Assembly (NCBI RefSeq): GCF_004793765.1
Contig: NZ_SRYM01000001.1
Coordinates: 124,001 to 188,000, forward strand
DNA length: 64,000 nucleotides
Direction: 5' to 3'
Source: Parabacteroides distasonis
Lineage (GTDB): Bacteria; Bacteroidota; Bacteroidia; Bacteroidales; Tannerellaceae
Shown here: piece by piece, positions 1 to 64,000 of the stretch
How the letters are laid out: every line of letters begins with the position of its first letter
Position numbering within the stretch: position 1 is the stretch's first letter
Made by a program: the position numbers and the translations under genes
The notes under the pieces: generated by a model
What the model saw: the letters and a program-made list of their open reading frames with translations, nothing else
The model's database searches: none
What the model was told of the DNA's origin: nothing

Positions 1-840
1 CTCCAAATCCGAGTGCATGGCAGCTACATTGAACTTTAATCTTTTTAAGGTAGACGCTAATTCTTTCACCTTCATTTTAGAAGAGGAGAAGATTATTACC
101 CGTTGAGGGCGGCTTTGAGTGAAGAGATCTTGTAGAATCTTGAGTTTTTGTGAATCGTAGCAGATATATGCGGTTTGCATGATAGATTCGGGCGGGCGTG
201 AGATAGCGATCTTGACTTCTTCTGGATCTTTTAGGATGGTTTTAGCCAACGTCCGTATTTTAGGTGGCATGGTAGCCGAGAACATGATCGTCTGGCAATA
301 GGGGGGCATTTGTTTATGAACTTGCATGATGTCATCATAAAAACCCATATCTAGCATGCGGTCTGCCTCGTCTAAGACGAAGAAAGACACTTTAGACAAA
401 TCGACAGTACCTAATTTAATATGGGACAATAAACGCCCCGGGGTAGCGATCACGATATCCGCCCCCATCTCTAAACCTCTCTTTTGTTGTTCCCAAGCGA
501 TTCCATCGGTACCTCCATACACGGCGACTGCGGATATGGAAGGTATAAAATAAGTGAATCCTTGAATTTGTTGGTCTATTTGTTGAGCCAATTCCCGGGT
601 CGGTGCCATAATGACCGCATTCACCGCATCTATCGGATGACAACCTTTGCTTAGTTCATTAATAACTGGCAAAACATACGCCGCCGTTTTACCGGTTCCG
701 GTCTGTGCGCAAGCGATGATGTCTTTACCTTCTAAAATGACAGGAATCGTTAACTCTTGGACTGGAGTCGCTTCGTTAAAATTCATGTCATAAAGCCCGT
801 CTAATACGGCATCTTCCAAATCTAATTCATCAAATCTCAT
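1..840 (-). CDS. DEAD/DEAH-box ATP-dependent RNA helicase (5' part)
   Basis: The first 280 residues of an SF2 RNA helicase, starting at the ATG complementary to 838-840; the reading frame is still open at the left edge of the window. Motifs in order: Q-motif region near residues 20-30 (NEATPVQELTIP), Walker A AQTGTGKT, Ia PTRELA, Ib TPGRLL, DEAD box VLDEADRML, motif III SATMP, then the start of the second RecA lobe. Such helicases unwind short duplexes in rRNA maturation and mRNA turnover, and several act in cold adaptation; which role this one has cannot be told without the C-terminus. No clear TAnnTTTG promoter was found upstream. It is divergent from the kinase remnant that follows. Confidence 0.95.
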   Translation of the reverse strand, partial: MRFDELDLEDAVLDGLYDMNFNEATPVQELTIPVILEGKDIIACAQTGTGKTAAYVLPVINELSKGCHPIDAVNAVIMAPTRELAQQIDQQIQGFTYFIPSISAVAVYGGTDGIAWEQQKRGLEMGADIVIATPGRLLSHIKLGTVDLSKVSFFVLDEADRMLDMGFYDDIMQVHKQMPPYCQTIMFSATMPPKIRTLAKTILKDPEEVKIAISRPPESIMQTAYICYDSQKLKILQDLFTQSRPQRVIIFSSSKMKVKELASTLKRLKFNVAAMHSDLE

Positions 841-1004
841 CTTTTTACATTCAAATTCTCGGTAAAGATAAAGATTATTTAGAAATGTTATGCAATAGCT
901 AGTTTTCTCTTTGGTGATAAATAGAAAAATAATACCTTTATCCCCGAGTTATACTCTAAAAACGAAAGAATAAATATGAATAGTCCGCTAAATATCCTAT
1001 TTCC

Positions 1005-2177
1005 TTGAATAATGGTAAGCCGCTTATCTTGGCTTTATGGAGAGATATAACTTCCGAGTTGGCTACGGAAAATACTTTGAGAAGAACCTGGATCTTGACG
1101 AAAATGGCATTGCGGATAAGTGATATACGTACATGCTCGGTTTTCATCGATCCGTATAGTACCCATAATTTCAAGGATTCCGTTGTGACCTTGAACGATT
1201 GGAATGCCATGTCGGAAAATATGATAGAGGTGCTGTGGGGACAGTTTGTCAGTCGAGCGCATCCGGATGATCAGGAACATTATTATAGTGTGTTTACCCG
1301 TCTTTGTAGAGGGGAGATATCCGAGGCAAGGATCGAGGTCCGTATGCTATTCCCGGTAAGAAGGAATATGCTTGGAGAGAGAGATTCGCTACCGTGTATG
1401 AATGGGACGAGAAAGGAAGACCTTCTTATCCTTGGATGCTCAACGAATATTCAGGAACGGAAGAATCAAGAACTAAGTCTTGAGGAGGCAAAGGTGAAGA
1501 CCGAGGCCGCTGATAAGATGAAATCGAAATATTTGGCGGATATGAGCCACGAGATCCGGACTCCTTTGAATGCGATTACCGGTTTCTCAGAGTTGATGGC
1601 TTTTGCTGATACGGATGAGGAACGTATGTCGTACTACGACGTGATCAAGATGAATAATCAATTGTTGATGCAATTGATCAACGATATTTTGGATATCTCG
1701 AAGATCGAGGTGGATGCGATAAAGATCACATATGAGCAATTAGATGTCAGTGAATTGATGGATACGATTTATGTTTCTGCCAAGCTGCAGGTTCCGGAAG
1801 GAGTTAAGTTGGTTTTGGAGAAAGGGGCTGACCACCATATGTTTGGTACGGATAGCATGCGCCTGTTGCAGTTGATCAATAATTTTGTGAACAACGCTAT
1901 TAAGAACACGAAAGAAGGTAATATCACGATGGGATATACCATTCAACCGAATAATCCCTTACGTTTTTACGTAAGGGATACGGGTATTGGCATCGATAAG
2001 GAAAAATTGAAAGATGTTTTCGGTCGTTTTGTGCATGTAAATGACTATATGGAAGGTATCGGATTAGGACTGGCTATCTGTAAAGGGTTGGTTGTGAAGA
2101 TGGGAGGTTCGATACATGTTACTTCCGAATTAGGGATGGGTTCGGAGTTCTCCTTTATTTTGCCGTCTCATGAATAG
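1005..2177 (+). pseudogene. PAS-domain sensor histidine kinase, decayed and 5'-truncated
   Basis: The open frame encodes the end of one PAS domain, a second PAS domain (to about residue 155), a HisKA dimerisation domain with phospho-acceptor motif MSHEIRTPLNA, and an HATPase_c domain with DTGIGI and GIGLGLAI. No receiver domain follows. The frame can only begin at a TTG (1005), and PAS-like sequence just upstream (from 976) is in another frame, so the 5' end is broken. Between about 1351 and 1425 the expected PAS residues (EYAWRERFATVYEWDEKGRP) are in the +1 frame; the kinase frame is then restored. That fits two small deletions that compensate each other. An 11-bp stem with a 4-nt loop lies at 1954-1979. 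I read it as a pseudogene that keeps an intact catalytic core, though a shortened kinase could still be made. Confidence 0.65.
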
Positions 2178-2179
2178 CA

Positions 2180-3004
2180 CTATTTGTAATAGCGTTTATA
2201 GATTTGATCGTGTAATCCACTGTCTTTGATTTGCTGCAGCCAACTATTTAGGCTATCCAGTAGGATAGGGGAGTCTTTACGGATTGCCCACGATTGCAAT
2301 TGGGTAAAACTGACATCCGTCAGGATATCGACTTCTGGTAAGTTTTTCTGGGTCATGCGGGCGATTTGCTGGTCGCATACGGCGTAATCAATGTCGCCTT
2401 TGGCTACCATGATCATAAGCTGCTCGGTAGAATATAACTCATCTTCCACCACGTAGATCGTATCACCTATCTCGTGTCCCAGATTTTGCAGGCGCAATAA
2501 GGCTGGGGAATCTTTCGGTATGTATAAGGTCTTTTGAGCTAAATCCAATTGGTTGCGGATAGGAGGTTGTCCATTGTTCGCCTCTGCCGTACGCTGTACC
2601 AAGACTTGTCTGTTGAGAACGATCGGTTCGGTAAACAGGTAGTTTTCCCGCATCTCGGAGGTGATGGGGATGTTTCTTGCGAGTACATCGCCTTTGTTGT
2701 CTGATAATTCCTTGAAGCTTTTCGCTAAACTCATTTCCAAATGTGTCTGAACTTCCAATCCGGATAATTTAGCGATCGCTTGGCTAAGCTCGTATTGAAA
2801 ACCTTGCACCGTATCGCCGGATACGAAATACCCGGATTGGTTGTATTCGGTTATCATCCGGAGAATTCCTTCTTCCTTGATTTCCGGATAATCACGAGGC
2901 CCGATTTCTTGAGGATGTTGGCTGAATTTCCAAAGCTGTATCATTGTCACTACAGCGACAATCAATAGACAAGCATATAGGATAAGCAATTTCTTAGCTT
3001 TCAT
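2180..3004 (-). CDS. Membrane-anchored family 3 solute-binding protein (MltF-like N-domain)
   Basis: 274 residues. An uncleaved or weakly cleaved N-terminal hydrophobic segment (residues 5-25) is followed by a type 2 periplasmic binding fold: an opening strand like GILRMITEYNQSG, a GFQYELSQAIA segment, and a late KGDIDYAVCDQQIA segment typical of SBP_bac_3. The family binds amino acids for ABC importers. The same fold without an importer forms the regulatory half of MltF lytic transglycosylases, but no transglycosylase domain follows here. No permease or ATPase gene is adjacent. The gene starts 9 nt after the porin stop codon, so the two are probably co-transcribed. It may sense or bind cell-wall fragments or amino acids; the ligand is unknown. 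Confidence 0.8.
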   Translation of the reverse strand: MKAKKLLILYACLLIVAVVTMIQLWKFSQHPQEIGPRDYPEIKEEGILRMITEYNQSGYFVSGDTVQGFQYELSQAIAKLSGLEVQTHLEMSLAKSFKELSDNKGDVLARNIPITSEMRENYLFTEPIVLNRQVLVQRTAEANNGQPPIRNQLDLAQKTLYIPKDSPALLRLQNLGHEIGDTIYVVEDELYSTEQLMIMVAKGDIDYAVCDQQIARMTQKNLPEVDILTDVSFTQLQSWAIRKDSPILLDSLNSWLQQIKDSGLHDQIYKRYYK

Positions 3005-3013
3005 GGCAATCGA

Positions 3014-5095
3014 CTAATTGTTGAAAGTCACGGAGACTCCCATCTTCAAAACCATCGGATCCAACGGATAATGCGCAAGAGAGAAGTAATTCGGATCAAC
3101 GAACTTAGAGCCTAGATTATATGCCATGATGAAGAAGCGAGCTTGCTTCAAATGCAAATTCGCATAAGCGTTGATCAACGGATAATTACCTACCTTCACT
3201 TTCTTGTCTCCTTCCTGTACTTGGAACTGCTGGGTAGCCGGCTCATAATAAGGAGCATAATAAGCGGTGTTGTAGTATACGTTTGCGCCAATCTGTACGG
3301 TTAATACTTTCGCCAACTTAAACGCTAGATATATATTAGAGTATGCGCTGATATCCGGTAACGGGAGTTGAGACTTCTCGCTAGAAAGCTGATAGGCCAC
3401 CTCATTCTCCCATCCGAACGCACGATACATGATATCTTGCTTGATACGGGCTGAGACAACTTGGATGTTCTTATTGCTTTGCTCCGGCAAACCTTTACCG
3501 TTGAAAAATACATAATGCTGGATACTTTCCACTCCTCCGGATAACTGGGTACGGGTGGATTCCAAGTTGATTTTCGCTCCGGCGTAAATCCTTTGTACAT
3601 TTTTCAATGATAGATCCCACCAATAGTAACGCCCATGATGGTGACGTTGGTAAAACGCCGGGGTGATGTTCTTGATGTATCCTTCCGCCTTGATCGTAGC
3701 GTCTTTCTTAAAAAGTTTGAATTTTGTTTGCAGGTCTCCGCTCACTCGGACCTCTCCGGCGTCACTTCCCGCAAGCCCTAATTCTCCACGGATATTATAG
3801 GTAAGCAGGCTACCACGGCGTTTGGATAATTCTCCGCCGATGTAGGTAGTAAACTCATCATATACTTCGGAAGTATGGAAATTTAATGTACTCGGCTCAG
3901 AGCTTCCACGACCATCCGGACCGTAATCCAGTCCGGGAACTTGGGATGCCAATCTAAACCGACGTTTCTCGAAAGTAACGAAGGCAGTCAGCCCGAACTT
4001 AGCCCAATCTTGGAAACCTTCCCTCAAGGCCAACGCAAAAGTATTCTTTAAATTCCAAGAGGAAGTCTGGTCATTCAAAGATGCGTCCATGCCATAAAGA
4101 TGAGCGTAACAAGTATCGATCCCAACATCGTTAGAGATAAAGCGTCTGCGGTTATCCTCATAATCGATGGTATGGATAATACTGGAAACCGGAATGAATA
4201 CCTCTTTTACGTTCCCTTCCTCATCAGTTTCTTCCAATTCCTTGGTAAAACCGAGGTTATATCTCTGTGTCAGGAAATACTGTTTTCCGCGGACACGATT
4301 CCATGTGTCTGTGTAGCGGACAGGATATGATTTGCTATCAATATTTCTTTGATTCTTGGCTAAGTCATCAGGATTCGTGATATATTGGTCATTTGTAAGT
4401 CCACCATTTTCGTAATTCACGAAGTTGAAATTGCTTAAATAAGCGTTTAATTTGTAGCGGTCAGTGATATAACTACCAAAAATGCGATAACTTAATAATT
4501 TATTACCGTTGGAGTTATAATATCCGCGACTATAAATATAATCCATCTCACCTCCGACATTGATCTTCTTGCCAAAATTTATGGTCAGTACCCCTTTCAG
4601 GCGATCCATCTTATTCTGACTGGCTCCTCCTGTCGTATAAGTTACTTGGGTATAGGGTACTTTGGTATCGTAGAAATAAGCGTTTGTCGGGGTCGTGATA
4701 TAATAATCATAGGCATCGGCGAAGATGAAATCACGTTCCTCCTTACGTTCGTTAAAAATACGGGTTTGCGCTGGCGATCCCACATTTGCCAAATACCCAA
4801 CGGCCAATGAGTTCGCCTCCATCAACGTACTATTCCCTAAATTTAATCGATTGGTATCCATGGGAGCGATATAACGTTCTCCCAAGAGAGGCGTGAGCCA
4901 ATAACCGGTAATTCGTTTTGATTTCAGTGCCGCGCTATCTGTTTGTAGCAAACTATCCGGTATTTCTTTGTTTGAGGATGATAAATTAGATAACGAGAAT
5001 CCATTGCGTCCTCCCCGGTTCCCGGAACGTCTTTGCGCATATGTGGAAGCCACCGTTCCTGTCAGAAAAAGTAATATGTATAGATAATACTTCAT
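3014..5095 (-). CDS. Putative outer-membrane beta-barrel porin
   Basis: 693 residues from an ATG (5093-5095) that opens a clear signal peptide (MKYYLYILLFLTGTVAS, cleavage near TYAQ). An upstream in-frame ATG adds 17 residues that do not fit a signal peptide, so I rejected it. A short basic Arg/Gly-rich stretch follows, then a long series of alternating strands with aromatic girdles (for example YYLSNFNFVNYENG-type strands) and an Asn-rich C-terminus ending VTFNN, as in outer-membrane barrels. It matches the Bacteroidetes 'putative porin' type (porin_10-like). No plug or carboxypeptidase-like domain is present, so it is not a SusC/TonB receptor. The promoter sits almost on the start codon. 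The binding-protein gene follows 9 nt downstream. Confidence 0.8.
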   Translation of the reverse strand: MKYYLYILLFLTGTVASTYAQRRSGNRGGRNGFSLSNLSSSNKEIPDSLLQTDSAALKSKRITGYWLTPLLGERYIAPMDTNRLNLGNSTLMEANSLAVGYLANVGSPAQTRIFNERKEERDFIFADAYDYYITTPTNAYFYDTKVPYTQVTYTTGGASQNKMDRLKGVLTINFGKKINVGGEMDYIYSRGYYNSNGNKLLSYRIFGSYITDRYKLNAYLSNFNFVNYENGGLTNDQYITNPDDLAKNQRNIDSKSYPVRYTDTWNRVRGKQYFLTQRYNLGFTKELEETDEEGNVKEVFIPVSSIIHTIDYEDNRRRFISNDVGIDTCYAHLYGMDASLNDQTSSWNLKNTFALALREGFQDWAKFGLTAFVTFEKRRFRLASQVPGLDYGPDGRGSSEPSTLNFHTSEVYDEFTTYIGGELSKRRGSLLTYNIRGELGLAGSDAGEVRVSGDLQTKFKLFKKDATIKAEGYIKNITPAFYQRHHHGRYYWWDLSLKNVQRIYAGAKINLESTRTQLSGGVESIQHYVFFNGKGLPEQSNKNIQVVSARIKQDIMYRAFGWENEVAYQLSSEKSQLPLPDISAYSNIYLAFKLAKVLTVQIGANVYYNTAYYAPYYEPATQQFQVQEGDKKVKVGNYPLINAYANLHLKQARFFIMAYNLGSKFVDPNYFSLAHYPLDPMVLKMGVSVTFNN

Positions 5096-5101
5096 GGGTT
5101 G

Positions 5102-5109
5102 CAAAGATA
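5102..5109 (-). promoter_or_regulatory. Bacteroidetes -7 promoter element of the porin gene
   Basis: Read on the minus strand this is TATCTTTG, an exact TAnnTTTG match. It ends only 6 nt before the porin ATG, which leaves almost no 5' untranslated region. No good TTTG -33 box was seen. The call rests on the consensus alone. Confidence 0.45.
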
Positions 5110-5199
5110 TAACAAAAAATAATGTACCAATTATAAAATATGCCAATATGCCAATCGGAAAACTTAATTAGCATATCGGCACATTAATGAATGAGCTTC

Positions 5200-5742
5200 T
5201 TATATTTTCTGTATAATCTCCATTCCTTTCTTAATGGCAGCCTCGTTCATTGGCAACAAATGATGGTGACGCTCAGGTAAGGATTTCTTCAATCCTAACA
5301 TGACGTTTTCCAATTGAACCATCGGGACGATTTTAAGCAACCCTCCTAAGATCAACATATTGAAAGCCTTCTCATTTTTCATTTCGGTAGCGGCGTCCAT
5401 GGCATCTACCCGATATACGTTAATATCTGTACGTTTTGCCGGCGTATGAATACCGTAACCATCGTAAATCAAAATACCACCCGGTTTCACCTTGTTCTCG
5501 AACTTATCCATGGAAGGTTGGTTCAAAATAATAGCGATATCATATTCATTCAATACGGGTGAGCTGATACGCTCGTCGTTCAAGATAACGGTTACGTTGG
5601 CCGTACCGCCACGTTGCTCAGGTCCGTATGAAGGCATCCAGCTAACCTCCTTGCCTTCCATCAAACCGGAATAGGCCAAGATCTTACCCATAGACAATAC
5701 ACCTTGTCCACCGAAACCTGCTATAATTATTTCTTGTTTCAT
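5200..5742 (-). CDS. 2-oxoacid:ferredoxin oxidoreductase, gamma subunit
   Basis: 180 residues, the length of a stand-alone gamma subunit of the pyruvate:ferredoxin oxidoreductase superfamily. It starts EIIIAGFGGQGVLSMGK, the glycine-rich motif of the family, followed by SWMPSYGPEQRGGTANV, which is also typical. The subunit helps transfer CoA and electrons in the cytoplasmic complex that decarboxylates a 2-oxoacid to its acyl-CoA and reduces ferredoxin. It is the last gene of the operon, 18 nt after the beta subunit. The substrate (2-oxoglutarate, 3-methyl-2-oxobutanoate or another) cannot be read from the sequence. In gut anaerobes such enzymes can also run in the reductive, carboxylating direction. 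Confidence 0.92.
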   Translation of the reverse strand: MKQEIIIAGFGGQGVLSMGKILAYSGLMEGKEVSWMPSYGPEQRGGTANVTVILNDERISSPVLNEYDIAIILNQPSMDKFENKVKPGGILIYDGYGIHTPAKRTDINVYRVDAMDAATEMKNEKAFNMLILGGLLKIVPMVQLENVMLGLKKSLPERHHHLLPMNEAAIKKGMEIIQKI

Positions 5743-5760
5743 TGTCGTTTACCGTATTAC

Positions 5761-6525
5761 TTATTCAACATTCTTTAAGTCGCCCAGCGGGTAAAAGGGG
5801 AACATGTTTGCTTCCATCCATTTATTGGCTTTTTCCGGAGTCATCTTCCAGCCGGATGAGCAAGTGGAGACGAACTCTACTACAGAAGTACCCTTACCGG
5901 CCATAGCATTTTCGAAAGCCTTACGAAGCATCTTTTTTGCTTTCCGTACGGCTACGGCCGTTTGTACGCTTTGGCGTGTTACCAAGCAAGTTCCTTCCAA
6001 TTGGGCTAATAAATCACTGATCTTCAACGGGTAACCATTCAAGGCGATGTTACGTCCGTAAGGACAGGTAGCCGTGGGCATACCTTCCAATGTAGTCGGA
6101 GCCATCTGTCCGCCGGTCATACCATAGATTGCGTTATTTACGAATACGATCACGATATTCTCGCCACGGTTGGCGGCATGAATCGTCTCGGCCGTACCGA
6201 TAGCCGCCAAGTCACCATCTCCTTGATACGTGAATACCATCTTCTCCGGATTCAAGCGTTTAACGGCGGAAGCGATAGCTGGCGCACGTCCGTGGGCTGC
6301 CTCGATCCAGTCGATGTCCAAATAGTTATATGCGAATACGGCACATCCCACGGGGGAGATACCTATTGTCTTATCTTCCAGACCCATATCGGCTATAACC
6401 TCGGCGATTAGCTTATGTATCACACCGTGGCTGCAACCGGGGCAATAGTGCATGGGATTTTCATTCATCAATCTGGGCTTTTCATACACCAGATTTTCCG
6501 GTTTAATTATATCGTTGAGTTCCAT
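5761..6525 (-). CDS. 2-oxoacid:ferredoxin oxidoreductase, beta subunit (TPP-binding)
   Basis: 254 residues. The thiamine diphosphate subunit: the Cys-rich start HYCPGCSHG, then GISPVGCAVFAY, the TPP/Mg motif GDGDLAAIGTAETIHAANR with NNAIYGMTGGQ, and a later Cys at TCSSGW. These residues bind TPP and an Fe-S cluster in the two- and four-subunit enzymes of this family. It follows the 56-residue membrane protein by 12 nt and precedes the gamma subunit by 18 nt. Length and motifs are normal, with no sign of damage. Confidence 0.93.
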   Translation of the reverse strand: MELNDIIKPENLVYEKPRLMNENPMHYCPGCSHGVIHKLIAEVIADMGLEDKTIGISPVGCAVFAYNYLDIDWIEAAHGRAPAIASAVKRLNPEKMVFTYQGDGDLAAIGTAETIHAANRGENIVIVFVNNAIYGMTGGQMAPTTLEGMPTATCPYGRNIALNGYPLKISDLLAQLEGTCLVTRQSVQTAVAVRKAKKMLRKAFENAMAGKGTSVVEFVSTCSSGWKMTPEKANKWMEANMFPFYPLGDLKNVE

Positions 6526-6537
6526 AATCTTTAATCA

Positions 6538-6708
6538 TTAATGTATATATCTTAAGACATATTGTACTAGCCGCAATACGATCGCCGCCCCACCGCAATA
6601 CAAGAATACGGTCTTATCGCTAACTGCGAAGTAACATACCACGGCTGCTATGGCCAGTAGCATGAAAAAAAGCGTCAATATCTCGTCTGCTTTACTTCCT
6701 CGTGTCAT
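6538..6708 (-). CDS. Small two-helix membrane protein inside the oxidoreductase operon
   Basis: A 56-residue frame that starts at the ATG complementary to 6706-6708, 5 nt after the alpha-subunit stop, and ends TAA 12 nt before the beta-subunit start. A short polar start (MTRGSKADE) is followed by two hydrophobic segments (residues 10-28 and 33-48) and a basic tail (RLVQYVLRYIH). The tight spacing on both sides shows it is translated with the enzyme subunits. The function is unknown. A plausible role is to tether the otherwise soluble oxidoreductase to the membrane near a ferredoxin-dependent pump, but nothing in the sequence proves that. It is easily missed because of its size. Confidence 0.75.
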   Translation of the reverse strand: MTRGSKADEILTLFFMLLAIAAVVCYFAVSDKTVFLYCGGAAIVLRLVQYVLRYIH

Positions 6709-6713
6709 ACGGA

Positions 6714-7793
6714 TCAGAATAATTTTTCCTTCAGTGCGTTTAATATCTCATCCGGGGTGAATACGATTCCACCTAATCGGCCAAAGTGCTCTACCTTTAC
6801 CTTACCGTCTACGGCTAGGCGAACGTCCTCTACCATCTGTCCGGCGTTCAACTCAACTGATAACATACCCTTTACCTTATCTGCATAAGCAGCAATCACT
6901 TTTGTCGGGAACGGCCATAACGTGATCGGGCGTAACAAGCCAAGCTTGATACCTTCAGCACGGGCAATCTCGACTACCTTTTGGCAAATACGAGCGGAAG
7001 AACCGAATGCGACCAACAGATAATCAGCATCCTTGCATTGGAACTCCTCGTAACGAACCTCATTTTCCGCGATTTTGCGATATTTCGCTTGGAAACGGAT
7101 ATTGTTCTCCTCCATCTTCGCCGGGTCTAGCTCCAAGGAAGTAATGACGTTACCTTTGCGTCCGCCTTTCTTTCCTTGTACGGCCCAAGGGCATTGAGCG
7201 ATAATCTCTTCCTCGGTACGGCGGGGTTGATAGGGAGGTAATACCACTTTCTCCATCATCTGCCCGATGATACCGTCTGCCAAGATAATAGCGGGGTTAT
7301 TGTATTTAAAAGCCAGGTCAAAACCAAGACCTACGAAATCTGCCATCTCCTGTACGGAAGATGGGGCCAAGGTTATCAAGCGATAATCGCCATGGCCACC
7401 GCCTTTCACGGTCTGGAAATAATCAGCCTGACTTGGCTGGATCGTTCCTAATCCGGGACCGCCACGCATAACGTTCACGATCAGACAAGGAAGCTCCGCT
7501 CCCGCAATATAAGAAATACCTTCTTGTTTCAAGCTCACGCCCGGACTGGAAGAAGAGGTCATCACTTTTTTTCCTGAACCGGCTCCGCCATATACCATAT
7601 TAATAGCGGCTACCTCGCTCTCTGCTTGTAAGACTACCATACCAGTCTTTTCCCACGGCATCTCTGCCATAAGGGTCTCCAATATCTCTGACTGCGGAGT
7701 GATCGGATAGCCGAAGTAACCGTCCACACCATAGCGGATGGCCGCATGGGCGATAGCTTCATTACCCTTCATTAATTTTATATCTTCTGCCAT
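6714..7793 (-). CDS. vorB: 2-oxoacid:ferredoxin oxidoreductase, alpha subunit
   Basis: 359 residues from the ATG at 7791-7793 (MAEDIKLMKGNEA); a longer in-frame start at 7862 would run into the ferredoxin gene and was rejected. Motifs: FGYPITPQSEI near residue 30, QAESEVAAINMVYGG, TSSSSPGVSLKQEG and GGPGLGTIQPSQ, all typical of the alpha (pyrimidine-binding) subunit. The C-terminal half carries the LRPITLWPFP and ELNAGQM segments. The best family name is VorB/KorA. I give vorB because this arrangement (separate alpha, beta, gamma and ferredoxin subunits) is usually named so in Bacteroidales, but the substrate is not proved. The ferredoxin subunit gene lies 14 nt upstream. Confidence 0.9.
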   Translation of the reverse strand: MAEDIKLMKGNEAIAHAAIRYGVDGYFGYPITPQSEILETLMAEMPWEKTGMVVLQAESEVAAINMVYGGAGSGKKVMTSSSSPGVSLKQEGISYIAGAELPCLIVNVMRGGPGLGTIQPSQADYFQTVKGGGHGDYRLITLAPSSVQEMADFVGLGFDLAFKYNNPAIILADGIIGQMMEKVVLPPYQPRRTEEEIIAQCPWAVQGKKGGRKGNVITSLELDPAKMEENNIRFQAKYRKIAENEVRYEEFQCKDADYLLVAFGSSARICQKVVEIARAEGIKLGLLRPITLWPFPTKVIAAYADKVKGMLSVELNAGQMVEDVRLAVDGKVKVEHFGRLGGIVFTPDEILNALKEKLF

Positions 7794-7807
7794 ATCTTGA
7801 TATAACT

Positions 7808-8035
7808 TTATATTTTTGCTTTGTAGATCGTTAGACAACCGTCCGGACAAACTAACCCGCAACTAGCGCAACCGATGCATGCGTCCGGGTTCTTCATGTA
7901 CACATAATGGTACCCCTTGTTGTTTACTTCTCGTGGGTGCAACTCCAGTACATCCGACGGGCAGGCTACTACGCAAAGGTTACATCCCTTGCAGCGCTCT
8001 GTGTTTACAACAACAGTTCCTTTTATTTTCGCCAT
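7808..8035 (-). CDS. 2-oxoacid:ferredoxin oxidoreductase, delta subunit (2[4Fe-4S] ferredoxin)
   Basis: 75 residues with two complete [4Fe-4S] motifs: CKGCNLCVVACP and CIGCASCGLVCP. This is the electron-transfer subunit that passes electrons from the TPP site to soluble ferredoxin. It is the first gene of the operon (delta, alpha, small membrane protein, beta, gamma), and a TAnnTTTG promoter lies 50 nt upstream. Confidence 0.93.
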   Translation of the reverse strand: MAKIKGTVVVNTERCKGCNLCVVACPSDVLELHPREVNNKGYHYVYMKNPDACIGCASCGLVCPDGCLTIYKAKI

Positions 8036-8084
8036 AATACTTGTTTATTTAAAATCTAAATGTAACACATTTCTATTGAGGCAT

Positions 8085-8092
8085 CAAAGTTA
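8085..8092 (-). promoter_or_regulatory. Promoter -7 element of the oxidoreductase operon
   Basis: Minus strand reads TAACTTTG, an exact TAnnTTTG match. A weak -33 (CTTG, complementary to 8112-8115) lies 19 nt upstream. The predicted start gives a leader of about 45 nt before the ferredoxin ATG. Confidence 0.55.
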
Positions 8093-8158
8093 GTAAAAAA
8101 TTACTCGTAGCCAAGATTATATTCTTTTTGTTGAATAGATTTTCTACTGATGGTTAAT

Positions 8159-8357
8159 GGAGCAGCGGAAATATTTGGTACATATAACATGTTAAACACA
8201 TTAAAAGTGATCCCATTTATATGAGTATCGGTGTTGCAGAATGCCTCTATAGGCATGGGCCGTAAGCTCTATCAGTGTGGACGCTAAGTACTAGTGCTTA
8301 TGGCTTGTGCCTATGCTGGTGAAATATATGTATGCATCAGATATTTCCGCTGACTCA
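8159..8357. repeat. About 200-bp nested inverted repeat between the oxidoreductase operon and the CRISPR array
   Basis: The outer arms pair AGCGGAAATATTTG (about 8163-8178) with AGATATTTCCGCTGACTC (8338-8357), with GAG/CTC at the tips. Inner arms pair ATAGGCATGGGCCGTAAGC (8249-8267) with GCTTATGGCTTGTGCCTAT (8296-8314). Several mismatches are G/A changes that still allow G-U pairs in RNA. No gene is visible in the 570 bp from 8036 to 8607. It could be a MITE or a structured RNA. Confidence 0.5.
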
Positions 8358-8607
8358 GTTATTGTCGATAGTCTTAAGGATTCGTTCGTGTTCTTGTGCT
8401 GTAACTGTTTTATTCCTTGAAAGATAAGTGTGCTTTTTTTGTCTGGTGCCACTGAACGATCATTCTCTGTCGTTGAATGAAGTATATTATTGTAAGGACT
8501 TTTCCATAAGGTTCAAGAAATATTTGTTTCTGTTTGTTTCGGCTTTTGTTCTCTTAGGCGAAATAAAAAATTGGGGTGTGGAAGCCTTGGACGATCCGTG
8601 TGTATTT

Positions 8608-9542
8608 ATCTACAATAGTAGAAATTATACAAGGCTTATAGCCGCCTATCAATACGATGTATGTTAGGGTGGCTATCTACAATAGTAGAAATTATACAAG
8701 GCTTATAGCCTCAGGTAATATGTTATACATTTAGCTATATCTACAATAGTAGAAATTATACAAGGCTTATAGCCTAAATTAGACTGTAGCAGAAGCTCTG
8801 AATCTACAATAGTAGAAATTATACAAGGCTTATAGCCTTCACAAGAGGATGTGGGACGGAATTTCTCATCTACAATAGTAGAAATTATACAAGGCTTATA
8901 GCCCCGGGAAGGACATAAACAGTATATTAAAGATCTACAATAGTAGAAATTATACAAGGCTTATAGCCAAGGATAAGGAGGTAGTGATACAATTATGATC
9001 TACAATAGTAGAAATTATACAAGGCTTATAGCCATGAGAGAAATTACGATAAGCGATTAATCTACAATAGTAGAAATTATACAAGGCTTATAGCCACTCA
9101 GGATCATTCCACGACCCACTATCGATCTACAATAGTAGAAATTATACAAGGCTTATAGCCTAACAAACAGGCGCACCAGAAGCCTATAATCTACAATAGT
9201 AGAAATTATACAAGGCTTATAGCCGTTTGTTAATATTGTTATCTTACAGGGGATCTACAATAGTAGAAATTATACAAGGCTTATAGCCCACTTTACAATA
9301 CGTTTGTCTGATCCATATCTACAATAGTAGAAATTATACAAGGCTTATAGCCCGGTAGTCTTGAAGGGTTGTTTATTGCCATCTACAATAGTAGAAATTA
9401 TACAAGGCTTATAGCCCCTCCTTTCAGCAATTCGAGATTGTCAATCTACAATAGTAGAAATTATACAAGGCTTATAGCCCATGAAGTTCTTGAAGGACGC
9501 TCTTCCATCTACAATAGTAGAAATTATACAAGGCTTATAGCC
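8608..9542 (-). CRISPR. Type V-A CRISPR array, 15 repeats and 14 spacers
   Basis: Fifteen 36-nt repeats, all identical by eye, separated by 14 spacers of 26-31 nt. Repeat starts (plus-strand coordinates): 8608, 8675, 8739, 8802, 8868, 8933, 8998, 9060, 9125, 9189, 9253, 9317, 9381, 9444, 9507. The minus strand gives the functional repeat: it begins GGCTATAAGCC and ends AATTTCTACTATTGTAGAT, the Cas12a handle whose TCTAC/GTAGA stem the nuclease binds and cuts beside. The array therefore runs in the same direction as the cas genes. The leader should lie at the high-coordinate end, so the spacer at 9480-9506 is probably the newest. The distal repeat at 8608 shows no decay. The 5' part of the repeat forms a second small hairpin (GGCT/AGCC). 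ORFs crossing the array are artefacts of the repeats. Confidence 0.99.
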
Positions 9543-9726
9543 TCTTGTATTGTAAAGGTACGATTATTTTTTTATTAACCAAATAATTACATGAGGGAAA
9601 TAAAAAGATAAATAAGAGGGTTCTGTATTCTCTACGGTCTATAAAAATGCATAAAATACTCATACACAAAGAACAAACGATTGCCCTTAGAGCATGTAAA
9701 GACTGAGGTTTGTAAACTCATTGGTA
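9543..9726 (-). promoter_or_regulatory. Presumed CRISPR leader
   Basis: AT-rich, gene-free sequence between the leader-proximal repeat and the MITE-like element, where the promoter and integration signals of the array should be. I saw no exact TAnnTTTG element on the minus strand, so the pre-crRNA start cannot be placed. The call rests on position and array orientation. Confidence 0.45.
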
Positions 9727-9796
9727 GTGTAAAATAAACTGTGTCAGCAAAGAGTAAAATAAAATATTAACTTTGCTAACACAGTTTAATTTACAT
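9727..9796. repeat. 70-bp MITE-like inverted repeat between cas2 and the CRISPR leader
   Basis: Two 26-bp arms (9727-9752 and 9771-9796) match at 23 of 26 positions as an inverted repeat, around an 18-nt AT-rich centre. Each arm carries AAACTGTGTNAGCAAAG reading inwards, much like the terminal inverted repeat of an insertion sequence. No transposase is present. No clear target-site duplication was found in the flanks. It could also act as a hairpin downstream of cas2. Confidence 0.6.
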
Positions 9797-9815
9797 CCTC
9801 AACTCGTTAGACCAA

Positions 9816-10088
9816 TCAAAAATATACGATATCCGTATCACGATGAATGGCATTGCCATATTTCTTTAACTTTACCGTAGAGACATCAAAAATGATCACG
9901 CTGTCGCCACCTCCAAACTTCTTTGCAAAAGTTTCCTCTATTATCGTAATCATATTATCTATTACCCGATTTGTGTTATTTATCTCATATACTGAGTTTT
10001 GTAGTCGGATGGCTCCATGTTTGGTAAGCATCTTTGAAAATCGAGTGCGTAATTTGTCATCGCTTATGTCATAGCTTATCACTAACAT
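9816..10088 (-). CDS. cas2: CRISPR-associated endoribonuclease Cas2
   Basis: 90 residues from the ATG at 10086-10088 (MLVISYDISDDKLRTRF), 1 nt after the cas1 stop. A longer frame that overlaps cas1 was rejected because it adds a tail that does not belong to the family. The first strand ends at Asp7, the conserved metal-binding position, and the ferredoxin-like fold is recognisable (RLQNSVYEI, then DSVIIFDVS). Cas2 is the structural core of the Cas1-Cas2 spacer integrase. The length is normal for the family. It is the last cas gene before the array. Confidence 0.95.
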   Translation of the reverse strand: MLVISYDISDDKLRTRFSKMLTKHGAIRLQNSVYEINNTNRVIDNMITIIEETFAKKFGGGDSVIIFDVSTVKLKKYGNAIHRDTDIVYF

Positions 10089-10089
10089 A

Positions 10090-11070
10090 TCAAAGAATAA
10101 AAATTGGATATTGCTTAACTGACTTGCGTCCCATGAAGCAACGGTAATAAGATTGTACATATTTGAATACCTCTGCCTTATAAGGAATCAGGGCATCGAA
10201 AAACACCCGGCAGTAATCGGCGTTACGCTCATAACGAATCCGATATTCACCTTTTTGCACTAGGAAATCTTTCTCTGAAAACTGCTTACGATTCCATGCC
10301 GTTCGCACAGCTTTGTCTATAATGGGACGAAATGGTTCCATGATGTCGCAGACAAGCGACTTGCGCTTGAACCACATTCGGTGGTAGACACCGATATAAA
10401 GGTCGAAACCAAACATACGCAAGAAACATTCCATGTAGTTGAAAAGGATGGTGTAGCCCATGTCGAGTGTGGCGTTAAGCGCATCGCATTTCGTACGAGG
10501 TCTACGTTGATGCCAGTCAAAATCTTGATAAAAAGTAGCGAAGAAGGATTTGGCAGCCGTTCCCTCCATCCCCATAAGAGTATCATACTCTGTCACGCCA
10601 AGTAATGTAGAGAGACATCCTTGCAATGTAGCGCATGATTGTTCTGTAAACTCATCCTTGCGTCGGGTATCATACAAAGCCTTCAACTGGTTGCGTATTT
10701 TATTCTCGACAATAATCTTTGCTACGCTAATGTCGTCTTTCGCAAATTCGTATTGCCGCTGTCTAAGTAGGAAGTTGCCTTCTGCCGAATTAGCCCAAAA
10801 GAAAACTGGACGTAAGGATGGTTTCATGACGACCAAAGCCACACCAAATTTCTTGCATTTTTCGATCAGTGGTGTGGTGATGCGAATGTGCCCGATGATA
10901 AATAAGGCAAGTATTTTTTGGAAAGGCAGTTTGGTCAGTGTTTTCATCTTGTTGCTGTTTTCCACTTGCTCTTCGAGCAAAAGTTCTCCGTTGCTGACAC
11001 GAAGACTTCGCTCGCAAATGCAATTGATGACAAAGATGGTGCGAAATTCTATATCTTTATTGGTAAACAT
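10090..11070 (-). CDS. cas1: CRISPR-associated integrase Cas1
   Basis: 326 residues. The catalytic triad is visible: Glu169 in MGMEGTAAKSFF, His230 in GVYHRMWFKRKSL, and Asp242/Glu245 in CDIMEPFRP. The N-terminal beta-rich domain precedes the helical catalytic domain, as usual. Cas1 forms the heterohexamer with Cas2 that inserts protospacers at the leader end of the array. The gene overlaps cas4 by 14 nt and is followed by cas2 after 1 nt, so adaptation genes are translated together. Nothing suggests loss of activity. Confidence 0.97.
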   Translation of the reverse strand: MFTNKDIEFRTIFVINCICERSLRVSNGELLLEEQVENSNKMKTLTKLPFQKILALFIIGHIRITTPLIEKCKKFGVALVVMKPSLRPVFFWANSAEGNFLLRQRQYEFAKDDISVAKIIVENKIRNQLKALYDTRRKDEFTEQSCATLQGCLSTLLGVTEYDTLMGMEGTAAKSFFATFYQDFDWHQRRPRTKCDALNATLDMGYTILFNYMECFLRMFGFDLYIGVYHRMWFKRKSLVCDIMEPFRPIIDKAVRTAWNRKQFSEKDFLVQKGEYRIRYERNADYCRVFFDALIPYKAEVFKYVQSYYRCFMGRKSVKQYPIFIL

Positions 11071-11626
11071 TGTCTTGGAGTGTTTTGTCGCACAAGTTGC
11101 AATAGATGCAGTGGCGGCATTTGTTAGGATTTATTGTAAAAGAAGTAGATATCGGATTATACGAACGGAAGCGTTCTATAAACCGTTTGAATTGTAGAAG
11201 ATCTTCATTGCTGGGCATTGCTACCGGAATCATCTTGTTGGTCGAAATTTCATAAAAAGCCAATGTCTCTACCTTATAGCCCATTTCGTGAAGGCAGAGC
11301 ATCTGCGCCCATAACTGGTATATCTGTCCTTGAAAAATCTGTTTCAACTGATATTTCCGTTCTATCAATCGCCGTTCCTTGCGTTTATAGACATCTATTT
11401 TGCCCATCAATCCGTATTCTTCAGAATAAACGGGCAGAGAAAGCAGGTCATCGGCACGGTTGCTTGCTGTTTTCTTGTCCACCGTCTCGTGTGATGCTCG
11501 TCCTCGAATTTGTGGTGTAGCATGATACATCGTTTCGTCCGACTCCATATAAACATTGTGAAGGTATATGGAGTACGGACAAAAGATGAAATCATTGAGA
11601 GTGGATATGGAGATGTAATTAGTCAT
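11057..11626 (-). CDS. cas4: CRISPR-associated exonuclease Cas4
   Basis: 189 residues. The Fe-S cluster cysteines are Cys16 (FIFCPYS) and Cys170, Cys173, Cys176 and Cys179 (CRHCIYCNLC). The RecB-type nuclease residues are His46, Asp78 (GKIDVY), and Glu89 with Lys91 (LIERKYQLK), followed by the Gln-containing QGQIYQL segment. In type V-A systems Cas4 trims prespacers and helps select those next to a PAM. It overlaps cas12a by 8 nt and cas1 by 14 nt, which shows one polycistronic unit. Confidence 0.96.
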   Translation of the reverse strand: MTNYISISTLNDFIFCPYSIYLHNVYMESDETMYHATPQIRGRASHETVDKKTASNRADDLLSLPVYSEEYGLMGKIDVYKRKERRLIERKYQLKQIFQGQIYQLWAQMLCLHEMGYKVETLAFYEISTNKMIPVAMPSNEDLLQFKRFIERFRSYNPISTSFTINPNKCRHCIYCNLCDKTLQDNVYQ

Positions 11627-14600
11627 TCAGATAAGGTTTTTGTTGGGCAAACTGCAGCCATTCTCTGTTAGATAGGACAAGATTTACTTTCTCCTCACAG
11701 TTTGTCGCCTGTATCCGACGGATAGTCCACAAGCCTTTTCGGGCAATGTTGTACGCACCATTGGCATCAGCATCCTTGGGCAGCGTTTCCTTGCCTTCCC
11801 GACTGTCATAGAACATTCCGCTTTCATCGGCTACTGGCGAGAGCAGATAATCCGTTTCCGAGTTGGTGGCACTGTTGCGCATTTGTACTAATAGGGTCAT
11901 TAAGCGCATCAACGGCTCAAGATATTTCTTGTCGGTTAATGCACAAATGGCTTCTTTCAGGTTTTCGTGAACATCTATGCCGGCAGCTGCAAAAACTTTC
12001 TTAAATTCATCGGTCAGAACAACTTCCTCATTATCCCACAGATTGTTCTTGGCCGGGTTGCGGAAGGTCTTGATTCGTGTTCCGTAGGAACAAAGTGTCC
12101 ACCAAGTGTACGTATCCTTTGCCTTGTCGGTAAATTTGCTGTAGTCCATGGCAAATTCAAACCAATCCTTATCAGCGTTATATCGGATAGAATCGAATTT
12201 CGAGAAAAAACATCTTGCCTTGTCTGCATTCTCATACCTGGTATCGAGCATGTTCACGAAACCGGTGACAGGGTCTATCTTACTGGTGTTCCATGCGGGA
12301 ATATAGAACAGCCAGCCGCTCTGTTTACCGAGTTTGCGGAAGCTTTCAAATTTGTTGGTGAGTTGGAGCGGATGCAATGCGCCTCCCGTTTCATCGGCAT
12401 CCTTCTGCTTGTCTACATAGCAGTTCAGTTTGTCGATAAGCATCTTTTCGAATTTTTCATACACTTGCCGTTCTATTTTCTGACGGTTGCGCATGAATCC
12501 CGTATTCAAATCTTCAAGCACTACGATTGCTTTATAGTCCACCATCATCTTGGAGAGAATATGGACAACTTGACTGAGATAACCTTCCTTAATCTCTTTT
12601 ATGTTCTCTATTTTCTGCCAGTTGCGGCGTGCATCTGTGCGTTCTCCCTCTCGTGTGGCAAGGAGGTCTTTGTAATTCGTGGCATAGGTGCGTCCGTTAT
12701 ACTCATTGACAATGTCGTTCAGTGTCATTTGCTTTACGATATTCCCTTTCAAATCGATTAGTGACAGATAGAGCAGATGTCTTTCACCACGGTCAATGCC
12801 GATAATATGCTCAATACCGTTGTTTCGTATGGCTTCCTGCGTATGCTCGTTGATATAATTCCGTCCGGTTGCCTTAAAGTTGAGGGTTATAGGCACATGA
12901 AACTGGAACTTGTCAACCGTATAACGACGGTTCTTTATGATGTCGTAATCGAAAACGCTACCTTTCTTGGCATTCTGTGTATTCTTGTTCGTGATGGGCG
13001 CGTGTGCCTTATGTGTCGTGGTCTTGTTAAGGTCGAGACTCTTCTTACGATAGAATACTTCTGCTTGGCCATTCAGTTTATATATTACATCAGTTAGGTT
13101 TTTCTCGTCGAACAGCATCTTCCAGTATATCGTATGCAGATTAGGCGTCCCCTTGCTATGTTTCGAGAAATCCTTGTTCCATATATGGAACAGATAAAGT
13201 TTACCTTCGTCGACCAGTTTGTTGACAAATGCTTCAGAGACCTTTCTAAAGCCAAGCATATATCCTTGTTGCTCTACCTCACGATAAAATCCACTGATGT
13301 CTTCGTAAGTTTTCGTATCGGAGAATCTGAACCGGAATTTGCTCCAGTCTTCGTGCTTGTCAATAGATGCCTTGAAGAAGTCGATCAGTCGATGACAGTC
13401 TGACAGACTGAAATTCGGACCTTTTTTATGGGTGCCTTTTTTATAGGCTGCGATGATGCTTTCGGAAGGGGAGAATTCTTTTATGCGTGACTTTGAGAAG
13501 AATACCTTTGGAAGCATCTTGTTCGCTCCGGGCAATAGTTTGTAGTCAATTTTTTCAAAACAAGCGCCATCCGAAGGCAGACAATCACAATCGAACGCAT
13601 GATTGGCTTTTTTATCCATGATGGCAAGATAATACATACCATCTTTACGCAACAATACAGAAGTGCAGTCTGGTTCTTTGTTCTGATCCCAACCTCCCAG
13701 CAACTGCGCATTTTCAAAATTCAATTTTATCTTTTCTGTGCTATACGGCTTGCGAGTCAGCCAATTGCGCACCTTGTTATATAAAGGGGTTACAATATCC
13801 AGCGCATTCCAAGCCGCACGCAGACGGGCATCAAACTCATTGTCTTTTTCGGCCTCATCGCCGCTGCCTAACAAGGGCTTGACAAAATGCTGCAATGCCT
13901 TATAGGCATCAAGCAAATCTTTTATTAGCTTGATATCGTTTTCTGATTGGTTGAGGTTGACATGTCGGCCAGCAAGAATATCCGATGCGACAAGACGAGC
14001 CATTTCTATTTGTGCAAATAGGTTTATCGGTTGCTCGTCATTCTGGTTACAAGTGCCAAGCAGGGCAAAATAATCTTCCACATTCTTTTGGGGAGCATCT
14101 GTTTTGGGATGTGGCAAGCTGTTTAGATACGCTATGCTGAAACTCTTTTCCGACTTGAACATTTTGTTTATTCTTTCCTCATATATTTCATTGTCGGCTT
14201 TTTCCTTTTTACTGGGAGTGATAGAGTTGCGGAGTTCTTGTTTGATTCCATTTGTGAAAACATCATAGCATCCGAACATCTGTTGTGAAATATCCGTAAG
14301 CCCTGGATTGTTGGCAATATAAATTTTAGAAAGGTCATATTGTCCGATGTGCTGTAGTAATGATTTCAATGAATCCTCATTGTCACCGGCAAGAATGTCT
14401 TTCAAGTCATCATGCATATTATTAATGGCCTCAATCATCTCCTTGTCACTCTTAAACTCTTCTGGTAGCCACGAAATAGCTATACGATCACTAAGAATCA
14501 TCTTATAGAGTGACTTTAATAAAGGCAGTCGTTTACTACGGTCTTTTTGCTGTTGGTTATAAAGGTTCACATACTCGTTAAGCCCTTGTATCTTGACATT

Positions 14601-15377
14601 GTCATCATCCACACGGCCACCAATGATATTGTTATAAACTTCTATCTGTTCTTGTGTCAGCACAGTAGAAAAATAGTCAAGCGTAAACAGTTCACTGATG
14701 TGTTCCACATTGAGATATGTGCGGTATGCCGTTTCTATTTCAGTAAACCGGGCAGCTACTTCACTCTCTGCTATTTTGGCAAACGATTTCATATTGTCCA
14801 AAAACAAGGGAAGATTCTCATGTATTAACCGATAGGCAATGGCTGTTGATTCCTTCTCATCCGAATACATGTTCTTCCGGTTTTCATGAAAACCGGTGAA
14901 GTATGTGGTAAATTTATTGAAGTTATCAACTATTCGTTTCTCTTCTTCTCCCTCTATAAATCTAGGCAGATGCTTCTGTATTAGTTCTTTCTTAAACAAA
15001 TCATCATACGAGCCACCATTCTTGAAAGCATCGACAATTTGTTTGCGTAAGTTTTCCTTTACTTTATCAAACTGTTGTTCTTCTTTTTCATTACGTTTGG
15101 AGATAGAGGCCAGTTTCCTATATTCTTCTAAAGAGTCATAACCTTGTTCTGAATACATTTTCAATTTGAAATGTTTTAGACACATATGAATAAATGCCTT
15201 ATGATAACGGTCGATAATATCCTTGACAAGTTTGTACTCTTCCGCTCTTTGCTCGTCTTGCGCAATAAGACCTTTTTTCTCGATATGCTCTAATGTCTTG
15301 CCCAAGGGTTTTAGTTCAAACCGCAGTGTCTTACTCAAAGGATATAATCCTACGAATTGTTCCAATATATTTTTCAT
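11619..15377 (-). CDS. cas12a: CRISPR-associated effector Cas12a (Cpf1)
   Basis: 1252 residues, a normal Cas12a length. The N-terminus FVGLYPLSKTLRFELKPLGK is the family signature of the WED-I segment. The RuvC active site is complete: Asp862 (GIDRGERHLLY), Glu955 (VVLEDLN) and Asp1204 (KDADANGAYNIARKG). The pre-crRNA processing segment FHVPITLNFKATG keeps the His and Lys that cleave the repeat in other Cas12a proteins. The enzyme should cut its own crRNA array, then make staggered cuts in target DNA beside a T-rich PAM; the exact PAM cannot be read here. It is first in the operon cas12a-cas4-cas1-cas2-array. No exact TAnnTTTG promoter was found upstream. No frameshift or missing catalytic residue. 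Confidence 0.99.
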   Translation of the reverse strand: MKNILEQFVGLYPLSKTLRFELKPLGKTLEHIEKKGLIAQDEQRAEEYKLVKDIIDRYHKAFIHMCLKHFKLKMYSEQGYDSLEEYRKLASISKRNEKEEQQFDKVKENLRKQIVDAFKNGGSYDDLFKKELIQKHLPRFIEGEEEKRIVDNFNKFTTYFTGFHENRKNMYSDEKESTAIAYRLIHENLPLFLDNMKSFAKIAESEVAARFTEIETAYRTYLNVEHISELFTLDYFSTVLTQEQIEVYNNIIGGRVDDDNVKIQGLNEYVNLYNQQQKDRSKRLPLLKSLYKMILSDRIAISWLPEEFKSDKEMIEAINNMHDDLKDILAGDNEDSLKSLLQHIGQYDLSKIYIANNPGLTDISQQMFGCYDVFTNGIKQELRNSITPSKKEKADNEIYEERINKMFKSEKSFSIAYLNSLPHPKTDAPQKNVEDYFALLGTCNQNDEQPINLFAQIEMARLVASDILAGRHVNLNQSENDIKLIKDLLDAYKALQHFVKPLLGSGDEAEKDNEFDARLRAAWNALDIVTPLYNKVRNWLTRKPYSTEKIKLNFENAQLLGGWDQNKEPDCTSVLLRKDGMYYLAIMDKKANHAFDCDCLPSDGACFEKIDYKLLPGANKMLPKVFFSKSRIKEFSPSESIIAAYKKGTHKKGPNFSLSDCHRLIDFFKASIDKHEDWSKFRFRFSDTKTYEDISGFYREVEQQGYMLGFRKVSEAFVNKLVDEGKLYLFHIWNKDFSKHSKGTPNLHTIYWKMLFDEKNLTDVIYKLNGQAEVFYRKKSLDLNKTTTHKAHAPITNKNTQNAKKGSVFDYDIIKNRRYTVDKFQFHVPITLNFKATGRNYINEHTQEAIRNNGIEHIIGIDRGERHLLYLSLIDLKGNIVKQMTLNDIVNEYNGRTYATNYKDLLATREGERTDARRNWQKIENIKEIKEGYLSQVVHILSKMMVDYKAIVVLEDLNTGFMRNRQKIERQVYEKFEKMLIDKLNCYVDKQKDADETGGALHPLQLTNKFESFRKLGKQSGWLFYIPAWNTSKIDPVTGFVNMLDTRYENADKARCFFSKFDSIRYNADKDWFEFAMDYSKFTDKAKDTYTWWTLCSYGTRIKTFRNPAKNNLWDNEEVVLTDEFKKVFAAAGIDVHENLKEAICALTDKKYLEPLMRLMTLLVQMRNSATNSETDYLLSPVADESGMFYDSREGKETLPKDADANGAYNIARKGLWTIRRIQATNCEEKVNLVLSNREWLQFAQQKPYLND

Positions 15378-15460
15378 AATACAGATATTTAAGATTTATG
15401 TTCTTTGTGTTTATTCAAAAATGGCATTTCTGCCTTGATCCACTCTTACTGCAAGCTCAA

Positions 15461-15547
15461 TCAATCTGCATTCTCCTTTTCATCAAACGTCATACCATTT
15501 GACTTTAGTCTGACGATTTGTTGTCCTGTCGTATATGCTTTCTTCAT
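15461..15547 (-). pseudogene. 28-codon remnant resembling the N-terminus of an Abi_2 (AbiD/F-like) protein
   Basis: A short frame encodes MKKAYTTGQQIVRLKSNG, then MTFDEKENAD and a stop. This resembles the start of Abi_2 abortive-infection proteins, which begin with a YTT-QQI--LK--G-pattern and a following D-E-A helix. The rest of the gene (normally about 300 residues) is absent. Between it and cas12a only short unrelated frames occur. It is probably a relic of an older defence gene at the same spot. A real 28-residue peptide is possible but I see no support for it. Confidence 0.4.
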
Positions 15548-15812
15548 TGTAGCCTATAATTCGGATATAAAATTACTCATTTTATTTGAATAGACCACCA
15601 TTATGTATATTGATTTATAGAAACTTTGGCATTCTTTCTGTATTTCTCTATAAACCGCCTCATAAGTTTCATTCCACCCTCTTTCTTCCCCAATATATAT
15701 TTGCTTATCGGCCTGTATGCGCTGACTACATTTTTCTTTATCACCTTACTGGTATGGGGCGGATTTCGCTTATTGGAAAGATACGATGTGCGATGATAAA
15801 ATGTAGGCAAAT

Positions 15813-15900
15813 AACAATGGGCATCGTAAGCTCTTTACAATGCCCATTCTTACCATCTTATAATGGGCATTCTAATCTCCTTATAATGCCCATTGTAATA
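15813..15900. repeat. Four-copy word array, exact 23-nt period (word AATGGGCAT/AATGCCCATT)
   Basis: Copies begin at 15816, 15839, 15862 and 15885, alternating between AATGGGCAT and AATGCCCATT, so neighbours are inverted and can pair. The array lies 7 nt after the DUF368 stop codon. It has the same layout as those at 39024, 39154, 40456 and 52464 but a different word. The rest of 15548-15906 holds nothing I can identify. Confidence 0.8.
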
Positions 15901-15906
15901 TTAAGG

Positions 15907-16824
15907 TTAGGCCTTAGCGCTTTTTTGTGAGAGCTTTTCTAGGAAATATACGATCCCGAAACCTAAGATCATTAATCCAACGGCCTCCCAAACAAACTGA
16001 TTTGGAGCGATATTCGCCTCCACCAACGGCTTGGTCATGCCATGGCTATCCACATAGGTCTCGATCGTTTCTTTCCAAGGCCATACCTTGTTAAGCGAAC
16101 CCAGCATGAATCCGGCCAATACGGCGATCGTTATATCATGGAATTTACGAAGCGCGAATGACAGCACGCGGGAGAACGTCGTGATACCAATAGCCGCACC
16201 CGCTATAAACACCAACATAACAGGAACGTTAAACGTCTTGACCGCCTCCATGATATAGAAATACTTCCCAAGCAACACTAAGATAAAGCTACCCGAGATA
16301 CCAGGCAAGATCATGGCGCAAATAGCGATCGCTCCACAGAGGAAGATAAAGAGTAAATTACTCGGAGTCTCGGCGGGAGTCGCCACGGTGATATAAAAAG
16401 CGATCACCGTCCCGACAACGAAACTCAAAATCGTCTTCCAGTTCCATTGCTTGATATCCTTTGAGACGAACCAAGTAGAGGCCAGTACCAAACCAAAGAA
16501 AAAAGACCATACCAAGATCGGGTGATACACCAAGAGATACGTAATGATCTTCGCCAGTGAAAATATGCTGATACCGATACCGGTCATGATAGAAAGCAAG
16601 AAATTAGCGTTGATCCCTTTCCAGAAAGCGGCTATTTTCCCTGTGAATAATTGTTTCAATGTCGTCCCGTTAATACTTTTGATAGAGTCGATCAGTTCCT
16701 CGTAGATACCTACGATAAAGGCGATCGTTCCTCCCGACACGCCAGGAACGACATCCGCCGCTCCCATACCCATACCTTTTAATACTAAAAAGCCGTAGTC
16801 CTTGAGATTTCGTTTGTTAGGCAT
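15907..16824 (-). CDS. DUF368 membrane protein, undecaprenyl-phosphate translocase (PopT) family
   Basis: 305 residues with about eight or more hydrophobic segments. The N-terminal signature GMGMGAADVVPGVSGGTIAFIVGIYEEL and the internal repeat LPGISGSFILVLLGKY are typical of DUF368. Members of this family (PopT) were shown to return the lipid carrier undecaprenyl phosphate across the cytoplasmic membrane for cell-wall and capsule synthesis; the role here is by family. It follows the TPR gene by 17 nt and is probably the last gene of the glnS-TPR-DUF368 run. Confidence 0.85.
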   Translation of the reverse strand: MPNKRNLKDYGFLVLKGMGMGAADVVPGVSGGTIAFIVGIYEELIDSIKSINGTTLKQLFTGKIAAFWKGINANFLLSIMTGIGISIFSLAKIITYLLVYHPILVWSFFFGLVLASTWFVSKDIKQWNWKTILSFVVGTVIAFYITVATPAETPSNLLFIFLCGAIAICAMILPGISGSFILVLLGKYFYIMEAVKTFNVPVMLVFIAGAAIGITTFSRVLSFALRKFHDITIAVLAGFMLGSLNKVWPWKETIETYVDSHGMTKPLVEANIAPNQFVWEAVGLMILGFGIVYFLEKLSQKSAKA

Positions 16825-16841
16825 ATTGCATTATTAATTGT

Positions 16842-18302
16842 CTAATTACTATTATCTTTATTCTTTAAAAACTCTTTTGCCAGATCCTCTGGTTGGATAT
16901 GTTTCTTTTCTTGATCGGATTGGATGGGCTTATAGTCCGCAAGCATGTCCGGTGCCATTTTATGAAATAAGAGGTAAAGATCATTTTCGGGTATGTGGCT
17001 GATATGATCCATGAACTCCCCCATATTCTGGTTACGCAGATAGGCCATAGCCAAAAAGACATGAATCATCGGGGTATTCGGGTTGATCTGAAGGACTTTC
17101 TTGTAATAAGAGATCGCCTTGTCCACCTCTCCCTTAGTAAGCAAATATTCTGCGGCCTGAATCAGGCTGTCGCATTCCTCTTGAATCTCCGGATTGGTAT
17201 TCTTGTTATCGATGACCTTGAATATTTTATTCGTAATTTCGATAGCCTCCTCCTTTTTCCCGCTGTCAAGTAAGCTAAGTGCTAAAAGAGAGAGGAGACG
17301 GACATTGCTCGGATACAATTGCGCCGCCTCGAATAACTTGTTGGAAGCCTCGTTGTCACGTCCGGTCTCGGTACAGCAACGGATATAATTGATATAATTG
17401 GCCGGTCCATCTTCCATATTCGGGTCGTTTATGATCGTGGAAAGCAGTTGGTAAGCCTTCTCATATTGCTCCAGCTTCATATAACATTCCGCCATGAGTG
17501 GAGAGATACGGCGCATCACTTCCTCATCACCCTTGATTTCTTGATATTCCTCGATTGCCTTCTCGTAACTTTCGTTCATGTACAGGCAGTATGCTTTCAA
17601 TATTTTCAGTTCCATATCGGAATCGTCGCATGTCAAGGCAAAGTCAAAAGCTTCGATCGCTTTCTCGTAATCGCCAACCATGGAATGTAGCCTTCCCAAC
17701 GTAAACCAATACTCGTACGAGAAAGGATTCTTATCGATCAGCTCATTACACAACTCGATCGCCCGGGAAACGTCTCCTTCCGCCTCAAGGATGTAGCAAA
17801 ATTCATTCTTAAGGATCAAGTTATCTGGAAATAAAGCCAAGCCACGGTCTACGAAATCCCGGGCCTCTTTATTCATGTCTAAATCATTCAGAATGGGAGA
17901 GATGTACTCGAATACTTCCTCTAAATAGTCACAATCTCTAGCGATTAGTTCTTCCGTGATCTCCAGAACCTTGGAATATTGGTTGAGCGAGCAATAACAT
18001 TCCATTTTTAACATATCCAGATCTTGGTTATCAGTCTCCGCTATATTCTCGAGCAGAGCGAGAGCGCTTTCATAATCCTCGTTATACGCAAATTGCCTGC
18101 TTTTCTTGATTTGCAAGGCTGAATTACCGGGATGAAGTCTTAGCCCGAGGGCTAAGACTTCATCGAAGTAAGTATAATCATTCGAATCTTCAAAGCTGTC
18201 TAACATTTCGTCGATTTGATCGGCGTCGAAATAGGGCTCCTTACCCTCTTCTTTCGCTGAAATATAATGTTGTAACAAGCGTGAGATATCGTCTTTTTTC
18301 AT
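16842..18302 (-). CDS. Tetratricopeptide repeat protein
   Basis: 486 residues made almost entirely of TPR-like helix pairs (for example YEKAIEAFDFALTCDDSD and DKAISYYKKVLQINPNTP) without signal peptide or membrane segment, so cytoplasmic. It is likely a protein-protein scaffold; no enzyme domain is visible and the partner is unknown. It lies between glnS (10 nt upstream) and DUF368. A near-perfect 32-bp palindrome sits inside its coding sequence around codons 47-57. Similar TPR proteins beside glnS are common in Bacteroidales, by my recollection of the group. Confidence 0.85.
   Translation of the reverse strand: MKKDDISRLLQHYISAKEEGKEPYFDADQIDEMLDSFEDSNDYTYFDEVLALGLRLHPGNSALQIKKSRQFAYNEDYESALALLENIAETDNQDLDMLKMECYCSLNQYSKVLEITEELIARDCDYLEEVFEYISPILNDLDMNKEARDFVDRGLALFPDNLILKNEFCYILEAEGDVSRAIELCNELIDKNPFSYEYWFTLGRLHSMVGDYEKAIEAFDFALTCDDSDMELKILKAYCLYMNESYEKAIEEYQEIKGDEEVMRRISPLMAECYMKLEQYEKAYQLLSTIINDPNMEDGPANYINYIRCCTETGRDNEASNKLFEAAQLYPSNVRLLSLLALSLLDSGKKEEAIEITNKIFKVIDNKNTNPEIQEECDSLIQAAEYLLTKGEVDKAISYYKKVLQINPNTPMIHVFLAMAYLRNQNMGEFMDHISHIPENDLYLLFHKMAPDMLADYKPIQSDQEKKHIQPEDLAKEFLKNKDNSN
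18132..18163. repeat. 15-bp perfect inverted repeat with 2-nt loop inside the TPR coding sequence
   Basis: ATGAAGTCTTAGCCC, then GA, then its exact reverse complement. It encodes a normal TPR helix (EVLALGLRLH), so the protein is not disturbed. The mRNA should form a very stable hairpin about 140 nt into the gene. Confidence 0.85.
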
Positions 18303-18312
18303 CTACTATTCT

Positions 18313-20052
18313 TTATTTATTAATCTTGCTCCACGTATCCTTTAGCCCTACGGTACGGTTGAATACCAAGTTGTCAGGGGTGGATTCGCTATCTATGTTG
18401 AAATAACCGATGCGTTGGAACTGAAGGTAGGAAAGCTTGGGCAGGGTAGCCACGAACTTCTCTACGTAACAGTTTTTCCGGATCTCCAAGGAGTTCGGGT
18501 TGATGATTTCCTTCATGGCCTCTAGCGGGGAGCAATTCTTCTCCTCACGGATAGCGGCCAATTCGTCTCTAGGGTTTTCCACCTTCCAAAGTCGGTCGTA
18601 TAAGCGTACTTCCGCTTTTTGGCAATGGGCGCGGCTTACCCAGTGCAAAGTACCTTTTACTTTACGGTTAGCATCCGGCATACCGCTGCGGGTATTTGGA
18701 TCGTATTCGCAATATACCTCGGTAATCTCACCATTCTCGTCTTTCTTGCAGCCCGTGCATTTTACGATATAAGCGTTTTTCAGACGAACTTCCTGTCCCG
18801 GTGTCATTCGGAAATATTTCTTGGGAGCGTCTTCCATGAAATCCTCACGCTCCATCCACAACTCACGGCTGAACTCGATTGTATGGCTGCCAGCTTCCGG
18901 ATCTTCCGGGTTGTTGATCGCTTCCAGTTCCTCGACCTGTCCTTCCGGATAGTTGGTGATAATCAGTTTCACCGGATTGATCACGGCGGATACACGGATG
19001 GCGCGGGCATTCAGATCCTCGCGTACGGCGCTTTCCAACAAAGCGAATTCGTTTAGGGCGTCGTAAGTCGTATAACCGATCTTGTCTATGAACTTACGGA
19101 TAGACTCCGGGGAGTAACCCCTGCGGCGGAAACCGCATATGGTCGGCATACGGGGATCATCCCAGCCGTTTACCAAGTTCTCTTTTACCAATGTAAGCAG
19201 GTTACGCTTGCTCATCAGCGTGTAGCTCAGGTTCAATTTGTTGAACTCAGTCTGTCTTGGACGGTTGTCGTCCAAGTCCTCGCCTTCTTTCAGCCAGTCG
19301 ATAAACAGATCGTACAGAGGACGGTGTACGACAAACTCCAAGGTACACAAGGAATGCGTCACGCCCTCGAAGAAATCGCTCTGTCCGTGGGCGAAGTCGT
19401 ACATCGGATACGCTTTCCACGTCGTGCCCGTACGATGGTGCGGATGGTTAACCACCCGATAGATGATCGGGTCGCGGAAGTGCATGTTCGGGTTTGCCAT
19501 GTCGATCTTCGCGCGAAGTACCATGGCTCCTTCCGCTATCTCACCCGTGTTCATCTTCTTGAAGAGATCTAAGCTTTCCTCGATCGGACGGTTGCGATAC
19601 GGGCTCTCGATGCCCGGTTGTGTAGGCGTGCCCTTTTGCTGGGCTATTTGTTCGGATGTCTGTTCGTCAATATATGCTTTACCTTCCTCGATGAGGCGGA
19701 TTGCGAAATCCCACAATTGCTGGAAGTAGTCTGACGCATAATAAATGTTTCCCCACTGATATCCCAGCCATTGGATATCCTCCTTGATCGCCTCCACGTA
19801 TTCCTCATCCTCCTTTGTCGGGTTCGTGTCGTCGAAACGGAGGTTGCAGATACCGCCATGGCGTTCAGCGATGCCGAAATCTAGGCAAATGGCCTTTGCG
19901 TGGCCGATGTGAAGGTATCCGTTGGGCTCGGGCGGGAAACGGGTTTGTACACGTCCTCCGTTCTTGCCTTCCGCTAAATCTTTCTCTACGGCTGCCTCAA
20001 TGAAATTCAGGTTTTTCTTGCCTTCTTCTTCGTTTGTATTGATATCGCTCAT
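18313..20052 (-). CDS. glnS: Glutaminyl-tRNA synthetase
   Basis: 579 residues from ATG 20050-20052 (MSDINTNEEEGKKN); a longer frame with 12 extra residues has its ATG upstream of the promoter element, so I did not choose it. It is a class I synthetase: HIGH motif in PPEPNGYLHIGHAKA, KMSKS-type loop YTLMSKRNLL, and the Gln-specific catalytic segment RFDDTNPTKEDEEYVE. The C-terminal anticodon-binding beta-barrels are complete (to DTWSKINK). It charges tRNA-Gln directly, so this organism does not rely only on the GatCAB transamidation route for Gln. Confidence 0.97.
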   Translation of the reverse strand: MSDINTNEEEGKKNLNFIEAAVEKDLAEGKNGGRVQTRFPPEPNGYLHIGHAKAICLDFGIAERHGGICNLRFDDTNPTKEDEEYVEAIKEDIQWLGYQWGNIYYASDYFQQLWDFAIRLIEEGKAYIDEQTSEQIAQQKGTPTQPGIESPYRNRPIEESLDLFKKMNTGEIAEGAMVLRAKIDMANPNMHFRDPIIYRVVNHPHHRTGTTWKAYPMYDFAHGQSDFFEGVTHSLCTLEFVVHRPLYDLFIDWLKEGEDLDDNRPRQTEFNKLNLSYTLMSKRNLLTLVKENLVNGWDDPRMPTICGFRRRGYSPESIRKFIDKIGYTTYDALNEFALLESAVREDLNARAIRVSAVINPVKLIITNYPEGQVEELEAINNPEDPEAGSHTIEFSRELWMEREDFMEDAPKKYFRMTPGQEVRLKNAYIVKCTGCKKDENGEITEVYCEYDPNTRSGMPDANRKVKGTLHWVSRAHCQKAEVRLYDRLWKVENPRDELAAIREEKNCSPLEAMKEIINPNSLEIRKNCYVEKFVATLPKLSYLQFQRIGYFNIDSESTPDNLVFNRTVGLKDTWSKINK

Positions 20053-20085
20053 ACTTAAAAATTGATAGTTTTTCTTCGAATGGGA

Positions 20086-20093
20086 CAAAGGTA
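20086..20093 (-). promoter_or_regulatory. Promoter -7 element of glnS
   Basis: Minus strand reads TACCTTTG, an exact TAnnTTTG match 33 nt before the chosen glnS ATG. The -33 region is only T-rich. Confidence 0.5.
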
Positions 20094-20104
20094 ACGATTT
20101 CTTT

Positions 20105-21358
20105 TTAAAATAGGCTGATGAGCAGGGCTATATTTAAGGCGGTTACCATAGTTCCCAGTAGCAAGAGGATGATGGTCGTAGAGCGGCTGTTCGCATAGGC
20201 ACCCATGACTTTCTTGCTGGAAGTGAGGTATACTTGCGTGAAGACCGTGATTGGCAATTGTACGCTCAGCAACATCTGCGACAGGATCAATCCCTTGAAC
20301 GGATCGCCGATCAGGAAGATGATGGCCAAGGCGGGGACGAACGATAGCAGGACTCCCAGCTTGGAGTGGAGGTCGGTATGATTGTACGCCTCGCCATAGA
20401 ATCCGGCGAAGATGGAAGCCCCGGCGATACCGGATGTGATGGTCGAGGAGATGCCTGCCAGTAATAGGGCGGCGGCGAAAATCACCCCGGCGTTATTTCC
20501 TACGAGGGGTACCAATAACTGCCTGGCTTGGTCCAGCTCGTCTACGGCGATGTTTTGCTTGAAGAAGGTAGAGGCGGCCAAGATGATCATCGCCGAGTTG
20601 ATCGCCCAGCCGATTACCATGGACAGGAGCGTGTCGTAGAACTCGTACTTCAATTGTTTCTTGATGACCGACTCGTCCTCTAGGTTCCATTCCCGGCTCT
20701 GTATCACCTCCGAGTGCAGGAACAGGTTGTGAGGCATCACGACGGCTCCCAGTACGCTCATGATGATCAGCATGGAGTTGTCGGGGAAGGTGGGTTTCAC
20801 CCAGCCTACCACGGCCTGCCCCCAGTTTACGTCTACCAACGCCAGCTCGTATAGGAACGAGAGCCCGATAATGGACACGAACGTGATGATCCAGCGTTCG
20901 GTCTTGCTGTACGTATTACTGAATAGCATGGCAAGGCATACGATGGTGACGATCACCGCTCCAGCCTTGACCGGCATACCGAACAGCATTCGGAGGGCGA
21001 TAGCTCCACCGAGTATCTCGGCGAGGGAGGTGGATACGCTGGCGAGCATGGCCGACCCTAGGATCGGGCGGCTTAGCACGCGGGGCATGTATTTGTTGGT
21101 CGCCTCCGAAAGGCAGAGGCCGGTCACGATACCGAGGTGGGCCACGTTGTGCTGGATAATGATCAGCATGACGGACGAGAAGGTGACGACCCATAGGAGG
21201 GCGTAGCCGAACTCAGAACCTGCCGCAAGATTCGTCGCCCAGTTTCCGGGGTCGATAAAGCCTACGGTGACGAGTAATCCGGGGCCGATATATTTTAGCA
21301 AATCCAATGCCCCGGAGTGGGGGCGGTGGTTGATATTCAGTTTGTCTAGTAAATTCAT
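20105..21358 (-). CDS. NRAMP-family divalent metal (Mn2+/Fe2+) transporter
   Basis: 417 residues from ATG 21356-21358 (MNLLDKLNINHRP). Eleven or so membrane helices. The metal-site motifs are present: DPGNWATN in helix 1 and VMPHNLFLHS in helix 6, where Asp, Asn and Met coordinate the metal. Nramp transporters are proton-coupled manganese or iron importers. The gene ends 52 nt upstream of the glnS start; a weak promoter-like TATCTTTA lies near 21392-21399. Confidence 0.93.
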   Translation of the reverse strand: MNLLDKLNINHRPHSGALDLLKYIGPGLLVTVGFIDPGNWATNLAAGSEFGYALLWVVTFSSVMLIIIQHNVAHLGIVTGLCLSEATNKYMPRVLSRPILGSAMLASVSTSLAEILGGAIALRMLFGMPVKAGAVIVTIVCLAMLFSNTYSKTERWIITFVSIIGLSFLYELALVDVNWGQAVVGWVKPTFPDNSMLIIMSVLGAVVMPHNLFLHSEVIQSREWNLEDESVIKKQLKYEFYDTLLSMVIGWAINSAMIILAASTFFKQNIAVDELDQARQLLVPLVGNNAGVIFAAALLLAGISSTITSGIAGASIFAGFYGEAYNHTDLHSKLGVLLSFVPALAIIFLIGDPFKGLILSQMLLSVQLPITVFTQVYLTSSKKVMGAYANSRSTTIILLLLGTMVTALNIALLISLF

Positions 21359-21589
21359 GTCTGTATGGATCTTTTTGACTAAAAAACAGCGTAAAGATAC
21401 GAATTGTTTCATTGTTACCCAACGGTGGCCGGAAATACGCAGGGCGGCCGCGCCAAACTATCACCTGGAAGGCATCCCCTCCCTCTCGCGGATCTGCGGA
21501 CTCTACTGTCACAGCCTTATAACAACGCGTTTTTCCCGTGTTAAAATCCGGTTAACATTCCGGGAGCGAAAGGGGCAGACGCACAAAGC

Positions 21590-21690
21590 TCTACCTTCGT
21601 TGTAAGTCCAGTCCTTAAGACCGGATTTACAACGAAGGTAGAACGAGGGCAGAACGGCCCTGGCATGGAGATAGAACAGCCCTTCCCTTG
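21590..21690. repeat. Inverted repeat and 11/22-nt spaced word cluster downstream of the sensor kinase gene
   Basis: Arms TCTACCTTCGTTGTAA (from 21590) and TTACAACGAAGGTAGA (to 21642) are perfect over 16 bp, and pairing continues inward with a G/A difference and one bulge, leaving almost no loop. The word AGAAC recurs at 21640, 21651 and 21673, which is spacing of 11 and 22 nt. The rest of 21359-21919 has no gene I can support. Confidence 0.65.
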
Positions 21691-21919
21691 TTAAAACGGG
21701 GTAAGAATATTTAGGGGAGATTAAGACGTTCGCCGTGAACCGTTTTTCGCCGGCGGGAGGGTGGTGAACATTTTCGCCCACTCGCTTGTTGCCGCCCCGG
21801 CAGCGATGCTTCCCGCCCTTTCCCGATGGCATCGCGTCTTGATGTTATCCGGTGCGGTTGCCCTGGGAAATACGGCCGCATGTCCGCGTGTCCGCGTGTC
21901 TACGGATATGGTAAGCGAG

Positions 21920-23239
21920 CTACGGGAATGTCAACACGAAGGTAGTCTGCCGCTGGGCCGGATTGCTTTTCAATGCGATGCTTCCGCCGGACAGGCGCAT
22001 GATCTGTCGTGAGATGGATAGCCCGATACCGCTTCCACCTTCTTTCGTGGTGAAGAACGGTATGAATATATGCTCGGCTTCTTCGGGGGGGATGATGGGG
22101 CCGTTGTTCGTCACTTCCAGGATAACCGCTTCGTTAGGGTCGCAATACGCCTTGAGCAGGATTAGCCCGTTTTCTTGCTCGTGCCCGATCGCTTGCATGG
22201 CGTTCTTTAAAAGGTTCAAGACTACTTGCGTGATCAGGTTCTCGTCGGCGTAGACGATCAAGTCCTCCGGTTCCACGTCGATGCGAATGGTTATGTTCGG
22301 GTAGTTATTGTGGTGGCGGGCCAACCGCGTGAGCCGTTCGGCGAACTTATTGACGTAGAATAAAGAGGGCTGAGGAGTTGGTATATGCGTAAACTTGCGG
22401 TATGACTCGACGAACGCGATCAGGCTCTTTCCGGTAGAGCTGATTACCTCCAAGCCACCCCGTATCTCCTCGTCGACATTCTGGTGGAGGGAAAGCAAGG
22501 TGTCGCTCAAGGAGGTGATAGGGGTGACGGAGTTCATGATTTCATGGGTCAAGACCCGTGTCAACCGTATCCATGACTCGATCTCCTTATCGTCCAGCTC
22601 GCTGTTGATATCATTGATGGCGATGATGCGGACGTGTTTCTCTTGGAGCGTCATCTCGGAGACACGGACTGAGAGATGTACTGTGCCCCGCTCGTTGATA
22701 AAAGAGATCTGATGTTTCTCGCCGGGACGAACGTTACTGATGAGGCGCTCTAGGTTCTCGTCGATACGCCCGAGCTGGCGGGCATGGGTAAAGACCGTCA
22801 ATCCCAGCAGTCGCAAGGCCTCGTTGTTGGTCTGGAAAATATTGCCCTTATCATCTTCCACGATGATACCCGTATTCACTTGGTTCATGATCAACTCGTA
22901 ATATTTCTCTTTCTGGATCGCCTCGGCTTTCGCTTGAAAAAGTATCCGGGTGATGCGGTTTAAGGACTCGCCAACCAGCTTGTCATTGGAGGAACGCCCC
23001 CGGGTGGCGTATTTGAAGGCGTAATCGCTATTGTCGATCGCATCGAACATGAAGGCTACCTTTTGCGCATTCTGCTTGAACAAAAGGCCGATACCCCGCA
23101 AGGCAGCCATCCATCCGATGCCTAAGAGCAGGAACCACCCCCATTCTTTCTCCAAGGCCAGGTAGGTGAGTGCCGCCGTCAGCCCGATAGCGAGGGCGAG
23201 GCGGAAGGTGAGGCTGTAATAAATGCCTTTAAAGCTCAT
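21920..23239 (-). CDS. Membrane sensor histidine kinase, NtrY-like
   Basis: 439 residues. Two N-terminal membrane helices (residues 12-52), a PAS domain (about 105-215, starting YYELIMNQVNTGIIVEDD), a HisKA helix with VLTHEIMNSVTPI (phospho-acceptor His), and an HATPase_c domain with NLLKNAMQAI and GSGIGLSISRQIMR. The layout is that of NtrY/ZraS-type kinases that work with sigma-54 activators. It overlaps the regulator gene by 11 nt, so the two form a two-component pair. The signal is not known. Confidence 0.93.
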   Translation of the reverse strand: MSFKGIYYSLTFRLALAIGLTAALTYLALEKEWGWFLLLGIGWMAALRGIGLLFKQNAQKVAFMFDAIDNSDYAFKYATRGRSSNDKLVGESLNRITRILFQAKAEAIQKEKYYELIMNQVNTGIIVEDDKGNIFQTNNEALRLLGLTVFTHARQLGRIDENLERLISNVRPGEKHQISFINERGTVHLSVRVSEMTLQEKHVRIIAINDINSELDDKEIESWIRLTRVLTHEIMNSVTPITSLSDTLLSLHQNVDEEIRGGLEVISSTGKSLIAFVESYRKFTHIPTPQPSLFYVNKFAERLTRLARHHNNYPNITIRIDVEPEDLIVYADENLITQVVLNLLKNAMQAIGHEQENGLILLKAYCDPNEAVILEVTNNGPIIPPEEAEHIFIPFFTTKEGGSGIGLSISRQIMRLSGGSIALKSNPAQRQTTFVLTFP

Positions 23240-24578
23240 ACCGCTTGATCTTATTGTAAAGCGTTTGCCGTGAGATACCCAATTGGTTCGCCACGAGCGA
23301 GAGATTGCCGCCGAATTTATCCATGGCGGCCTTGATCATGGTATACTCCATTTCCTCGAGCGTAGTGATGTCATTCTTGACGGGCGCCTCCCGCTTACGG
23401 GGGAAATCGAAATTGCTGCCATCTAAAGTATCACCGTCGGCGATGATAATCGCTTTCTCCACGGTATGTTCCAGTTCGCGGATATTACCCAGCCAAGGTT
23501 GGGCTTTCAGTTTTTCCTTGGCGTCGTCGGTGAGAGTCATGGGCTTTTTACCATAGATGTTGGTATATTTCGTGATGAATATTTCGGTAAGCGGTACGAT
23601 ATCCTCCGGCCGCTCCCTCAAGGGCGGGATCTCTACGTGTATCGTATTGATACGATACAGCAAGTCCTCGCGGAATTGCTCTTTCTGTACCATCTCCTGC
23701 AAGTCCCGGTTCGTGGCGCAGATCAGGCGGATATTGATGGGGATCGGGGTATTGCTACCTACCCGTACGATGCTCCGGCGTTGCAAGGCGGTCAATAATT
23801 TGGCTTGCAAATGATAAGACAGGTTCCCGATCTCGTCGAGGAACAAGCTTCCGTTGTTCGCTACCTCGAACTTACCGGGGCGATCTGTCCGGGCATCGGT
23901 GAAGGCTCCTTTTACGTGGCCGAATAGCTCGCTCTCGAACAGTGTCTCCGTGATCGCGCCCATGTCTACCGGTACCATGGTCTCATCCTTGCGGGGGGAT
24001 AGCAGGTGTATTTCCCGGGCCAGCATTTCCTTACCGGTTCCGTTCTCACCCGTGATTAATATATTGGCGTCTGTCTTGGCTACTTTCTCTATCAGCATCC
24101 GTAGCTGTTGCATGGCATTGCTGTCTCCCCAGAACATACCGCTTTCCTTGGATACCAACTGCTTGTCGCCGACACCGCCTTTATGGTTGGCCGATCGGAT
24201 TTGGTAAGCGGCTTGCAAGGTTTCCAATAATTTAGCGTTTTCCCAAGGCTTTACTACGAAATCGGTAGCTCCTTCCTTGATACCTCGTACCGCCAGATCA
24301 ATGTCGGCATAGGCGGTAAATAGAACGACTTGTATTGAGGGATAAGCCTTCTTGATCTCGGAGAGCCAGAACAGCCCCTCGTTGCCGCTGTTTATGCCGG
24401 CGCTGAAATTCATGTCGAGCAATACGACATCCACGTTCTCGTCGTGCAGCGTGTTTTTTATCTTGTTCGGGGTAGAGATGGTGATAACCTTTTCGAAGCA
24501 AGTTCCTAACAGCATTTGTACGGCGGTCAGGATACCTTTATTATCATCCACAACTAGTATAGTGCCTTGTTTTGCCAT
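23229..24578 (-). CDS. Sigma-54-dependent response regulator, NtrC family
   Basis: 449 residues: receiver domain with phospho-acceptor Asp55 (VVLLDMNFSAG), AAA+ sigma-54 activator domain (Walker A GENGTGKEM, GAFTDA loop, Walker B GSLFLDEIG), and a C-terminal Fis-type helix-turn-helix (NQLGISRQTLYNKIKRYEL). The sigma-54 contact loop reads GAFTDA rather than the usual GAFTGA. Phosphorylation by the kinase downstream should let it drive sigma-54 promoters. A promoter element lies 20 nt before the start codon. Confidence 0.95.
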   Translation of the reverse strand: MAKQGTILVVDDNKGILTAVQMLLGTCFEKVITISTPNKIKNTLHDENVDVVLLDMNFSAGINSGNEGLFWLSEIKKAYPSIQVVLFTAYADIDLAVRGIKEGATDFVVKPWENAKLLETLQAAYQIRSANHKGGVGDKQLVSKESGMFWGDSNAMQQLRMLIEKVAKTDANILITGENGTGKEMLAREIHLLSPRKDETMVPVDMGAITETLFESELFGHVKGAFTDARTDRPGKFEVANNGSLFLDEIGNLSYHLQAKLLTALQRRSIVRVGSNTPIPINIRLICATNRDLQEMVQKEQFREDLLYRINTIHVEIPPLRERPEDIVPLTEIFITKYTNIYGKKPMTLTDDAKEKLKAQPWLGNIRELEHTVEKAIIIADGDTLDGSNFDFPRKREAPVKNDITTLEEMEYTMIKAAMDKFGGNLSLVANQLGISRQTLYNKIKRYEL

Positions 24579-24598
24579 GTCATGTCCATTTATACGGG

Positions 24599-24606
24599 CA
24601 AAGATA
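24599..24606 (-). promoter_or_regulatory. Promoter -7 element of the NtrC/NtrY pair
   Basis: Minus strand reads TATCTTTG, an exact TAnnTTTG match 20 nt upstream of the regulator ATG. No clear -33 box. Confidence 0.45.
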
Positions 24607-24626
24607 CTCGATCTGGTCGATACTTC

Positions 24627-25973
24627 CTAAACCAGATGCGATTTTACCTGCATTTTCGCCCGGTATCCCAGCAGGCATACGGAGCATAAGAAGCCTAATG
24701 GGTAAGCCATCCAAATCCCGGCGATACCCCAATGGAACGTGAATCCCAATAGATATCCGGCAGGTATGGCTATGATGAAATAAGCGAGAAACGAGATCCA
24801 CATAATCGCTTTCACGTCGGCTAGCCCTCGTAAGGAGTTCGCTAAAATGATTTGTGCGCTGTCGCCTATTTGATAGAGCATCAATATGGGGAGTAGTGTC
24901 TTCACGATTGCGTTGACATGAAGATTATCCGTAAATATTAATCCAAGCCAGGATTGGGTCATGAATAAGGTGGTACAGACAATACAGACGACAATAAGCC
25001 CCAGATGAAGCCCGGCAATGGTGATCTTACGCACCATATACCAGTCGTTCGCCCCTTTATAATAACTGGTACGAATCGCTACGGCGGCTCCAAGACCTAA
25101 ATAGATGGTAAAACTGATCGTTGATATGGTAATGGCTATTTGATGGGCGGCAAGCTCAAGGCTACCCAGCCAACCTACCATGATGGCGGTGACGCAGAAT
25201 GTTCCTGCTTCCAAGCCTTGTTGTAGACTGATCGGCCAGCCTATGGAATTCAGCCTTCTCCAACTCTGCTTATTGATACGAATATGGGTGAAACCTTTCC
25301 GGTAAGGCTTATAGTCGGTTCGCAGCATGAATACGGCGATGAAAAGCAATAGCATGATGATACGCGAGATAAAGGTGCTTATACCTGCCCCAAGCAGTCC
25401 GAGTTCCGGCATTCCGTATTTTCCGTAAATGAGGATATAGTTGCCGATGATATTCAGCAGATTCCCTGTCAATAGGACCCACATGGATATGGATGGGTTG
25501 GCTATGCCTTCCACGAATTGACGGAATGAATTATAAAGCATTACGAATAGGATCGAGACTAATAAGACCGCGAAATAAGGTCTTATCAATGGCAAGAGTT
25601 CTTCGGGTTGGCCTAAAGAGTCTAGGTTTAGGTAAATCCCCAGTAAGACGGCTATCAATAATAAGGTAGTAGTCATATTGGCAACCAGACTGTTTTTGAG
25701 CCAGCCTCCGATCACGATCTTTTTATTCATCGCTAAATTCTGTCCGATCAGCGGGGTAAGATTATAGGAGAATCCGGTTCCCATTATGATAAATGCGTTT
25801 ATTACATTATTGACGAACGATGCCGCCGCTAGTTCCTCCGTACTGTGTTGTCCCACCATGATGGTGTCTGCCAATCCGGTGATGATAGCCCCCAATTGTC
25901 CAATGATGATAGGTACCCCTAGCATTACTAAGGATTTATAATATTGTTTGTAACCCGCTATTCTATTGTACAT
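24627..25973 (-). CDS. MATE-family multidrug/cation efflux transporter
   Basis: 448 residues with 12 predicted membrane helices in two similar halves. Family features: PIIIGQLGAIITGLADTIMVG near the N-terminus and the matching WPISLQQGLEAGTFCVTAIMVGW at the start of the second half, with an acidic residue in each. MATE proteins export cationic drugs or metabolites using Na+ or H+. No regulator is adjacent. Confidence 0.93.
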   Translation of the reverse strand: MYNRIAGYKQYYKSLVMLGVPIIIGQLGAIITGLADTIMVGQHSTEELAAASFVNNVINAFIIMGTGFSYNLTPLIGQNLAMNKKIVIGGWLKNSLVANMTTTLLLIAVLLGIYLNLDSLGQPEELLPLIRPYFAVLLVSILFVMLYNSFRQFVEGIANPSISMWVLLTGNLLNIIGNYILIYGKYGMPELGLLGAGISTFISRIIMLLLFIAVFMLRTDYKPYRKGFTHIRINKQSWRRLNSIGWPISLQQGLEAGTFCVTAIMVGWLGSLELAAHQIAITISTISFTIYLGLGAAVAIRTSYYKGANDWYMVRKITIAGLHLGLIVVCIVCTTLFMTQSWLGLIFTDNLHVNAIVKTLLPILMLYQIGDSAQIILANSLRGLADVKAIMWISFLAYFIIAIPAGYLLGFTFHWGIAGIWMAYPLGFLCSVCLLGYRAKMQVKSHLV

Positions 25974-26243
25974 ATGTATTGTTCTGTTATTAATGATGGT
26001 GTAAAAATCCTTGATCGTATATGCCGGATATACGATAGAGTTGTTTTAAATGAAAATGTAAAGATAAATTAGAAGGAATAGGGTGCGGATACGGTAGAAC
26101 CTCTCGTAGTCCAATGGACGAACAAGATGCTTTTAGTCGTAAAAAAATAATATTCGAATTTACAGCTCATACCTCTTCTTAGATTTAGCGGCGTAAAGTT
26201 ACGTAAAAACGCTGAACCCCGCAAATCATTAAAATGACGAGGT

Positions 26244-26755
26244 TTATTCATCTCTCGTCATTTCATCGATAATATACCCGAATCGTTGTAATAGGCGTTC
26301 CGCTAAGCTAGGTTTATAGGGTGAGGCTATGGTGCTATCTATAGGGGAATCGATAGGTTCCGGGGTTTCCTTGGACTCTTCCGGTTCTTCCGGAATAGAA
26401 TTGACTCTTTCCTCAGTTTCAAAGCCTGTGGCGATAATTGTAAACTATACGTCCGTATCAAGCGAGTTATCATCATACAATCCCCATATCACTTCTATAT
26501 CAGGGTTTAATTCCTCCATAAAAGCGTCTAACTTCCGGCTCCCAATCCAGTTTTTCCTAGTTGGACTTTTACCGGAATGTCCGATTTCCAAAGTGCTTGA
26601 CTATCCGTATTACAAATAGCGAAAGACACGTCTTTGATACCTTGTTTATACATATTGTGTACGGCGTTTCCGCCACCTCCGCCCACACCGATTACCTTTA
26701 TGATGTTTTTGGTTTTATCTGTAGGCAGGATGAAGTCGATGATAGAGTTGTCCAT
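26244..26755 (-). pseudogene. ftsZ: Internally deleted ftsZ copy
   Basis: The first 75 codons match the FtsZ nucleotide-binding start (KVIGVGGGGGNAVHNMYKQG, then FAICNTDSQAL and QLGKTGLGAG). The frame stops at 26528. The sequence then continues in a shifted frame with FtsZ C-terminal text (FMEELNPDIEVIWGLYDD, then FTIIATGF), interrupted by one in-frame TAG between those two parts, and ends with a Glu/Pro-rich tail and a final IIDEMTRDE. About 200 central residues (T4-T7 region and most of the GTPase core) are missing. A full-length cell-division ftsZ must exist elsewhere. The copy sits in a row of small genes. Confidence 0.85.
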
Positions 26756-26765
26756 GTGTTTTTAT

Positions 26766-26939
26766 TTATTTGTATTCTTCTTTGCCTATATATTCGGAGT
26801 ATCGCTCAAATCTACTTTTCCAAGTATCTGTTTGCGGTGCTCCTCTAAAACTCGAATCGGTAAATAAGGCTACTTCTAGAAAATATAGCGTCATTAATAT
26901 AATAATTACGCAAATACAGGTACCGATTATTATATTCAT
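26766..26939 (-). CDS. Small single-pass membrane protein
   Basis: 57 residues. A strongly hydrophobic first half (MNIIIGTCICVIIILMTLYF) is followed by a polar tail (APQTDTWKSRFERYSEYIG). It ends 10 nt before the ftsZ remnant. Its ATG overlaps the TGA of a 12-codon frame (26936-26974, MSFFNKFFSQRT), which could be a leader or the stump of another gene. Function unknown. Coding is supported by spacing and composition only. Confidence 0.5.
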   Translation of the reverse strand: MNIIIGTCICVIIILMTLYFLEVALFTDSSFRGAPQTDTWKSRFERYSEYIGKEEYK

Positions 26940-27014
26940 GTTCGTTGTGAGAAAAATTTATTGAAGAAACTCATGATGTGTTGTTTGTTTTAATTATGTT
27001 TCTATTGGGTTCTG

Positions 27015-27152
27015 TTACCACCAAAATGACCAAATCAATAATCCCAAAGCGATGGATTCTAGCGGTCCCGGATGTGCGATGCACATCAATGGCCAGATGG
27101 GAGAACCTGTTAAAAAAGCGACGATGATGTAAATGATAAAAGGGTAAAGCAT
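27015..27152 (-). CDS. Small hydrophobic membrane protein
   Basis: 45 residues starting 20 nt after the TPR gene stop. Two hydrophobic stretches (MLYPFIIYIIVAFLTG and LESIALGLLIWSFWW) flank a Cys/His/Pro loop (PLMCIAHPGP). No family recognised. It may be translated with the TPR gene upstream. Confidence 0.5.
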   Translation of the reverse strand: MLYPFIIYIIVAFLTGSPIWPLMCIAHPGPLESIALGLLIWSFWW

Positions 27153-27172
27153 GATAAAATGAGATTAAGTTG

Positions 27173-28846
27173 TTATTTATTCGGTTTATAATTATTCACG
27201 ATGTAGTTATCTATAAGTTGTTCTTTATCTGATAAATCTTGTACTTCTTGTAAGTGCTTACGCTTATATTTATCAAGAAGTTCCTTGAAGGCAGGAAGCT
27301 TACGGATGTTGTTCAGGTCGTTGTCTCGCTCAATATGAGCGAAGCGCCTGAAACCTTTTTCGAGTGCCAGTCTTAGGTAGTCAATGGCTTGTTCCTTTTC
27401 TCCTATGACAGAATAAAGACAAGCGGCATCATAATAGTTGCCTTTATCTGTGCTTTTTTCTAGGACTTTATTCATCCATTCTTTAGCCTCGGTTATTTGT
27501 CCTAAATATAAGTAGGCGTATTGAGCGGAAGAATTATCGTTAGGTACCGTATCCAACTCGATTGTTTTCTTGAAATCAGCGACAGCTGCGTCTTTGTTAT
27601 TTTTCTTCCAATATAAGATACCCCTGTTCATGTATGCGTACGCATATGCAGGCTCTAAGACTATAGACATTGTATAATCTTCGATAGCTCCATCCATATC
27701 TTCTGTATTATCTTTGAACCATCCTCTGCGATAATAGCCGGAATAATGATCCGGTTCGTTTGATATATACCTGTCTAAATCAGCGATCGCTTCTTTAGTC
27801 ATACCGGCATTATATTCTATATTCGCTTTTTGCATGAGATAGTAGTTATAGGTAGAATCCAGTTGGATGGCTTGGTTTATATATGCCAAAGCCTGTTTAT
27901 AATCTCCGGCTTCATTTAAGCAATCGGCGATTCGTTCGCATATAACATCACTTATCTCTTTTGATAAACTTGTTTTGTAATATTTTATGGCAATAGGGTA
28001 TTGACCGGATCTTTCATGGATGATTCCTAGGCAATAAGGCCAATAATAATCATTCGGATGTTTGTTTATTTGTACTTTGAGTTTAGCGGTGACGATTGTC
28101 TGTGCGGAATCCGCTAAGTCTTGCAGCAAATAGAATGCCTTTTTATCCCTATCTATATCCAATGCCGTGATCACGTCATCCATCGCTTCGTTATATTTTT
28201 TCAAAAACATATAGCTTTCAGCCCGAAAAGAATATCCCTGCGCATAGTCTGGGGCTAATTTAATGACATAATTGAATTGGCTAATGGCCTCTTCGTATTT
28301 TTCCTGCTTTTTAGCGTTTCTTCCTAGTCCCATATATCCCATTGTTCTTCCCGGATCTAGTGCGATTATTCGCTGGTAATCTTTGTCTGAGAGATTATAT
28401 TTTTTCTCTGTAAAATAGAACTCAGCTCGTTTTTCATAACCGCCAGCTGCATTGGGTAATATTTCTATGGTAGAGGAATAGTCTGCCAGTGCTTTCTCTT
28501 TTTCTTCCAAAGCTAAAAAGACATCACCCCTGGTACTGAAAGCCAAGGCTCTGAATACAGAATCCTCTTTGGGGATATACCTGATTGATGAGTTCGCAGC
28601 TGTCAAAGCTTTTCCATACTCTTCTAAATAGTTCCTGATGACAGCGAGCCATACAAAGGCATATCCGTTATCTTTATGTTCCTGTAGTTCTTTGTTTAGA
28701 TACTCCAGTGCTTTTTCCAGATCATTATTTTGCAAAGCCTCGACTCCTTGTTTGTAATTGTATGATTCGGGACGCTGAATTTCTTGTGCATTTGTACTGC
28801 ATACAAGAAAGGATAAGAAGGTGAGAATTGATAGAAACTGTTTCAT
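27173..28846 (-). CDS. Secreted or periplasmic TPR protein
   Basis: 557 residues with an N-terminal signal peptide (MKQFLSILTFLSFLVCSTNA) and more than ten TPR units (for example YEEAISQFNYVIKLAPDY, MDGAIEDYTMSIVLEPAY, KKNNKDAAVADFKKTIELD). The C-terminus carries a Lys/Arg-rich linker (LDKYKRKHLQEV). Proteins of this kind are frequent in Bacteroidetes and act as scaffolds in the periplasm. The gene is 13 nt downstream of the 191-residue unknown gene. A direct link to the Zorya genes is not shown. Confidence 0.8.
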   Translation of the reverse strand: MKQFLSILTFLSFLVCSTNAQEIQRPESYNYKQGVEALQNNDLEKALEYLNKELQEHKDNGYAFVWLAVIRNYLEEYGKALTAANSSIRYIPKEDSVFRALAFSTRGDVFLALEEKEKALADYSSTIEILPNAAGGYEKRAEFYFTEKKYNLSDKDYQRIIALDPGRTMGYMGLGRNAKKQEKYEEAISQFNYVIKLAPDYAQGYSFRAESYMFLKKYNEAMDDVITALDIDRDKKAFYLLQDLADSAQTIVTAKLKVQINKHPNDYYWPYCLGIIHERSGQYPIAIKYYKTSLSKEISDVICERIADCLNEAGDYKQALAYINQAIQLDSTYNYYLMQKANIEYNAGMTKEAIADLDRYISNEPDHYSGYYRRGWFKDNTEDMDGAIEDYTMSIVLEPAYAYAYMNRGILYWKKNNKDAAVADFKKTIELDTVPNDNSSAQYAYLYLGQITEAKEWMNKVLEKSTDKGNYYDAACLYSVIGEKEQAIDYLRLALEKGFRRFAHIERDNDLNNIRKLPAFKELLDKYKRKHLQEVQDLSDKEQLIDNYIVNNYKPNK

Positions 28847-28859
28847 TTATAAATTGTAT

Positions 28860-29435
28860 TTATTTTCTGGAAAATCGAGTTATATCAAACCAACCTGTAA
28901 CCTCATAACTGATTCTTTTGGATTGGGAAAGTTCTTGGGGTCTTTTAAGCCCCCCTGGATCATTTATATATCCATTGTTTCCCTCAAAATCGTTCTTGAG
29001 GAGCTTGAAATCTTCCTCGGTATATGCGGAAACAGTCATGGTAACCCAGTCATAGCTTTTCCCATTTTTCTTGTATAAAGCCTGTTTCCCCATTTTAAAC
29101 CTAAAACCCTCAAGTTTATATCCCTTCGGGCGAAATATAATACCTTCCTCATAAGAGCGATATTCTAAAAATTTGTATTCCAAAGCAACACCATCGCCTT
29201 CATTATCCACTTCTAAGACGACCGCATCTTCTTGAGTATATCCCCATCCGCCACTGATAGGCCAAGTATGTTTGGGGAAGTCTTCAGAAAGAATCTGCCG
29301 TGCGGATTCTCTTGTCTGAAGTTGCTTGATTCCGTTACAGTTTGGATACTCTTGACAATTCCCAAAGGTTTTCTGGGGATTATACGCATTCTCTTCTTTC
29401 TTCTTATTCCAGCTAAATAGATTTTTTAATATCAT
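28860..29435 (-). CDS. Hypothetical protein, 191 residues
   Basis: I do not recognise the family. There is no signal peptide; the start is basic (LFSWNKKKEENA) with a Cys pair (GNCQEYPNCNG). The middle is rich in aromatic beta-strand-like sequence (WGYTQEDAVVLEVDNEGDG, EYKFLEYRSYEEGIIF), ending SYEVTGWFDITRFSRK. It could be an effector immunity protein or part of the accessory island. It precedes the TPR gene by 13 nt. Confidence 0.6.
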   Translation of the reverse strand: MILKNLFSWNKKKEENAYNPQKTFGNCQEYPNCNGIKQLQTRESARQILSEDFPKHTWPISGGWGYTQEDAVVLEVDNEGDGVALEYKFLEYRSYEEGIIFRPKGYKLEGFRFKMGKQALYKKNGKSYDWVTMTVSAYTEEDFKLLKNDFEGNNGYINDPGGLKRPQELSQSKRISYEVTGWFDITRFSRK

Positions 29436-29591
29436 ACTGTATTGTATTTTATTTTACTATTAATAGAAATTCGGCTTAAAAGGTAAACACACAGATCTAT
29501 TAAAATCAGAAAAGAGATCCTTTGGTAGCATATTCTAAGACTTTATTACGTGTTCTTCTTTTAGCGTGTGTTCATGATGTTGGGATTTAGG

Positions 29592-30419
29592 CTATTCACA
29601 AAAATCATACTTTTCAGTTATTCTTTTATGTTTGAATTGTTGTTCATTCTCATCTAAAATATAGTGATCATTGATCATAATCCCAAAATCAGAACAAGAG
29701 TTAGGGGAAAGAGAGGGAACTATAATCTCTTTTTTCTCATAATCAATGTTTGTCCCGTATCCCAAACACCAACTATTCGTTTGTGTCTTAAATGCGTCAA
29801 ATGGAGCAAATTCTACTTTATACACTCCGTTATTATTATATCCATATACATCAAAATATTGACAAGGTGTACTAAAATCAGACCGATTTACAAGCAGTGC
29901 TGGAGCATCATTAAAATTCACATCCAAAAAAGCAAATGGCTCACATTGTAATTTATTTATATTATATGACTTTTCTGGATGAATCACACATTCATAATTC
30001 AAATTAATAATTGTATCATTATGTGGTTTATAATTGGAATCATAAAAAGACTTGAAACTCTCATAAGAAAGCAATGGAAAATCCATCATTCGAGATTTAA
30101 TAGAATCTCCAGAAGAATGTTTGAAAATAAATATAGTCTTCGCATCAATTGTTGAATTTTTCTCATTCAGATAACCAATCATCATCGCCTTAATTTTGAA
30201 ATGATAAAGACTATCAGCGTATGTCGCAAAAACACGATATTGACATTTTACAAACCAACTACTATTAAACTCTTCAAATCCTTTAGGAACTTCTGATGTA
30301 ACAATACCATTATCTTTACCATCATTTTTATCCCTACCAATTGATTTATAAAACATTATAACAAGAACAAAAAACACCATAAAACTCACTAATAAAATAA
30401 ACGAATTTTTTGTATTCAT
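29592..30419 (-). CDS. Hypothetical membrane-anchored protein beside zorD
   Basis: 275 residues. One N-terminal membrane helix (residues 7-25, SFILLVSFMVFFVLVIMFY), then a polar, Asn- and aromatic-rich domain. No motif identified. It starts 13 nt after the zorD stop and in the same direction, so it is likely transcribed with the Zorya operon. It might be an accessory gene or just a neighbour. Strongly AT-rich like zorABCD. Confidence 0.6.
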   Translation of the reverse strand: MNTKNSFILLVSFMVFFVLVIMFYKSIGRDKNDGKDNGIVTSEVPKGFEEFNSSWFVKCQYRVFATYADSLYHFKIKAMMIGYLNEKNSTIDAKTIFIFKHSSGDSIKSRMMDFPLLSYESFKSFYDSNYKPHNDTIINLNYECVIHPEKSYNINKLQCEPFAFLDVNFNDAPALLVNRSDFSTPCQYFDVYGYNNNGVYKVEFAPFDAFKTQTNSWCLGYGTNIDYEKKEIIVPSLSPNSCSDFGIMINDHYILDENEQQFKHKRITEKYDFCE

Positions 30420-30432
30420 AATACACCTTATT

Positions 30433-33192
30433 TTATTTCACATTCCCAAATAACGTATTCCCAATTTCTGCTTGTTTCACTTCGATCTGTTCAGTGGGAA
30501 ATATGGTCGAATTCGCTAATGCTGTTTTATTATTTAGCAACTCGTCCAGTGTTTTATCAAATGATTTAAAACTACGACTCACTGCCATTGGATAATAAAT
30601 ATAGACATCCTTAGTTTGACCGATACGATAGACACGGTCTGTTGCCTGACTTTCTTTTGCGGGATTCCAATGCCTACTATAATGTATGACATGATTGGCT
30701 GCTGTTACATTCAGTCCCATGCCAGCCGCAATAGGTGACATTATAATTATATTGAAACCTTCCTTTTTTTGGAATTCATCTATTGCTTTCTGACGTGAAA
30801 CTTTATTACTTGATTTACTGTTCGATACATTCGCAGGCATATCCCCATTAATAATTTTAGCTTCTATCCCATAACGTTCAAAAGATATTCTTTGCAACAT
30901 TCTTTGTGTTTCTTTTCTTTCCGCAAAAAGGATAACCTTTTCATTCTTATCTCTTATTGTATCCAAAAACGGAATGGTAGCACGAAGACGTGCTGAAACA
31001 TTTATCAGTTCCGGTACATCATGTTGGCCTATCGTATGCTCGTAAAGATACGGATGTTCAGATATTTCCCGGATACGCAAAATAGTCTCCAGCATATTAC
31101 CATCTTCTTCATTATTAAATTCATCCACAACAGATTCATAAATTTCTTCCTGCTTTGCCGGCATTTCTATTTCTTGTTTCAATTCATATTTAACAGGTAA
31201 GTCTTTCGCCACATCCTTTTTCATACGTCGCATCAAATAAACACCCAAGCGTTTATGAATCTCATTGCCCAATTCTTCAATATCCGTATCTTCGTTCTTT
31301 AATGGAGTTTGATATTTTGCTGCAAATTCTTTGGCATTACCCAACAAACCAGGAACACAAAAGTCCATGATACACCACAAATCGACTAATGTATTCTCGA
31401 CAGGTGTACCGGTCATGGCTATTCTAAAATTACTTTTTAATGCCTTCACGGCATTTGTCACCAATGTACCCGGTGTTTTCACCTTTTGTGCTTCATCCAA
31501 AACAACAATATCAAATTCAACGGCACAAAAATTGAGTTGTGCGTTACGCAATGTTTCATAATTGGTCAGAATAATATCCATATTCTGCATTTTCTCTATC
31601 TCCTTTTCATCAAATTGGCGAGGGACCTCTTTTGTAGAAAGACGCTTGACTTTTAAATGCGGAGAGGTAAAAAAACGCTTGTATTCATTCTCCCAATTTT
31701 CTAACAACGAAGGAGGAACGACTATCAAATAGGGTTTGTGTTGCTGATGTTCGTGCGAATGCCAATCAATGAAATATAAAATTTGTAACGTCTTACCCAA
31801 CCCCATATCATCGGCCAACAAACAACCACCGGCATTATTCATATACAGATGTTGCAACCATGCAACACCTTCCTCTTGATGTGTCTTCAGCGTTATATTC
31901 TTTTGAAGATTGGGATTCGGATATAAGGTATATTTATCTTCATGTCTTAACCGAATATTATCCCATATATATATTTCATTCTCAATATTCTCCTCAATAA
32001 GAAGAACTGGAGGTGTTTCTTTAACAACCGGTGAATCACCATTCGGAGAAGTCTGATTTTCCAATTGCTTTTCTGCCTTTTTAGCGAGCAATTCAGCGTC
32101 TTCCAATGCTATTAGGTTATTTCTAAAATTGACTATCTCTTTTTTGTGTTCTTTGGTTTTATTTATTGCGACATATAATTCTTCTAAATCTTCTCTCGTT
32201 TTGATTGCCAAATAATTGGTTCCACCAGTAGAGGTCGTAATTTTTGCTACAACAATCCATTCTGTTTTATACGGACAGATAAAAGGATAAAACTTCGGTT
32301 TATAGACTCCGATATCAATCACTCTGTCACTATACAAATTAGACAAGTCGAATACATTTGGATCAAAATAGGCTGTTGGATGCTCTATAAGATCTTTCAC
32401 AAACTCTTTTGATTTATATTTACTTCCCGATTTCTTTAGCGTTTCAAGATCTTCTTTTTGTTGATGATTTAAGACCACTCGTACACGTTCTCCATTATCT
32501 TTCGATAGAGGATAAACACTGAGCACTTTTCGCATTCTTCCGAAGGTACTTGTAAACTTCTCTTTTTCTTCAATATCTATCGAAGGTTCAACTTTGATAC
32601 CTTCATCATCCACATCAATATGGATTGCTATCTTTTCTGGGACAAATACATTCTCATTGAGCAGATAACTGTCCAATTCACAACCGGATTCAATCGCTAA
32701 CGATTTTATTTCTGAAAAGCACCGCAGGTTATAGTCAAATGTTTTTTCATTGCTGTTTGCTTGATTATAACGACTGACTAACTCAGCAAGTCTATATTGT
32801 GTTTTTGGCAAAAGGTATTTTTGATTAGACGTAATCAATATATTCTTTAATCGATTATGCTCAATTAGCTCTCCTTTAGGTGTCAAATATTCCAATTGAT
32901 AGTTGAAATCAGAAAGATTAAGCGTTCCTTCCCCTCTTAACCGCATTGCCTTGTTGTAATACTTCGGAATGCCCAACAAATCCCTGTCTGTTTGTTCTAA
33001 CCGATAAATATTATCGAATGGAACAACGCAAGTTTGTTCCTGAATAGTCGCAAAACCATTATCTTTTAATGTCGATAATGGGAAATAATAGATACAGTCA
33101 TCCGTATTTATCCATTCAGCAAAATCTATATAATATTCGCCTTGACTGGCTGTAAAATTAAAACCGTCACTGTTTATGTCTAATCTTAGCAT
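30433..33192 (-). CDS. zorD: Zorya defence protein ZorD (SNF2-type helicase)
   Basis: 919 residues. The first half is Zorya-specific; the second is a full SNF2/Rad54-like ATPase: motif I DDMGLGKT with Lys467, motif II DEAQ (Asp566), motif III TGTPVENTLVDLW, motif V SPIAAGMGLNVTAANHVI and motif VI ATDRVYRIGQTKDV. In type I Zorya, ZorD is recruited with ZorC after phage infection and degrades the invading DNA with help of the ZorAB motor. It is shorter than the E. coli protein (about 1000 or more residues, from memory). It follows zorC after 1 nt. Confidence 0.9.
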   Translation of the reverse strand: MLRLDINSDGFNFTASQGEYYIDFAEWINTDDCIYYFPLSTLKDNGFATIQEQTCVVPFDNIYRLEQTDRDLLGIPKYYNKAMRLRGEGTLNLSDFNYQLEYLTPKGELIEHNRLKNILITSNQKYLLPKTQYRLAELVSRYNQANSNEKTFDYNLRCFSEIKSLAIESGCELDSYLLNENVFVPEKIAIHIDVDDEGIKVEPSIDIEEKEKFTSTFGRMRKVLSVYPLSKDNGERVRVVLNHQQKEDLETLKKSGSKYKSKEFVKDLIEHPTAYFDPNVFDLSNLYSDRVIDIGVYKPKFYPFICPYKTEWIVVAKITTSTGGTNYLAIKTREDLEELYVAINKTKEHKKEIVNFRNNLIALEDAELLAKKAEKQLENQTSPNGDSPVVKETPPVLLIEENIENEIYIWDNIRLRHEDKYTLYPNPNLQKNITLKTHQEEGVAWLQHLYMNNAGGCLLADDMGLGKTLQILYFIDWHSHEHQQHKPYLIVVPPSLLENWENEYKRFFTSPHLKVKRLSTKEVPRQFDEKEIEKMQNMDIILTNYETLRNAQLNFCAVEFDIVVLDEAQKVKTPGTLVTNAVKALKSNFRIAMTGTPVENTLVDLWCIMDFCVPGLLGNAKEFAAKYQTPLKNEDTDIEELGNEIHKRLGVYLMRRMKKDVAKDLPVKYELKQEIEMPAKQEEIYESVVDEFNNEEDGNMLETILRIREISEHPYLYEHTIGQHDVPELINVSARLRATIPFLDTIRDKNEKVILFAERKETQRMLQRISFERYGIEAKIINGDMPANVSNSKSSNKVSRQKAIDEFQKKEGFNIIIMSPIAAGMGLNVTAANHVIHYSRHWNPAKESQATDRVYRIGQTKDVYIYYPMAVSRSFKSFDKTLDELLNNKTALANSTIFPTEQIEVKQAEIGNTLFGNVK

Positions 33193-33193
33193 A

Positions 33194-35038
33194 TCAATAA
33201 ATTTTAATTTTTATCTCTTTTTTGTCTTCTATTTCTTCTTTGAAAATTAGCTGATTATCGTCTTTTTTAATATATCCTACTTTGTATGTTTTTTTTGAAT
33301 CAATATGTATGATTCCTTGGAAATCAGTAGAACTTGATTTTGTTAACGTAATATATCCTATGGGATGTTCACTGGATTCAAATGATTTAATAAAAATATA
33401 TTCATCTCTTTCCTTAACGAAAATATAGAACCCTTTTTTGCTTGTAACAACTCGGCATTTTTCTTCTCCAAATATCCATTGACTTTGAAACCTTGTTTTA
33501 ATTGATTTTTCAATTATTAAATCGGTTGTCTCCTCCTCTGGATTTCTTATTTCTACCTCTTCAATAGGAATAGGTTTTTCTACAAAGACTTCATTGTCTT
33601 TTTGAGAAGTAAATTCTACGAATACGAAGTTGTCATTTCTCAGCTTATCGTTCATCCATCCTTCCAAACGAATTTCCCATTCGCCACGGTGATTCAGATG
33701 TCCTTCATCTTCAAATTCGTAATTATTAAACTGACCCCAATTGTTTCGTTGAAAATTAATAAGATTAATAAGTTTATTCATTTCCGGGCGTTTTAAATCT
33801 TCTAATGAGTCTATTGATCTTGAACTTTTTATCTTTCTGACTATCGGATGATGTGCATCATACACATACAATCTGCCCACATCGGAAAACTCTATTAGTA
33901 CTTTTCCTCTGATACATAAGGCCAATGCCGCATTTTGTGAATTTCGAGATTTTGTTTTCATAAAAAAGCGGCCCAACATATTCCCTATACGGTTGTCTGC
34001 TTTCAATTTGGATTCAATCAATGCCGATCCAAACACCTTAAAATCATTTACCCAATTTACATATTTTAACCAGAAGTTTTTCCGAGTTTTATCTTGTACA
34101 CAGACCTCAAAAAATGTTTCAATGATTTTTTTAGTAAACCATAAATTAACCAGCTCCTTTGCCTCACGTAACTCTTCCACCTCCTTTTCTGTAGCACCGA
34201 TAAAAGGCATCCAGGTTTGTGAAACAGTAATATCACCTAAAAATCGATTGGCAAGTTTACAGATACGTGTTTGGTAAAATTCATCTCCCAGTTCATCTGC
34301 AATCCTGACGAGATTGGAAAATATTAATTTTTTAGTTCTGTCTAATTCATGTTTTTCAAGAATCTTTTCTATGAGTGTCAAGTCATACTCTTTTTCTTTC
34401 AAATAGTACAAGATTACATCTGAATAGAAAGAAAGGGTGAATGAAGATGATTTATAGCCAATGATTTGGGGTGCATCAAATAAATTCATCTCTTTTATTG
34501 TTACCAACTTAGACATTCTTAAAGGTCCTTCTTCTTCAAAATAATTAGCATGGTCTTTTAGCAAGAGATACCTTTTATTATGGTCCTGGTATTCAGATAG
34601 TTTTTTACGAATCAATTCACAAACTTTGATCCGATATTCTTTATATAAAGTGTTCCAAGAATTTAAAGCATAATAGACCAGTCCCCTAAAATAAAGACTT
34701 TTCCAATTGTTTCTTAATAAGTCAATCGCATAATCGTAAGAGATAGTATCTCCCTGCAATTTGACCATATAAAAGGAAACGATTCTCAACTCTCTCATTG
34801 AGAAACCCACTTTTTCCTCTTGCCGTGCATACCAACGGACTTTGTTCAATATTTTATCAATGTCTAAAGGAGAAGGTACATTATCCGCTATTTGAATAGA
34901 ATTTTCTATTTCTCCCAATTTACGGATATTGGCTTCAATCTTTTTTTCTAATTGGTAATTAACAGATAGATTGGCCAGCTTTGGATAATCACAAAGCGAA
35001 TTAAAGTCTATATTTAGGATGTTATATATGCCATTCAT
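33194..35038 (-). CDS. zorC: Zorya defence protein ZorC (EH_Signature family)
   Basis: 614 residues, helical in the first two thirds. The EH_Signature region is recognisable: VLIEFSDVGRLYVYDAHHP supplies the conserved Glu and His, followed by HRGEWEIRLEGWM. A beta-rich C-terminus follows (KRVTSKKGFYIF-like strands). ZorC is a DNA-binding partner of ZorD in type I systems. The gene overlaps zorB by 4 nt. The identity rests on gene order as much as on sequence, since ZorC proteins diverge strongly. Confidence 0.82.
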   Translation of the reverse strand: MNGIYNILNIDFNSLCDYPKLANLSVNYQLEKKIEANIRKLGEIENSIQIADNVPSPLDIDKILNKVRWYARQEEKVGFSMRELRIVSFYMVKLQGDTISYDYAIDLLRNNWKSLYFRGLVYYALNSWNTLYKEYRIKVCELIRKKLSEYQDHNKRYLLLKDHANYFEEEGPLRMSKLVTIKEMNLFDAPQIIGYKSSSFTLSFYSDVILYYLKEKEYDLTLIEKILEKHELDRTKKLIFSNLVRIADELGDEFYQTRICKLANRFLGDITVSQTWMPFIGATEKEVEELREAKELVNLWFTKKIIETFFEVCVQDKTRKNFWLKYVNWVNDFKVFGSALIESKLKADNRIGNMLGRFFMKTKSRNSQNAALALCIRGKVLIEFSDVGRLYVYDAHHPIVRKIKSSRSIDSLEDLKRPEMNKLINLINFQRNNWGQFNNYEFEDEGHLNHRGEWEIRLEGWMNDKLRNDNFVFVEFTSQKDNEVFVEKPIPIEEVEIRNPEEETTDLIIEKSIKTRFQSQWIFGEEKCRVVTSKKGFYIFVKERDEYIFIKSFESSEHPIGYITLTKSSSTDFQGIIHIDSKKTYKVGYIKKDDNQLIFKEEIEDKKEIKIKIY

Positions 35039-35739
35039 TTCTTGGGTATTGAATCTAAATTACTTTTCATGATTTTTTCCAATTGCCTTTCGGCATCCGT
35101 CCTGACACAAAATTCCACTCTTCTTGATAGACTATCATTCACTGCGCGATTTTCATTTAATATCAATCGACTGGAAGATAATCCATTTGCCGTAATTAGT
35201 TTTTTTGCCCATTCTTTTATCTCTTCTTCCTCTATTAAGTTGAAACAAAACTGCAATACAGCTCGAGTTCTGTTTTGTGACAATTCCATGTTATAGAAAT
35301 ATTCTCCTTTACTATCGGTATGTCCCTCTATTCTTATTTCCGTAATATGATCTTTAAATTTCGGCTCTCTAAGAACTTTGATATATCGAAGGAAAAAGTT
35401 ATTTAATATCTTCTTAAATTCCGGTTTAAGAACAGACTTGTCGTAATCAAACAATGTAGAAGGTTCTTTAAAACGAATAACCAAAGAAGAGTCTATTTCT
35501 GCTTTCCAAGCAACTAAGTCGTTTTCAAACTCTTTCTGTAAATCAATATACAAACTATCTCTTACATTATTATATTCATTAACAATGCCTGTGCGTTTTT
35601 CTTCCGTTTCGACAACCCTTAATAAAGTACTCATCAGCAACAATACAAAGATAAAAAGTAAACCGGCCATTAAATCCCCTGTAGAAAGCGAAAATGCGTT
35701 TTCTTCCCGTTCTTCGTATGGTATATTTGTTTTCTTCAT
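35035..35739 (-). CDS. zorB: Zorya defence protein ZorB (MotB/OmpA-like motor subunit)
   Basis: 234 residues. One membrane helix (residues 22-42) opens with Asp22 in the motif STGDLMAGLLFIFVLLL, where MotB-like proteins carry the ion-binding Asp. The C-terminal OmpA-like peptidoglycan-binding domain is clear: IRIEGHTDSKGEYFYNMELS and QNRTRAVLQF. ZorB forms the dimer inside the ZorA pentamer and anchors the motor to the cell wall. It overlaps zorA by 4 nt and zorC by 4 nt. Confidence 0.93.
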   Translation of the reverse strand: MKKTNIPYEEREENAFSLSTGDLMAGLLFIFVLLLMSTLLRVVETEEKRTGIVNEYNNVRDSLYIDLQKEFENDLVAWKAEIDSSLVIRFKEPSTLFDYDKSVLKPEFKKILNNFFLRYIKVLREPKFKDHITEIRIEGHTDSKGEYFYNMELSQNRTRAVLQFCFNLIEEEEIKEWAKKLITANGLSSSRLILNENRAVNDSLSRRVEFCVRTDAERQLEKIMKSNLDSIPKK

Positions 35740-37721
35740 TGCTTACGCGTATTAATAGATTCGACTAACATCTCTACAACTTCATTTAATTGTTGTATGG
35801 CATTAGAAAGAGCATCTGCTGTTTGTGTCAAACTTGCACTATAACTTTCTAAATATTTTTGATTAGAGGCTATGACTATATGGCTATATTCTGTCAATCC
35901 GTTTTGGATTTGAGAGAAAATTCCCTGCAATCCGCCTTCTATGATTCCGAATTTCTTCACATATCCTTCCGATAATTCATCTGCGTTATGTAAAATATCT
36001 TTTACAGCGGCAATTCCTCGTTCTGTATCTTGCTGTATGACTCCGATTTTGTTGGAATGCTCCATAACAATATCTGAAAATTTCTTAGTAGAGACATCCA
36101 TATTACCGGATATTGCCTTTAGATTTATCGTTGTATCGGTTATGCTATTTTGAGCCTCTCCAAACTGTCCCATTGTTTGAAAAAGTAAACCGTTCACTTT
36201 TTCCAAATGGTTCAATCCAACTTCAAATGTCTTTAGAAGATTCTTTATTTCATTGATTACTCCTTCATGCAAGGATAATATGCTTAATTGTTGATCAGAC
36301 AAGCCACCGGAAATGTTTTGAACCGTTTGTTGAACCAACGCTGTCATTTGCTGGGTGGCGTCCGACATTTTGTTAATCGTTTGCTCACTATGCAACTGCG
36401 TAGAATTAGAAACATCAGTCATTACTGATTTGAGATCATTGATAGCATCACGGATAGCATTGGTCGCCAATGTGGTTTGTTTTTGCATTTCTTGCATTGC
36501 TTCGGAGTTAGCCGTTGCCGATGTCTTTGATATTTCAGAAACAACACTTTGAACATCTTTGATAGTTGCTTGAAGCGTTAAGGATATATCTTCCATATTC
36601 TGAGGGAATTTCGCCATGGCATCTGTTGCTGAACCCAATTGTAAAGCCAGTCTTTCAAGTTCTTTTGTAGCAGATCCGGACAAACTACTTTTAAACTCAT
36701 TCAAGACCACATCAATGCTTTTTTTCAATTCTTCAACCACTTTCTCGATGATATCTGTGGCTGGTGATGCGATATCCTTTGATAACAGGTCAATATGTTT
36801 AACAATATCTCCCGCTGTTTTATTAAGGTCTCCCATCAGTGGAATGATATTTTCTTGCATTTGTCGTGACATTGTTTCATCAAGTCTATCATTCATTTCA
36901 ATAGCAAGATCCGTAGAGAATGATTTTAGGGCTTTAGACTGTTCGTTGTTTTCCAAAAGGATATCACGAATTGCGTTACAGACAGGAACTTTATTTCCAT
37001 TGGCATCGTCATAAATAAGCGTCCCTTTCAATTCCCTAACAATTTCAGTAGATTGTTTTTCAATCAATAGTCTTACATTCCCATAGAAATTGGTCATCAT
37101 TTCTTCTTGTTGCAACTGTGCTAACCGGGTATCGTCAATATAATATAAATCATCCAATCGCTCTGTAAAATCAGAAAGAGATTTAGCCAAACTATGTTTG
37201 CATTGTTTATCTACAAACGTATAGATCAAAGATAAAGCCATACCGAATAAGGAAGTCATAAATGCAGTACCCATTCCTCCTAACAATTGTTTTATACTTT
37301 CTGATATTTTCGAGGAATCAGTAATATCAATGCCTCTTACACCTAATGTCAAGCCTAAGAATGTTCCCAACAAACCTAAGCCGACAAGTGTACCGGCAGC
37401 TGTATCCAACAATCTCAGGTTAAAATCAAAAGCTTTACATAGATGAAACTCATCAAAATATATGGAAGAGGGTGTATTTGTTTTATTCCCTTTCGGGGTT
37501 TTTATGTTAATCGTTTGTTCAAACTGCTGTTTTAAATTATTTAGCTTTGTGTTTTCTAATGATTGTAATATATCATCTTTGCTATTTATCTTTATTATAA
37601 GAAAAGAAAGCCTTTGCAATCCTATTGCTTGCAAAAGAAAGAAAAAGAAAACACTTAAGATAATAATACAAAAAACAACAGTTGTTGTGTCGTTATTTAT
37701 CCATTCAGTTATTGTATTCAT
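35736..37721 (-). CDS. zorA: Zorya defence protein ZorA (MotA/ExbB-like motor subunit with long tail)
   Basis: 661 residues. An N-terminal membrane helix (residues 13-31), then the MotA/TolQ/ExbB pair of helices (TLVGLGLLGTFLGLTLG and GMGTAFMTSLFGMALSLIY), followed by a tail of about 450 residues that is almost all amphipathic helix and coiled coil. That long intracellular tail marks ZorA against ordinary MotA/ExbB; it carries the signal from the membrane motor into the cytoplasm. It is first in zorA-zorB-zorC-zorD, all coupled by overlaps or 1-nt gaps. No exact TAnnTTTG promoter was found upstream. Confidence 0.93.
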   Translation of the reverse strand: MNTITEWINNDTTTVVFCIIILSVFFFFLLQAIGLQRLSFLIIKINSKDDILQSLENTKLNNLKQQFEQTINIKTPKGNKTNTPSSIYFDEFHLCKAFDFNLRLLDTAAGTLVGLGLLGTFLGLTLGVRGIDITDSSKISESIKQLLGGMGTAFMTSLFGMALSLIYTFVDKQCKHSLAKSLSDFTERLDDLYYIDDTRLAQLQQEEMMTNFYGNVRLLIEKQSTEIVRELKGTLIYDDANGNKVPVCNAIRDILLENNEQSKALKSFSTDLAIEMNDRLDETMSRQMQENIIPLMGDLNKTAGDIVKHIDLLSKDIASPATDIIEKVVEELKKSIDVVLNEFKSSLSGSATKELERLALQLGSATDAMAKFPQNMEDISLTLQATIKDVQSVVSEISKTSATANSEAMQEMQKQTTLATNAIRDAINDLKSVMTDVSNSTQLHSEQTINKMSDATQQMTALVQQTVQNISGGLSDQQLSILSLHEGVINEIKNLLKTFEVGLNHLEKVNGLLFQTMGQFGEAQNSITDTTINLKAISGNMDVSTKKFSDIVMEHSNKIGVIQQDTERGIAAVKDILHNADELSEGYVKKFGIIEGGLQGIFSQIQNGLTEYSHIVIASNQKYLESYSASLTQTADALSNAIQQLNEVVEMLVESINTRKQ

Positions 37722-37829
37722 AATCGTATAGTCAAATTAAAAAGATAAATTCTTACTTTCTATTTCCCAGAAGATTAACAAACAAAAATTGTTAGGATCA
37801 TACTTGCTGTTACTATTTGTCTCATACTC

Positions 37830-38492
37830 CTAATTTTCCTTCTCTTCATAAGGCTTAATGATTTCTGATACGATTGAGCTTATTATTCCTCCATCATACA
37901 TATATTCACGCATGACAGAAGTAATTTTACTTACATCGTCATCGTCATCATTATATAGTCCTTCAATTTTCTGTTTGTTTTGTTTACCCTCCTTTAAATA
38001 GTTGTTAATTGTATTTTCTAATTGGGCTTTCCATTTCGTTATGTCTCCATGCTCTATTTCATCGATAAAATAGTGTCTGTATTTAATAGGTTTATAGGAT
38101 AAGATGAATGTTAACTCGTTATCGAGTTCTTCTTCCTCGTCTGAACATTCTATGAAGTCTTTATCGTTCAATGCGGCCACTATCCGTTTAATTTCCTCTT
38201 TATCTTCTGTGGAAAACTCCCTTTTGATATAAGGTTCGGTAAGGTGCGTCTTATATAGAAAAGTTCGTAACTGGATATACGTATCCGGGAATGAGTATAT
38301 GTATGTCGCTGCGTTAGGACGGGTAGATTCTAATATGCCTATATATGTGTTTTCATATTTGAGCACATAGAAATAGGCGATATACTCAGTGATATTTTGG
38401 TTTGAGTCATATTCTCGATCCAACCAACCTTCTTTAGTCTTCCATTTAGGGTGATTCTCTAAATACTCTAAATATAAATTTTGCTCTTCCAT
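37830..38492 (-). CDS. Hypothetical acidic protein upstream of zorA
   Basis: 220 residues, no signal peptide or membrane helix, many Glu/Asp/Tyr; a run of five Asp (EGLYNDDDDDVSK) lies near residue 182. I do not recognise it. It ends 109 nt before zorA on the same strand, so it might belong to the Zorya transcription unit or be an independent island gene. Confidence 0.6.
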   Translation of the reverse strand: MEEQNLYLEYLENHPKWKTKEGWLDREYDSNQNITEYIAYFYVLKYENTYIGILESTRPNAATYIYSFPDTYIQLRTFLYKTHLTEPYIKREFSTEDKEEIKRIVAALNDKDFIECSDEEEELDNELTFILSYKPIKYRHYFIDEIEHGDITKWKAQLENTINNYLKEGKQNKQKIEGLYNDDDDDVSKITSVMREYMYDGGIISSIVSEIIKPYEEKEN

Positions 38493-38523
38493 ATTATGAT
38501 TTGTTAATGTTTATATACAAAGA

Positions 38524-38695
38524 AAGGCGTGATAACCGCCTTGCTAGATTCAGAGGTATCGCCAAACACCCACCAGTACAACAAGGAAGCTCACGCCTAT
38601 ACATCATGTATATAGAACATGAGCGTCAACTTATTCCCTTGTACTGGCATTCATTAAATTGGCGATTTTCTGAACGTTACAAGTCTAAGCTTACG
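38524..38695. repeat. About 170-bp nested inverted repeat
   Basis: Around a central TATACAT/ATGTATA hairpin (near 38608-38622), successive arms pair outward: CCAGTACAA with TTGTACTGG, ATCGCCAA with TTGGCGAT, TTCAG with CTGAA, and CTTG with CAAG, with unpaired gaps between. The TTGGCGATT word recurs at 38895 and 39504. No gene is credible here. Confidence 0.5.
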
Positions 38696-38881
38696 CTTTA
38701 TCTAATATGTTATTATGTCTTTCTTCTTCTGTTGTTTATTCATTCGCAATTCGATTTGTTATTTTCGCAAATGTAGTAATTGTTTTATTGACTATCAACT
38801 TTTGCGAAAGGTATTCTAAGTAACCTGACTAAGATTGTACCTAATCTGAAAAATACCACTCTGCTTCAGTCTCCTTGTAAC

Positions 38882-38934
38882 GGTCTGTCCGAATTTGGCG
38901 ATTGGGTGAATCCTAGGAGGCTTTGAGGAGCGGC
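38882..38934. repeat. Diverged direct repeat, copy A
   Basis: A 53-bp unit starting GGTCTGTCCGAATTTGGCGA and ending GAGGAGCGG. It matches copy B at 39490-39543 at most positions, including TTGGCGATT-GGTGAATCC. Together with the word arrays it fills the 1.1-kb gene-free stretch 38493-39601. Confidence 0.65.
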
Positions 38935-39023
38935 TGTTTCTTGTCTATGAATAAGAATGATGTACGAAAGGTAAACAATTGTGGTGGATTTTTTCAAGAA
39001 TGAATTAGGCGTACGGCGATGTT

Positions 39024-39105
39024 AGTATCTTAGGTTCATCGTCAAAGTATCTTAGCTTCATTGGCGAAGTATCTTAGCTTCATAGACCGATGCACCTAAG
39101 ATACT
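39024..39105. repeat. Four-copy word array, 22-nt period (AGTATCTTAG)
   Basis: Direct copies at 39024, 39046 and 39068, each followed by GTTCAT or CTTCAT, then one inverted copy (CTAAGATACT) at 39096-39105. The inverted copy can pair with any of the others. Confidence 0.8.
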
Positions 39106-39153
39106 GAAAATTCCCACAGAGGGGCTTGGAATTGATCCAATTAAAGCCTTGTT

Positions 39154-39243
39154 AAGTGAATAACTAATGGCTTCTCAAGTGAATAACTTACGGCTAGGGG
39201 TAGTCGTAAGTTATTCATTTGGGAAATGATTAGTTATTCATTT
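39154..39243. repeat. Four-copy word array, 23-nt period (AAGTGAATAACT)
   Basis: Two direct copies (39154, 39177), then two inverted copies (39209, 39232). Spacing within each pair is 23 nt. Copy 1 pairs with copy 4 and copy 2 with copy 3, making a long nested hairpin. Confidence 0.8.
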
Positions 39244-39390
39244 GACAGGCATTGTTCCTATGGCTTGCTGTATTGTATAAGAAGCTATTACATAATAGAT
39301 TACATTAAATTTGTGTCTCTATTGGAAAATGTTTTTCTTTGATTCTTGCGCAAGCCTTATACTGTTGGTAAATTCATTTCCGTGGAGAAT

Positions 39391-39470
39391 ATATACTTAC
39401 TTTGTCAACGAAGTATATATTACTTTGCCAATGGAGTACTACTTCTCTGGCTAAGTAAGTACTACCGCCC
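39391..39470. repeat. Degenerate word array, about 22-nt period (TACTTTG/GTACTAC)
   Basis: Four related units beginning near 39391, 39412, 39435 and 39457 share AGTA-TA and TACTT cores. More degenerate than the neighbouring arrays. Confidence 0.5.
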
Positions 39471-39489
39471 CTCTCTGTCACTCCGTAGT

Positions 39490-39543
39490 GGTCTATCCGA
39501 AATTTGGCGATTTGGTGAATCCGGGATGACGTTGAGGAAGCGG
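39490..39543. repeat. Diverged direct repeat, copy B
   Basis: Second copy of the unit at 38882-38934, starting GGTCTATCCGAAATTTGGCG and ending GAGGAAGCGG. It ends about 60 nt downstream of the VWA gene stop (which is read on the minus strand). Confidence 0.65.
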
Positions 39544-39601
39544 TATAATTTTCTTCGAGAAAGATAAGGAAAGTTAATGAGAAAACATGTGCTTTGCGGT
39601 T

Positions 39602-40309
39602 TTATTCTTCCTTGTTCTCTTCTTCCTCGAACGCTTCCTCGAACAGCGTTGCGTAGTGAGAGTGGAGGGCTTCGGCGGACAAACAATAACAGCGTAGACC
39701 TTCCTTTTTCTTCATTTGTGCTAGCCGGGAAAAGAAGTTCATCCGGGTATTTGCGTCTTTCCGCATACATGCGTTGATGCCTTTCTCGCTGTATGCGAAA
39801 TCGCGGGTGTTATGGATGGCCATTTCCATGGCTACCTCTACCGAGTTTTGATTGGCACCCATATAGGTGAAAGTCCATCCTTCGGTACGGAGTGTCTCGA
39901 CAAGTCGCTTGATACTTGATCCTGTGTATTCTTCTGAGGCGTTCTCCATCCCGTCTGTGATGATAGTCACTACTACTACCGCGTTTTTTATAGGTTTGAC
40001 ATACTTACGTATGTTCGTAAAAGTGAATCCCATCGCATCGTAAAGGGGTGTGCAACAACAAGGCTCATAGTCTTCCAATCGTAAGGGGTGAGCCTCGCAA
40101 ATCGGTGTCTTGTCAAGGACATTTCTCATCTCGCAACCACAAAAGGTCACGAGTGATATGAAATGCTCTTGGGTATCGGCGAATTTCTGTTGCGCTTTCC
40201 TGATTCCCGCCAATGTCTCGTTAAAACTGTCTATGGCCGCTTGCCGGATACTACTCATCGAACCGTTGCGGTCGAGGATGATTACGTTGTGTACTTGTGT
40301 CTTTTCCAT
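39602..40309 (-). CDS. von Willebrand factor type A domain protein
   Basis: 235 residues from ATG 40307-40309 (MEKTQVHNVIILDRNGSMSS). One VWA domain fills most of it: an N-terminal MIDAS strand ILDRNGSM, the Thr in CCCTPLYDAM, and VTIITDGMENAS. The usual MIDAS reads DxSxS; here the first Ser is Asn (GAC CGC AAC GGT TCG). A very acidic tail (FEEAFEEEENKEE) follows. No signal peptide, so cytoplasmic. VWA proteins bind metal-dependent partners and often work with MoxR-like ATPases, but none is adjacent. A longer frame of 59 extra residues runs into the repeat-rich gap and was rejected. Confidence 0.85.
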   Translation of the reverse strand: MEKTQVHNVIILDRNGSMSSIRQAAIDSFNETLAGIRKAQQKFADTQEHFISLVTFCGCEMRNVLDKTPICEAHPLRLEDYEPCCCTPLYDAMGFTFTNIRKYVKPIKNAVVVVTIITDGMENASEEYTGSSIKRLVETLRTEGWTFTYMGANQNSVEVAMEMAIHNTRDFAYSEKGINACMRKDANTRMNFFSRLAQMKKKEGLRCYCLSAEALHSHYATLFEEAFEEEENKEE

Positions 40310-40455
40310 ATTCGCTATCTGATTAAATATTCTTTGACTATGAATAGCGATGAGGGGCGAAAGGTAAACAAGGGAAGGAGCTTTTTTTATTTTAACGTCT
40401 GTTCGATATAATTCAAAGCAATGCAAGTTGCCTGTCTTGGATGAATTCCATATCA

Positions 40456-40540
40456 GATGATACATCTTATATGATTCACATGACACATCTTACATGAATA
40501 AGATGATACATCTTACACCGATAATATGTATCATGTGAGC
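40456..40540. repeat. Four-copy word array, 23-nt period (ACATCTTA)
   Basis: Direct copies of ACATCTTA/C at 40462, 40485 and 40508, each preceded by GATGAT or CATGAC, then an inverted ATATGTATCATGTG near 40524-40537. It lies just upstream of the VWA gene on the minus strand and about 23 nt after the stop of the AAA/PD-(D/E)XK gene. Confidence 0.75.
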
Positions 40541-40562
40541 TTTCCTGAAAAAAGTTGATAGA

Positions 40563-42125
40563 TTAACCATTTATGATCCTCCATTCCGTGATCGTCCTTT
40601 GTGAGCTATCGTAATTGATTCCTACCTTTATCAAGCGCAGTCCGTTGGTGGTATAAGGAATCAGGTAACCTTTCTCATCGATTTGGCGTAACGCCTCCTC
40701 TGTGCTCTTGTCAAACTTCAACTCGAATACATAGAGGGTTTCCGGCATACGTAATACGATGTCAGCACGGCCGATCGCACTTTCTACCTCGACTTGGATG
40801 AATTGGCCAAGAAGACTGAATATCAAGTAAAAGATAGTCTGTACATCCTTCTCGCTTTTATTGGATAGGCGGTTTGACAGAGAGGCTAAGTAGGCTTGCA
40901 ACTCCATGAGCGCACCTTCGATGTTATCCGCATACAAGCATTTCATGAACTTGAAGACGAAACCGCTATTGTCTGTTGTAATGGGTGAAAGATAATTGGG
41001 CGCCAAAGACTTGAGCATACCTATGCGTACCTCTTTGTTGGGATACCCTAAAGTGTACACTCCTATTAGTTTATTGTATTCCTTGATGGTTAGGTAACCG
41101 CTTTGGTAGAGTAAGGGTAATGCGGATGTCATGCGTTCCGGTGATACATCAAAATCATCTACTGATGCGTCATTACCTTCTAAATCCATCACGTTCACAT
41201 GATACTTTTGCAAAGTCTGGATGATGTAGGAGGGGGTTCCTGATCCGAACCAATAGGGAGCGATATCCTTGTTCGCTAATGCCTTGATCATGCTGAATGG
41301 ATTGAATATGTCTTCCGATTGTTTACTGAAGTGATACCCGTCATAATATTCTGTCAGTTCCTTCAGGGTCTTATCGAAGCTTTGATCAAGCGCGTTTGCC
41401 AATGCTTGGATGTCCGGTCGCATATGATCAAGTAGCTCGGTCTTGCTGATACCACAAATGGCCGAGAATTGATCGAGCATACTGATATTGTTGATATTAT
41501 TTAGCTCGCTGAAAATACTTAACTGTGAGAATTTCGTGATTCCGGTCAGGAATACGAATTCCAAATGAGGGTCGAGCATCTTCAACGGACTGTAGAAGTT
41601 CTGCATGATACGTCTTAGCATGGGAAGGTTCTTTTCCTCATGTGCCACATCCAGTAAGGGTGCGTCATACTCGTCAATGATCACCACGGCCTTTTGCCCG
41701 GTCAGTTCATGAGCTCTCTCCACGATGCCTCTCAGTCGTTCGTTTGGATGGATCTCCTGTTCGTCTCTCCCGTAAAGTCTCTCATAGGGGATGAGTTGCA
41801 GGTTGAGATAGTTTTCAAGCGAGTTTGCGTCATAATGCTTGGCTCCGCTCATGTCGAAGTGCATTACAGGATGCTTGGTCCATTCTGTCTCATATGCGGC
41901 GATGGCAAGTCCGTCGAAAAGTTCTTTCCTGCCTTCATAATAGGCTTGTAAGGTAGAGGCAAAGAGTGATTTGCCGAATCGCCGGGGGCGACTCAGAAAG
42001 ATGTATTTTGCTCCGTTTTGTACGAGATCTACGATGTATTGCGTCTTGTCCACGTACACGTAGTTGCGTGTACGGATCTCGGAGAACGTTTGGATTCCTA
42101 CCGGATATTTTCTGATTGCTTCCAT
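40563..42125 (-). CDS. AAA-ATPase-like protein with C-terminal PD-(D/E)XK nuclease
   Basis: 520 residues from ATG 42123-42125 ([18 protein letters not shown]). The N-terminal half is the AAA-ATPase-like domain typical of Bacteroidetes: [11 protein letters not shown], a P-loop [10 protein letters not shown], then [13 protein letters not shown] (Walker B). The C-terminal half is a PDDEXK_9 nuclease domain, with [20 protein letters not shown] giving the Asp and the Glu-x-Lys. These proteins occur in many copies in gut Bacteroidetes; their role is unknown, possibly a defence or mobile-element function. A second start 72 nt upstream overlaps the CHAT gene end and was not chosen. Confidence 0.9.
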
Positions 42126-42189
42126 AGCCGTATCCTTTTGCTTGAATAGTTTCGCTAAGGTATGATAAAAAATCGAATTGGAAAAGTTT

Positions 42190-44484
42190 TTAATCAACCA
42201 TCACAAACCCCGCCCAATAATACGGATTCTCATACCTCTCGCTGAAAGCGTGTTGGGTTTCCGTGAAGGCGGTGCGCATATCTTTGCCAGTTAGCCAAGC
42301 TTGGTAAAAGGTGATCATAAATTCAGCCGTCGCTCGGTCGTCTACGGGCCATAGGCTGATGATAAGGGTTTGCGCTCCGGCTAGCTTGAAGGCTCGTTGG
42401 AGGCCGAAGACACCCTCGCTGTTATTGATCGAGCCTAGAGCCGTATTACAGGCGGAAAGAACGGCGAGCCGAAGATGATCCAAACGGAGCAGGGAGATCT
42501 CATCGGCCGTGAGCAGTCCGTCTTCTATACCCTCGATGATGTCTTTCTGTAGCCAAGCCCGGTTCGCTCCGGAAAGAATCAAGCCGGATCGGAGCATGGG
42601 GTTTACTCGCAGGCTGTCATCTTCCAAGAAATAACCGTGGGTGGAGATATGAAGGATATGGGCATCGGATCGATCGAGCGACTTGAAGGCTTCCTCATTT
42701 CCCGACAGGCCGGTGTATGCGGTTGTTTGGATATGGAGGCTGTCTAGTAATGCCTTGATTTGGTAGATCTCACTACCTGAGTATCGAAGAGGACCCCAAG
42801 GATGTCGGGAGAGCCGTTCTCGGGTTGTCGCCTCTTGTGCCGCTTTCTGTAAGGCGCTTTCTGGGGCGTCATAACGTAAGGCTCCGAAAAGAGTGGCGTT
42901 GAGAGGAAGGTATTTACTCTCTTCCTTGAACTTTATGATTTCCCTTGTGCTACTTACCCTGTAAAGCTCATAGGGGGCTTTTTTTTGCGGGAAGTGTCCG
43001 GCTAGGGTAGCGGAAAAGGAGATTTTATGCAGGATTCCGGAAGGGCTGTAATAGATTCGTTTGATATCGTGTACATATTCGGATATCGGCTGCCATATCT
43101 TTTGATAGAGATTCTCCTTATTATATAATGTATGGATTTGATTTTGGATAGGCAAGGTGTCTGCCGGGAATAGGGGGCTTATCTCTTTTTCCTCGAACAA
43201 CGGGATAAAGAGCGGCCTATCGAAGTCCGACCGTAGAAGCAAGGCGGCGTAATGATTTTCCCCCTTATTCGGGTAGGTGATATATTCGACGCAAGCTTCA
43301 TCTGTAGAGAGGGCTTTCCGTATATCCATCCAGTTGAAGGGATCCAATGAGATCGCCTCTTGCCAGTTGAGTGTTCGAGCGGCTAGTTCTTTCTCTTGTT
43401 TCTCGGCCTTTTCCTCTTCCAGCATGCGCTTTATTTTAGCGATCATGCTGTTTTGGGTGGCGAGATAAGAGATTTTTCGTTTACATGCGAGCCATTGATC
43501 GTAAGCCTGTAGTAGGGTCGTGTCGCTTTGGCTATCCAGCGTATTACGCAGGCGGTGACCGGAACGTAGCAAAAGCCCCTTGATGAAAAGGGCATTGTCG
43601 TAGCAATGGCCGGCCCAGTCCTTATCCGGGGCGATGTGTTGGAGTTGGTAGGTTTGTATAAGGTCTTTTTGGTACATTTGGTATAGATAGGTTTGCTGGT
43701 GCGTGGACATGAACAGGAAGTTCCGGTTCAAGATGGTGCGGATGACTCGGTTTTGTTCGCCGATGAGCTCCCTAAGTCGTGCCGTATCTCGATCTGCCGC
43801 GGCAAAGAAGCTCTCTTTTTTCAGGGCATTCACGTAAAAAGGATGTTCTTCCCCATAATCTTTACGGGTGGCTTGGGTGAGTTGGTGGGTTTCTTCCCTA
43901 TTTAAAGGTGGGAGCGATGGCTCGGATACCGATCCTTTTTGCAGGCAAAGGGCTGCTATCCGGAAACTTTCGGGTATTTTATCGGTATGTGCTTGGTTGA
44001 AACGGACAACTTGTCCGGCTAGTTGTTCCGCTTTAGGGCGGTCACCCAGACGATGATAGAACATGCCGAGTGATAAAATACTTGCCATATATCCCGCACT
44101 GTCTTTTCCTGCCGTAAGGCGGGCTTGATCTACCATGCGCAGATAACGCTGTTCCGCCAAGCGAAACTCCCCGATACCGGAGTAGGCCTCTGCTTCTACG
44201 TATAGATAGAAAGCTTGTTTTTCGGAGGGCATTCGCTCGATCGTGCTTCGCTTGGTTTGTAATAGCCAAAGAACTTGATTGAAATAATTTTTATCCAGCA
44301 ATTGCTTGACCGACTTTTCTGTTAGTTCTTGATTAAAGGCATGCGTGATATCCGGAAGAAAGAAACGGACGGCGCATACGCAGATCGTTCCGATAGTCAG
44401 CAAACCAAGTAGGTACATGAAAAGGTGTCCTGACAAATAGAGAATGGCGGCAAGCATTTCTTGTATATTTTTCTTTACACCCAT
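42190..44484 (-). CDS. Membrane-anchored TPR-CHAT protease
   Basis: 764 residues. One or two N-terminal membrane helices (about residues 11-42), then helical TPR-like repeats ([42 protein letters not shown]), and from about residue 400 a CHAT caspase-like peptidase domain. The catalytic His616 (LHISTHGYF) and Cys679 (LSACNTALG) are both present, followed by the typical [18 protein letters not shown] and ISLWPVDD segments. CHAT proteases cut specific partners on activation; in some systems they trigger defence or cell death. It is divergent from a caspase-like gene only 52 nt away, so the two proteases probably share control. Confidence 0.92.
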
Positions 44485-44508
44485 ATCGAGAAGTTGGATA
44501 CGATTTCA

Positions 44509-44516
44509 TACTTTTG
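44509..44516 (+). promoter_or_regulatory. Promoter -7 element of the caspase/sigma operon
   Basis: TACTTTTG, an exact TAnnTTTG match on the plus strand. It is 20 nt before the ATG of the small membrane protein. No good -33 box. If the ECF sigma factor recognises its own promoter, this or an overlapping site may be it. Confidence 0.45.
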
Positions 44517-44535
44517 TGTAAAAGTACAAATTATT

Positions 44536-44754
44536 ATGAATTGGTGGGGCATTGCCGGAGTGATTTGTTTGGTGGGGCTGCTGTATGCGGTCTATCTGTA
44601 TCGGATTGAGGATCGGAAAGAAGATAAAAAAGAGGCCTTTTGGAGTGGTTTCCTGATGGGAAGCTTGGGGTGTGCCGGGATGATTTTCCAGCTGTTTCTA
44701 GGCTTTGTTTCTCTGTATGTATTGTATTTGATCTTTAGTTGGATATTTGGATGA
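44536..44754 (+). CDS. Small membrane protein, first gene of the caspase/sigma operon
   Basis: 72 residues from ATG 44536, which fits the promoter spacing; a longer frame from 44461 would start upstream of the promoter. Two hydrophobic segments (GIAGVICLVGLLYAVYLY and the C-terminal half) flank a charged linker (RIEDRKEDKKEAFW). The stop TGA overlaps the caspase ATG (ATGA). No family recognised. A role as membrane sensor or anchor for the neighbouring protease is inference. Confidence 0.65.
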   Translation: MNWWGIAGVICLVGLLYAVYLYRIEDRKEDKKEAFWSGFLMGSLGCAGMIFQLFLGFVSLYVLYLIFSWIFG

Positions 44755-45629
44755 GAATAGGCAGGTCGGTTGTATTGCTGGGAATGGGATGGTGGTTGGT
44801 ACTTTCCGGTATGGCGCAAACCCGCAGGGTTCTGGGTGTGATGATCGCTGAGTATCCGCCTCATTCGGGTTGGTCTTCTTTGCATGCGGATAACGATTGG
44901 AGTTTGCTACGTATGAGTTTTTTGCGGCAGGGCTTTTCGGATATTCGGTTATGTAAAGATAAGGAGGCTACTTACCAAGGAATAACGACCGCCCTAAGAG
45001 GGTTGCGGGAGAGCGTGAATCCGGGAGATACCGTTTGGATTCACTTTTCTTGCCATGGACAGCAGATGGAGGACTTGGATGGGGATGAGCCGGACGGATT
45101 GGATGAGGCTTTGATCCCTTATGATGCCCAGATGTATTACGAGAAAGGCGTATATGAGGGAGAATCTCATTTGAGGGATGATGAGCTTCATACGTATTTA
45201 ACGGAGATCCGTAAACGATTAGGTGGTAGAGGAAAGCTTTGGGTTTCCTTGGACGCTTGTCATAGTGCCTCGGCTACTAGAGGGGATGAGGTGGAAGGAC
45301 GATGGATCCGGGGAACGAACTTGATTTTCTCCGCTAATTTGGGCTTTATGCCTCCCGATGTCCCCGGTAATGGGTATGTGGATACACCGTTGGAACAAAA
45401 AGAAGATTGGGCTTCGATCATTGTATTAAGCGCTTGTAAGTCGTACCAAGATAACTGTGAGTGTAAGGTGGATGGGCGTTGGTATGGGGTTTTATCGTAT
45501 TCGATCGGTAAGGCTTTGGATCGTTTGCCGGATTGGGCTGAGGATACGGATCGGTTCTTGCGGGAAGTGGACAAGAGAGTGAGACGTATGTCTCCTTTTC
45601 AAACTCCTGTGTTTGAGATAACAAAATGA
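44751..45629 (+). CDS. Caspase family (peptidase C14) protein with signal peptide
   Basis: 292 residues from ATG 44751, chosen over 44739 because the ATGA overlap with the previous gene gives translational coupling. A signal peptide (MRIGRSVVLLGMGWWLVLSG, then MAQT) is followed by a caspase p20-like fold: His102 in IHFSCHGQQMEDLDGDEPDG and Cys170 in SLDACHSASATR, the catalytic pair. The acidic loop after the His is typical of metacaspase/C14 proteins. Export suggests it acts in the periplasm. It is coupled to the ECF sigma gene by a further ATGA overlap. Confidence 0.9.
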   Translation: MRIGRSVVLLGMGWWLVLSGMAQTRRVLGVMIAEYPPHSGWSSLHADNDWSLLRMSFLRQGFSDIRLCKDKEATYQGITTALRGLRESVNPGDTVWIHFSCHGQQMEDLDGDEPDGLDEALIPYDAQMYYEKGVYEGESHLRDDELHTYLTEIRKRLGGRGKLWVSLDACHSASATRGDEVEGRWIRGTNLIFSANLGFMPPDVPGNGYVDTPLEQKEDWASIIVLSACKSYQDNCECKVDGRWYGVLSYSIGKALDRLPDWAEDTDRFLREVDKRVRRMSPFQTPVFEITK

Positions 45630-46183
45630 GGATAGACGTGAATATAAATGATAAAATAGGATATGAGCGAAAGATCGCTTGGTTTTATGATGCTTGCAAG
45701 GAGGATTTTTTCGCTTTTATCCGTAAGCAATGTGGTGAGTTGCCGATGGAGGATCTGCGGGATTTGTACCAAGAGGCTTTTATAGCCATGCATGAGAATA
45801 TACGAAACGGAAAGTATGAGGAACGTTCTTCTTGTTCTCTCAAGACTTATTTATTCCAGATAGGGTTTCATAAGACGCTTACTTATTTCAAGTCTAGGCG
45901 GGAGACGGTTGATCTGGATGAGCGTAGCATGAGGGAAACTGAGGAAGGTATGTTATCGGAGTGGCAAGACCGGATATATTCTATAGTTGCCGCGATGGAA
46001 TCTCCTTGTAAGGATATTCTTTTCGCTTTTTATTGGGATAAGTTTAGCATGGACGAGATCGCTACCCGGATGTCCTATAAGGATGCTACGGTGGCTAAAT
46101 CGCAAAAGTACAGATGCGTGAGGAAAGTCGCGGATGTGTTGAGACAAATGGGTATCACAGGTGAGAAAAAGAAATCAATATGA
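45626..46183 (+). CDS. ECF-family RNA polymerase sigma factor
   Basis: 185 residues. Region 2 (DLRDLYQEAFIAMHENI, then LKTYLFQIGFHKTL) binds core polymerase and the -10 element; region 4 (FSMDEIATRMSYKDATVAKS) is the helix-turn-helix for the -35. The length fits an ECF sigma. It is the third gene of the operon and the next gene encodes a membrane anti-sigma-like protein. Target promoters are unknown; the divergent CHAT gene and its own operon are the first candidates. Confidence 0.93.
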   Translation: MRIDVNINDKIGYERKIAWFYDACKEDFFAFIRKQCGELPMEDLRDLYQEAFIAMHENIRNGKYEERSSCSLKTYLFQIGFHKTLTYFKSRRETVDLDERSMRETEEGMLSEWQDRIYSIVAAMESPCKDILFAFYWDKFSMDEIATRMSYKDATVAKSQKYRCVRKVADVLRQMGITGEKKKSI

Positions 46184-46938
46184 GTTTGGATAGGCAAGAT
46201 CGAATAGATCGATATATAAGAGGGGAGATGCCGGAGGGTGAGATGCAGGCTTTCGAACGGGATCTGGAAAAAGATGACTTCTTGTCTCATCAGTATGAGG
46301 AGACGCTTTTAATCGCGGAGTCTATCCGAGATGTCGCGGCGGATCGAGAGTTGATGGAAGCTTTCCGGATGACAAGTGAGGAGGAGATGAAGGCGTTCAT
46401 GAAGGAAAAGCGTTCCGGACGGCGTTTCTTGAATCGGGCGTCTTGGGTAGCGGCCGCTATATTGCTGGTAGCGGTCGTGACACGGATCCTGTTACTGCCG
46501 CCGTCTAAAAGTATGGAAGGTTTGTATCTGATGTATTATGAACCTGTCGGATACGAGGCATTGGTTTCTAGGGGTAGTGTTTCCGATGAACCGGATAAGC
46601 TTTTGCGGGAAGCCTTCGTTGAGTATAAGAAAGGGAATTACATCGCTGCGTTACGTGGATTTGAGTCTGCGCCTACTCTCACCGAAGAGATCTCTTTTTT
46701 CTCGGCCATTTGTTATTTAGAGCTAAATGATCCAGAGAATGCGATAGCCAGATTACTACCATTGGTGGAGATGGGGGATAAATGCCTTTATTTTCAACCG
46801 GCAGAATGGTATTTGTCCATGGCCTATTTAAAAAGTCACCAAAAGGAGAATGCACTTTCCTCTTTAAAGAGGATCGTGGAAACGGATGGCTTTTATGCGG
46901 AGAAGGCAAAGGCGATTTTGGATAAGTTGGAGGAGTGA
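46180..46938 (+). CDS. Membrane anti-sigma-like protein with periplasmic TPR domain
   Basis: 252 residues. An N-terminal cytoplasmic helical part (RIDRYIRGEMPEGEMQAFER) like anti-sigma domains, one membrane helix (about residues 87-108, WVAAAILLVAVVTRILLLP), then a periplasmic TPR region (YKKGNYIAALRGFESA, LNDPENAIARLLPL, LKSHQKENALSSL). It starts on the sigma-factor stop (ATGA), the classic sigma/anti-sigma arrangement. The periplasmic TPRs may bind a partner, perhaps the exported caspase. Confidence 0.82.
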   Translation: MSLDRQDRIDRYIRGEMPEGEMQAFERDLEKDDFLSHQYEETLLIAESIRDVAADRELMEAFRMTSEEEMKAFMKEKRSGRRFLNRASWVAAAILLVAVVTRILLLPPSKSMEGLYLMYYEPVGYEALVSRGSVSDEPDKLLREAFVEYKKGNYIAALRGFESAPTLTEEISFFSAICYLELNDPENAIARLLPLVEMGDKCLYFQPAEWYLSMAYLKSHQKENALSSLKRIVETDGFYAEKAKAILDKLEE

Positions 46939-46967
46939 GAAAGGCCGCTGAATAGATGTGAATTTTA

Positions 46968-47009
46968 TGGATAAGGGGGAGCTATGTTTCTATGCGCCCC
47001 CCTTATCTC
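46968..47009. terminator. Bidirectional hairpin between convergent operons
   Basis: Arms GGATAAGGGGG and CCCCCTTATC pair around a 17-nt loop, midway between the end of the anti-sigma gene (plus) and tyrA (minus). There is no long T tract on either side, so termination may be weak or Rho-aided. Confidence 0.55.
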
Positions 47010-47034
47010 CAGAACCTAGAGTCGGTACGTCCTA

Positions 47035-47808
47035 TCACTCGATATTCTTCCGTATCTTCGTCAGATACTCTTTCATCTTCTCGGAATCCTTATCCTTGAT
47101 GATTTCTTGCAAGATATGCAATTCCTCTTGTATCCGCTCGATTTGGCGAGGGGTACGGGGGTTGAAAAGGATCTCGGTCAATAGAAAATCGTCCTCGGAC
47201 AAAAGGCCGCGGGCGATTTTCATATGGCGTTTGAACGTCGTACCCGGAGCGTCCTGATGCTTCATCGTAGCGGCAAATACCATAGTGGAGGCGAAAGGGA
47301 TACCTAGTGAGTAGGCTACCACTTTATCGTGCTCCTCGAACGTGTATTCGCAGATATGCAGGCGGAGGCTGGAATAAATATCCTTGAAGAATATCTTGCC
47401 CAGATGATCGCCCTCGGAGATAATAATCGTATTCTCTTTCTCCAGTTGCCCCAGATTGGCGAATGTCGGTCCGAACATCGGGTGAGTGGAAACATACGGG
47501 AAACCGCATGTCTCATAAAACTCCTTCAAATAAGTCTTCACGGAAGCGATATCGGAAATGATACAATACGGTTGCAAGTAAGGCATCACGGCCTTGAAAG
47601 CCTCTATCGTGTAACTTAACGTCACGCAGTTGATGACCAACTCGGGATTGAAATCCTTAACCTCTTCCGGGCTTTGTAGGCGAAGGGCGTTATAGATAAA
47701 ACGCATACGTTTCGGATCTTTCTCCAATACGGCTACCTCATGATCAAAACTAAGCAGGTCGGTGAAGAAAGAACCCATCTTTCCTGCGCCTAAAATCAAT
47801 ATTTTCAT
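47035..47808 (-). CDS. tyrA: Prephenate dehydrogenase
   Basis: 257 residues. A Rossmann fold opens MKILILGAGKMGSFFTDLL (NAD-binding Gly motif), with THPMFGP further on, which is typical of TyrA. The enzyme oxidises and decarboxylates prephenate to 4-hydroxyphenylpyruvate on the route to tyrosine. No chorismate mutase or ACT domain is fused; the mutase comes from the preceding gene. Last gene of the pheA operon, 8 nt after the DAHP synthase gene. Confidence 0.92.
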   Translation of the reverse strand: MKILILGAGKMGSFFTDLLSFDHEVAVLEKDPKRMRFIYNALRLQSPEEVKDFNPELVINCVTLSYTIEAFKAVMPYLQPYCIISDIASVKTYLKEFYETCGFPYVSTHPMFGPTFANLGQLEKENTIIISEGDHLGKIFFKDIYSSLRLHICEYTFEEHDKVVAYSLGIPFASTMVFAATMKHQDAPGTTFKRHMKIARGLLSEDDFLLTEILFNPRTPRQIERIQEELHILQEIIKDKDSEKMKEYLTKIRKNIE

Positions 47809-47816
47809 CTTATAAA

Positions 47817-48887
47817 TTATTGTTCGTTCATGATAATCATTTGCTGGCGCACGGATTCCTCATGGATCTCCTTCAAGATCTCCTTTACAAAGTCTGGGCT
47901 CAAGTCCATTTGTTCACCCATGTTGGAGCGTTTCTCTAAGATCTCGCTGTAGCGGGGAGACTGCAAGATCGGCATATTGTGCTCTTTCTTATAAACGCCG
48001 ATCTCTTTGGAGATACGCATACGTTTAGCTAAAAGCTCCAATAATTGCTCGTCGATACCATCGATCTGGCGGCGAAGAGCGGTCAGGTTCTCGGTAGTCT
48101 GGTTTACGTCACGGATCACCAATAGGTTCAATACGTAGTCCAATACATCCGGGGTGATTTGCTGGGAAGCGTCGCTCCATGCGCAATCCGGGTTACAGTG
48201 AGACTCTACGATCAATCCGTCGAAACTCAAGTCCATCGCTTGCTGGCAAAGTGGGGCTACCAGCTCACGCTTACCACCGATGTGACTAGGATCACAGAAA
48301 ATAGGCAGATCCGGCATACGGCGGCGAAGCTCGATAGGAATATGCCACAACGGAAGGTTACGGTAGATCTTCTTGTCGTATGAGCTGAAACCTCTATGGA
48401 TAGCGCCTAAACGACGGATACCCGCCCGATACAAACGTTCGAACGCTCCGATCCATAACTCCAGGTCCGGGTTAACCGGGTTCTTGATCAATACAGGTAC
48501 ATCAACCCCTTTCAATGCGTCGGCGATCTCTTGGACAGCGAATGGGTTTACTGTCGTACGTGCTCCGATCCAAAGGATATCGATACCGGCTTTCAATGCC
48601 TCGAATACATGATCTTTAGTCGCTACCTCGGTAGATACCAGCATGCCGGTCTCTTTTTTCACTTTCTTCAACCAAGCCAATCCCTCGGCTCCGATGCCCT
48701 CGAATCCACCCGGTTTCGTACGAGGCTTCCAAATACCCGCACGGAATATCTTAACGCCTCTGGAGGCTAATCCTTGGGCTGTTTCTAACACTTGCTCTTC
48801 TGTCTCGGCGCTACAAGGGCCTGCGATTACGATAGGACGTTGTGTATCAACTCCCGGTAATGCTAACGGTTCAATCTTCATTTCCAT
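47817..48887 (-). CDS. aroF: Bifunctional 3-deoxy-7-phosphoheptulonate synthase/chorismate mutase
   Basis: 356 residues. Residues 1-260 are a KDO8P-synthase-like DAHP synthase: IVIAGPCSAETEEQ, RAGIWKPRTKPGGFEG, ILWIGARTTVNPF and FCDPSHIGGKREL, with CNPDCAWSDASQQI as the late metal-binding part. Residues 265-340 are an AroQ-type chorismate mutase (TALRRQIDGIDEQLLELLAK and RMRISKEIGVYK). So one polypeptide makes the first committed step and the branch-point step towards Phe and Tyr. The symbol aroF is by function; it is also called aroA(G)-type. Sits between the aminotransferase and tyrA. Confidence 0.93.
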   Translation of the reverse strand: MEMKIEPLALPGVDTQRPIVIAGPCSAETEEQVLETAQGLASRGVKIFRAGIWKPRTKPGGFEGIGAEGLAWLKKVKKETGMLVSTEVATKDHVFEALKAGIDILWIGARTTVNPFAVQEIADALKGVDVPVLIKNPVNPDLELWIGAFERLYRAGIRRLGAIHRGFSSYDKKIYRNLPLWHIPIELRRRMPDLPIFCDPSHIGGKRELVAPLCQQAMDLSFDGLIVESHCNPDCAWSDASQQITPDVLDYVLNLLVIRDVNQTTENLTALRRQIDGIDEQLLELLAKRMRISKEIGVYKKEHNMPILQSPRYSEILEKRSNMGEQMDLSPDFVKEILKEIHEESVRQQMIIMNEQ

Positions 48888-48921
48888 CTTTGTGATCTAT
48901 ATTTTAATTTTCAATTTTCAG

Positions 48922-50100
48922 TTATAAATTCTCAATTCTCTTCAAGGCTTCTTCTAAAGTCTCGTTCTTGCAGCAAAGGGATATACGGATATAACGCTCG
49001 CCACGACTACCGAAGATAAATCCCGGCGTAAGGAATACGTTTGCCTCGTATAGCACCTTGTTGGCGATTGCTTCGCCGCTCTCGGCGGAGTCTGGGATAT
49101 GTCCCCAAAGGAACATACCTACTTGGTTCTCGTCGTACTCGCATCCCAAGGTACGCATGATTTGTCCGGCAAGGTCCCGGCGGCTACGGTAGACACGATT
49201 CATGTTATCGTACCATTCTTTCTTTGCGCTCAGGGCTTCTACCGCCGCATATTGCATCGGCTTGAACTGTCCGGAGTCGATATTGCTTTTTACCTTCAGT
49301 ATCCATTGGACGAATTGGGCGTTGGAAGCCAGCATCGCCATACGCCAACCCGGCATATTATGAGCCTTGCTCATGGAGTTCATCTCGATACAGATCTCTT
49401 TGGCTCCCGGTATGCTTAAGATACTTAGCGGATGCTCGTTCAAGATGAAGCTATAGGGGTTATCATTACATATAATAATACCGTGCTTCCGGCCGAAGGC
49501 CACCAGTTTCTCGTATAGCTCTACGCTAGCGTTCGCCCCTGTGGGCATATTCGGGTAATTGGTCCACATCAGCTTTACGTTGGAGAGATCCATTTTCTCC
49601 AGTTCCTCGAAATCCGGTTGCCATCCCAATTCCTCTTTCAGCTCGTAAGGGATCAAACGGGCCTCTACCAGTTTGCTGACGGAACTATACGTCGGATATC
49701 CCGGATTCGGAACCAGTACGCCATCCCCCGGATTCAGGAATGCCAGCGAGATATGCAAGATTCCTTCTTTGGAGCCGATGAGTGGTTGGATCTCTGTTTT
49801 CGGGTCCAAGTCTACGTTATACCACGTCTTGTACCAATCGGCGAATCCTTTACGCAGTTCCGGTATGCCGACGTACGGCTGATAACCGTGTTCGTTCGCT
49901 TTGCGGGCATGTTCACACAACGTCTCGATGGTCTGTTCCGAAGGTGGAAGGTCGGGGCTGCCTACACCAAGGTTAATGACGTTCTTGCCTGCGGCGTTCA
50001 TCTCGGCTACTTCCTTCAGTTTCTTGGAGAAGTAGTATTCCTGTACGCTACCTACACGGTTAGCGGGTGTAATATTACACGCTTTGTTTTCCTTCTGCAT
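48922..50100 (-). CDS. PLP-dependent class I/II aminotransferase of the aromatic operon
   Basis: 392 residues, fold-type I aminotransferase. The PLP lysine is in MNSMSKAHNMPGWRM, with WTNYPNMPTGA, ICNDNPYSF and the final Arg in GERYIRISLCC. The gene overlaps pheA by 26 nt and precedes the DAHP synthase, so the likely reaction is transamination of prephenate or of phenylpyruvate and 4-hydroxyphenylpyruvate. The sequence class is close to LL-diaminopimelate and aspartate aminotransferases, so context carries the assignment. Confidence 0.85.
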   Translation of the reverse strand: MQKENKACNITPANRVGSVQEYYFSKKLKEVAEMNAAGKNVINLGVGSPDLPPSEQTIETLCEHARKANEHGYQPYVGIPELRKGFADWYKTWYNVDLDPKTEIQPLIGSKEGILHISLAFLNPGDGVLVPNPGYPTYSSVSKLVEARLIPYELKEELGWQPDFEELEKMDLSNVKLMWTNYPNMPTGANASVELYEKLVAFGRKHGIIICNDNPYSFILNEHPLSILSIPGAKEICIEMNSMSKAHNMPGWRMAMLASNAQFVQWILKVKSNIDSGQFKPMQYAAVEALSAKKEWYDNMNRVYRSRRDLAGQIMRTLGCEYDENQVGMFLWGHIPDSAESGEAIANKVLYEANVFLTPGFIFGSRGERYIRISLCCKNETLEEALKRIENL

Positions 50101-50920
50101 ATTCGCCTAATATTTTTAAGTCTTTTGTTAATGGTCTGATAGCGTCCAACGCTTGTTTGTAACGGGTGAAATCCGTGAAAGTAAGATTAATGTAGAACAA
50201 GTATTCCCATTCACGCCCGATAATAGGCAAGGATTGTATTTTAGAGAGATTCATGTCGTAAAAAGAGAGAACGGAGAGGACTTTGGAAAGGCTGCCGGAA
50301 GTGTGGGGAAGGGCGAATACGAGAGAGGATTTGTTTTTATCGGTTCCTCGAAGCATCTCATCCGCTGTCCAGCGGTCCGCTATAGCGAGGAAGCGGGTGA
50401 AATTCCGTTTGTTTGTCTCGATCCCCTCGGCAAGGACTTCCATGTTATAGATCCGGGCGGCCAGTTTTCCGCATATCGCCGCATGTCCTTTCAATTGGTT
50501 CTCCGAGATCCACCGGGCACTCATGGCGGTATCCTCTTTCTCTACCACCTTGGCGTTGGGCAGGGTATCCAAGTAATCGGTACATTGCATCAATGCGATC
50601 GGGTGGGAGTTGACCTCCGTTATATCATGTATAGAGGTTCCCGGAAGAGCTACCAAGGAATGGGAGATACGTAGCTTATACTCGCCGGTGACGCTCAGCC
50701 CGCTTTCACGGATCAGCTCATGGTTTTGAAGGAGGCTTCCCGCTATCGTATTCTCGATGGCCATCATGCCTAGTACGGACGGGTCTTTCTTGATCGTCGT
50801 GATAACATCCCGAAACGTATTGCAAGGGATGATTTCTATTTCTTCACCTTCATGATAATTACGGGCGGCGATGTCGTGATACGAACCGGCTATTCCCTGT
50901 ATTGCTACTTTCTTTTTCAT
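50075..50920 (-). CDS. pheA: Prephenate dehydratase
   Basis: 281 residues. The catalytic periplasmic-binding-like domain (KVAIQGIAGSYHDIAAR, IENTIAGSLLQNHELI and RNFTRFLAI, with the conserved Thr-Arg-Phe motif) converts prephenate to phenylpyruvate. A C-terminal ACT domain (SLVFALPHTSGSLSKVLSVL, then QSLPIIGREWEYLFYIN) is the usual phenylalanine feedback site. No chorismate mutase is fused. First structural gene of the operon, 33 nt after the attenuator terminator. Confidence 0.95.
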   Translation of the reverse strand: MKKKVAIQGIAGSYHDIAARNYHEGEEIEIIPCNTFRDVITTIKKDPSVLGMMAIENTIAGSLLQNHELIRESGLSVTGEYKLRISHSLVALPGTSIHDITEVNSHPIALMQCTDYLDTLPNAKVVEKEDTAMSARWISENQLKGHAAICGKLAARIYNMEVLAEGIETNKRNFTRFLAIADRWTADEMLRGTDKNKSSLVFALPHTSGSLSKVLSVLSFYDMNLSKIQSLPIIGREWEYLFYINLTFTDFTRYKQALDAIRPLTKDLKILGEYAEGKQSV

Positions 50921-50952
50921 CTTGTTTCTCTATTTTTACTCTAAACTGTTAC

Positions 50953-50988
50953 AAACAAAAAAAGTCCCACCGAAATCGGCAGGACTTT
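50953..50988 (-). terminator. Attenuator terminator in front of pheA
   Basis: On the minus strand AAAGTCC and GGACTTT close a hairpin with inner pairs TGCCGA/TCGGTG, followed by seven T residues. It ends 33 nt before the pheA ATG. Its left arm (UCCUGCC, complementary to 50978-50984) can pair instead with GGCAGGA inside the leader ORF (complementary to 51037-51043), forming an antiterminator. Confidence 0.9.
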
Positions 50989-51024
50989 ATATTTTATTGA
51001 TATTTATATTCAATCATCAACGCT

Positions 51025-51099
51025 TTACATACAAACTCCTGCCCTTACTCCGCTAAAGTAAAAGTAATAAAAGTAATATGTAAAGCTAAATCGATTCAT
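51025..51099 (-). CDS. pheL: Phe/Tyr-rich attenuation leader peptide (pheL-like)
   Basis: A 24-codon frame in the transcribed leader of the pheA operon. Ten of codons 4-15 are aromatic: Phe at 4, 6, 10, 13 and 15, Tyr at 8, 9, 11, 12 and 14. The stop codon lies 36 nt before the terminator hairpin. Low charged tRNA-Phe or tRNA-Tyr should stall the ribosome upstream of the antiterminator strand (codons 19-21, AGG GCA GGA). The strand would then pair with the terminator arm and the operon would be read. The layout is that of classical pheA and trp attenuators. Confidence 0.9.
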   Translation of the reverse strand: MNRFSFTYYFYYFYFSGVRAGVCM

Positions 51100-51124
51100 T
51101 GTCTCTTTGTTTTTAAATACGCAG

Positions 51125-51158
51125 CAAAAGTAACGCTTTTTTGGAAACTACAAGCAAA
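51125..51158 (-). promoter_or_regulatory. Promoter of the pheA operon leader
   Basis: Minus strand has TACTTTTG (51125-51132), an exact TAnnTTTG -7 element, with TTTG (51155-51158) 22 nt upstream as a -33 box. The predicted transcript begins about 20 nt before the leader-peptide ATG. Confidence 0.6.
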
Positions 51159-51281
51159 AAGTGATATTTTTTTTCTGTTACATTTAAATTTTATCTTAAC
51201 TGTTTCTGTATTTCTGTGGAGACACGCCTGCGTACCGTTAGTTTGCGTTCATCCGCTATTTTATTAATCCTTGAATCAGGC

Positions 51282-51863
51282 TTATTCCGCTTGTGCTTCT
51301 TTATTCCGTTTATGTAAGCTTTTCAGTTCGAAGGATAACATGATACGGAATATTCCTATTATTAATAAGGCATAAGCGACCATGTAGACCAATGTGAAGG
51401 CTCCCAAAGCGGGTTGCCAGATAATGCCGATGGAGCAAAGGATTGCCAAGATACCGAATACCATGTACCATCCCCAGTTCCGTGTACCGTATCGTTTCAG
51501 GTCCATCGAATAACCGGTAGCCGAGAAGCCTCTGAACATAAGCCAGAATGCCAAGATAAACGGAAGCACCTCCATGCTAAGTCTCGGGCTTGCCATCAAG
51601 AATATACCTAAGATCAAGTCGATAATACCTCCAGCCAAATACCATCCCCAGCTGTTGATACCCTTTTTGTTCGCCAAGGCGAAAGCGATCTCGAACAAGC
51701 CGCTTACGAACATAGAGACGCTGAATAAGATACTAAGTGCTACGTAGCTCGCTAATGGCGCGAACATTAAATAAATAGCGACGATGATGTAAAGCAGTCC
51801 GACCAATAGTGATAACCACCAATTCTTGACCGCGTAATCCATTTTATCAATAAATGTTTTCAT
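51282..51863 (-). CDS. HdeD family (DUF308) membrane protein
   Basis: 193 residues with six hydrophobic segments in three repeated hairpins, for example WWLSLLVGLLYIIVAIYL, GWYLAGGIIDLILGIFL and GWYMVFGILAILCSIGII. This repeated GW--G--D--LG pattern defines the HdeD/DUF308 family, known in E. coli for acid resistance. No hdeAB-like gene is near. Function here is unproved. Confidence 0.88.
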   Translation of the reverse strand: MKTFIDKMDYAVKNWWLSLLVGLLYIIVAIYLMFAPLASYVALSILFSVSMFVSGLFEIAFALANKKGINSWGWYLAGGIIDLILGIFLMASPRLSMEVLPFILAFWLMFRGFSATGYSMDLKRYGTRNWGWYMVFGILAILCSIGIIWQPALGAFTLVYMVAYALLIIGIFRIMLSFELKSLHKRNKEAQAE

Positions 51864-52023
51864 ATTGGATAATATTTGTATTGTAATTACCCAATAAACA
51901 AAAGGACGGAAGAAAAAGTTCTAGGTATTTGTAACTAGGATATCCTTAAAAACTTTGTCTTTTGGAAATTAATTCTTTTCTTTGATGTTTCAAAGTCAAT
52001 ATAGGTATATAAGTACGAGGATT

Positions 52024-52428
52024 ATGATGAAAAATTTGATAGCGATAACTTGTTTTGTCGTAGCGTTGGTGTCTTGTAATAAGGTGGAACATAAGCTGGA
52101 AGGGAAATGGCAATTGAAAACCGTAGAGGCGAATGGGGTGGTCCGGACGGTGGATACGGTTTGGTATAACTTCCAGACCTCTTTGTTCGAGTACCAATTA
52201 TATGACCCGGCAAAGGACGTATATCGTACGAATTTCGGTTATAAGACGTTGGAGGGAGATACGAGACTGGATCTGGAGTTGGTCAACTATGGAGGTACGC
52301 CTTTGGAACAATTCATGCGTTATACGGATTGGACCTCACCTAAACAGACTTTCACGATCGAGCAGTCATCTGTGACGAATCTGGTAATGAGCTGCGAAGG
52401 AAGAACGTATACGTTTAAGAAATTCTAA
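52024..52428 (+). CDS. Small lipocalin-like lipoprotein
   Basis: 134 residues from the first of two adjacent ATGs (52024). A lipoprotein signal ends ALVSCNK, with the Cys as lipid site. The rest has a beta-barrel pattern starting LEGKWQLKTVEANG, typical of lipocalin-like Bacteroidetes lipoproteins (DUF4488/5004 group, by pattern). Ligand and partner are unknown. It is a single-gene unit on the plus strand and converges on ybaK. Confidence 0.75.
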   Translation: MMKNLIAITCFVVALVSCNKVEHKLEGKWQLKTVEANGVVRTVDTVWYNFQTSLFEYQLYDPAKDVYRTNFGYKTLEGDTRLDLELVNYGGTPLEQFMRYTDWTSPKQTFTIEQSSVTNLVMSCEGRTYTFKKF

Positions 52429-52463
52429 GATATCATGTGCTGTTTGATCTGAGTCCCTCATAA

Positions 52464-52539
52464 GGAGTACTCCAGTACTCCCTGGGAAGTACTGCGATAC
52501 TCTTTGCGGAGTACTGGAGTACTTCTTGCGAAGTACTCT
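52464..52539. repeat. Four-copy word array, exact 22-nt period (AGTACT)
   Basis: AGTACT-type words begin at 52466, 52488, 52510 and 52532, exactly 22 nt apart, with a second set of copies 8 nt later in units 1-3 (52474, 52496, 52518). The word is its own reverse complement. The array lies between convergent genes, 36 nt after the lipoprotein stop and 14 nt after the ybaK stop. Confidence 0.85.
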
Positions 52540-52552
52540 CAGCGATGTTAGA

Positions 52553-53035
52553 TCATGCGATCAAGTCCGCTTCTATAGCTTGTGCCACCTTGATTAAATC
52601 GGCGGGGGCTATCTGTATCTGCAAGCCTCGTTGTCCGGCGCTTACATAGATCTTATCGAAGCCGGATGCCGTAGGATGGATATATGTAGGGAAATGCTTT
52701 TTCATGCCGATAGGCGAGCAGCCTCCCCGGATATAACCGGTAAGCGGCAACAACTCTTTCACGGGGATCATCTCACATTTCTTGTTCCCGGATACCTTGG
52801 CCGCCTTTTTCAAGTCCACCTCGTCTGCTCCGGGGATCACGCATACGAAATAACCGCTCTTATCGCCATGCAAGATCAAGGTCTTGAATACTTGGGCGAT
52901 ATCTTCCCCTAGCTGCTCCGCTACATGCGTAGCGCTCAGGTCATTCTCGTCTACTTCATAAGGTACGAGCTGGTAGGCGATCTTGGCCTTGTCCAGCAGG
53001 CGTGCCACGTTTGTCTTATTAATCTTCTCTTTCAT
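52553..53035 (-). CDS. ybaK: Cys-tRNA(Pro)/Cys-tRNA(Cys) deacylase YbaK
   Basis: 160 residues of the YbaK/EbsC family: KTNVARLLDKAKIAYQ at the start, AEQLGEDIAQVFKTLILHGD in the middle, GYIRGGCSPIGMKKHFPTYI with the conserved Gly-x-x-Ser/Pro loop. The family hydrolyses Cys wrongly attached to tRNA-Pro. It starts 3 nt after the tex stop, so it is in the tex operon. Confidence 0.9.
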   Translation of the reverse strand: MKEKINKTNVARLLDKAKIAYQLVPYEVDENDLSATHVAEQLGEDIAQVFKTLILHGDKSGYFVCVIPGADEVDLKKAAKVSGNKKCEMIPVKELLPLTGYIRGGCSPIGMKKHFPTYIHPTASGFDKIYVSAGQRGLQIQIAPADLIKVAQAIEADLIA

Positions 53036-53038
53036 CGT

Positions 53039-55165
53039 TTAGATCCCTTTCATGGATAATTGAACACGTTTTCTGGATAGGTCTACGCTTAGAACCCTCA
53101 CCTTGACATGCTGATGGATGGAGACCACTTGGGTAGGATCGCTTACGAAACGATCCGCCAGCTCGGAGATATGGACAAGCCCGTTTTCCTTGATCCCTAC
53201 ATCGACGAAACAACCGAAGTTGGTGATGTTGGTCACGATACCGGGCAATACTTGCCCTTCTTTCAAATCCTCGATCGTTTTCACCGTAGGATCGAACGCG
53301 AATACTTGGATCGTTTGGCGGGGATCACGGCCCGGTTTATCCAGTTCCTCCATGATATCAAGCAGGGTAGGCATCCCGACCTTATCCGTAAGGTAGTCCG
53401 TTAGTTTTAGTTTCTTTTTAAGCGCTTTGTCGGTGATCAGATCGGCTACGGAGCATTTTAGGTCCTTGGCCATCCGTTCGACGATCGGGTAGCTCTCGGG
53501 ATGTACGGCCGAGTTGTCCAACGGGTTCTTTCCGTCGGGTATCCGTAGGAATCCGGCGCTTTGCTCGAAAGCCTTCTCTCCCATACGGGGGACTTTCATC
53601 AGTTCTTTCCGGGAAGTGAACGGTCCGTGCTCTGCCCGGTAATTCACGATGTTTTGCGCTAACGTGGGGCCTAATCCCGAGATGTAAGTCAACAAATGCT
53701 TGCTCGCCGTATTCACGTTTACACCCACCAAATTCACGCAACTCTCCACGGTTTGATCCAGACTCTTTTTCAAGGCGTTTTGCTCTACGTCGTGCTGGTA
53801 TTGGCCGACACCGATACTCTTCGGGTCGATCTTGACCAACTCTGCCAAAGGGTCCATCAGACGGCGACCGATGCTGACGGCTCCGCGTACCGTGACGTCG
53901 TATTCGGGAAACTCCTCCCTAGCGATCTTAGACGCCGAATAGATGGAGGCCCCGTTCTCGCTGACCACGAACACTTGTACCTTGCGGTCGTATCGTATAT
54001 TCGTGATGAACTGCTCGGTCTCACGGCTAGCCGTACCATTACCGATGGCGATGGCATCTATGGCGTAAGTGGCTACCAATTGGGAGACCTTAGCGGCGGC
54101 TTTGCCTTTCTCATTCTGGGGTGGATGCGGGAAAATCGCCTCGTTATGCAATAAATTCCCCTGTGCGTCCAGACAGACCAACTTACATCCGGTACGGTAG
54201 CCGGGGTCTACGCCTAATACCCGTTTTTGTCCCAAAGGGGGAGCGAGCAGCAATTGCCGGAGGTTCTCGGCAAATACCCGGATCGCCTCCTCATCGGCTT
54301 TCGCCTTGCTCTGGTTGGAGAACTCCGTCTCGATCGAGGGTTTCAGCAGGCGTTTGAAAGAATCGTCAACGGCTGTAGCCACCTGCTCGGAAACCTCTCC
54401 ACGACCTTTTACGAAACGCCGGTTCAAGCGATCCAGACAAGATTCCGTATCGGGAGAGATACTTACACGAAGGATGCCTTCCGCCTCTCCCCGTCGGAGA
54501 GCCAATAAGCGATGGGAACTGGCCCGGTTCAAAGGCTCGCTGAAATCAAAGTAATCCCGGTATTTAGCGCCTTCCTCTTCTTTCCCCTTGATCACTTTGG
54601 ATGTGATCATGGCGGTATGAGCGAATGAGTTACGTACGGTGTTACGTGCCGATTCGTTCTCGTTAATCCATTCGGCGATAATATCCCGTGCTCCTTGCAA
54701 GGCTTCTTCGACGTTTTTCACTTCCCCCTTGATAAAGCTCTTGATACGTGCGGATAGGTTATTCTCGTTTTGCATCATAACGATCTTAGCCAAGGGTTCC
54801 AGTCCTTTCCGGCGTGCGATTTCCGCCTTAGTGACCCGTTTCGGTTTGTACGGGAGATATAAGTCCTCGATCTCGGTACTATCCCAAGATTCCTCGATGC
54901 GTTTCCGGAGTTCGGGAGTAAGTTTCCCTTGCTCTTCTATCGTGGCGAGGATCGTTTCCTTTCGTTTGCGCAGTTCCGTCAGTTTATCCAGTTGAGCTTT
55001 GACGGCACCGATTTGCACCTCGTCTAATCCTCCGGTCACCTCTTTCCGGTAACGACTTATAAAAGGTATGGTAGCGCCTTCGTTCAAGAGTCCGATTGTC
55101 CGTTCCACTTGTCCTTCCGGAATTTGCAGAAAACGGGCTATAAGCGTGTGAAATACGTTTGTCAT
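53039..55165 (-). CDS. tex: Tex family RNA-binding transcription accessory protein
   Basis: 708 residues, a normal length. Domains in order: helix-rich Tex N-terminus (VERTIGLLNEGATIPFISRY), YqgF/RuvX-like domain (RVLGVDPGYRTGCKLV), helix-hairpin-helix pair (LGPTLAQNIVNYRAEHGPF) and a C-terminal S1 domain (GIVTNITNFGCFVDVG). Tex binds nucleic acids and influences transcription and gene expression; the exact role is not settled. A promoter lies 25 nt upstream of the ATG. Confidence 0.96.
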   Translation of the reverse strand: MTNVFHTLIARFLQIPEGQVERTIGLLNEGATIPFISRYRKEVTGGLDEVQIGAVKAQLDKLTELRKRKETILATIEEQGKLTPELRKRIEESWDSTEIEDLYLPYKPKRVTKAEIARRKGLEPLAKIVMMQNENNLSARIKSFIKGEVKNVEEALQGARDIIAEWINENESARNTVRNSFAHTAMITSKVIKGKEEEGAKYRDYFDFSEPLNRASSHRLLALRRGEAEGILRVSISPDTESCLDRLNRRFVKGRGEVSEQVATAVDDSFKRLLKPSIETEFSNQSKAKADEEAIRVFAENLRQLLLAPPLGQKRVLGVDPGYRTGCKLVCLDAQGNLLHNEAIFPHPPQNEKGKAAAKVSQLVATYAIDAIAIGNGTASRETEQFITNIRYDRKVQVFVVSENGASIYSASKIAREEFPEYDVTVRGAVSIGRRLMDPLAELVKIDPKSIGVGQYQHDVEQNALKKSLDQTVESCVNLVGVNVNTASKHLLTYISGLGPTLAQNIVNYRAEHGPFTSRKELMKVPRMGEKAFEQSAGFLRIPDGKNPLDNSAVHPESYPIVERMAKDLKCSVADLITDKALKKKLKLTDYLTDKVGMPTLLDIMEELDKPGRDPRQTIQVFAFDPTVKTIEDLKEGQVLPGIVTNITNFGCFVDVGIKENGLVHISELADRFVSDPTQVVSIHQHVKVRVLSVDLSRKRVQLSMKGI

Positions 55166-55190
55166 ATCTAGTGTTCTTAGAATTCAGGTA

Positions 55191-55198
55191 CAAATATA
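55191..55198 (-). promoter_or_regulatory. Promoter -7 element of tex-ybaK
   Basis: Minus strand reads TATATTTG, an exact TAnnTTTG match 25 nt before the tex ATG. The gap up to 55384 also holds a 14-codon plus-strand frame at 55318 with no recognisable product. Confidence 0.5.
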
Positions 55199-55384
55199 CG
55201 GTTTTGCTTATATTTTTAGTCGTAATGTTCACCTCTTAGGTTTATTATTTGTTTCTATCATTATTTTTCGAGAATTTCACGGTTGGAATATTCAAGCCTT
55301 TGATTAAAAAAACAACATGGAAGTTAATACTACGGAGAACAAAACTTTGGAACAAGATTAAGGTTTTCTATCTGCAATTGGAAC

Positions 55385-56743
55385 TTATAGGTAAATCACC
55401 TCATCCGCCAACAATCTAATCTCGTCCGGATTATGCGACGTGAAAAGAATGACCCGCTCTTCTTTCATTTGCATTTCTCGTATTCGTTTTATAATACAAT
55501 GGCTTAAGGCTTCATCCAAACCCTTGAATGGCTCGTCCATTAAAAGGAGAGGGGAAGGGTATGCCAATGCCCTCGCTATGGCGATACGTTGTTGCTGTCC
55601 GTAACTAAGCTCTTTTGGGTATCGGTTCCCGAAAGGTTCCATTTCCATTTCCTGTAAATGTTTTTGGGCGATTCGCCGGGCTTTCTCCTTCGAGAGAAAA
55701 GAGGAGAGGGGAAGCATGATATTTTCTTCCGCGGTTAAATGGGGCAGGAGTTGTGGCTGTTGGAATACGGTGGCGATTCCAAAGTGCCTTGTGGGATATA
55801 TCTCGCCTTCCGTAGGCAATAAGATACCTCCGATCAAGTTTAATAACGTTGTTTTTCCTTTGCCTGAAGGTGCGCTAATTCCATAGATAATTCCTTTTTG
55901 AAAGGAGTAGGAGAAGCACTTTATACCGTATTGGTAACTTATATTTTTTGTGTCTAATACCGATAATGTAGGGTTCGGGATAGTCTTATCTTCACTGGCG
56001 AAGGATATTTTAGGGGTGATATCTGCAACCTTGCTAATCCCTTTGTCAAAAAGGAAACTGATGAATACCGCCACGATGGTCCAAGCGAGCAGCTCAGGGA
56101 CGGCGATAAAGTTTTGCGCCCTTTTCATTTCACTTCCGATTCCGAATGCGCATTGCGACAGGACTTCTCCCATAATGATCGCACGCCAGCCGAATCCGGC
56201 GGCAGAGGCAAGCCCGCTATATAAGAATGGCTTCAGCTGCGGATAGATAATCTGGAATAAGACATTGGGACGTTTGATATGGAACTGACGTGCCATAGTG
56301 GATAAACCCGGACGCAAGTCGAGGATTCCCCGTGTCAGATTCTCTGTTAATAACGGGAACATGGTGAGAAAGGCTATTATCAAGGGGATACTTTCCGGAT
56401 TTAGAAATATAAGCGCTAAAAGTATGAAGGATATGACCGGGATCGAACGCATGATGGCAAGCAGAGGCCTGAATAATTCATACACCCACTCAAAGCGGGC
56501 GAATGCCCCGGCCATTCCTATCGCGCAAACGAATGAGATCGACATACCTAAAATTCCCCTAAATATGGTCGCTCCGACTGACTGATAGAAACTACCGGAG
56601 ACGAGCCATTCACAAAGTGTCCGTACGAGTCGTGGAAGTGAAGGTATCAGCTCCGGTTGGTTGGCTATAACGGCGAATAGTTGCCATCCCGCCAACAGGA
56701 TAACGGTAGCGACTATCGTAATGATCGTTTTTCGTAATCTCAT
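55385..56743 (-). CDS. Fused ABC transporter permease and ATPase (SsuCB/TauCB-like)
   Basis: 452 residues. Residues 1-235 are a BPD-type permease of the nitrate/sulfonate/taurine class (six membrane segments; the cytoplasmic EAA-type loop reads MARQFHIKRPNVLFQIIYPQ). Residues 260-452 are a short ABC ATPase: Walker A SAPSGKGKTTLL, Q-loop TVFQQPQLLPHL, signature LSYGQQQRIAIARAL, Walker B LLLMDEPFKGLDE, and His in TSHNPDEI. The two are normally separate proteins. The frame is continuous, with a linker rich in Ser/Thr/Lys. It overlaps the binding-protein gene by 4 nt, giving a two-gene importer. The substrate is unknown. Confidence 0.93.
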   Translation of the reverse strand: MRLRKTIITIVATVILLAGWQLFAVIANQPELIPSLPRLVRTLCEWLVSGSFYQSVGATIFRGILGMSISFVCAIGMAGAFARFEWVYELFRPLLAIMRSIPVISFILLALIFLNPESIPLIIAFLTMFPLLTENLTRGILDLRPGLSTMARQFHIKRPNVLFQIIYPQLKPFLYSGLASAAGFGWRAIIMGEVLSQCAFGIGSEMKRAQNFIAVPELLAWTIVAVFISFLFDKGISKVADITPKISFASEDKTIPNPTLSVLDTKNISYQYGIKCFSYSFQKGIIYGISAPSGKGKTTLLNLIGGILLPTEGEIYPTRHFGIATVFQQPQLLPHLTAEENIMLPLSSFLSKEKARRIAQKHLQEMEMEPFGNRYPKELSYGQQQRIAIARALAYPSPLLLMDEPFKGLDEALSHCIIKRIREMQMKEERVILFTSHNPDEIRLLADEVIYL

Positions 56744-57648
56744 TGTTCTTGGGATATAAATCCGGCATCGGGAAGTTTCCCGCCGACAGCCTTAGGTTCA
56801 TATTGTTCGATGAGACGAAGGAAATCCATGACGGCGTTTTTCGCCTCGATAGCCGATAAATAATGGATTTTACACCGCTCGATACTCTCAGGGGTTAAGG
56901 CGCCTTGGACGAAGATACCATGCTCTTCTAAGGAATGGATGGTCTCTTTCGGGTATCGTATGGCTTTTTCGCAGGAGGCTCGTAAGGCATCCTCAAAGGC
57001 CGTACGATATTTCTCCATCGTTGGGGTGTATACTACTGCTGTTTGGGCGAATCCAATGGTATCGTTGTCTGTGAAATGATTCAAATCGGCGGTTATTCGT
57101 AAGCTGCTGTCTCGTCGTAAAGCGATGCTTAGAAACGGTTCCCCGAGTACGGCACGATTTACTTTTCCGGCAAAGATACCTTGGGTGATTTCCCCGGCAG
57201 TATTGAAGGCGTAATTCAATGGATAATCTAATTGCTGGCGACTGAGATAATACCGGGTAAGGATATCGGGAGTCGTACCGTTGCCGAATACGTACAATGC
57301 CGGTTCTTTCAAGGGAGTTTTCTCAATGAGGTAAAGGGTTCCCCAGATCGGGCATCCCGCTAGTTTTATCTTGATCCCTTTATTGTATAAGTTCGCTGCA
57401 TTGATCATGGGGAGTACGGCTATATCGGTCTCCTGCTTGATCAGTGAGGCCTGCGCCAGATCGGGCGAGTCTACCACTTTTACTTGTACCTTCTTATTAT
57501 CTATGATCGGGGGATTCTCAAGCCAATCGGCGAATGCGATAACGGATGGACCACGAAGCACCGAAACCTTGATTACGGGATCTTCCGTTTGTGCATGTCG
57601 GCAATCGATGCAACAAAATATGAATAGTAGAAAAATGTATTTAATCAT
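56740..57648 (-). CDS. ABC transporter substrate-binding protein (SsuA/NMT1-like)
   Basis: 302 residues from ATG 57646-57648, which starts a hydrophobic signal (MIKYIFLLFIFCCIDC). Cys12, Cys13 or Cys16 may be the lipid site. The mature part has the NMT1/THI5-like fold: KVSVLRGPSVIAFADWL, ETDIAVLPMINAANLYNKG and the domain-crossing segment GEITQGIFAGKVNRAVLGEP. It should deliver a small organic anion or vitamin-like compound to the fused permease-ATPase. An orphan leader with a strong hairpin lies upstream. Confidence 0.88.
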   Translation of the reverse strand: MIKYIFLLFIFCCIDCRHAQTEDPVIKVSVLRGPSVIAFADWLENPPIIDNKKVQVKVVDSPDLAQASLIKQETDIAVLPMINAANLYNKGIKIKLAGCPIWGTLYLIEKTPLKEPALYVFGNGTTPDILTRYYLSRQQLDYPLNYAFNTAGEITQGIFAGKVNRAVLGEPFLSIALRRDSSLRITADLNHFTDNDTIGFAQTAVVYTPTMEKYRTAFEDALRASCEKAIRYPKETIHSLEEHGIFVQGALTPESIERCKIHYLSAIEAKNAVMDFLRLIEQYEPKAVGGKLPDAGFISQEQ

Positions 57649-57673
57649 ATCTAAACCTCTATAAAACAATTAA

Positions 57674-57795
57674 GGATTGCCTCCCGGCAATCCCTAACCA
57701 ACTTTGTTAACCTTAAATCTAATACTATTATGAAAAAACCACAGTGCAAATGTACTGCTTTCTATATATCTGTCAATAGAATAAGTGCTAATTAG
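57674..57795 (+). other. Orphan leader of SusC type with a 21-codon stump
   Basis: An 8-bp GGATTGCC/GGCAATCC hairpin (57674-57693), then TAACCAACTTTGTTAACC and CTTAAATCTAATACTATT directly before an ATG (57730). This resembles the stretch I know from in front of SusC/TonB receptor genes of Parabacteroides. The frame MKKPQCKCTAFYISVNR ends at TAG 57795. No receptor gene follows. It may be a scar of a lost PUL gene. Confidence 0.4.
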
Positions 57796-57818
57796 TGTTT
57801 TGAAATCCATAAGAAAAG

Positions 57819-59372
57819 CTAAAAGACCTTCTTTTGAGTCGCTAGGCTAACCAAAACAATCGTTATCGCCGATAATGGCAAAGCAAATAAGATCGGATCT
57901 ATCGCATGCCACGGATATACATCGATCAAGACGTCTTGTCCGAATAAAGCCTTGCAAAGTCCTACCGGAGCCGCTTCCGCCTTATGAAGGAACAACATGG
58001 CGAATAAACTGGCCAAGCCTCCTACCCATAAGCTGGCCAAGGCCCCTTGCCGGGTAGCCCTTTTCCAATATAGCGAGCAGAAATAGGTAGGTAGGAATGT
58101 AGCTGCGCAAATACCCATGAACAAGGCGGTGCCTCGTGCGATAATACTTGCGCTTAGCGTATAGCAGATAATGTAACTAACCAAGATAGAGCATAGCACG
58201 CCGATACGTACACCTAATGTAGAGTTCGGCTGCTTGCTACGTCCTAGTTGGGGGAATGCGTCTGCCCCGAAAGCCGCTCCCATGGTGTGGAACTGTGCGC
58301 TAAGGGTAGACATGCTGGCAGAGAGGATACAAAGCATGAAAACCGCCCCAAACCACTCCGGCATCGCTTTATTGATAAATAGGGGGATGATCTTATCCAT
58401 ATCTTTTACCGCCTCCGAGGCGACTACACCTTCCGTCTTGAGGAAAAACAAATTAGACAAGGCTCCCACGTGATAAATCGCCCCTACCGTGACAATCAAG
58501 AACACGCAGCCGATCAATACGCCCCTATTGAGTTGCTTGGTACTTTCTACCATCATGAAGCGTACGACTAGTTGGGGCTGCGCTAAGCAACCGATTCCTA
58601 CGCCAAGGATCAATGAGGTAACCAATGTATACCATTGTGGAGAACCTGAGATGGGCATAGCTGTCCATCCTTGATGTCCCAAGGCCTTGAAGCGTTCGGG
58701 CACCATGGGGGCGATATCCGTCAACTTCTGGTTTGCCTCGATAAAGCCCATGTCCATGATATGATAAAACCAAAATAGCAGGAAAAGCATGCAAGCGAAC
58801 ATGATAACCGCTTGCAACGCATCCGTATAAAGTACTCCCTTAATGCCGCCCGTAATCACGTAGGCCGCTACGATCAAGGTGAAGATCAACAAGGCTAGAT
58901 GAAGGTCGATATGAAACATCTGTTCGATGAAGACGGCTCCTCCCTTCATCACCACGGCGGCGTATAGAGGCATGCCGATGAATATGATCGAAGCGATGAA
59001 GATCTGTATAGACCGGGACTTATAGTGCAATCCCAATAATTGCGGGAAAGTCCGTGCGTTATGTGTCTCGCCTAACTTCCGGGTCCTTCGTCCGAAAAAG
59101 ATAAAGGCTATCACTACACCCATGAACATATTCAATAAACAAAGCCATTGAATACCCATGCCGAACGTGGCGGCTACGCCTCCGAAACCAACGATCGCCG
59201 ATGCCGAGATAAAGGTCGCCCCGTAAGACAGGGCCATGATAATAGGATTTACTTTTCGTCCGCCTAATAAATAATCACTGGCGTTTTTCGTCTGCCTGTA
59301 TCCGAGATACCCTAACCAAGCGATTACAAACATGTAAACGATGACAATAATGCCTAATGTTAACGTACTCAT
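57819..59372 (-). CDS. Sodium:solute symporter (SSS family)
   Basis: 517 residues with 13 predicted membrane helices. Typical SSS segments: TKNASDYLLGGRKVNPIIM, ALSYGATFISASAIVGFGG (Na+ site region) and SASMSTLSAQFHTMGAA. Members import pantothenate, proline, acetate, sugars or carboxylates with Na+. The substrate here is not readable; the operon with an ACT protein and phenylacetate-CoA ligase suggests an aromatic acid, which is inference. Its ATG overlaps the stop of a small accessory protein gene. Confidence 0.92.
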   Translation of the reverse strand: MSTLTLGIIVIVYMFVIAWLGYLGYRQTKNASDYLLGGRKVNPIIMALSYGATFISASAIVGFGGVAATFGMGIQWLCLLNMFMGVVIAFIFFGRRTRKLGETHNARTFPQLLGLHYKSRSIQIFIASIIFIGMPLYAAVVMKGGAVFIEQMFHIDLHLALLIFTLIVAAYVITGGIKGVLYTDALQAVIMFACMLFLLFWFYHIMDMGFIEANQKLTDIAPMVPERFKALGHQGWTAMPISGSPQWYTLVTSLILGVGIGCLAQPQLVVRFMMVESTKQLNRGVLIGCVFLIVTVGAIYHVGALSNLFFLKTEGVVASEAVKDMDKIIPLFINKAMPEWFGAVFMLCILSASMSTLSAQFHTMGAAFGADAFPQLGRSKQPNSTLGVRIGVLCSILVSYIICYTLSASIIARGTALFMGICAATFLPTYFCSLYWKRATRQGALASLWVGGLASLFAMLFLHKAEAAPVGLCKALFGQDVLIDVYPWHAIDPILFALPLSAITIVLVSLATQKKVF

Positions 59373-59512
59373 TTTCGTGATTCTTTAGTTGGGTTTATTT
59401 TCTCGTCGTCTTCTTTATTCCAAGTGGTTATCCCGAACCAAATAGAAAATAGGAGGCAAGCGAACGCTAGAAGGTAAGCCAGCCAAATACCGGGGTCGCT
59501 GATTCCGAACAT
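59369..59512 (-). CDS. Symporter small accessory protein
   Basis: 47 residues. It begins MFGISDPGIWLAYLL, has one membrane helix (residues 10-29), and ends with a charged tail (KEDDEKINPTKESRK). It overlaps the symporter start by the ATGA pattern. Very short proteins starting MFG-SD---W-AY are known next to SSS symporters ('symporter small accessory protein'). They are thought to be partner subunits. It is too short for most gene finders. Confidence 0.85.
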   Translation of the reverse strand: MFGISDPGIWLAYLLAFACLLFSIWFGITTWNKEDDEKINPTKESRK

Positions 59513-59525
59513 ATATCTGTGCCAA

Positions 59526-59951
59526 TTAAAGTTTTATTAGATCACTTTCACGGATATACTCGAGATTCTGACGGCGGATTACTTCACGGGCACTTTCCCG
59601 GTTGTTCGTACGCAAGATCAAGATCGCTTTTTCACGGATGGAGAAGCAATACATATATTCTATGCTGATGCCCGCTTTCGTGAAATAAGATAATGTATTG
59701 GCAAAACTCCCGGCGCATGAGCTGGTTACTATTGCTAATACGTCGGTCAGGTTTGCGCTGACATTGTTCTCTTTTAATATTTTATAAGCCTTCTGGGGAT
59801 CGCTTACGATGATACGAAGGATTCCATACTCGGAAGTGTCGGCTACGGTAGCCGCGATGATGCGGATGCGCTCTTCCGCCAATAACGCTAATATCTCGCT
59901 TAATTTCCCGTACTTGTTTTCTAGGAAAATAGAAATTTGATTGACTGTCAT
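59526..59951 (-). CDS. Tandem ACT-domain protein
   Basis: 141 residues, two ACT domains and nothing else: NQISIFLENKYGKLSEILAL (first) and SYFTKAGISIEYMYCFSIR (second). ACT pairs bind amino acids and regulate partner enzymes. It lies between phenylacetate-CoA ligase (23 nt upstream) and the symporter accessory protein (13 nt downstream), a neighbourhood often seen with paaK in Bacteroidales and archaea. The ligand is probably an aromatic amino acid. Confidence 0.88.
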   Translation of the reverse strand: MTVNQISIFLENKYGKLSEILALLAEERIRIIAATVADTSEYGILRIIVSDPQKAYKILKENNVSANLTDVLAIVTSSCAGSFANTLSYFTKAGISIEYMYCFSIREKAILILRTNNRESAREVIRRQNLEYIRESDLIKL

Positions 59952-59974
59952 AAGGTGTTATTTTAATTATTTAT

Positions 59975-61276
59975 TTAACAAAGCTTGCGATGATCTTTCA
60001 CTCGTACCGCCTTACCATCTGTGGTTGGCAAAGATCCCTTGGCTACCAGCTTGATACGCGGCGTAAGTAATAATTCGTCCTTCAACTGACGGGTGATCCC
60101 TTTCGTCAAACGCTGCAAGGCTGAATAATCATCGGTGAATAGGTCGCTCAACTCGACCTCGATCAACATCTCATCGCTGTTGCCGATCGTTTCTAGGGTG
60201 ATCATGTAATTGCTGCCCAATTCTTTGAATTGCATCAATATCTTTTCGATTTGGATGGGGAATAGGTTCACGCCCTTCAAAATTATCATATCGTCGCTAC
60301 GTCCTTTGAAACGGGCAAGGCGTTTATGGGTACGTCCGCAAGGGCAATCGCCCGGTAAGATACAAGTAAGGTCACGGGTACGATAACGGAGTAAAGGCAT
60401 CGCCTCCCGGTTGATGGTCGTTAATACCAATTCTCCGACCTCTCCCTCGGGCACCGGTTGCAAGGTAACCGGGTCTACGATTTCTACGATCACGTTGTCT
60501 TCCCAGATGTGCAGGCCGTTTTGCTCCGTACATTCGAACGCTACGCCCGGTCCGTTCATCTCCGACATACCGAAACAGTTGTAAGCTTTGACACCCAGAA
60601 GCTGTTCGATGCGTTTACGTTGTTCTTCCGAGTGAGGCTCGGCACCAATACATACGGTGTGTAGTTTGGTATTCTTTCTTGGGTCTATTCCTTCCTCATA
60701 CATAACCTCGGCCAAACGGGTAGCGTAGCTCGGTATGATATGTAAGCAGGTCGTGCCGAAGTCGGTGATGAATTTAATCTGCCGTTTGGTATTACCGGCT
60801 GCCGCTGGCACTGTTAACGCACCTAGTTTTTCTGCTCCATATTGAAAACCGAGGCCACCGGTAAACATACCGTAACCGGATGTATTTTGGAATACGTCCG
60901 TATCCCTTAGCCCCACCATATACATACAACGGGCTACTTGGTTTGCCCATTGGTCCAGATCTTTGGCGGAATGTAAGACAACAGTAGGATTACCGGTCGT
61001 TCCACTAGATGAGTGGATACGTACGCATTTCTGTAATGGGATGGCTGCCAATCCGAACGGATAGTTGTTTCTAAGATCGTCTTTCGTTGTAAACGGAAGC
61101 TTTTGTATATCCTCTAAGGACTGAAAACTGTCTGGGGTAATTCTTTTCTCTTTGAATATCTTATTGTAAAAAGGAGAGTTGCCCGCTAGCTCTATGGTTT
61201 GTTTCAGTCGTTCCAGTTGAAGTTTTACCAGATCTTTACGATCCATGGTTTCTATTTCATTCTGCCAATACATCAT
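59975..61276 (-). CDS. paaK: Phenylacetate-CoA ligase
   Basis: 433 residues of the PaaK-type acyl-adenylate family. The P-loop-like SSSGTTGNPTVVLHS, YGMFTGGLGFQYG, GMSEMNGPGVAFEC and the C-terminal GRSDDMIILKGVNLFP are all typical; the final GKAVRVKD carries the catalytic Lys. It activates phenylacetate or another arylacetate to the CoA thioester. With 2-oxoacid:ferredoxin oxidoreductases such ligases can interconvert aromatic amino acids and aryl acids in anaerobes. First gene of its operon (paaK, ACT, small protein, symporter). The start could be either of two adjacent ATGs. Confidence 0.93.
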   Translation of the reverse strand: MMYWQNEIETMDRKDLVKLQLERLKQTIELAGNSPFYNKIFKEKRITPDSFQSLEDIQKLPFTTKDDLRNNYPFGLAAIPLQKCVRIHSSSGTTGNPTVVLHSAKDLDQWANQVARCMYMVGLRDTDVFQNTSGYGMFTGGLGFQYGAEKLGALTVPAAAGNTKRQIKFITDFGTTCLHIIPSYATRLAEVMYEEGIDPRKNTKLHTVCIGAEPHSEEQRKRIEQLLGVKAYNCFGMSEMNGPGVAFECTEQNGLHIWEDNVIVEIVDPVTLQPVPEGEVGELVLTTINREAMPLLRYRTRDLTCILPGDCPCGRTHKRLARFKGRSDDMIILKGVNLFPIQIEKILMQFKELGSNYMITLETIGNSDEMLIEVELSDLFTDDYSALQRLTKGITRQLKDELLLTPRIKLVAKGSLPTTDGKAVRVKDHRKLC

Positions 61277-61319
61277 CGTTTTTTCAATTAGAGTGTGTTT
61301 AATTCATGAAACTAGATTG

Positions 61320-61327
61320 CAAATGTA
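61320..61327 (-). promoter_or_regulatory. Promoter -7 element of the paaK operon
   Basis: Minus strand reads TACATTTG, an exact TAnnTTTG match 43 nt before the paaK ATG. No -33 box of good quality. Confidence 0.5.
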
Positions 61328-61387
61328 TCTTTTATTTTGGATAACGCCATACTTTTGTGTCAAAATATTAGTAATTTGTTGAAATCA

Positions 61388-61436
61388 AAAAATCCCTTGA
61401 GAGAATGCCTCTAAGACATTCTCTCAAGGGATTTTT
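61388..61436. terminator. Strong intrinsic terminator downstream of the Dps-like gene
   Basis: A perfect 20-bp stem (arms 61388-61407 and 61417-61436) with a 9-nt loop, and A/T tracts at both ends of the arms. It follows the ferritin gene (minus strand), which ends 27 nt away, and would also work for transcripts in the other direction. Confidence 0.9.
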
Positions 61437-61463
61437 GTTGTAGAGAAGTTTCCCTTTCCTGAA

Positions 61464-61973
61464 TTATTTCTGGAAAGATTTTTTCATACGTGCGATATCT
61501 GTCAAATAGTCTTGCAGATCTTGCTCGTGTTCTTCTTCCTCGGCTAAGATATGCTTAGCGATATCACAAGTCGTGAAGTCGATGCCGTCCGTAAATTTAG
61601 CGATCTCTTGATAACGTAAGATGGCGCAACGCTCGGAAGCGACATTCTGGTTCAGAAGGCTTACTACGTCAAAGTCTGTCGGTGAATCATATTTGCATCG
61701 GGCTAATTCAAACCATTGTTTCGGATCAAGTACCGGAACTCCTTCCAATTCGATGATTCGGTTTGCCAATAATTGGGCGTGATGCCTTTCTTCCTCGGCA
61801 TGTTCCTCGAATTCACCTTGTACGTCGGAACGCATTGCTCCTTCTACGACCAAGGCTCCTACCCAATATTGATAGTATGCTAGCCATTCTTCCGCTAATG
61901 CGGCGTTTAGTTGAGATAATAAATTGTCGACATCCAATTTTCCTCTTAAAATTTTGACGCTTTCTTTTGCCAT
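61464..61973 (-). CDS. Dps-like ferritin (DpsL/thioferritin type)
   Basis: 169 residues, all-helical. The ferritin ligands are clear: ALAEEWLAYYQYWVG (Glu), EFEEHAEEERHHAQLLANR (Glu, His) and HILAEEEEHEQDLQDY. Cys residues at ARCKYD, ASERCAIL and FTTCDIA recall the cysteine pair of the Bacteroides fragilis DPS-like protein. Such cages bind iron and detoxify peroxide in anaerobes. Bordered by the terminator downstream. No exact TAnnTTTG promoter was seen. Confidence 0.9.
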   Translation of the reverse strand: MAKESVKILRGKLDVDNLLSQLNAALAEEWLAYYQYWVGALVVEGAMRSDVQGEFEEHAEEERHHAQLLANRIIELEGVPVLDPKQWFELARCKYDSPTDFDVVSLLNQNVASERCAILRYQEIAKFTDGIDFTTCDIAKHILAEEEEHEQDLQDYLTDIARMKKSFQK

Positions 61974-62080
61974 AGCTGTATTAATTAGAATTATAACGTG
62001 TTGTCTGTTTTTATAGTTCTAACAAGCTCACTAGGGCATTGTTTATTGTTCGTCAAAATTTTAACGTTATGCTGCGATTG

Positions 62081-63403
62081 TTACAATTTAGGCAATTCCC
62101 AAGGTGCTCGGTAATAGGCTTTCGACAAAGCGGTAGCCTCGTTATCGCCGACAAACAAATTGTTTTTGTCATCCCAATGGACTTCCCGTTGAACCCGGCA
62201 GGAGATATTCGCCAAATGAGCCATCTTCGCTACACGGGCACCGATAGCGACATCGGCGTTCGGAAGTTCACGACTTCTGATGCAACTCAACATGTTTCCC
62301 ACATGATTATAAAGTCCTTTGCCTTCTCCTTTCTTGAAAGGAACGGCTTCCATGCGGGCTACGTTATTGGATACGACCGGTATGACTTCCCAACCGGCCC
62401 TGTCGAGTACCATCGTACCATTCTCCCCATAGAACGCTAATCCTTCCTTACGGCTATAGAGTCCGTGATTGATCCCGCAAGCGTGATCCCAGATGATATT
62501 AAAATCATCGTAGGCATAAGTCGCCATTAAAGTGTCGGGCGTCTCCATTGCGTCATCCGGATAGGCGAACTTGCCACCGCCTGAGAATACACGGGTGGGA
62601 AGACCTGCGTTCATACCTTCTAGGGCATAATCCAGTAAATGTACGCCCCAGTCCGACATCAAGCCTCCGGCATAGTCCCAAAAGAAACGAAAATTATAAT
62701 GAAAGCGATAAGGATTGAACGGACGTTTAGGAGCCGGGCCTAGCCACATATCGTAATCCACACCAGCGGGAGCGTCGCAATTCGGTTTGACTGGAAGTGT
62801 CGGTTTGCCATCTTGGTAAGCCCATACCTTGACCGTACGGATTCGTCCGATATTTCCGGCTTTCAAGAAATTAGCCGCCTCGTCCCAATGCGGGTCGCTA
62901 CGTTGCCATTGGCCTACCTGTACGATCCGGTTATATTTACGGGCGGCTTTTTCCATCAGGTTACATTCCTCGATCGTATTGGAGAGCGGCTTCTCTACAT
63001 ATACGTCTTTTCCCGCTTGGCAAGCCCAGACCGTCGGAAGGCAATGCCAATGGTCCGGCGTACCGATAATGACTACATCTACGTCTTTATTATCAATGAC
63101 TCGTCGCCAGTCCTTATATAAATGAGGTACTTTTTTCTTGGTTTTCTTCTCAACGTCGGCAGCCCGTTTGTTCAGCCATTCGTCATCGACATCGCAAAGT
63201 GCCACGCATTCCGTCTCCGGGTAATCAAGAAAAGTATTCAAATCCCCATATCCCATGCTACGGCATCCGATGAGGGCTACTTTTACTTTGTTGCTAGGGG
63301 CGGTCTGTCCGTATATGGAGGAATACGATTTACCGATAAGCGGTGATAAAGTAAGTCCGGACATGATAAGTCCGGTTTTTTGCATAAAAGTACGTCTGTT
63401 CAT
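62081..63403 (-). CDS. Gfo/Idh/MocA family oxidoreductase, exported
   Basis: 440 residues from ATG 63401-63403, giving a twin-arginine-like signal (MNRRTFMQKTGLIMSGLTLS). Rossmann start VKVALIGCRSMGYGD, then CVALCDVDDEWLN, the EKPLSN motif with catalytic Lys, and a Gfo_Idh C-terminal domain (GVDYDMWLGPAPKRPFNPYR, VHLLDYALEGM). Members reduce or oxidise sugars, often with NAD(P) bound tightly. In Bacteroidetes the exported ones act on glycans. A longer upstream start was rejected. Confidence 0.9.
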   Translation of the reverse strand: MNRRTFMQKTGLIMSGLTLSPLIGKSYSSIYGQTAPSNKVKVALIGCRSMGYGDLNTFLDYPETECVALCDVDDEWLNKRAADVEKKTKKKVPHLYKDWRRVIDNKDVDVVIIGTPDHWHCLPTVWACQAGKDVYVEKPLSNTIEECNLMEKAARKYNRIVQVGQWQRSDPHWDEAANFLKAGNIGRIRTVKVWAYQDGKPTLPVKPNCDAPAGVDYDMWLGPAPKRPFNPYRFHYNFRFFWDYAGGLMSDWGVHLLDYALEGMNAGLPTRVFSGGGKFAYPDDAMETPDTLMATYAYDDFNIIWDHACGINHGLYSRKEGLAFYGENGTMVLDRAGWEVIPVVSNNVARMEAVPFKKGEGKGLYNHVGNMLSCIRSRELPNADVAIGARVAKMAHLANISCRVQREVHWDDKNNLFVGDNEATALSKAYYRAPWELPKL

Positions 63404-63407
63404 GATA

Positions 63408-64000
63408 TTAGTTTTTAATACTGTTATAAATATATTCCATATCCACATGCTCCCTTACGAGGGTAGCGAGTTTATCATACTGCTCTTCCTTAAAAGCGGC
63501 ATAATCGAAAGGAGCCGTAGCCGCTTCCGTGCTAAAGCCCTCGGCTAGGTTGTCCAATACGACCGGATTGTCAAGGATACCATGCATATAACTTCCCCAG
63601 CATCGGTTGTTGAGGTAATATCCGTCCGTTCGTCCGTCTTCCAGTCGGGCTACGGGCTGTTCGGGGGCGTCACCCAATAGGGTGGTTCGTCCCATATGTA
63701 TTTCGTATCCTTTACAATCTTTATTCTCTGAGGAGGGAAGGAAAGCAAAGTCGCTTTGTCTCGTGATCTTCTCCTGCTCAATGACCGTGCATTGGGGCAG
63801 GAGACCGAGACCGGAAATCGCCCGGATATTTCCCTCGATACCTTCCGGATCTTCCAAGCGGACTCCCATCATTTGATAGCCACCGCAAATACCGATCACC
63901 TTTTTACCCGCTTTATGCGCCCGGATAATCGCTATCGCTATCCCATTGGCCCGCAGGCTTTGTAAGTCCGATAACGTATTCTTTGAGCCGGGGAGCAGGA
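63408..64000 (-). CDS. cobQ: Cobyric acid synthase, C-terminal part (runs off the right edge)
   Basis: The last 197 residues of a CobQ/CbiP-type glutamine amidotransferase; the frame is open to the window end. LLPGSKNTLSDLQSLR is the family motif at the start of the GATase domain, followed by KKVIGICGGYQMMG with the glutamine-hydrolysing Cys and GSYMHGILDN with its His. The enzyme amidates four side chains of adenosyl-cobyrinate a,c-diamide in B12 synthesis. It ends 5 nt before the oxidoreductase start, so the pair may be co-transcribed. Confidence 0.93.
   Translation of the reverse strand, partial: LLPGSKNTLSDLQSLRANGIAIAIIRAHKAGKKVIGICGGYQMMGVRLEDPEGIEGNIRAISGLGLLPQCTVIEQEKITRQSDFAFLPSSENKDCKGYEIHMGRTTLLGDAPEQPVARLEDGRTDGYYLNNRCWGSYMHGILDNPVVLDNLAEGFSTEAATAPFDYAAFKEEQYDKLATLVREHVDMEYIYNSIKN

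Follow-up and report, generated by a model that had tools for sequence, protein, structure and literature searches.

Organization of the pheA leader region

On the minus strand of the 64-kb stretch analyzed here (hereafter, the window), a short ORF rich in Phe and Tyr codons stands before pheA, followed by a hairpin with a U tract. The question raised by this locus is whether the ORF and the hairpin together control the genes behind them. A reading made from the DNA alone (the sequence-only reading) had proposed a Phe/Tyr attenuator composed of a promoter, a 24-codon leader, an intrinsic terminator, and pheA in this order, and all of these elements were found on the minus strand (Table 1). Its count of ten Phe/Tyr codons in the leader was confirmed, and its assignment of the host to the Bacteroidetes agreed with the closest records, which were Parabacteroides among the matches listed. 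The genes of the operon are in the order pheA, aminotransferase, DAHP synthase-chorismate mutase, and prephenate dehydrogenase.

Table 1 Features of the pheA leader and operon, with positions in the window
Feature	Sequence or size	Position	Strand	Evidence
Possible −33 region	TTTTTGCTTG	51151..51160	−	TTG criterion, loose
−7 promoter box, fits TAnnTTTG	TACTTTTG	51125..51132	−	Sequence and relatives
Leader peptide ORF	MNRFSFTYYFYYFYFSGVRAGVCM; 24 codons, 5 Phe and 5 Tyr	51025..51099	−	Sequence, relatives, density ranking
Protector helix, 5' strand (codons 5–8)	GCUUUACAU	51078..51086	−	Folding, covariation
Protector helix, 3' strand (last codon, stop codon, and 3 nt)	AUGUAAAGC	51022..51030	−	Covariation
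Antiterminator, 5' strand	GGCAGGAGUUUGUAU	51029..51043	−	Conservation, folding, pairing test
Small hairpin within antiterminator loop	GUUGAU...AUCAAU	50996..51021	−	Weakly supported
Antiterminator, 3' strand (overlaps terminator left arm)	AUAUAAAGUCCUGCC	50978..50992	−	Folding, alignment
Intrinsic terminator	12-pair stem and U tract	50957..50988	−	Folding, alignment, scan
pheA, prephenate dehydratase	281 aa	50075..50920	−	
Operon aminotransferase	392 aa	48922..50100	−	
DAHP synthase-chorismate mutase fusion	356 aa	47817..48887	−	
tyrA-like prephenate dehydrogenase	257 aa	47035..47808	−	
HdeD-like gene upstream of leader		51282..51863	−	

The −7 box fits TAnnTTTG, which we take to be the Bacteroidales promoter consensus, as the sequence-only reading also did. 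In rows with at least 60 nt of upstream DNA, the window included, TAnnTTTG was present in 71 of 72, at a median of 26 nt 5' of the leader ATG, and a TTG was located 16–24 nt 5' of the box in 64 of 72 by a loose criterion. A sigma-70 promoter scan was set aside as its model is not meant for a taxon of the Bacteroidales type.

When ORFs of 10–45 codons from either strand of the window were ranked by Phe/Tyr density, the leader ORF came first with 10 such residues in 12, and the next separate ORFs had 9, 8, and 7. Another Phe/Tyr-rich ORF of 24 codons, MSNLSISINFNFYLFFVFYFFFEN, was seen as DNA alone at position 33176 of the plus strand; it may be a chance product of AT-rich DNA.

The terminator stem extends from 50988 to 50961 and its seven-T run from 50963 to 50957 (minus strand). 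A generic terminator scan of positions 46900–51300 revealed no excess (4 found versus 4.3 expected), and the stem before pheA was the longest of the four, with 12 pairs compared to 7, 5, and 5. The lack of excess, together with the HdeD-like gene on the same strand, would suit a hairpin that is merely the terminator of that upstream gene, with the leader ORF arising by chance. We regard this as next to inconceivable, because the promoter box conserved before the leader lies between the HdeD-like gene and the leader, leader and terminator accompany pheA in many families, and the leader and the terminator arm co-vary, as described below.

The position of the hairpin also bears on whether the leader could control translation of pheA, by sequestration or reinitiation, instead of its transcription. 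Leader ORFs very near a gene may act via reinitiation, at distances of 10–14 nt in the cases treated in PMC4833913. The leader stop codon in the window is 104 nt from the pheA start, far above that range, and the alternative hairpin and U tract end 36 nt before pheA, as for an intrinsic terminator; translational control is therefore highly unlikely.

Conservation of the leader in close relatives

Near relatives were collected by a PheA protein search, from which the best 80 of 298 loci, mostly Parabacteroides, Tannerella, and other Tannerellaceae records, were used. The complete device, i.e., leader, antiterminator, and terminator, was found at 74 of the 80 pheA loci. It was missing in two (L070 and L073), where by eye pheA follows close behind coding-looking DNA. 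The other four were not fully readable: the device was partial in L011 (contig start) and L055 (run of N), and L032 and L066 had too little upstream DNA. Conservation of the leader ORF and the alternating hairpins, on which the sequence-only reading had staked its proposal, was thus borne out.

In 55 of the 72 motif-bearing rows, GGCAGG lies 11 nt from the last Phe/Tyr codon found within the first 20 residues. Neither AGGAG nor GGAGG occurred within 20 nt 5' of the leader ATG in any of 72 rows. As for codon usage, Phe was encoded by TTT 367 times and by TTC 33 times in the leaders of 75 rows (window included; the sequences are related and not independent), compared with 331 TTT and 371 TTC over codons 1–270 of pheA in the same rows. 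The TTT bias of the leader could be due to selection for a slow codon or to a constraint on the RNA.

The sequence-only reading had further claimed that GGCAGGA in the leader and UCCUGCC in the left arm of the terminator form a mutually exclusive antiterminator. GGCAGGA (51043–51037) is fully complementary to TCCTGCC (50984–50978), and the claim was upheld by this complementarity, by conservation in the near relatives, and by the pairing test described below. In eight loci (L047, L054, L060, L065, L069, L071, L072, and L075), a stop codon precedes GGCAGG and the motif is still retained, indicating a role as RNA and not just as codons. In L080, the leader carries GACAGG, and the terminator arm has the matching CCTGTC. 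An alignment of 74 rows (73 loci and the window; L063, with an interrupted T tract, was left out) had 99.4% of the antiterminator cells and 98.2% of the terminator cells paired. At two positions, the right arm of the terminator offers G-U where the antiterminator has a Watson-Crick pair (58 and 40 of the 74 rows), so the antiterminator is favored. As GGCAGGA was nearly invariant in the near relatives, covariation in the antiterminator was slight, with one two-sided cell, and proof by covariation therefore had to come from distant loci.

The start of the leader can also pair with its end. For this protector helix, 91.6% of the cells were paired with 60 two-sided changes, compared with 17.6–61.7% and 7–25 changes when the partner strand was slid. 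Among 500 shuffles, none reached the paired share or the two-sided count and 54 reached the number of pair types; these controls are generous, as the helix was read off the window sequence and the cells are sequences, not events. The small hairpin GUUGAU...AUCAAU had 66.1% of its cells paired against 26.8–48.1% in slid controls, and its two-sided changes were no higher than in those controls. The protector helix, like the roughly 10-nt spacing, the class-wide distribution, and the sister leaders reported below, was absent from the sequence-only reading.

Folding of the three states

Assuming four start sites from 51119 to 51131, the window RNA was predicted to fold without a ribosome into the protector structure and the terminator. 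Stalled ribosomes were modeled as covering 14 nt counted from the first base of the A-site codon. With the A site at each of codons 4–15, the lowest-energy fold of the window was the antiterminator (−23.3 to −29.8 kcal/mol). With the A site at codon 16, the first past the Phe/Tyr run, it was the terminator, and likewise when the ribosome was placed at the stop codon (−17.7 kcal/mol). The margin of the antiterminator over an enforced terminator at codons 8, 10, 12, and 15 was 1.8, 4.3, 5.2, and 1.4 kcal/mol, respectively; given the narrow margins at codons 8 and 15, where the switch occurs depends on the footprint assumed for the ribosome.

Equilibrium folding was extended to 66 loci. Without a ribosome, 62 formed the terminator and 4 the antiterminator, and with a ribosome at the stop codon all 66 formed the terminator. 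The antiterminator was obtained at any stalled codon in 26 of 66 loci and at the last codon in 11, compared with 0.1 of 66 in a shuffled-middle control; these folds include the whole terminator and are too blunt for distant members. Given that stalled folds reached the antiterminator in only 26 loci, the outcome in most members must be set by the order in which the strands are made and not by stability. The parts of an attenuator found here are a Phe/Tyr-rich ORF before the operon, an intrinsic terminator recognized by sequence, an antiterminator exclusive with it and so placed that a stalled ribosome would leave it free and one at the stop codon would cover it, and, in the window and its close relatives, the protector helix, which in those sequences would complete the classical three-state switch.

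Distribution in Bacteroidales and other Bacteroidia

The Bacteroidales were sampled at nearly one genome per family; this gave 119 genomes, 49 of which had a PheA domain. Upstream DNA was read for 48 of them (the window's own locus was left out; one of the 48 is from its genus), and 47 were retained since L116 was cut at 130 nt. ORFs were scored as leaders if they began with ATG and had six or more Phe/Tyr within 12 residues. Such a leader was present upstream of pheA in 41 of 47 loci, versus 4 of 48 in the antisense control, and Phe/Tyr leaders with a GTG start at L108 and L120 brought the total to 43 of 47. L127 has a weak leader, MKNINKFYFYIHHPAT, with four Phe/Tyr followed by a hairpin, and no Phe/Tyr leader was found at L092, L101, and L122 (3 of the 47 readable loci). 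The terminator finder missed five loci at which hairpins were visible by eye. Terminators with 15-pair stems were seen in L111 and L118, from two families of this sample.

The wider phylum sample consisted of 198 genomes, 172 of them with PheA, from which 32 of 44 loci of the same class (other orders) and 28 of 127 others were read. By the same rule, a leader was found in 26 of the 32 other-order Bacteroidia loci; the antisense control gave 2 of 60 for both outer samples. The five families of other orders had leaders in 5/5, 4/5, 0/2, 15/15, and 2/5 loci; the six loci lacking one thus included both of one family. In the other classes of the phylum, a leader was found in 4 and missing in 24 of the 28 sampled loci.

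Own-versus-other pairing of the antiterminator

The terminator left arm of each locus was paired with a stretch of up to 48 nt beginning at the last Phe/Tyr codon of the same locus, and with the corresponding stretches of other loci. The comparison covered 65 loci in which a terminator had been detected, leaving out L112, which is of the same genus as the window. The mean energy was −12.6 kcal/mol for own pairing and −8.7 kcal/mol for permuted pairing (z = −14.6), and none of 20,000 permutations was as good. The effect was present both in Bacteroidales (36 loci, z = −10.7) and in the other orders (25 loci, z = −8.1); in the four other-class loci it was weak, with 834 of 20,000 permutations as good. 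When the own stretch was shuffled, 5% or fewer of the shuffles were as good in 53 of 65 loci; 12 of 65 missed the 5% level.

The pairing strand started at a median of 10 nt (quartiles, 9 and 12) past the last Phe/Tyr codon. Since the ribosome footprint extends some 12 nt beyond the codon being translated (PMC4833913), the strand starts about at the 3' edge of the ribosome.

Tyr codons in the leader follow the content of the operon

Downstream DNA was read for 39 Bacteroidales loci with a leader. L098 and L112, for which no downstream DNA was taken, and L092, L101, L108, L116, L120, L122, and L127, which had no rule-passing leader or were cut, lay outside this test. DAHP synthase-chorismate mutase was encoded downstream on the same strand in 35 of 39 loci. 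In these 35 operon loci, prephenate dehydrogenase was shown in 33, namely 23 by tblastn and 10 by Pfam, with L095 and L111 remaining: tblastn with the window TyrA gave no dehydrogenase in 12, and Pfam assigned prephenate dehydrogenase to the ORFs in the gap in 10 of 10. The dehydrogenase is 2–3 kb behind the mutase in some loci and was counted by its presence in the stretch, not by transcript. In the remaining four loci, L084, L088, L110, and L128, neither synthase nor dehydrogenase was found after pheA (within 6.0 kb in L088 and 7.5 kb in the others).

The leaders of these four pheA-alone loci contained 0, 1, 0, and 0 core Tyr codons, respectively, and kept their Phe codons. All 35 operon leaders had at least one core Tyr codon and 34 had at least two. 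Accordingly, one or no core Tyr codon was observed in 4/4 pheA-alone and 1/35 operon loci (Fisher p = 6e-5), and none at all in 3/4 and 0/35 (Fisher p = 4e-4). In a PheA tree of 40 rows, the pheA-alone state required four changes, forced by well-supported branches; most simply, these are four separate operon splits, though a gain and a loss may stand in for two gains, and the tree is one of a protein and not of species. The absence or rarity of Tyr codons where pheA stands alone is natural evidence that they are present because the operon makes Tyr. This result supported the proposal of the sequence-only reading that one leader serves two amino acids.

In the four pheA-alone genomes, the dehydrogenase and synthase genes were located on other contigs. 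A Phe+Tyr leader with a terminator was found before an aminotransferase operon in G028 and G099, before a dehydrogenase-synthase pair in G018, and before the dehydrogenase in G038, whose synthase gene is at a contig end. No Phe+Tyr leader was found upstream of the second synthase copy of G099. Antiterminator pairing of these sister leaders was reached by 0.6% or fewer of the shuffles in four of five; the first of the tandem leaders of G099 was weak (4.6%). The tandem arrangement itself, two Phe/Tyr leaders and two terminators before aminotransferase, dehydrogenase, and DAHP synthase genes (L251), was seen in G099.

Comparison with RNA families

At the gathering threshold, no Rfam leader family matched the window or any of 11 further loci. 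In a permissive search, RF01859 (Phe_leader) scored 20.5 bits against a threshold of 55 (E = 0.35) and was fifth by score among 20 weak matches; with a score this far below the threshold, membership in RF01859 was rejected. The region offers a candidate RNA family below Rfam recognition.

A conserved, structured 5' region before an amino-acid operon might also be a riboswitch or T-box that binds Phe/Tyr or uncharged tRNA directly, with the ORF incidental. This is highly improbable, as no T-box or riboswitch family was detected by Rfam at threshold in the same 12 loci, distant loci share both the Phe/Tyr codon content and the spacing, and the Tyr codons track the operon content. Alternatively, the terminated leader RNA may chiefly be a small RNA acting elsewhere: an RNA of about 160 nt with its own promoter and terminator would resemble one, and Bacteroides sRNAs have been catalogued (PMC7366714). 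No Rfam sRNA matched the leader at threshold, however, and its place before pheA and its codon content explain the constraint without any target, which makes a chiefly sRNA function highly improbable. The leader RNA may have an extra sRNA role besides attenuation. Elsewhere in the window, positions 57660–57742 of the minus strand matched the Bacteroidetes sRNA family FopS (RF04319) with 62 bits.

Proposed mechanism and its relation to known attenuators

On the basis of the observed anatomy, conservation, compensating pairs, spacing, three-state folding, and match between codons and operon, we propose that this region very probably controls the Phe/Tyr operon by ribosome-mediated transcription attenuation, with charged tRNA-Phe and tRNA-Tyr as the signals sensed. 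We infer its transcription start, leader translation, actual termination, and starvation response as follows. RNA polymerase would start about 20 nt 5' of the leader ORF, and a ribosome would follow. When Phe or Tyr is short, the ribosome would stall in the Phe/Tyr run at codons 4–15 with its 3' edge just before or short of GGCAGGA, leaving GGCAGGA to pair with the newly made UCCUGCC; the terminator would then be blocked and the operon transcribed. When both amino acids are plentiful, the ribosome would reach the stop codon and cover GGCAGGA, UCCUGCC would pair with its downstream partner, and transcription would end. If no ribosome is loaded, the protector helix would form between the start and the end of the leader, and the terminator would form.

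Leader-peptide attenuation was worked out in Proteobacteria. E. coli pheL (RF01859) is a Phe-rich leader before pheA with a protector, an antiterminator, and a terminator. The present leader is like pheL in all these respects, and unlike it in its mixed Phe and Tyr codons, in an operon that also makes Tyr, and in the lack of AGGAG/GGAGG before the leader. Sensing of more than one amino acid of its operon by a single leader is a feature of the ilv and thr attenuators of Proteobacteria, from which the present one differs in its amino acids and lineage.

Outside Proteobacteria and Actinobacteria, His leader peptides have been described before hisZ and hisS* in bacilli; these are leader-peptide attenuators too, but in Firmicutes and for His, and the authors stated in 2010 that, to their knowledge, no case had been shown there before their own (PMC2965389). 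The sequence-only reading had held attenuation to be much less described in Bacteroidetes than in Proteobacteria. This stands with the qualification that it is not wholly unreported: structured 5' elements before pheA and hisG were presented in Flavobacteriaceae, the one before pheA being conserved, and a Flavobacterium was reported to show strong clues of attenuation by leader peptides (ISME Commun. 2021, PMC9723704). These elements concern the same genes and the same class as the Parabacteroides leader; they came from the transcriptome of one fish pathogen and, in the part of that report concerned, were described without leader sequence, codons, or antiterminator. Leader-like small ORFs are mentioned for B. 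thetaiotaomicron in PMC7366714. Searches of open-licence literature brought up no account of this leader for Bacteroidales; a comparative study by Lopatovskaya et al. (2010) may predict some. The kind of mechanism is known, and the Bacteroidales-wide family, the spacing rule, and the retuning of pheA-alone leaders were not found described in that literature.

The present results provide an in-silico case for leader-peptide attenuation in many Bacteroidia, a class with many gut bacteria. The four sampled lineages in which pheA moved from the operon serve as natural experiments, in which the codon content follows the genes controlled. The evidence is evenly poised on a broader idea, in which the attenuator would be ancestral to Bacteroidia, its mechanism being kept while nearly all of its sequence was replaced and its codons were retuned upon each split (a Phe leader for pheA alone and Phe+Tyr leaders for the remainder). 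The idea is tempered by the sample outside Bacteroidales, which comprises five families, one of them without a leader. If it is true, ribosome-polymerase coupling of the grade needed for attenuation would be general and old in Bacteroidia, despite non-Shine-Dalgarno initiation. The in-silico case made here turns the question of such coupling in this class into a simple reporter test.

Other leaders in the genome

Other amino-acid genes of the window's own genome were also inspected, and the His and Ile/Leu/Val leaders seen there speak for attenuation at pheA as well. The DNA upstream of trpE, which by eye follows a trpB-like end, gave just one short ORF (8 codons, two of them Trp) and no terminator; the 2.2 kb before the homoserine dehydrogenase gene contained nothing above thresholds. 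A His leader peptide, MKITTALHHHHHYSGQ, and a terminator were present upstream of hisG (L190), where 8.2% of shuffles were as good as the putative antiterminator pairing. An Ile/Leu/Val leader, MMNNVLHIILVVVLLVISR, with a terminator was located before ilvD (L192), its ATG 200 nt 5' of the gene, and its antiterminator pairing was supported, with 2.3% of shuffles as good.
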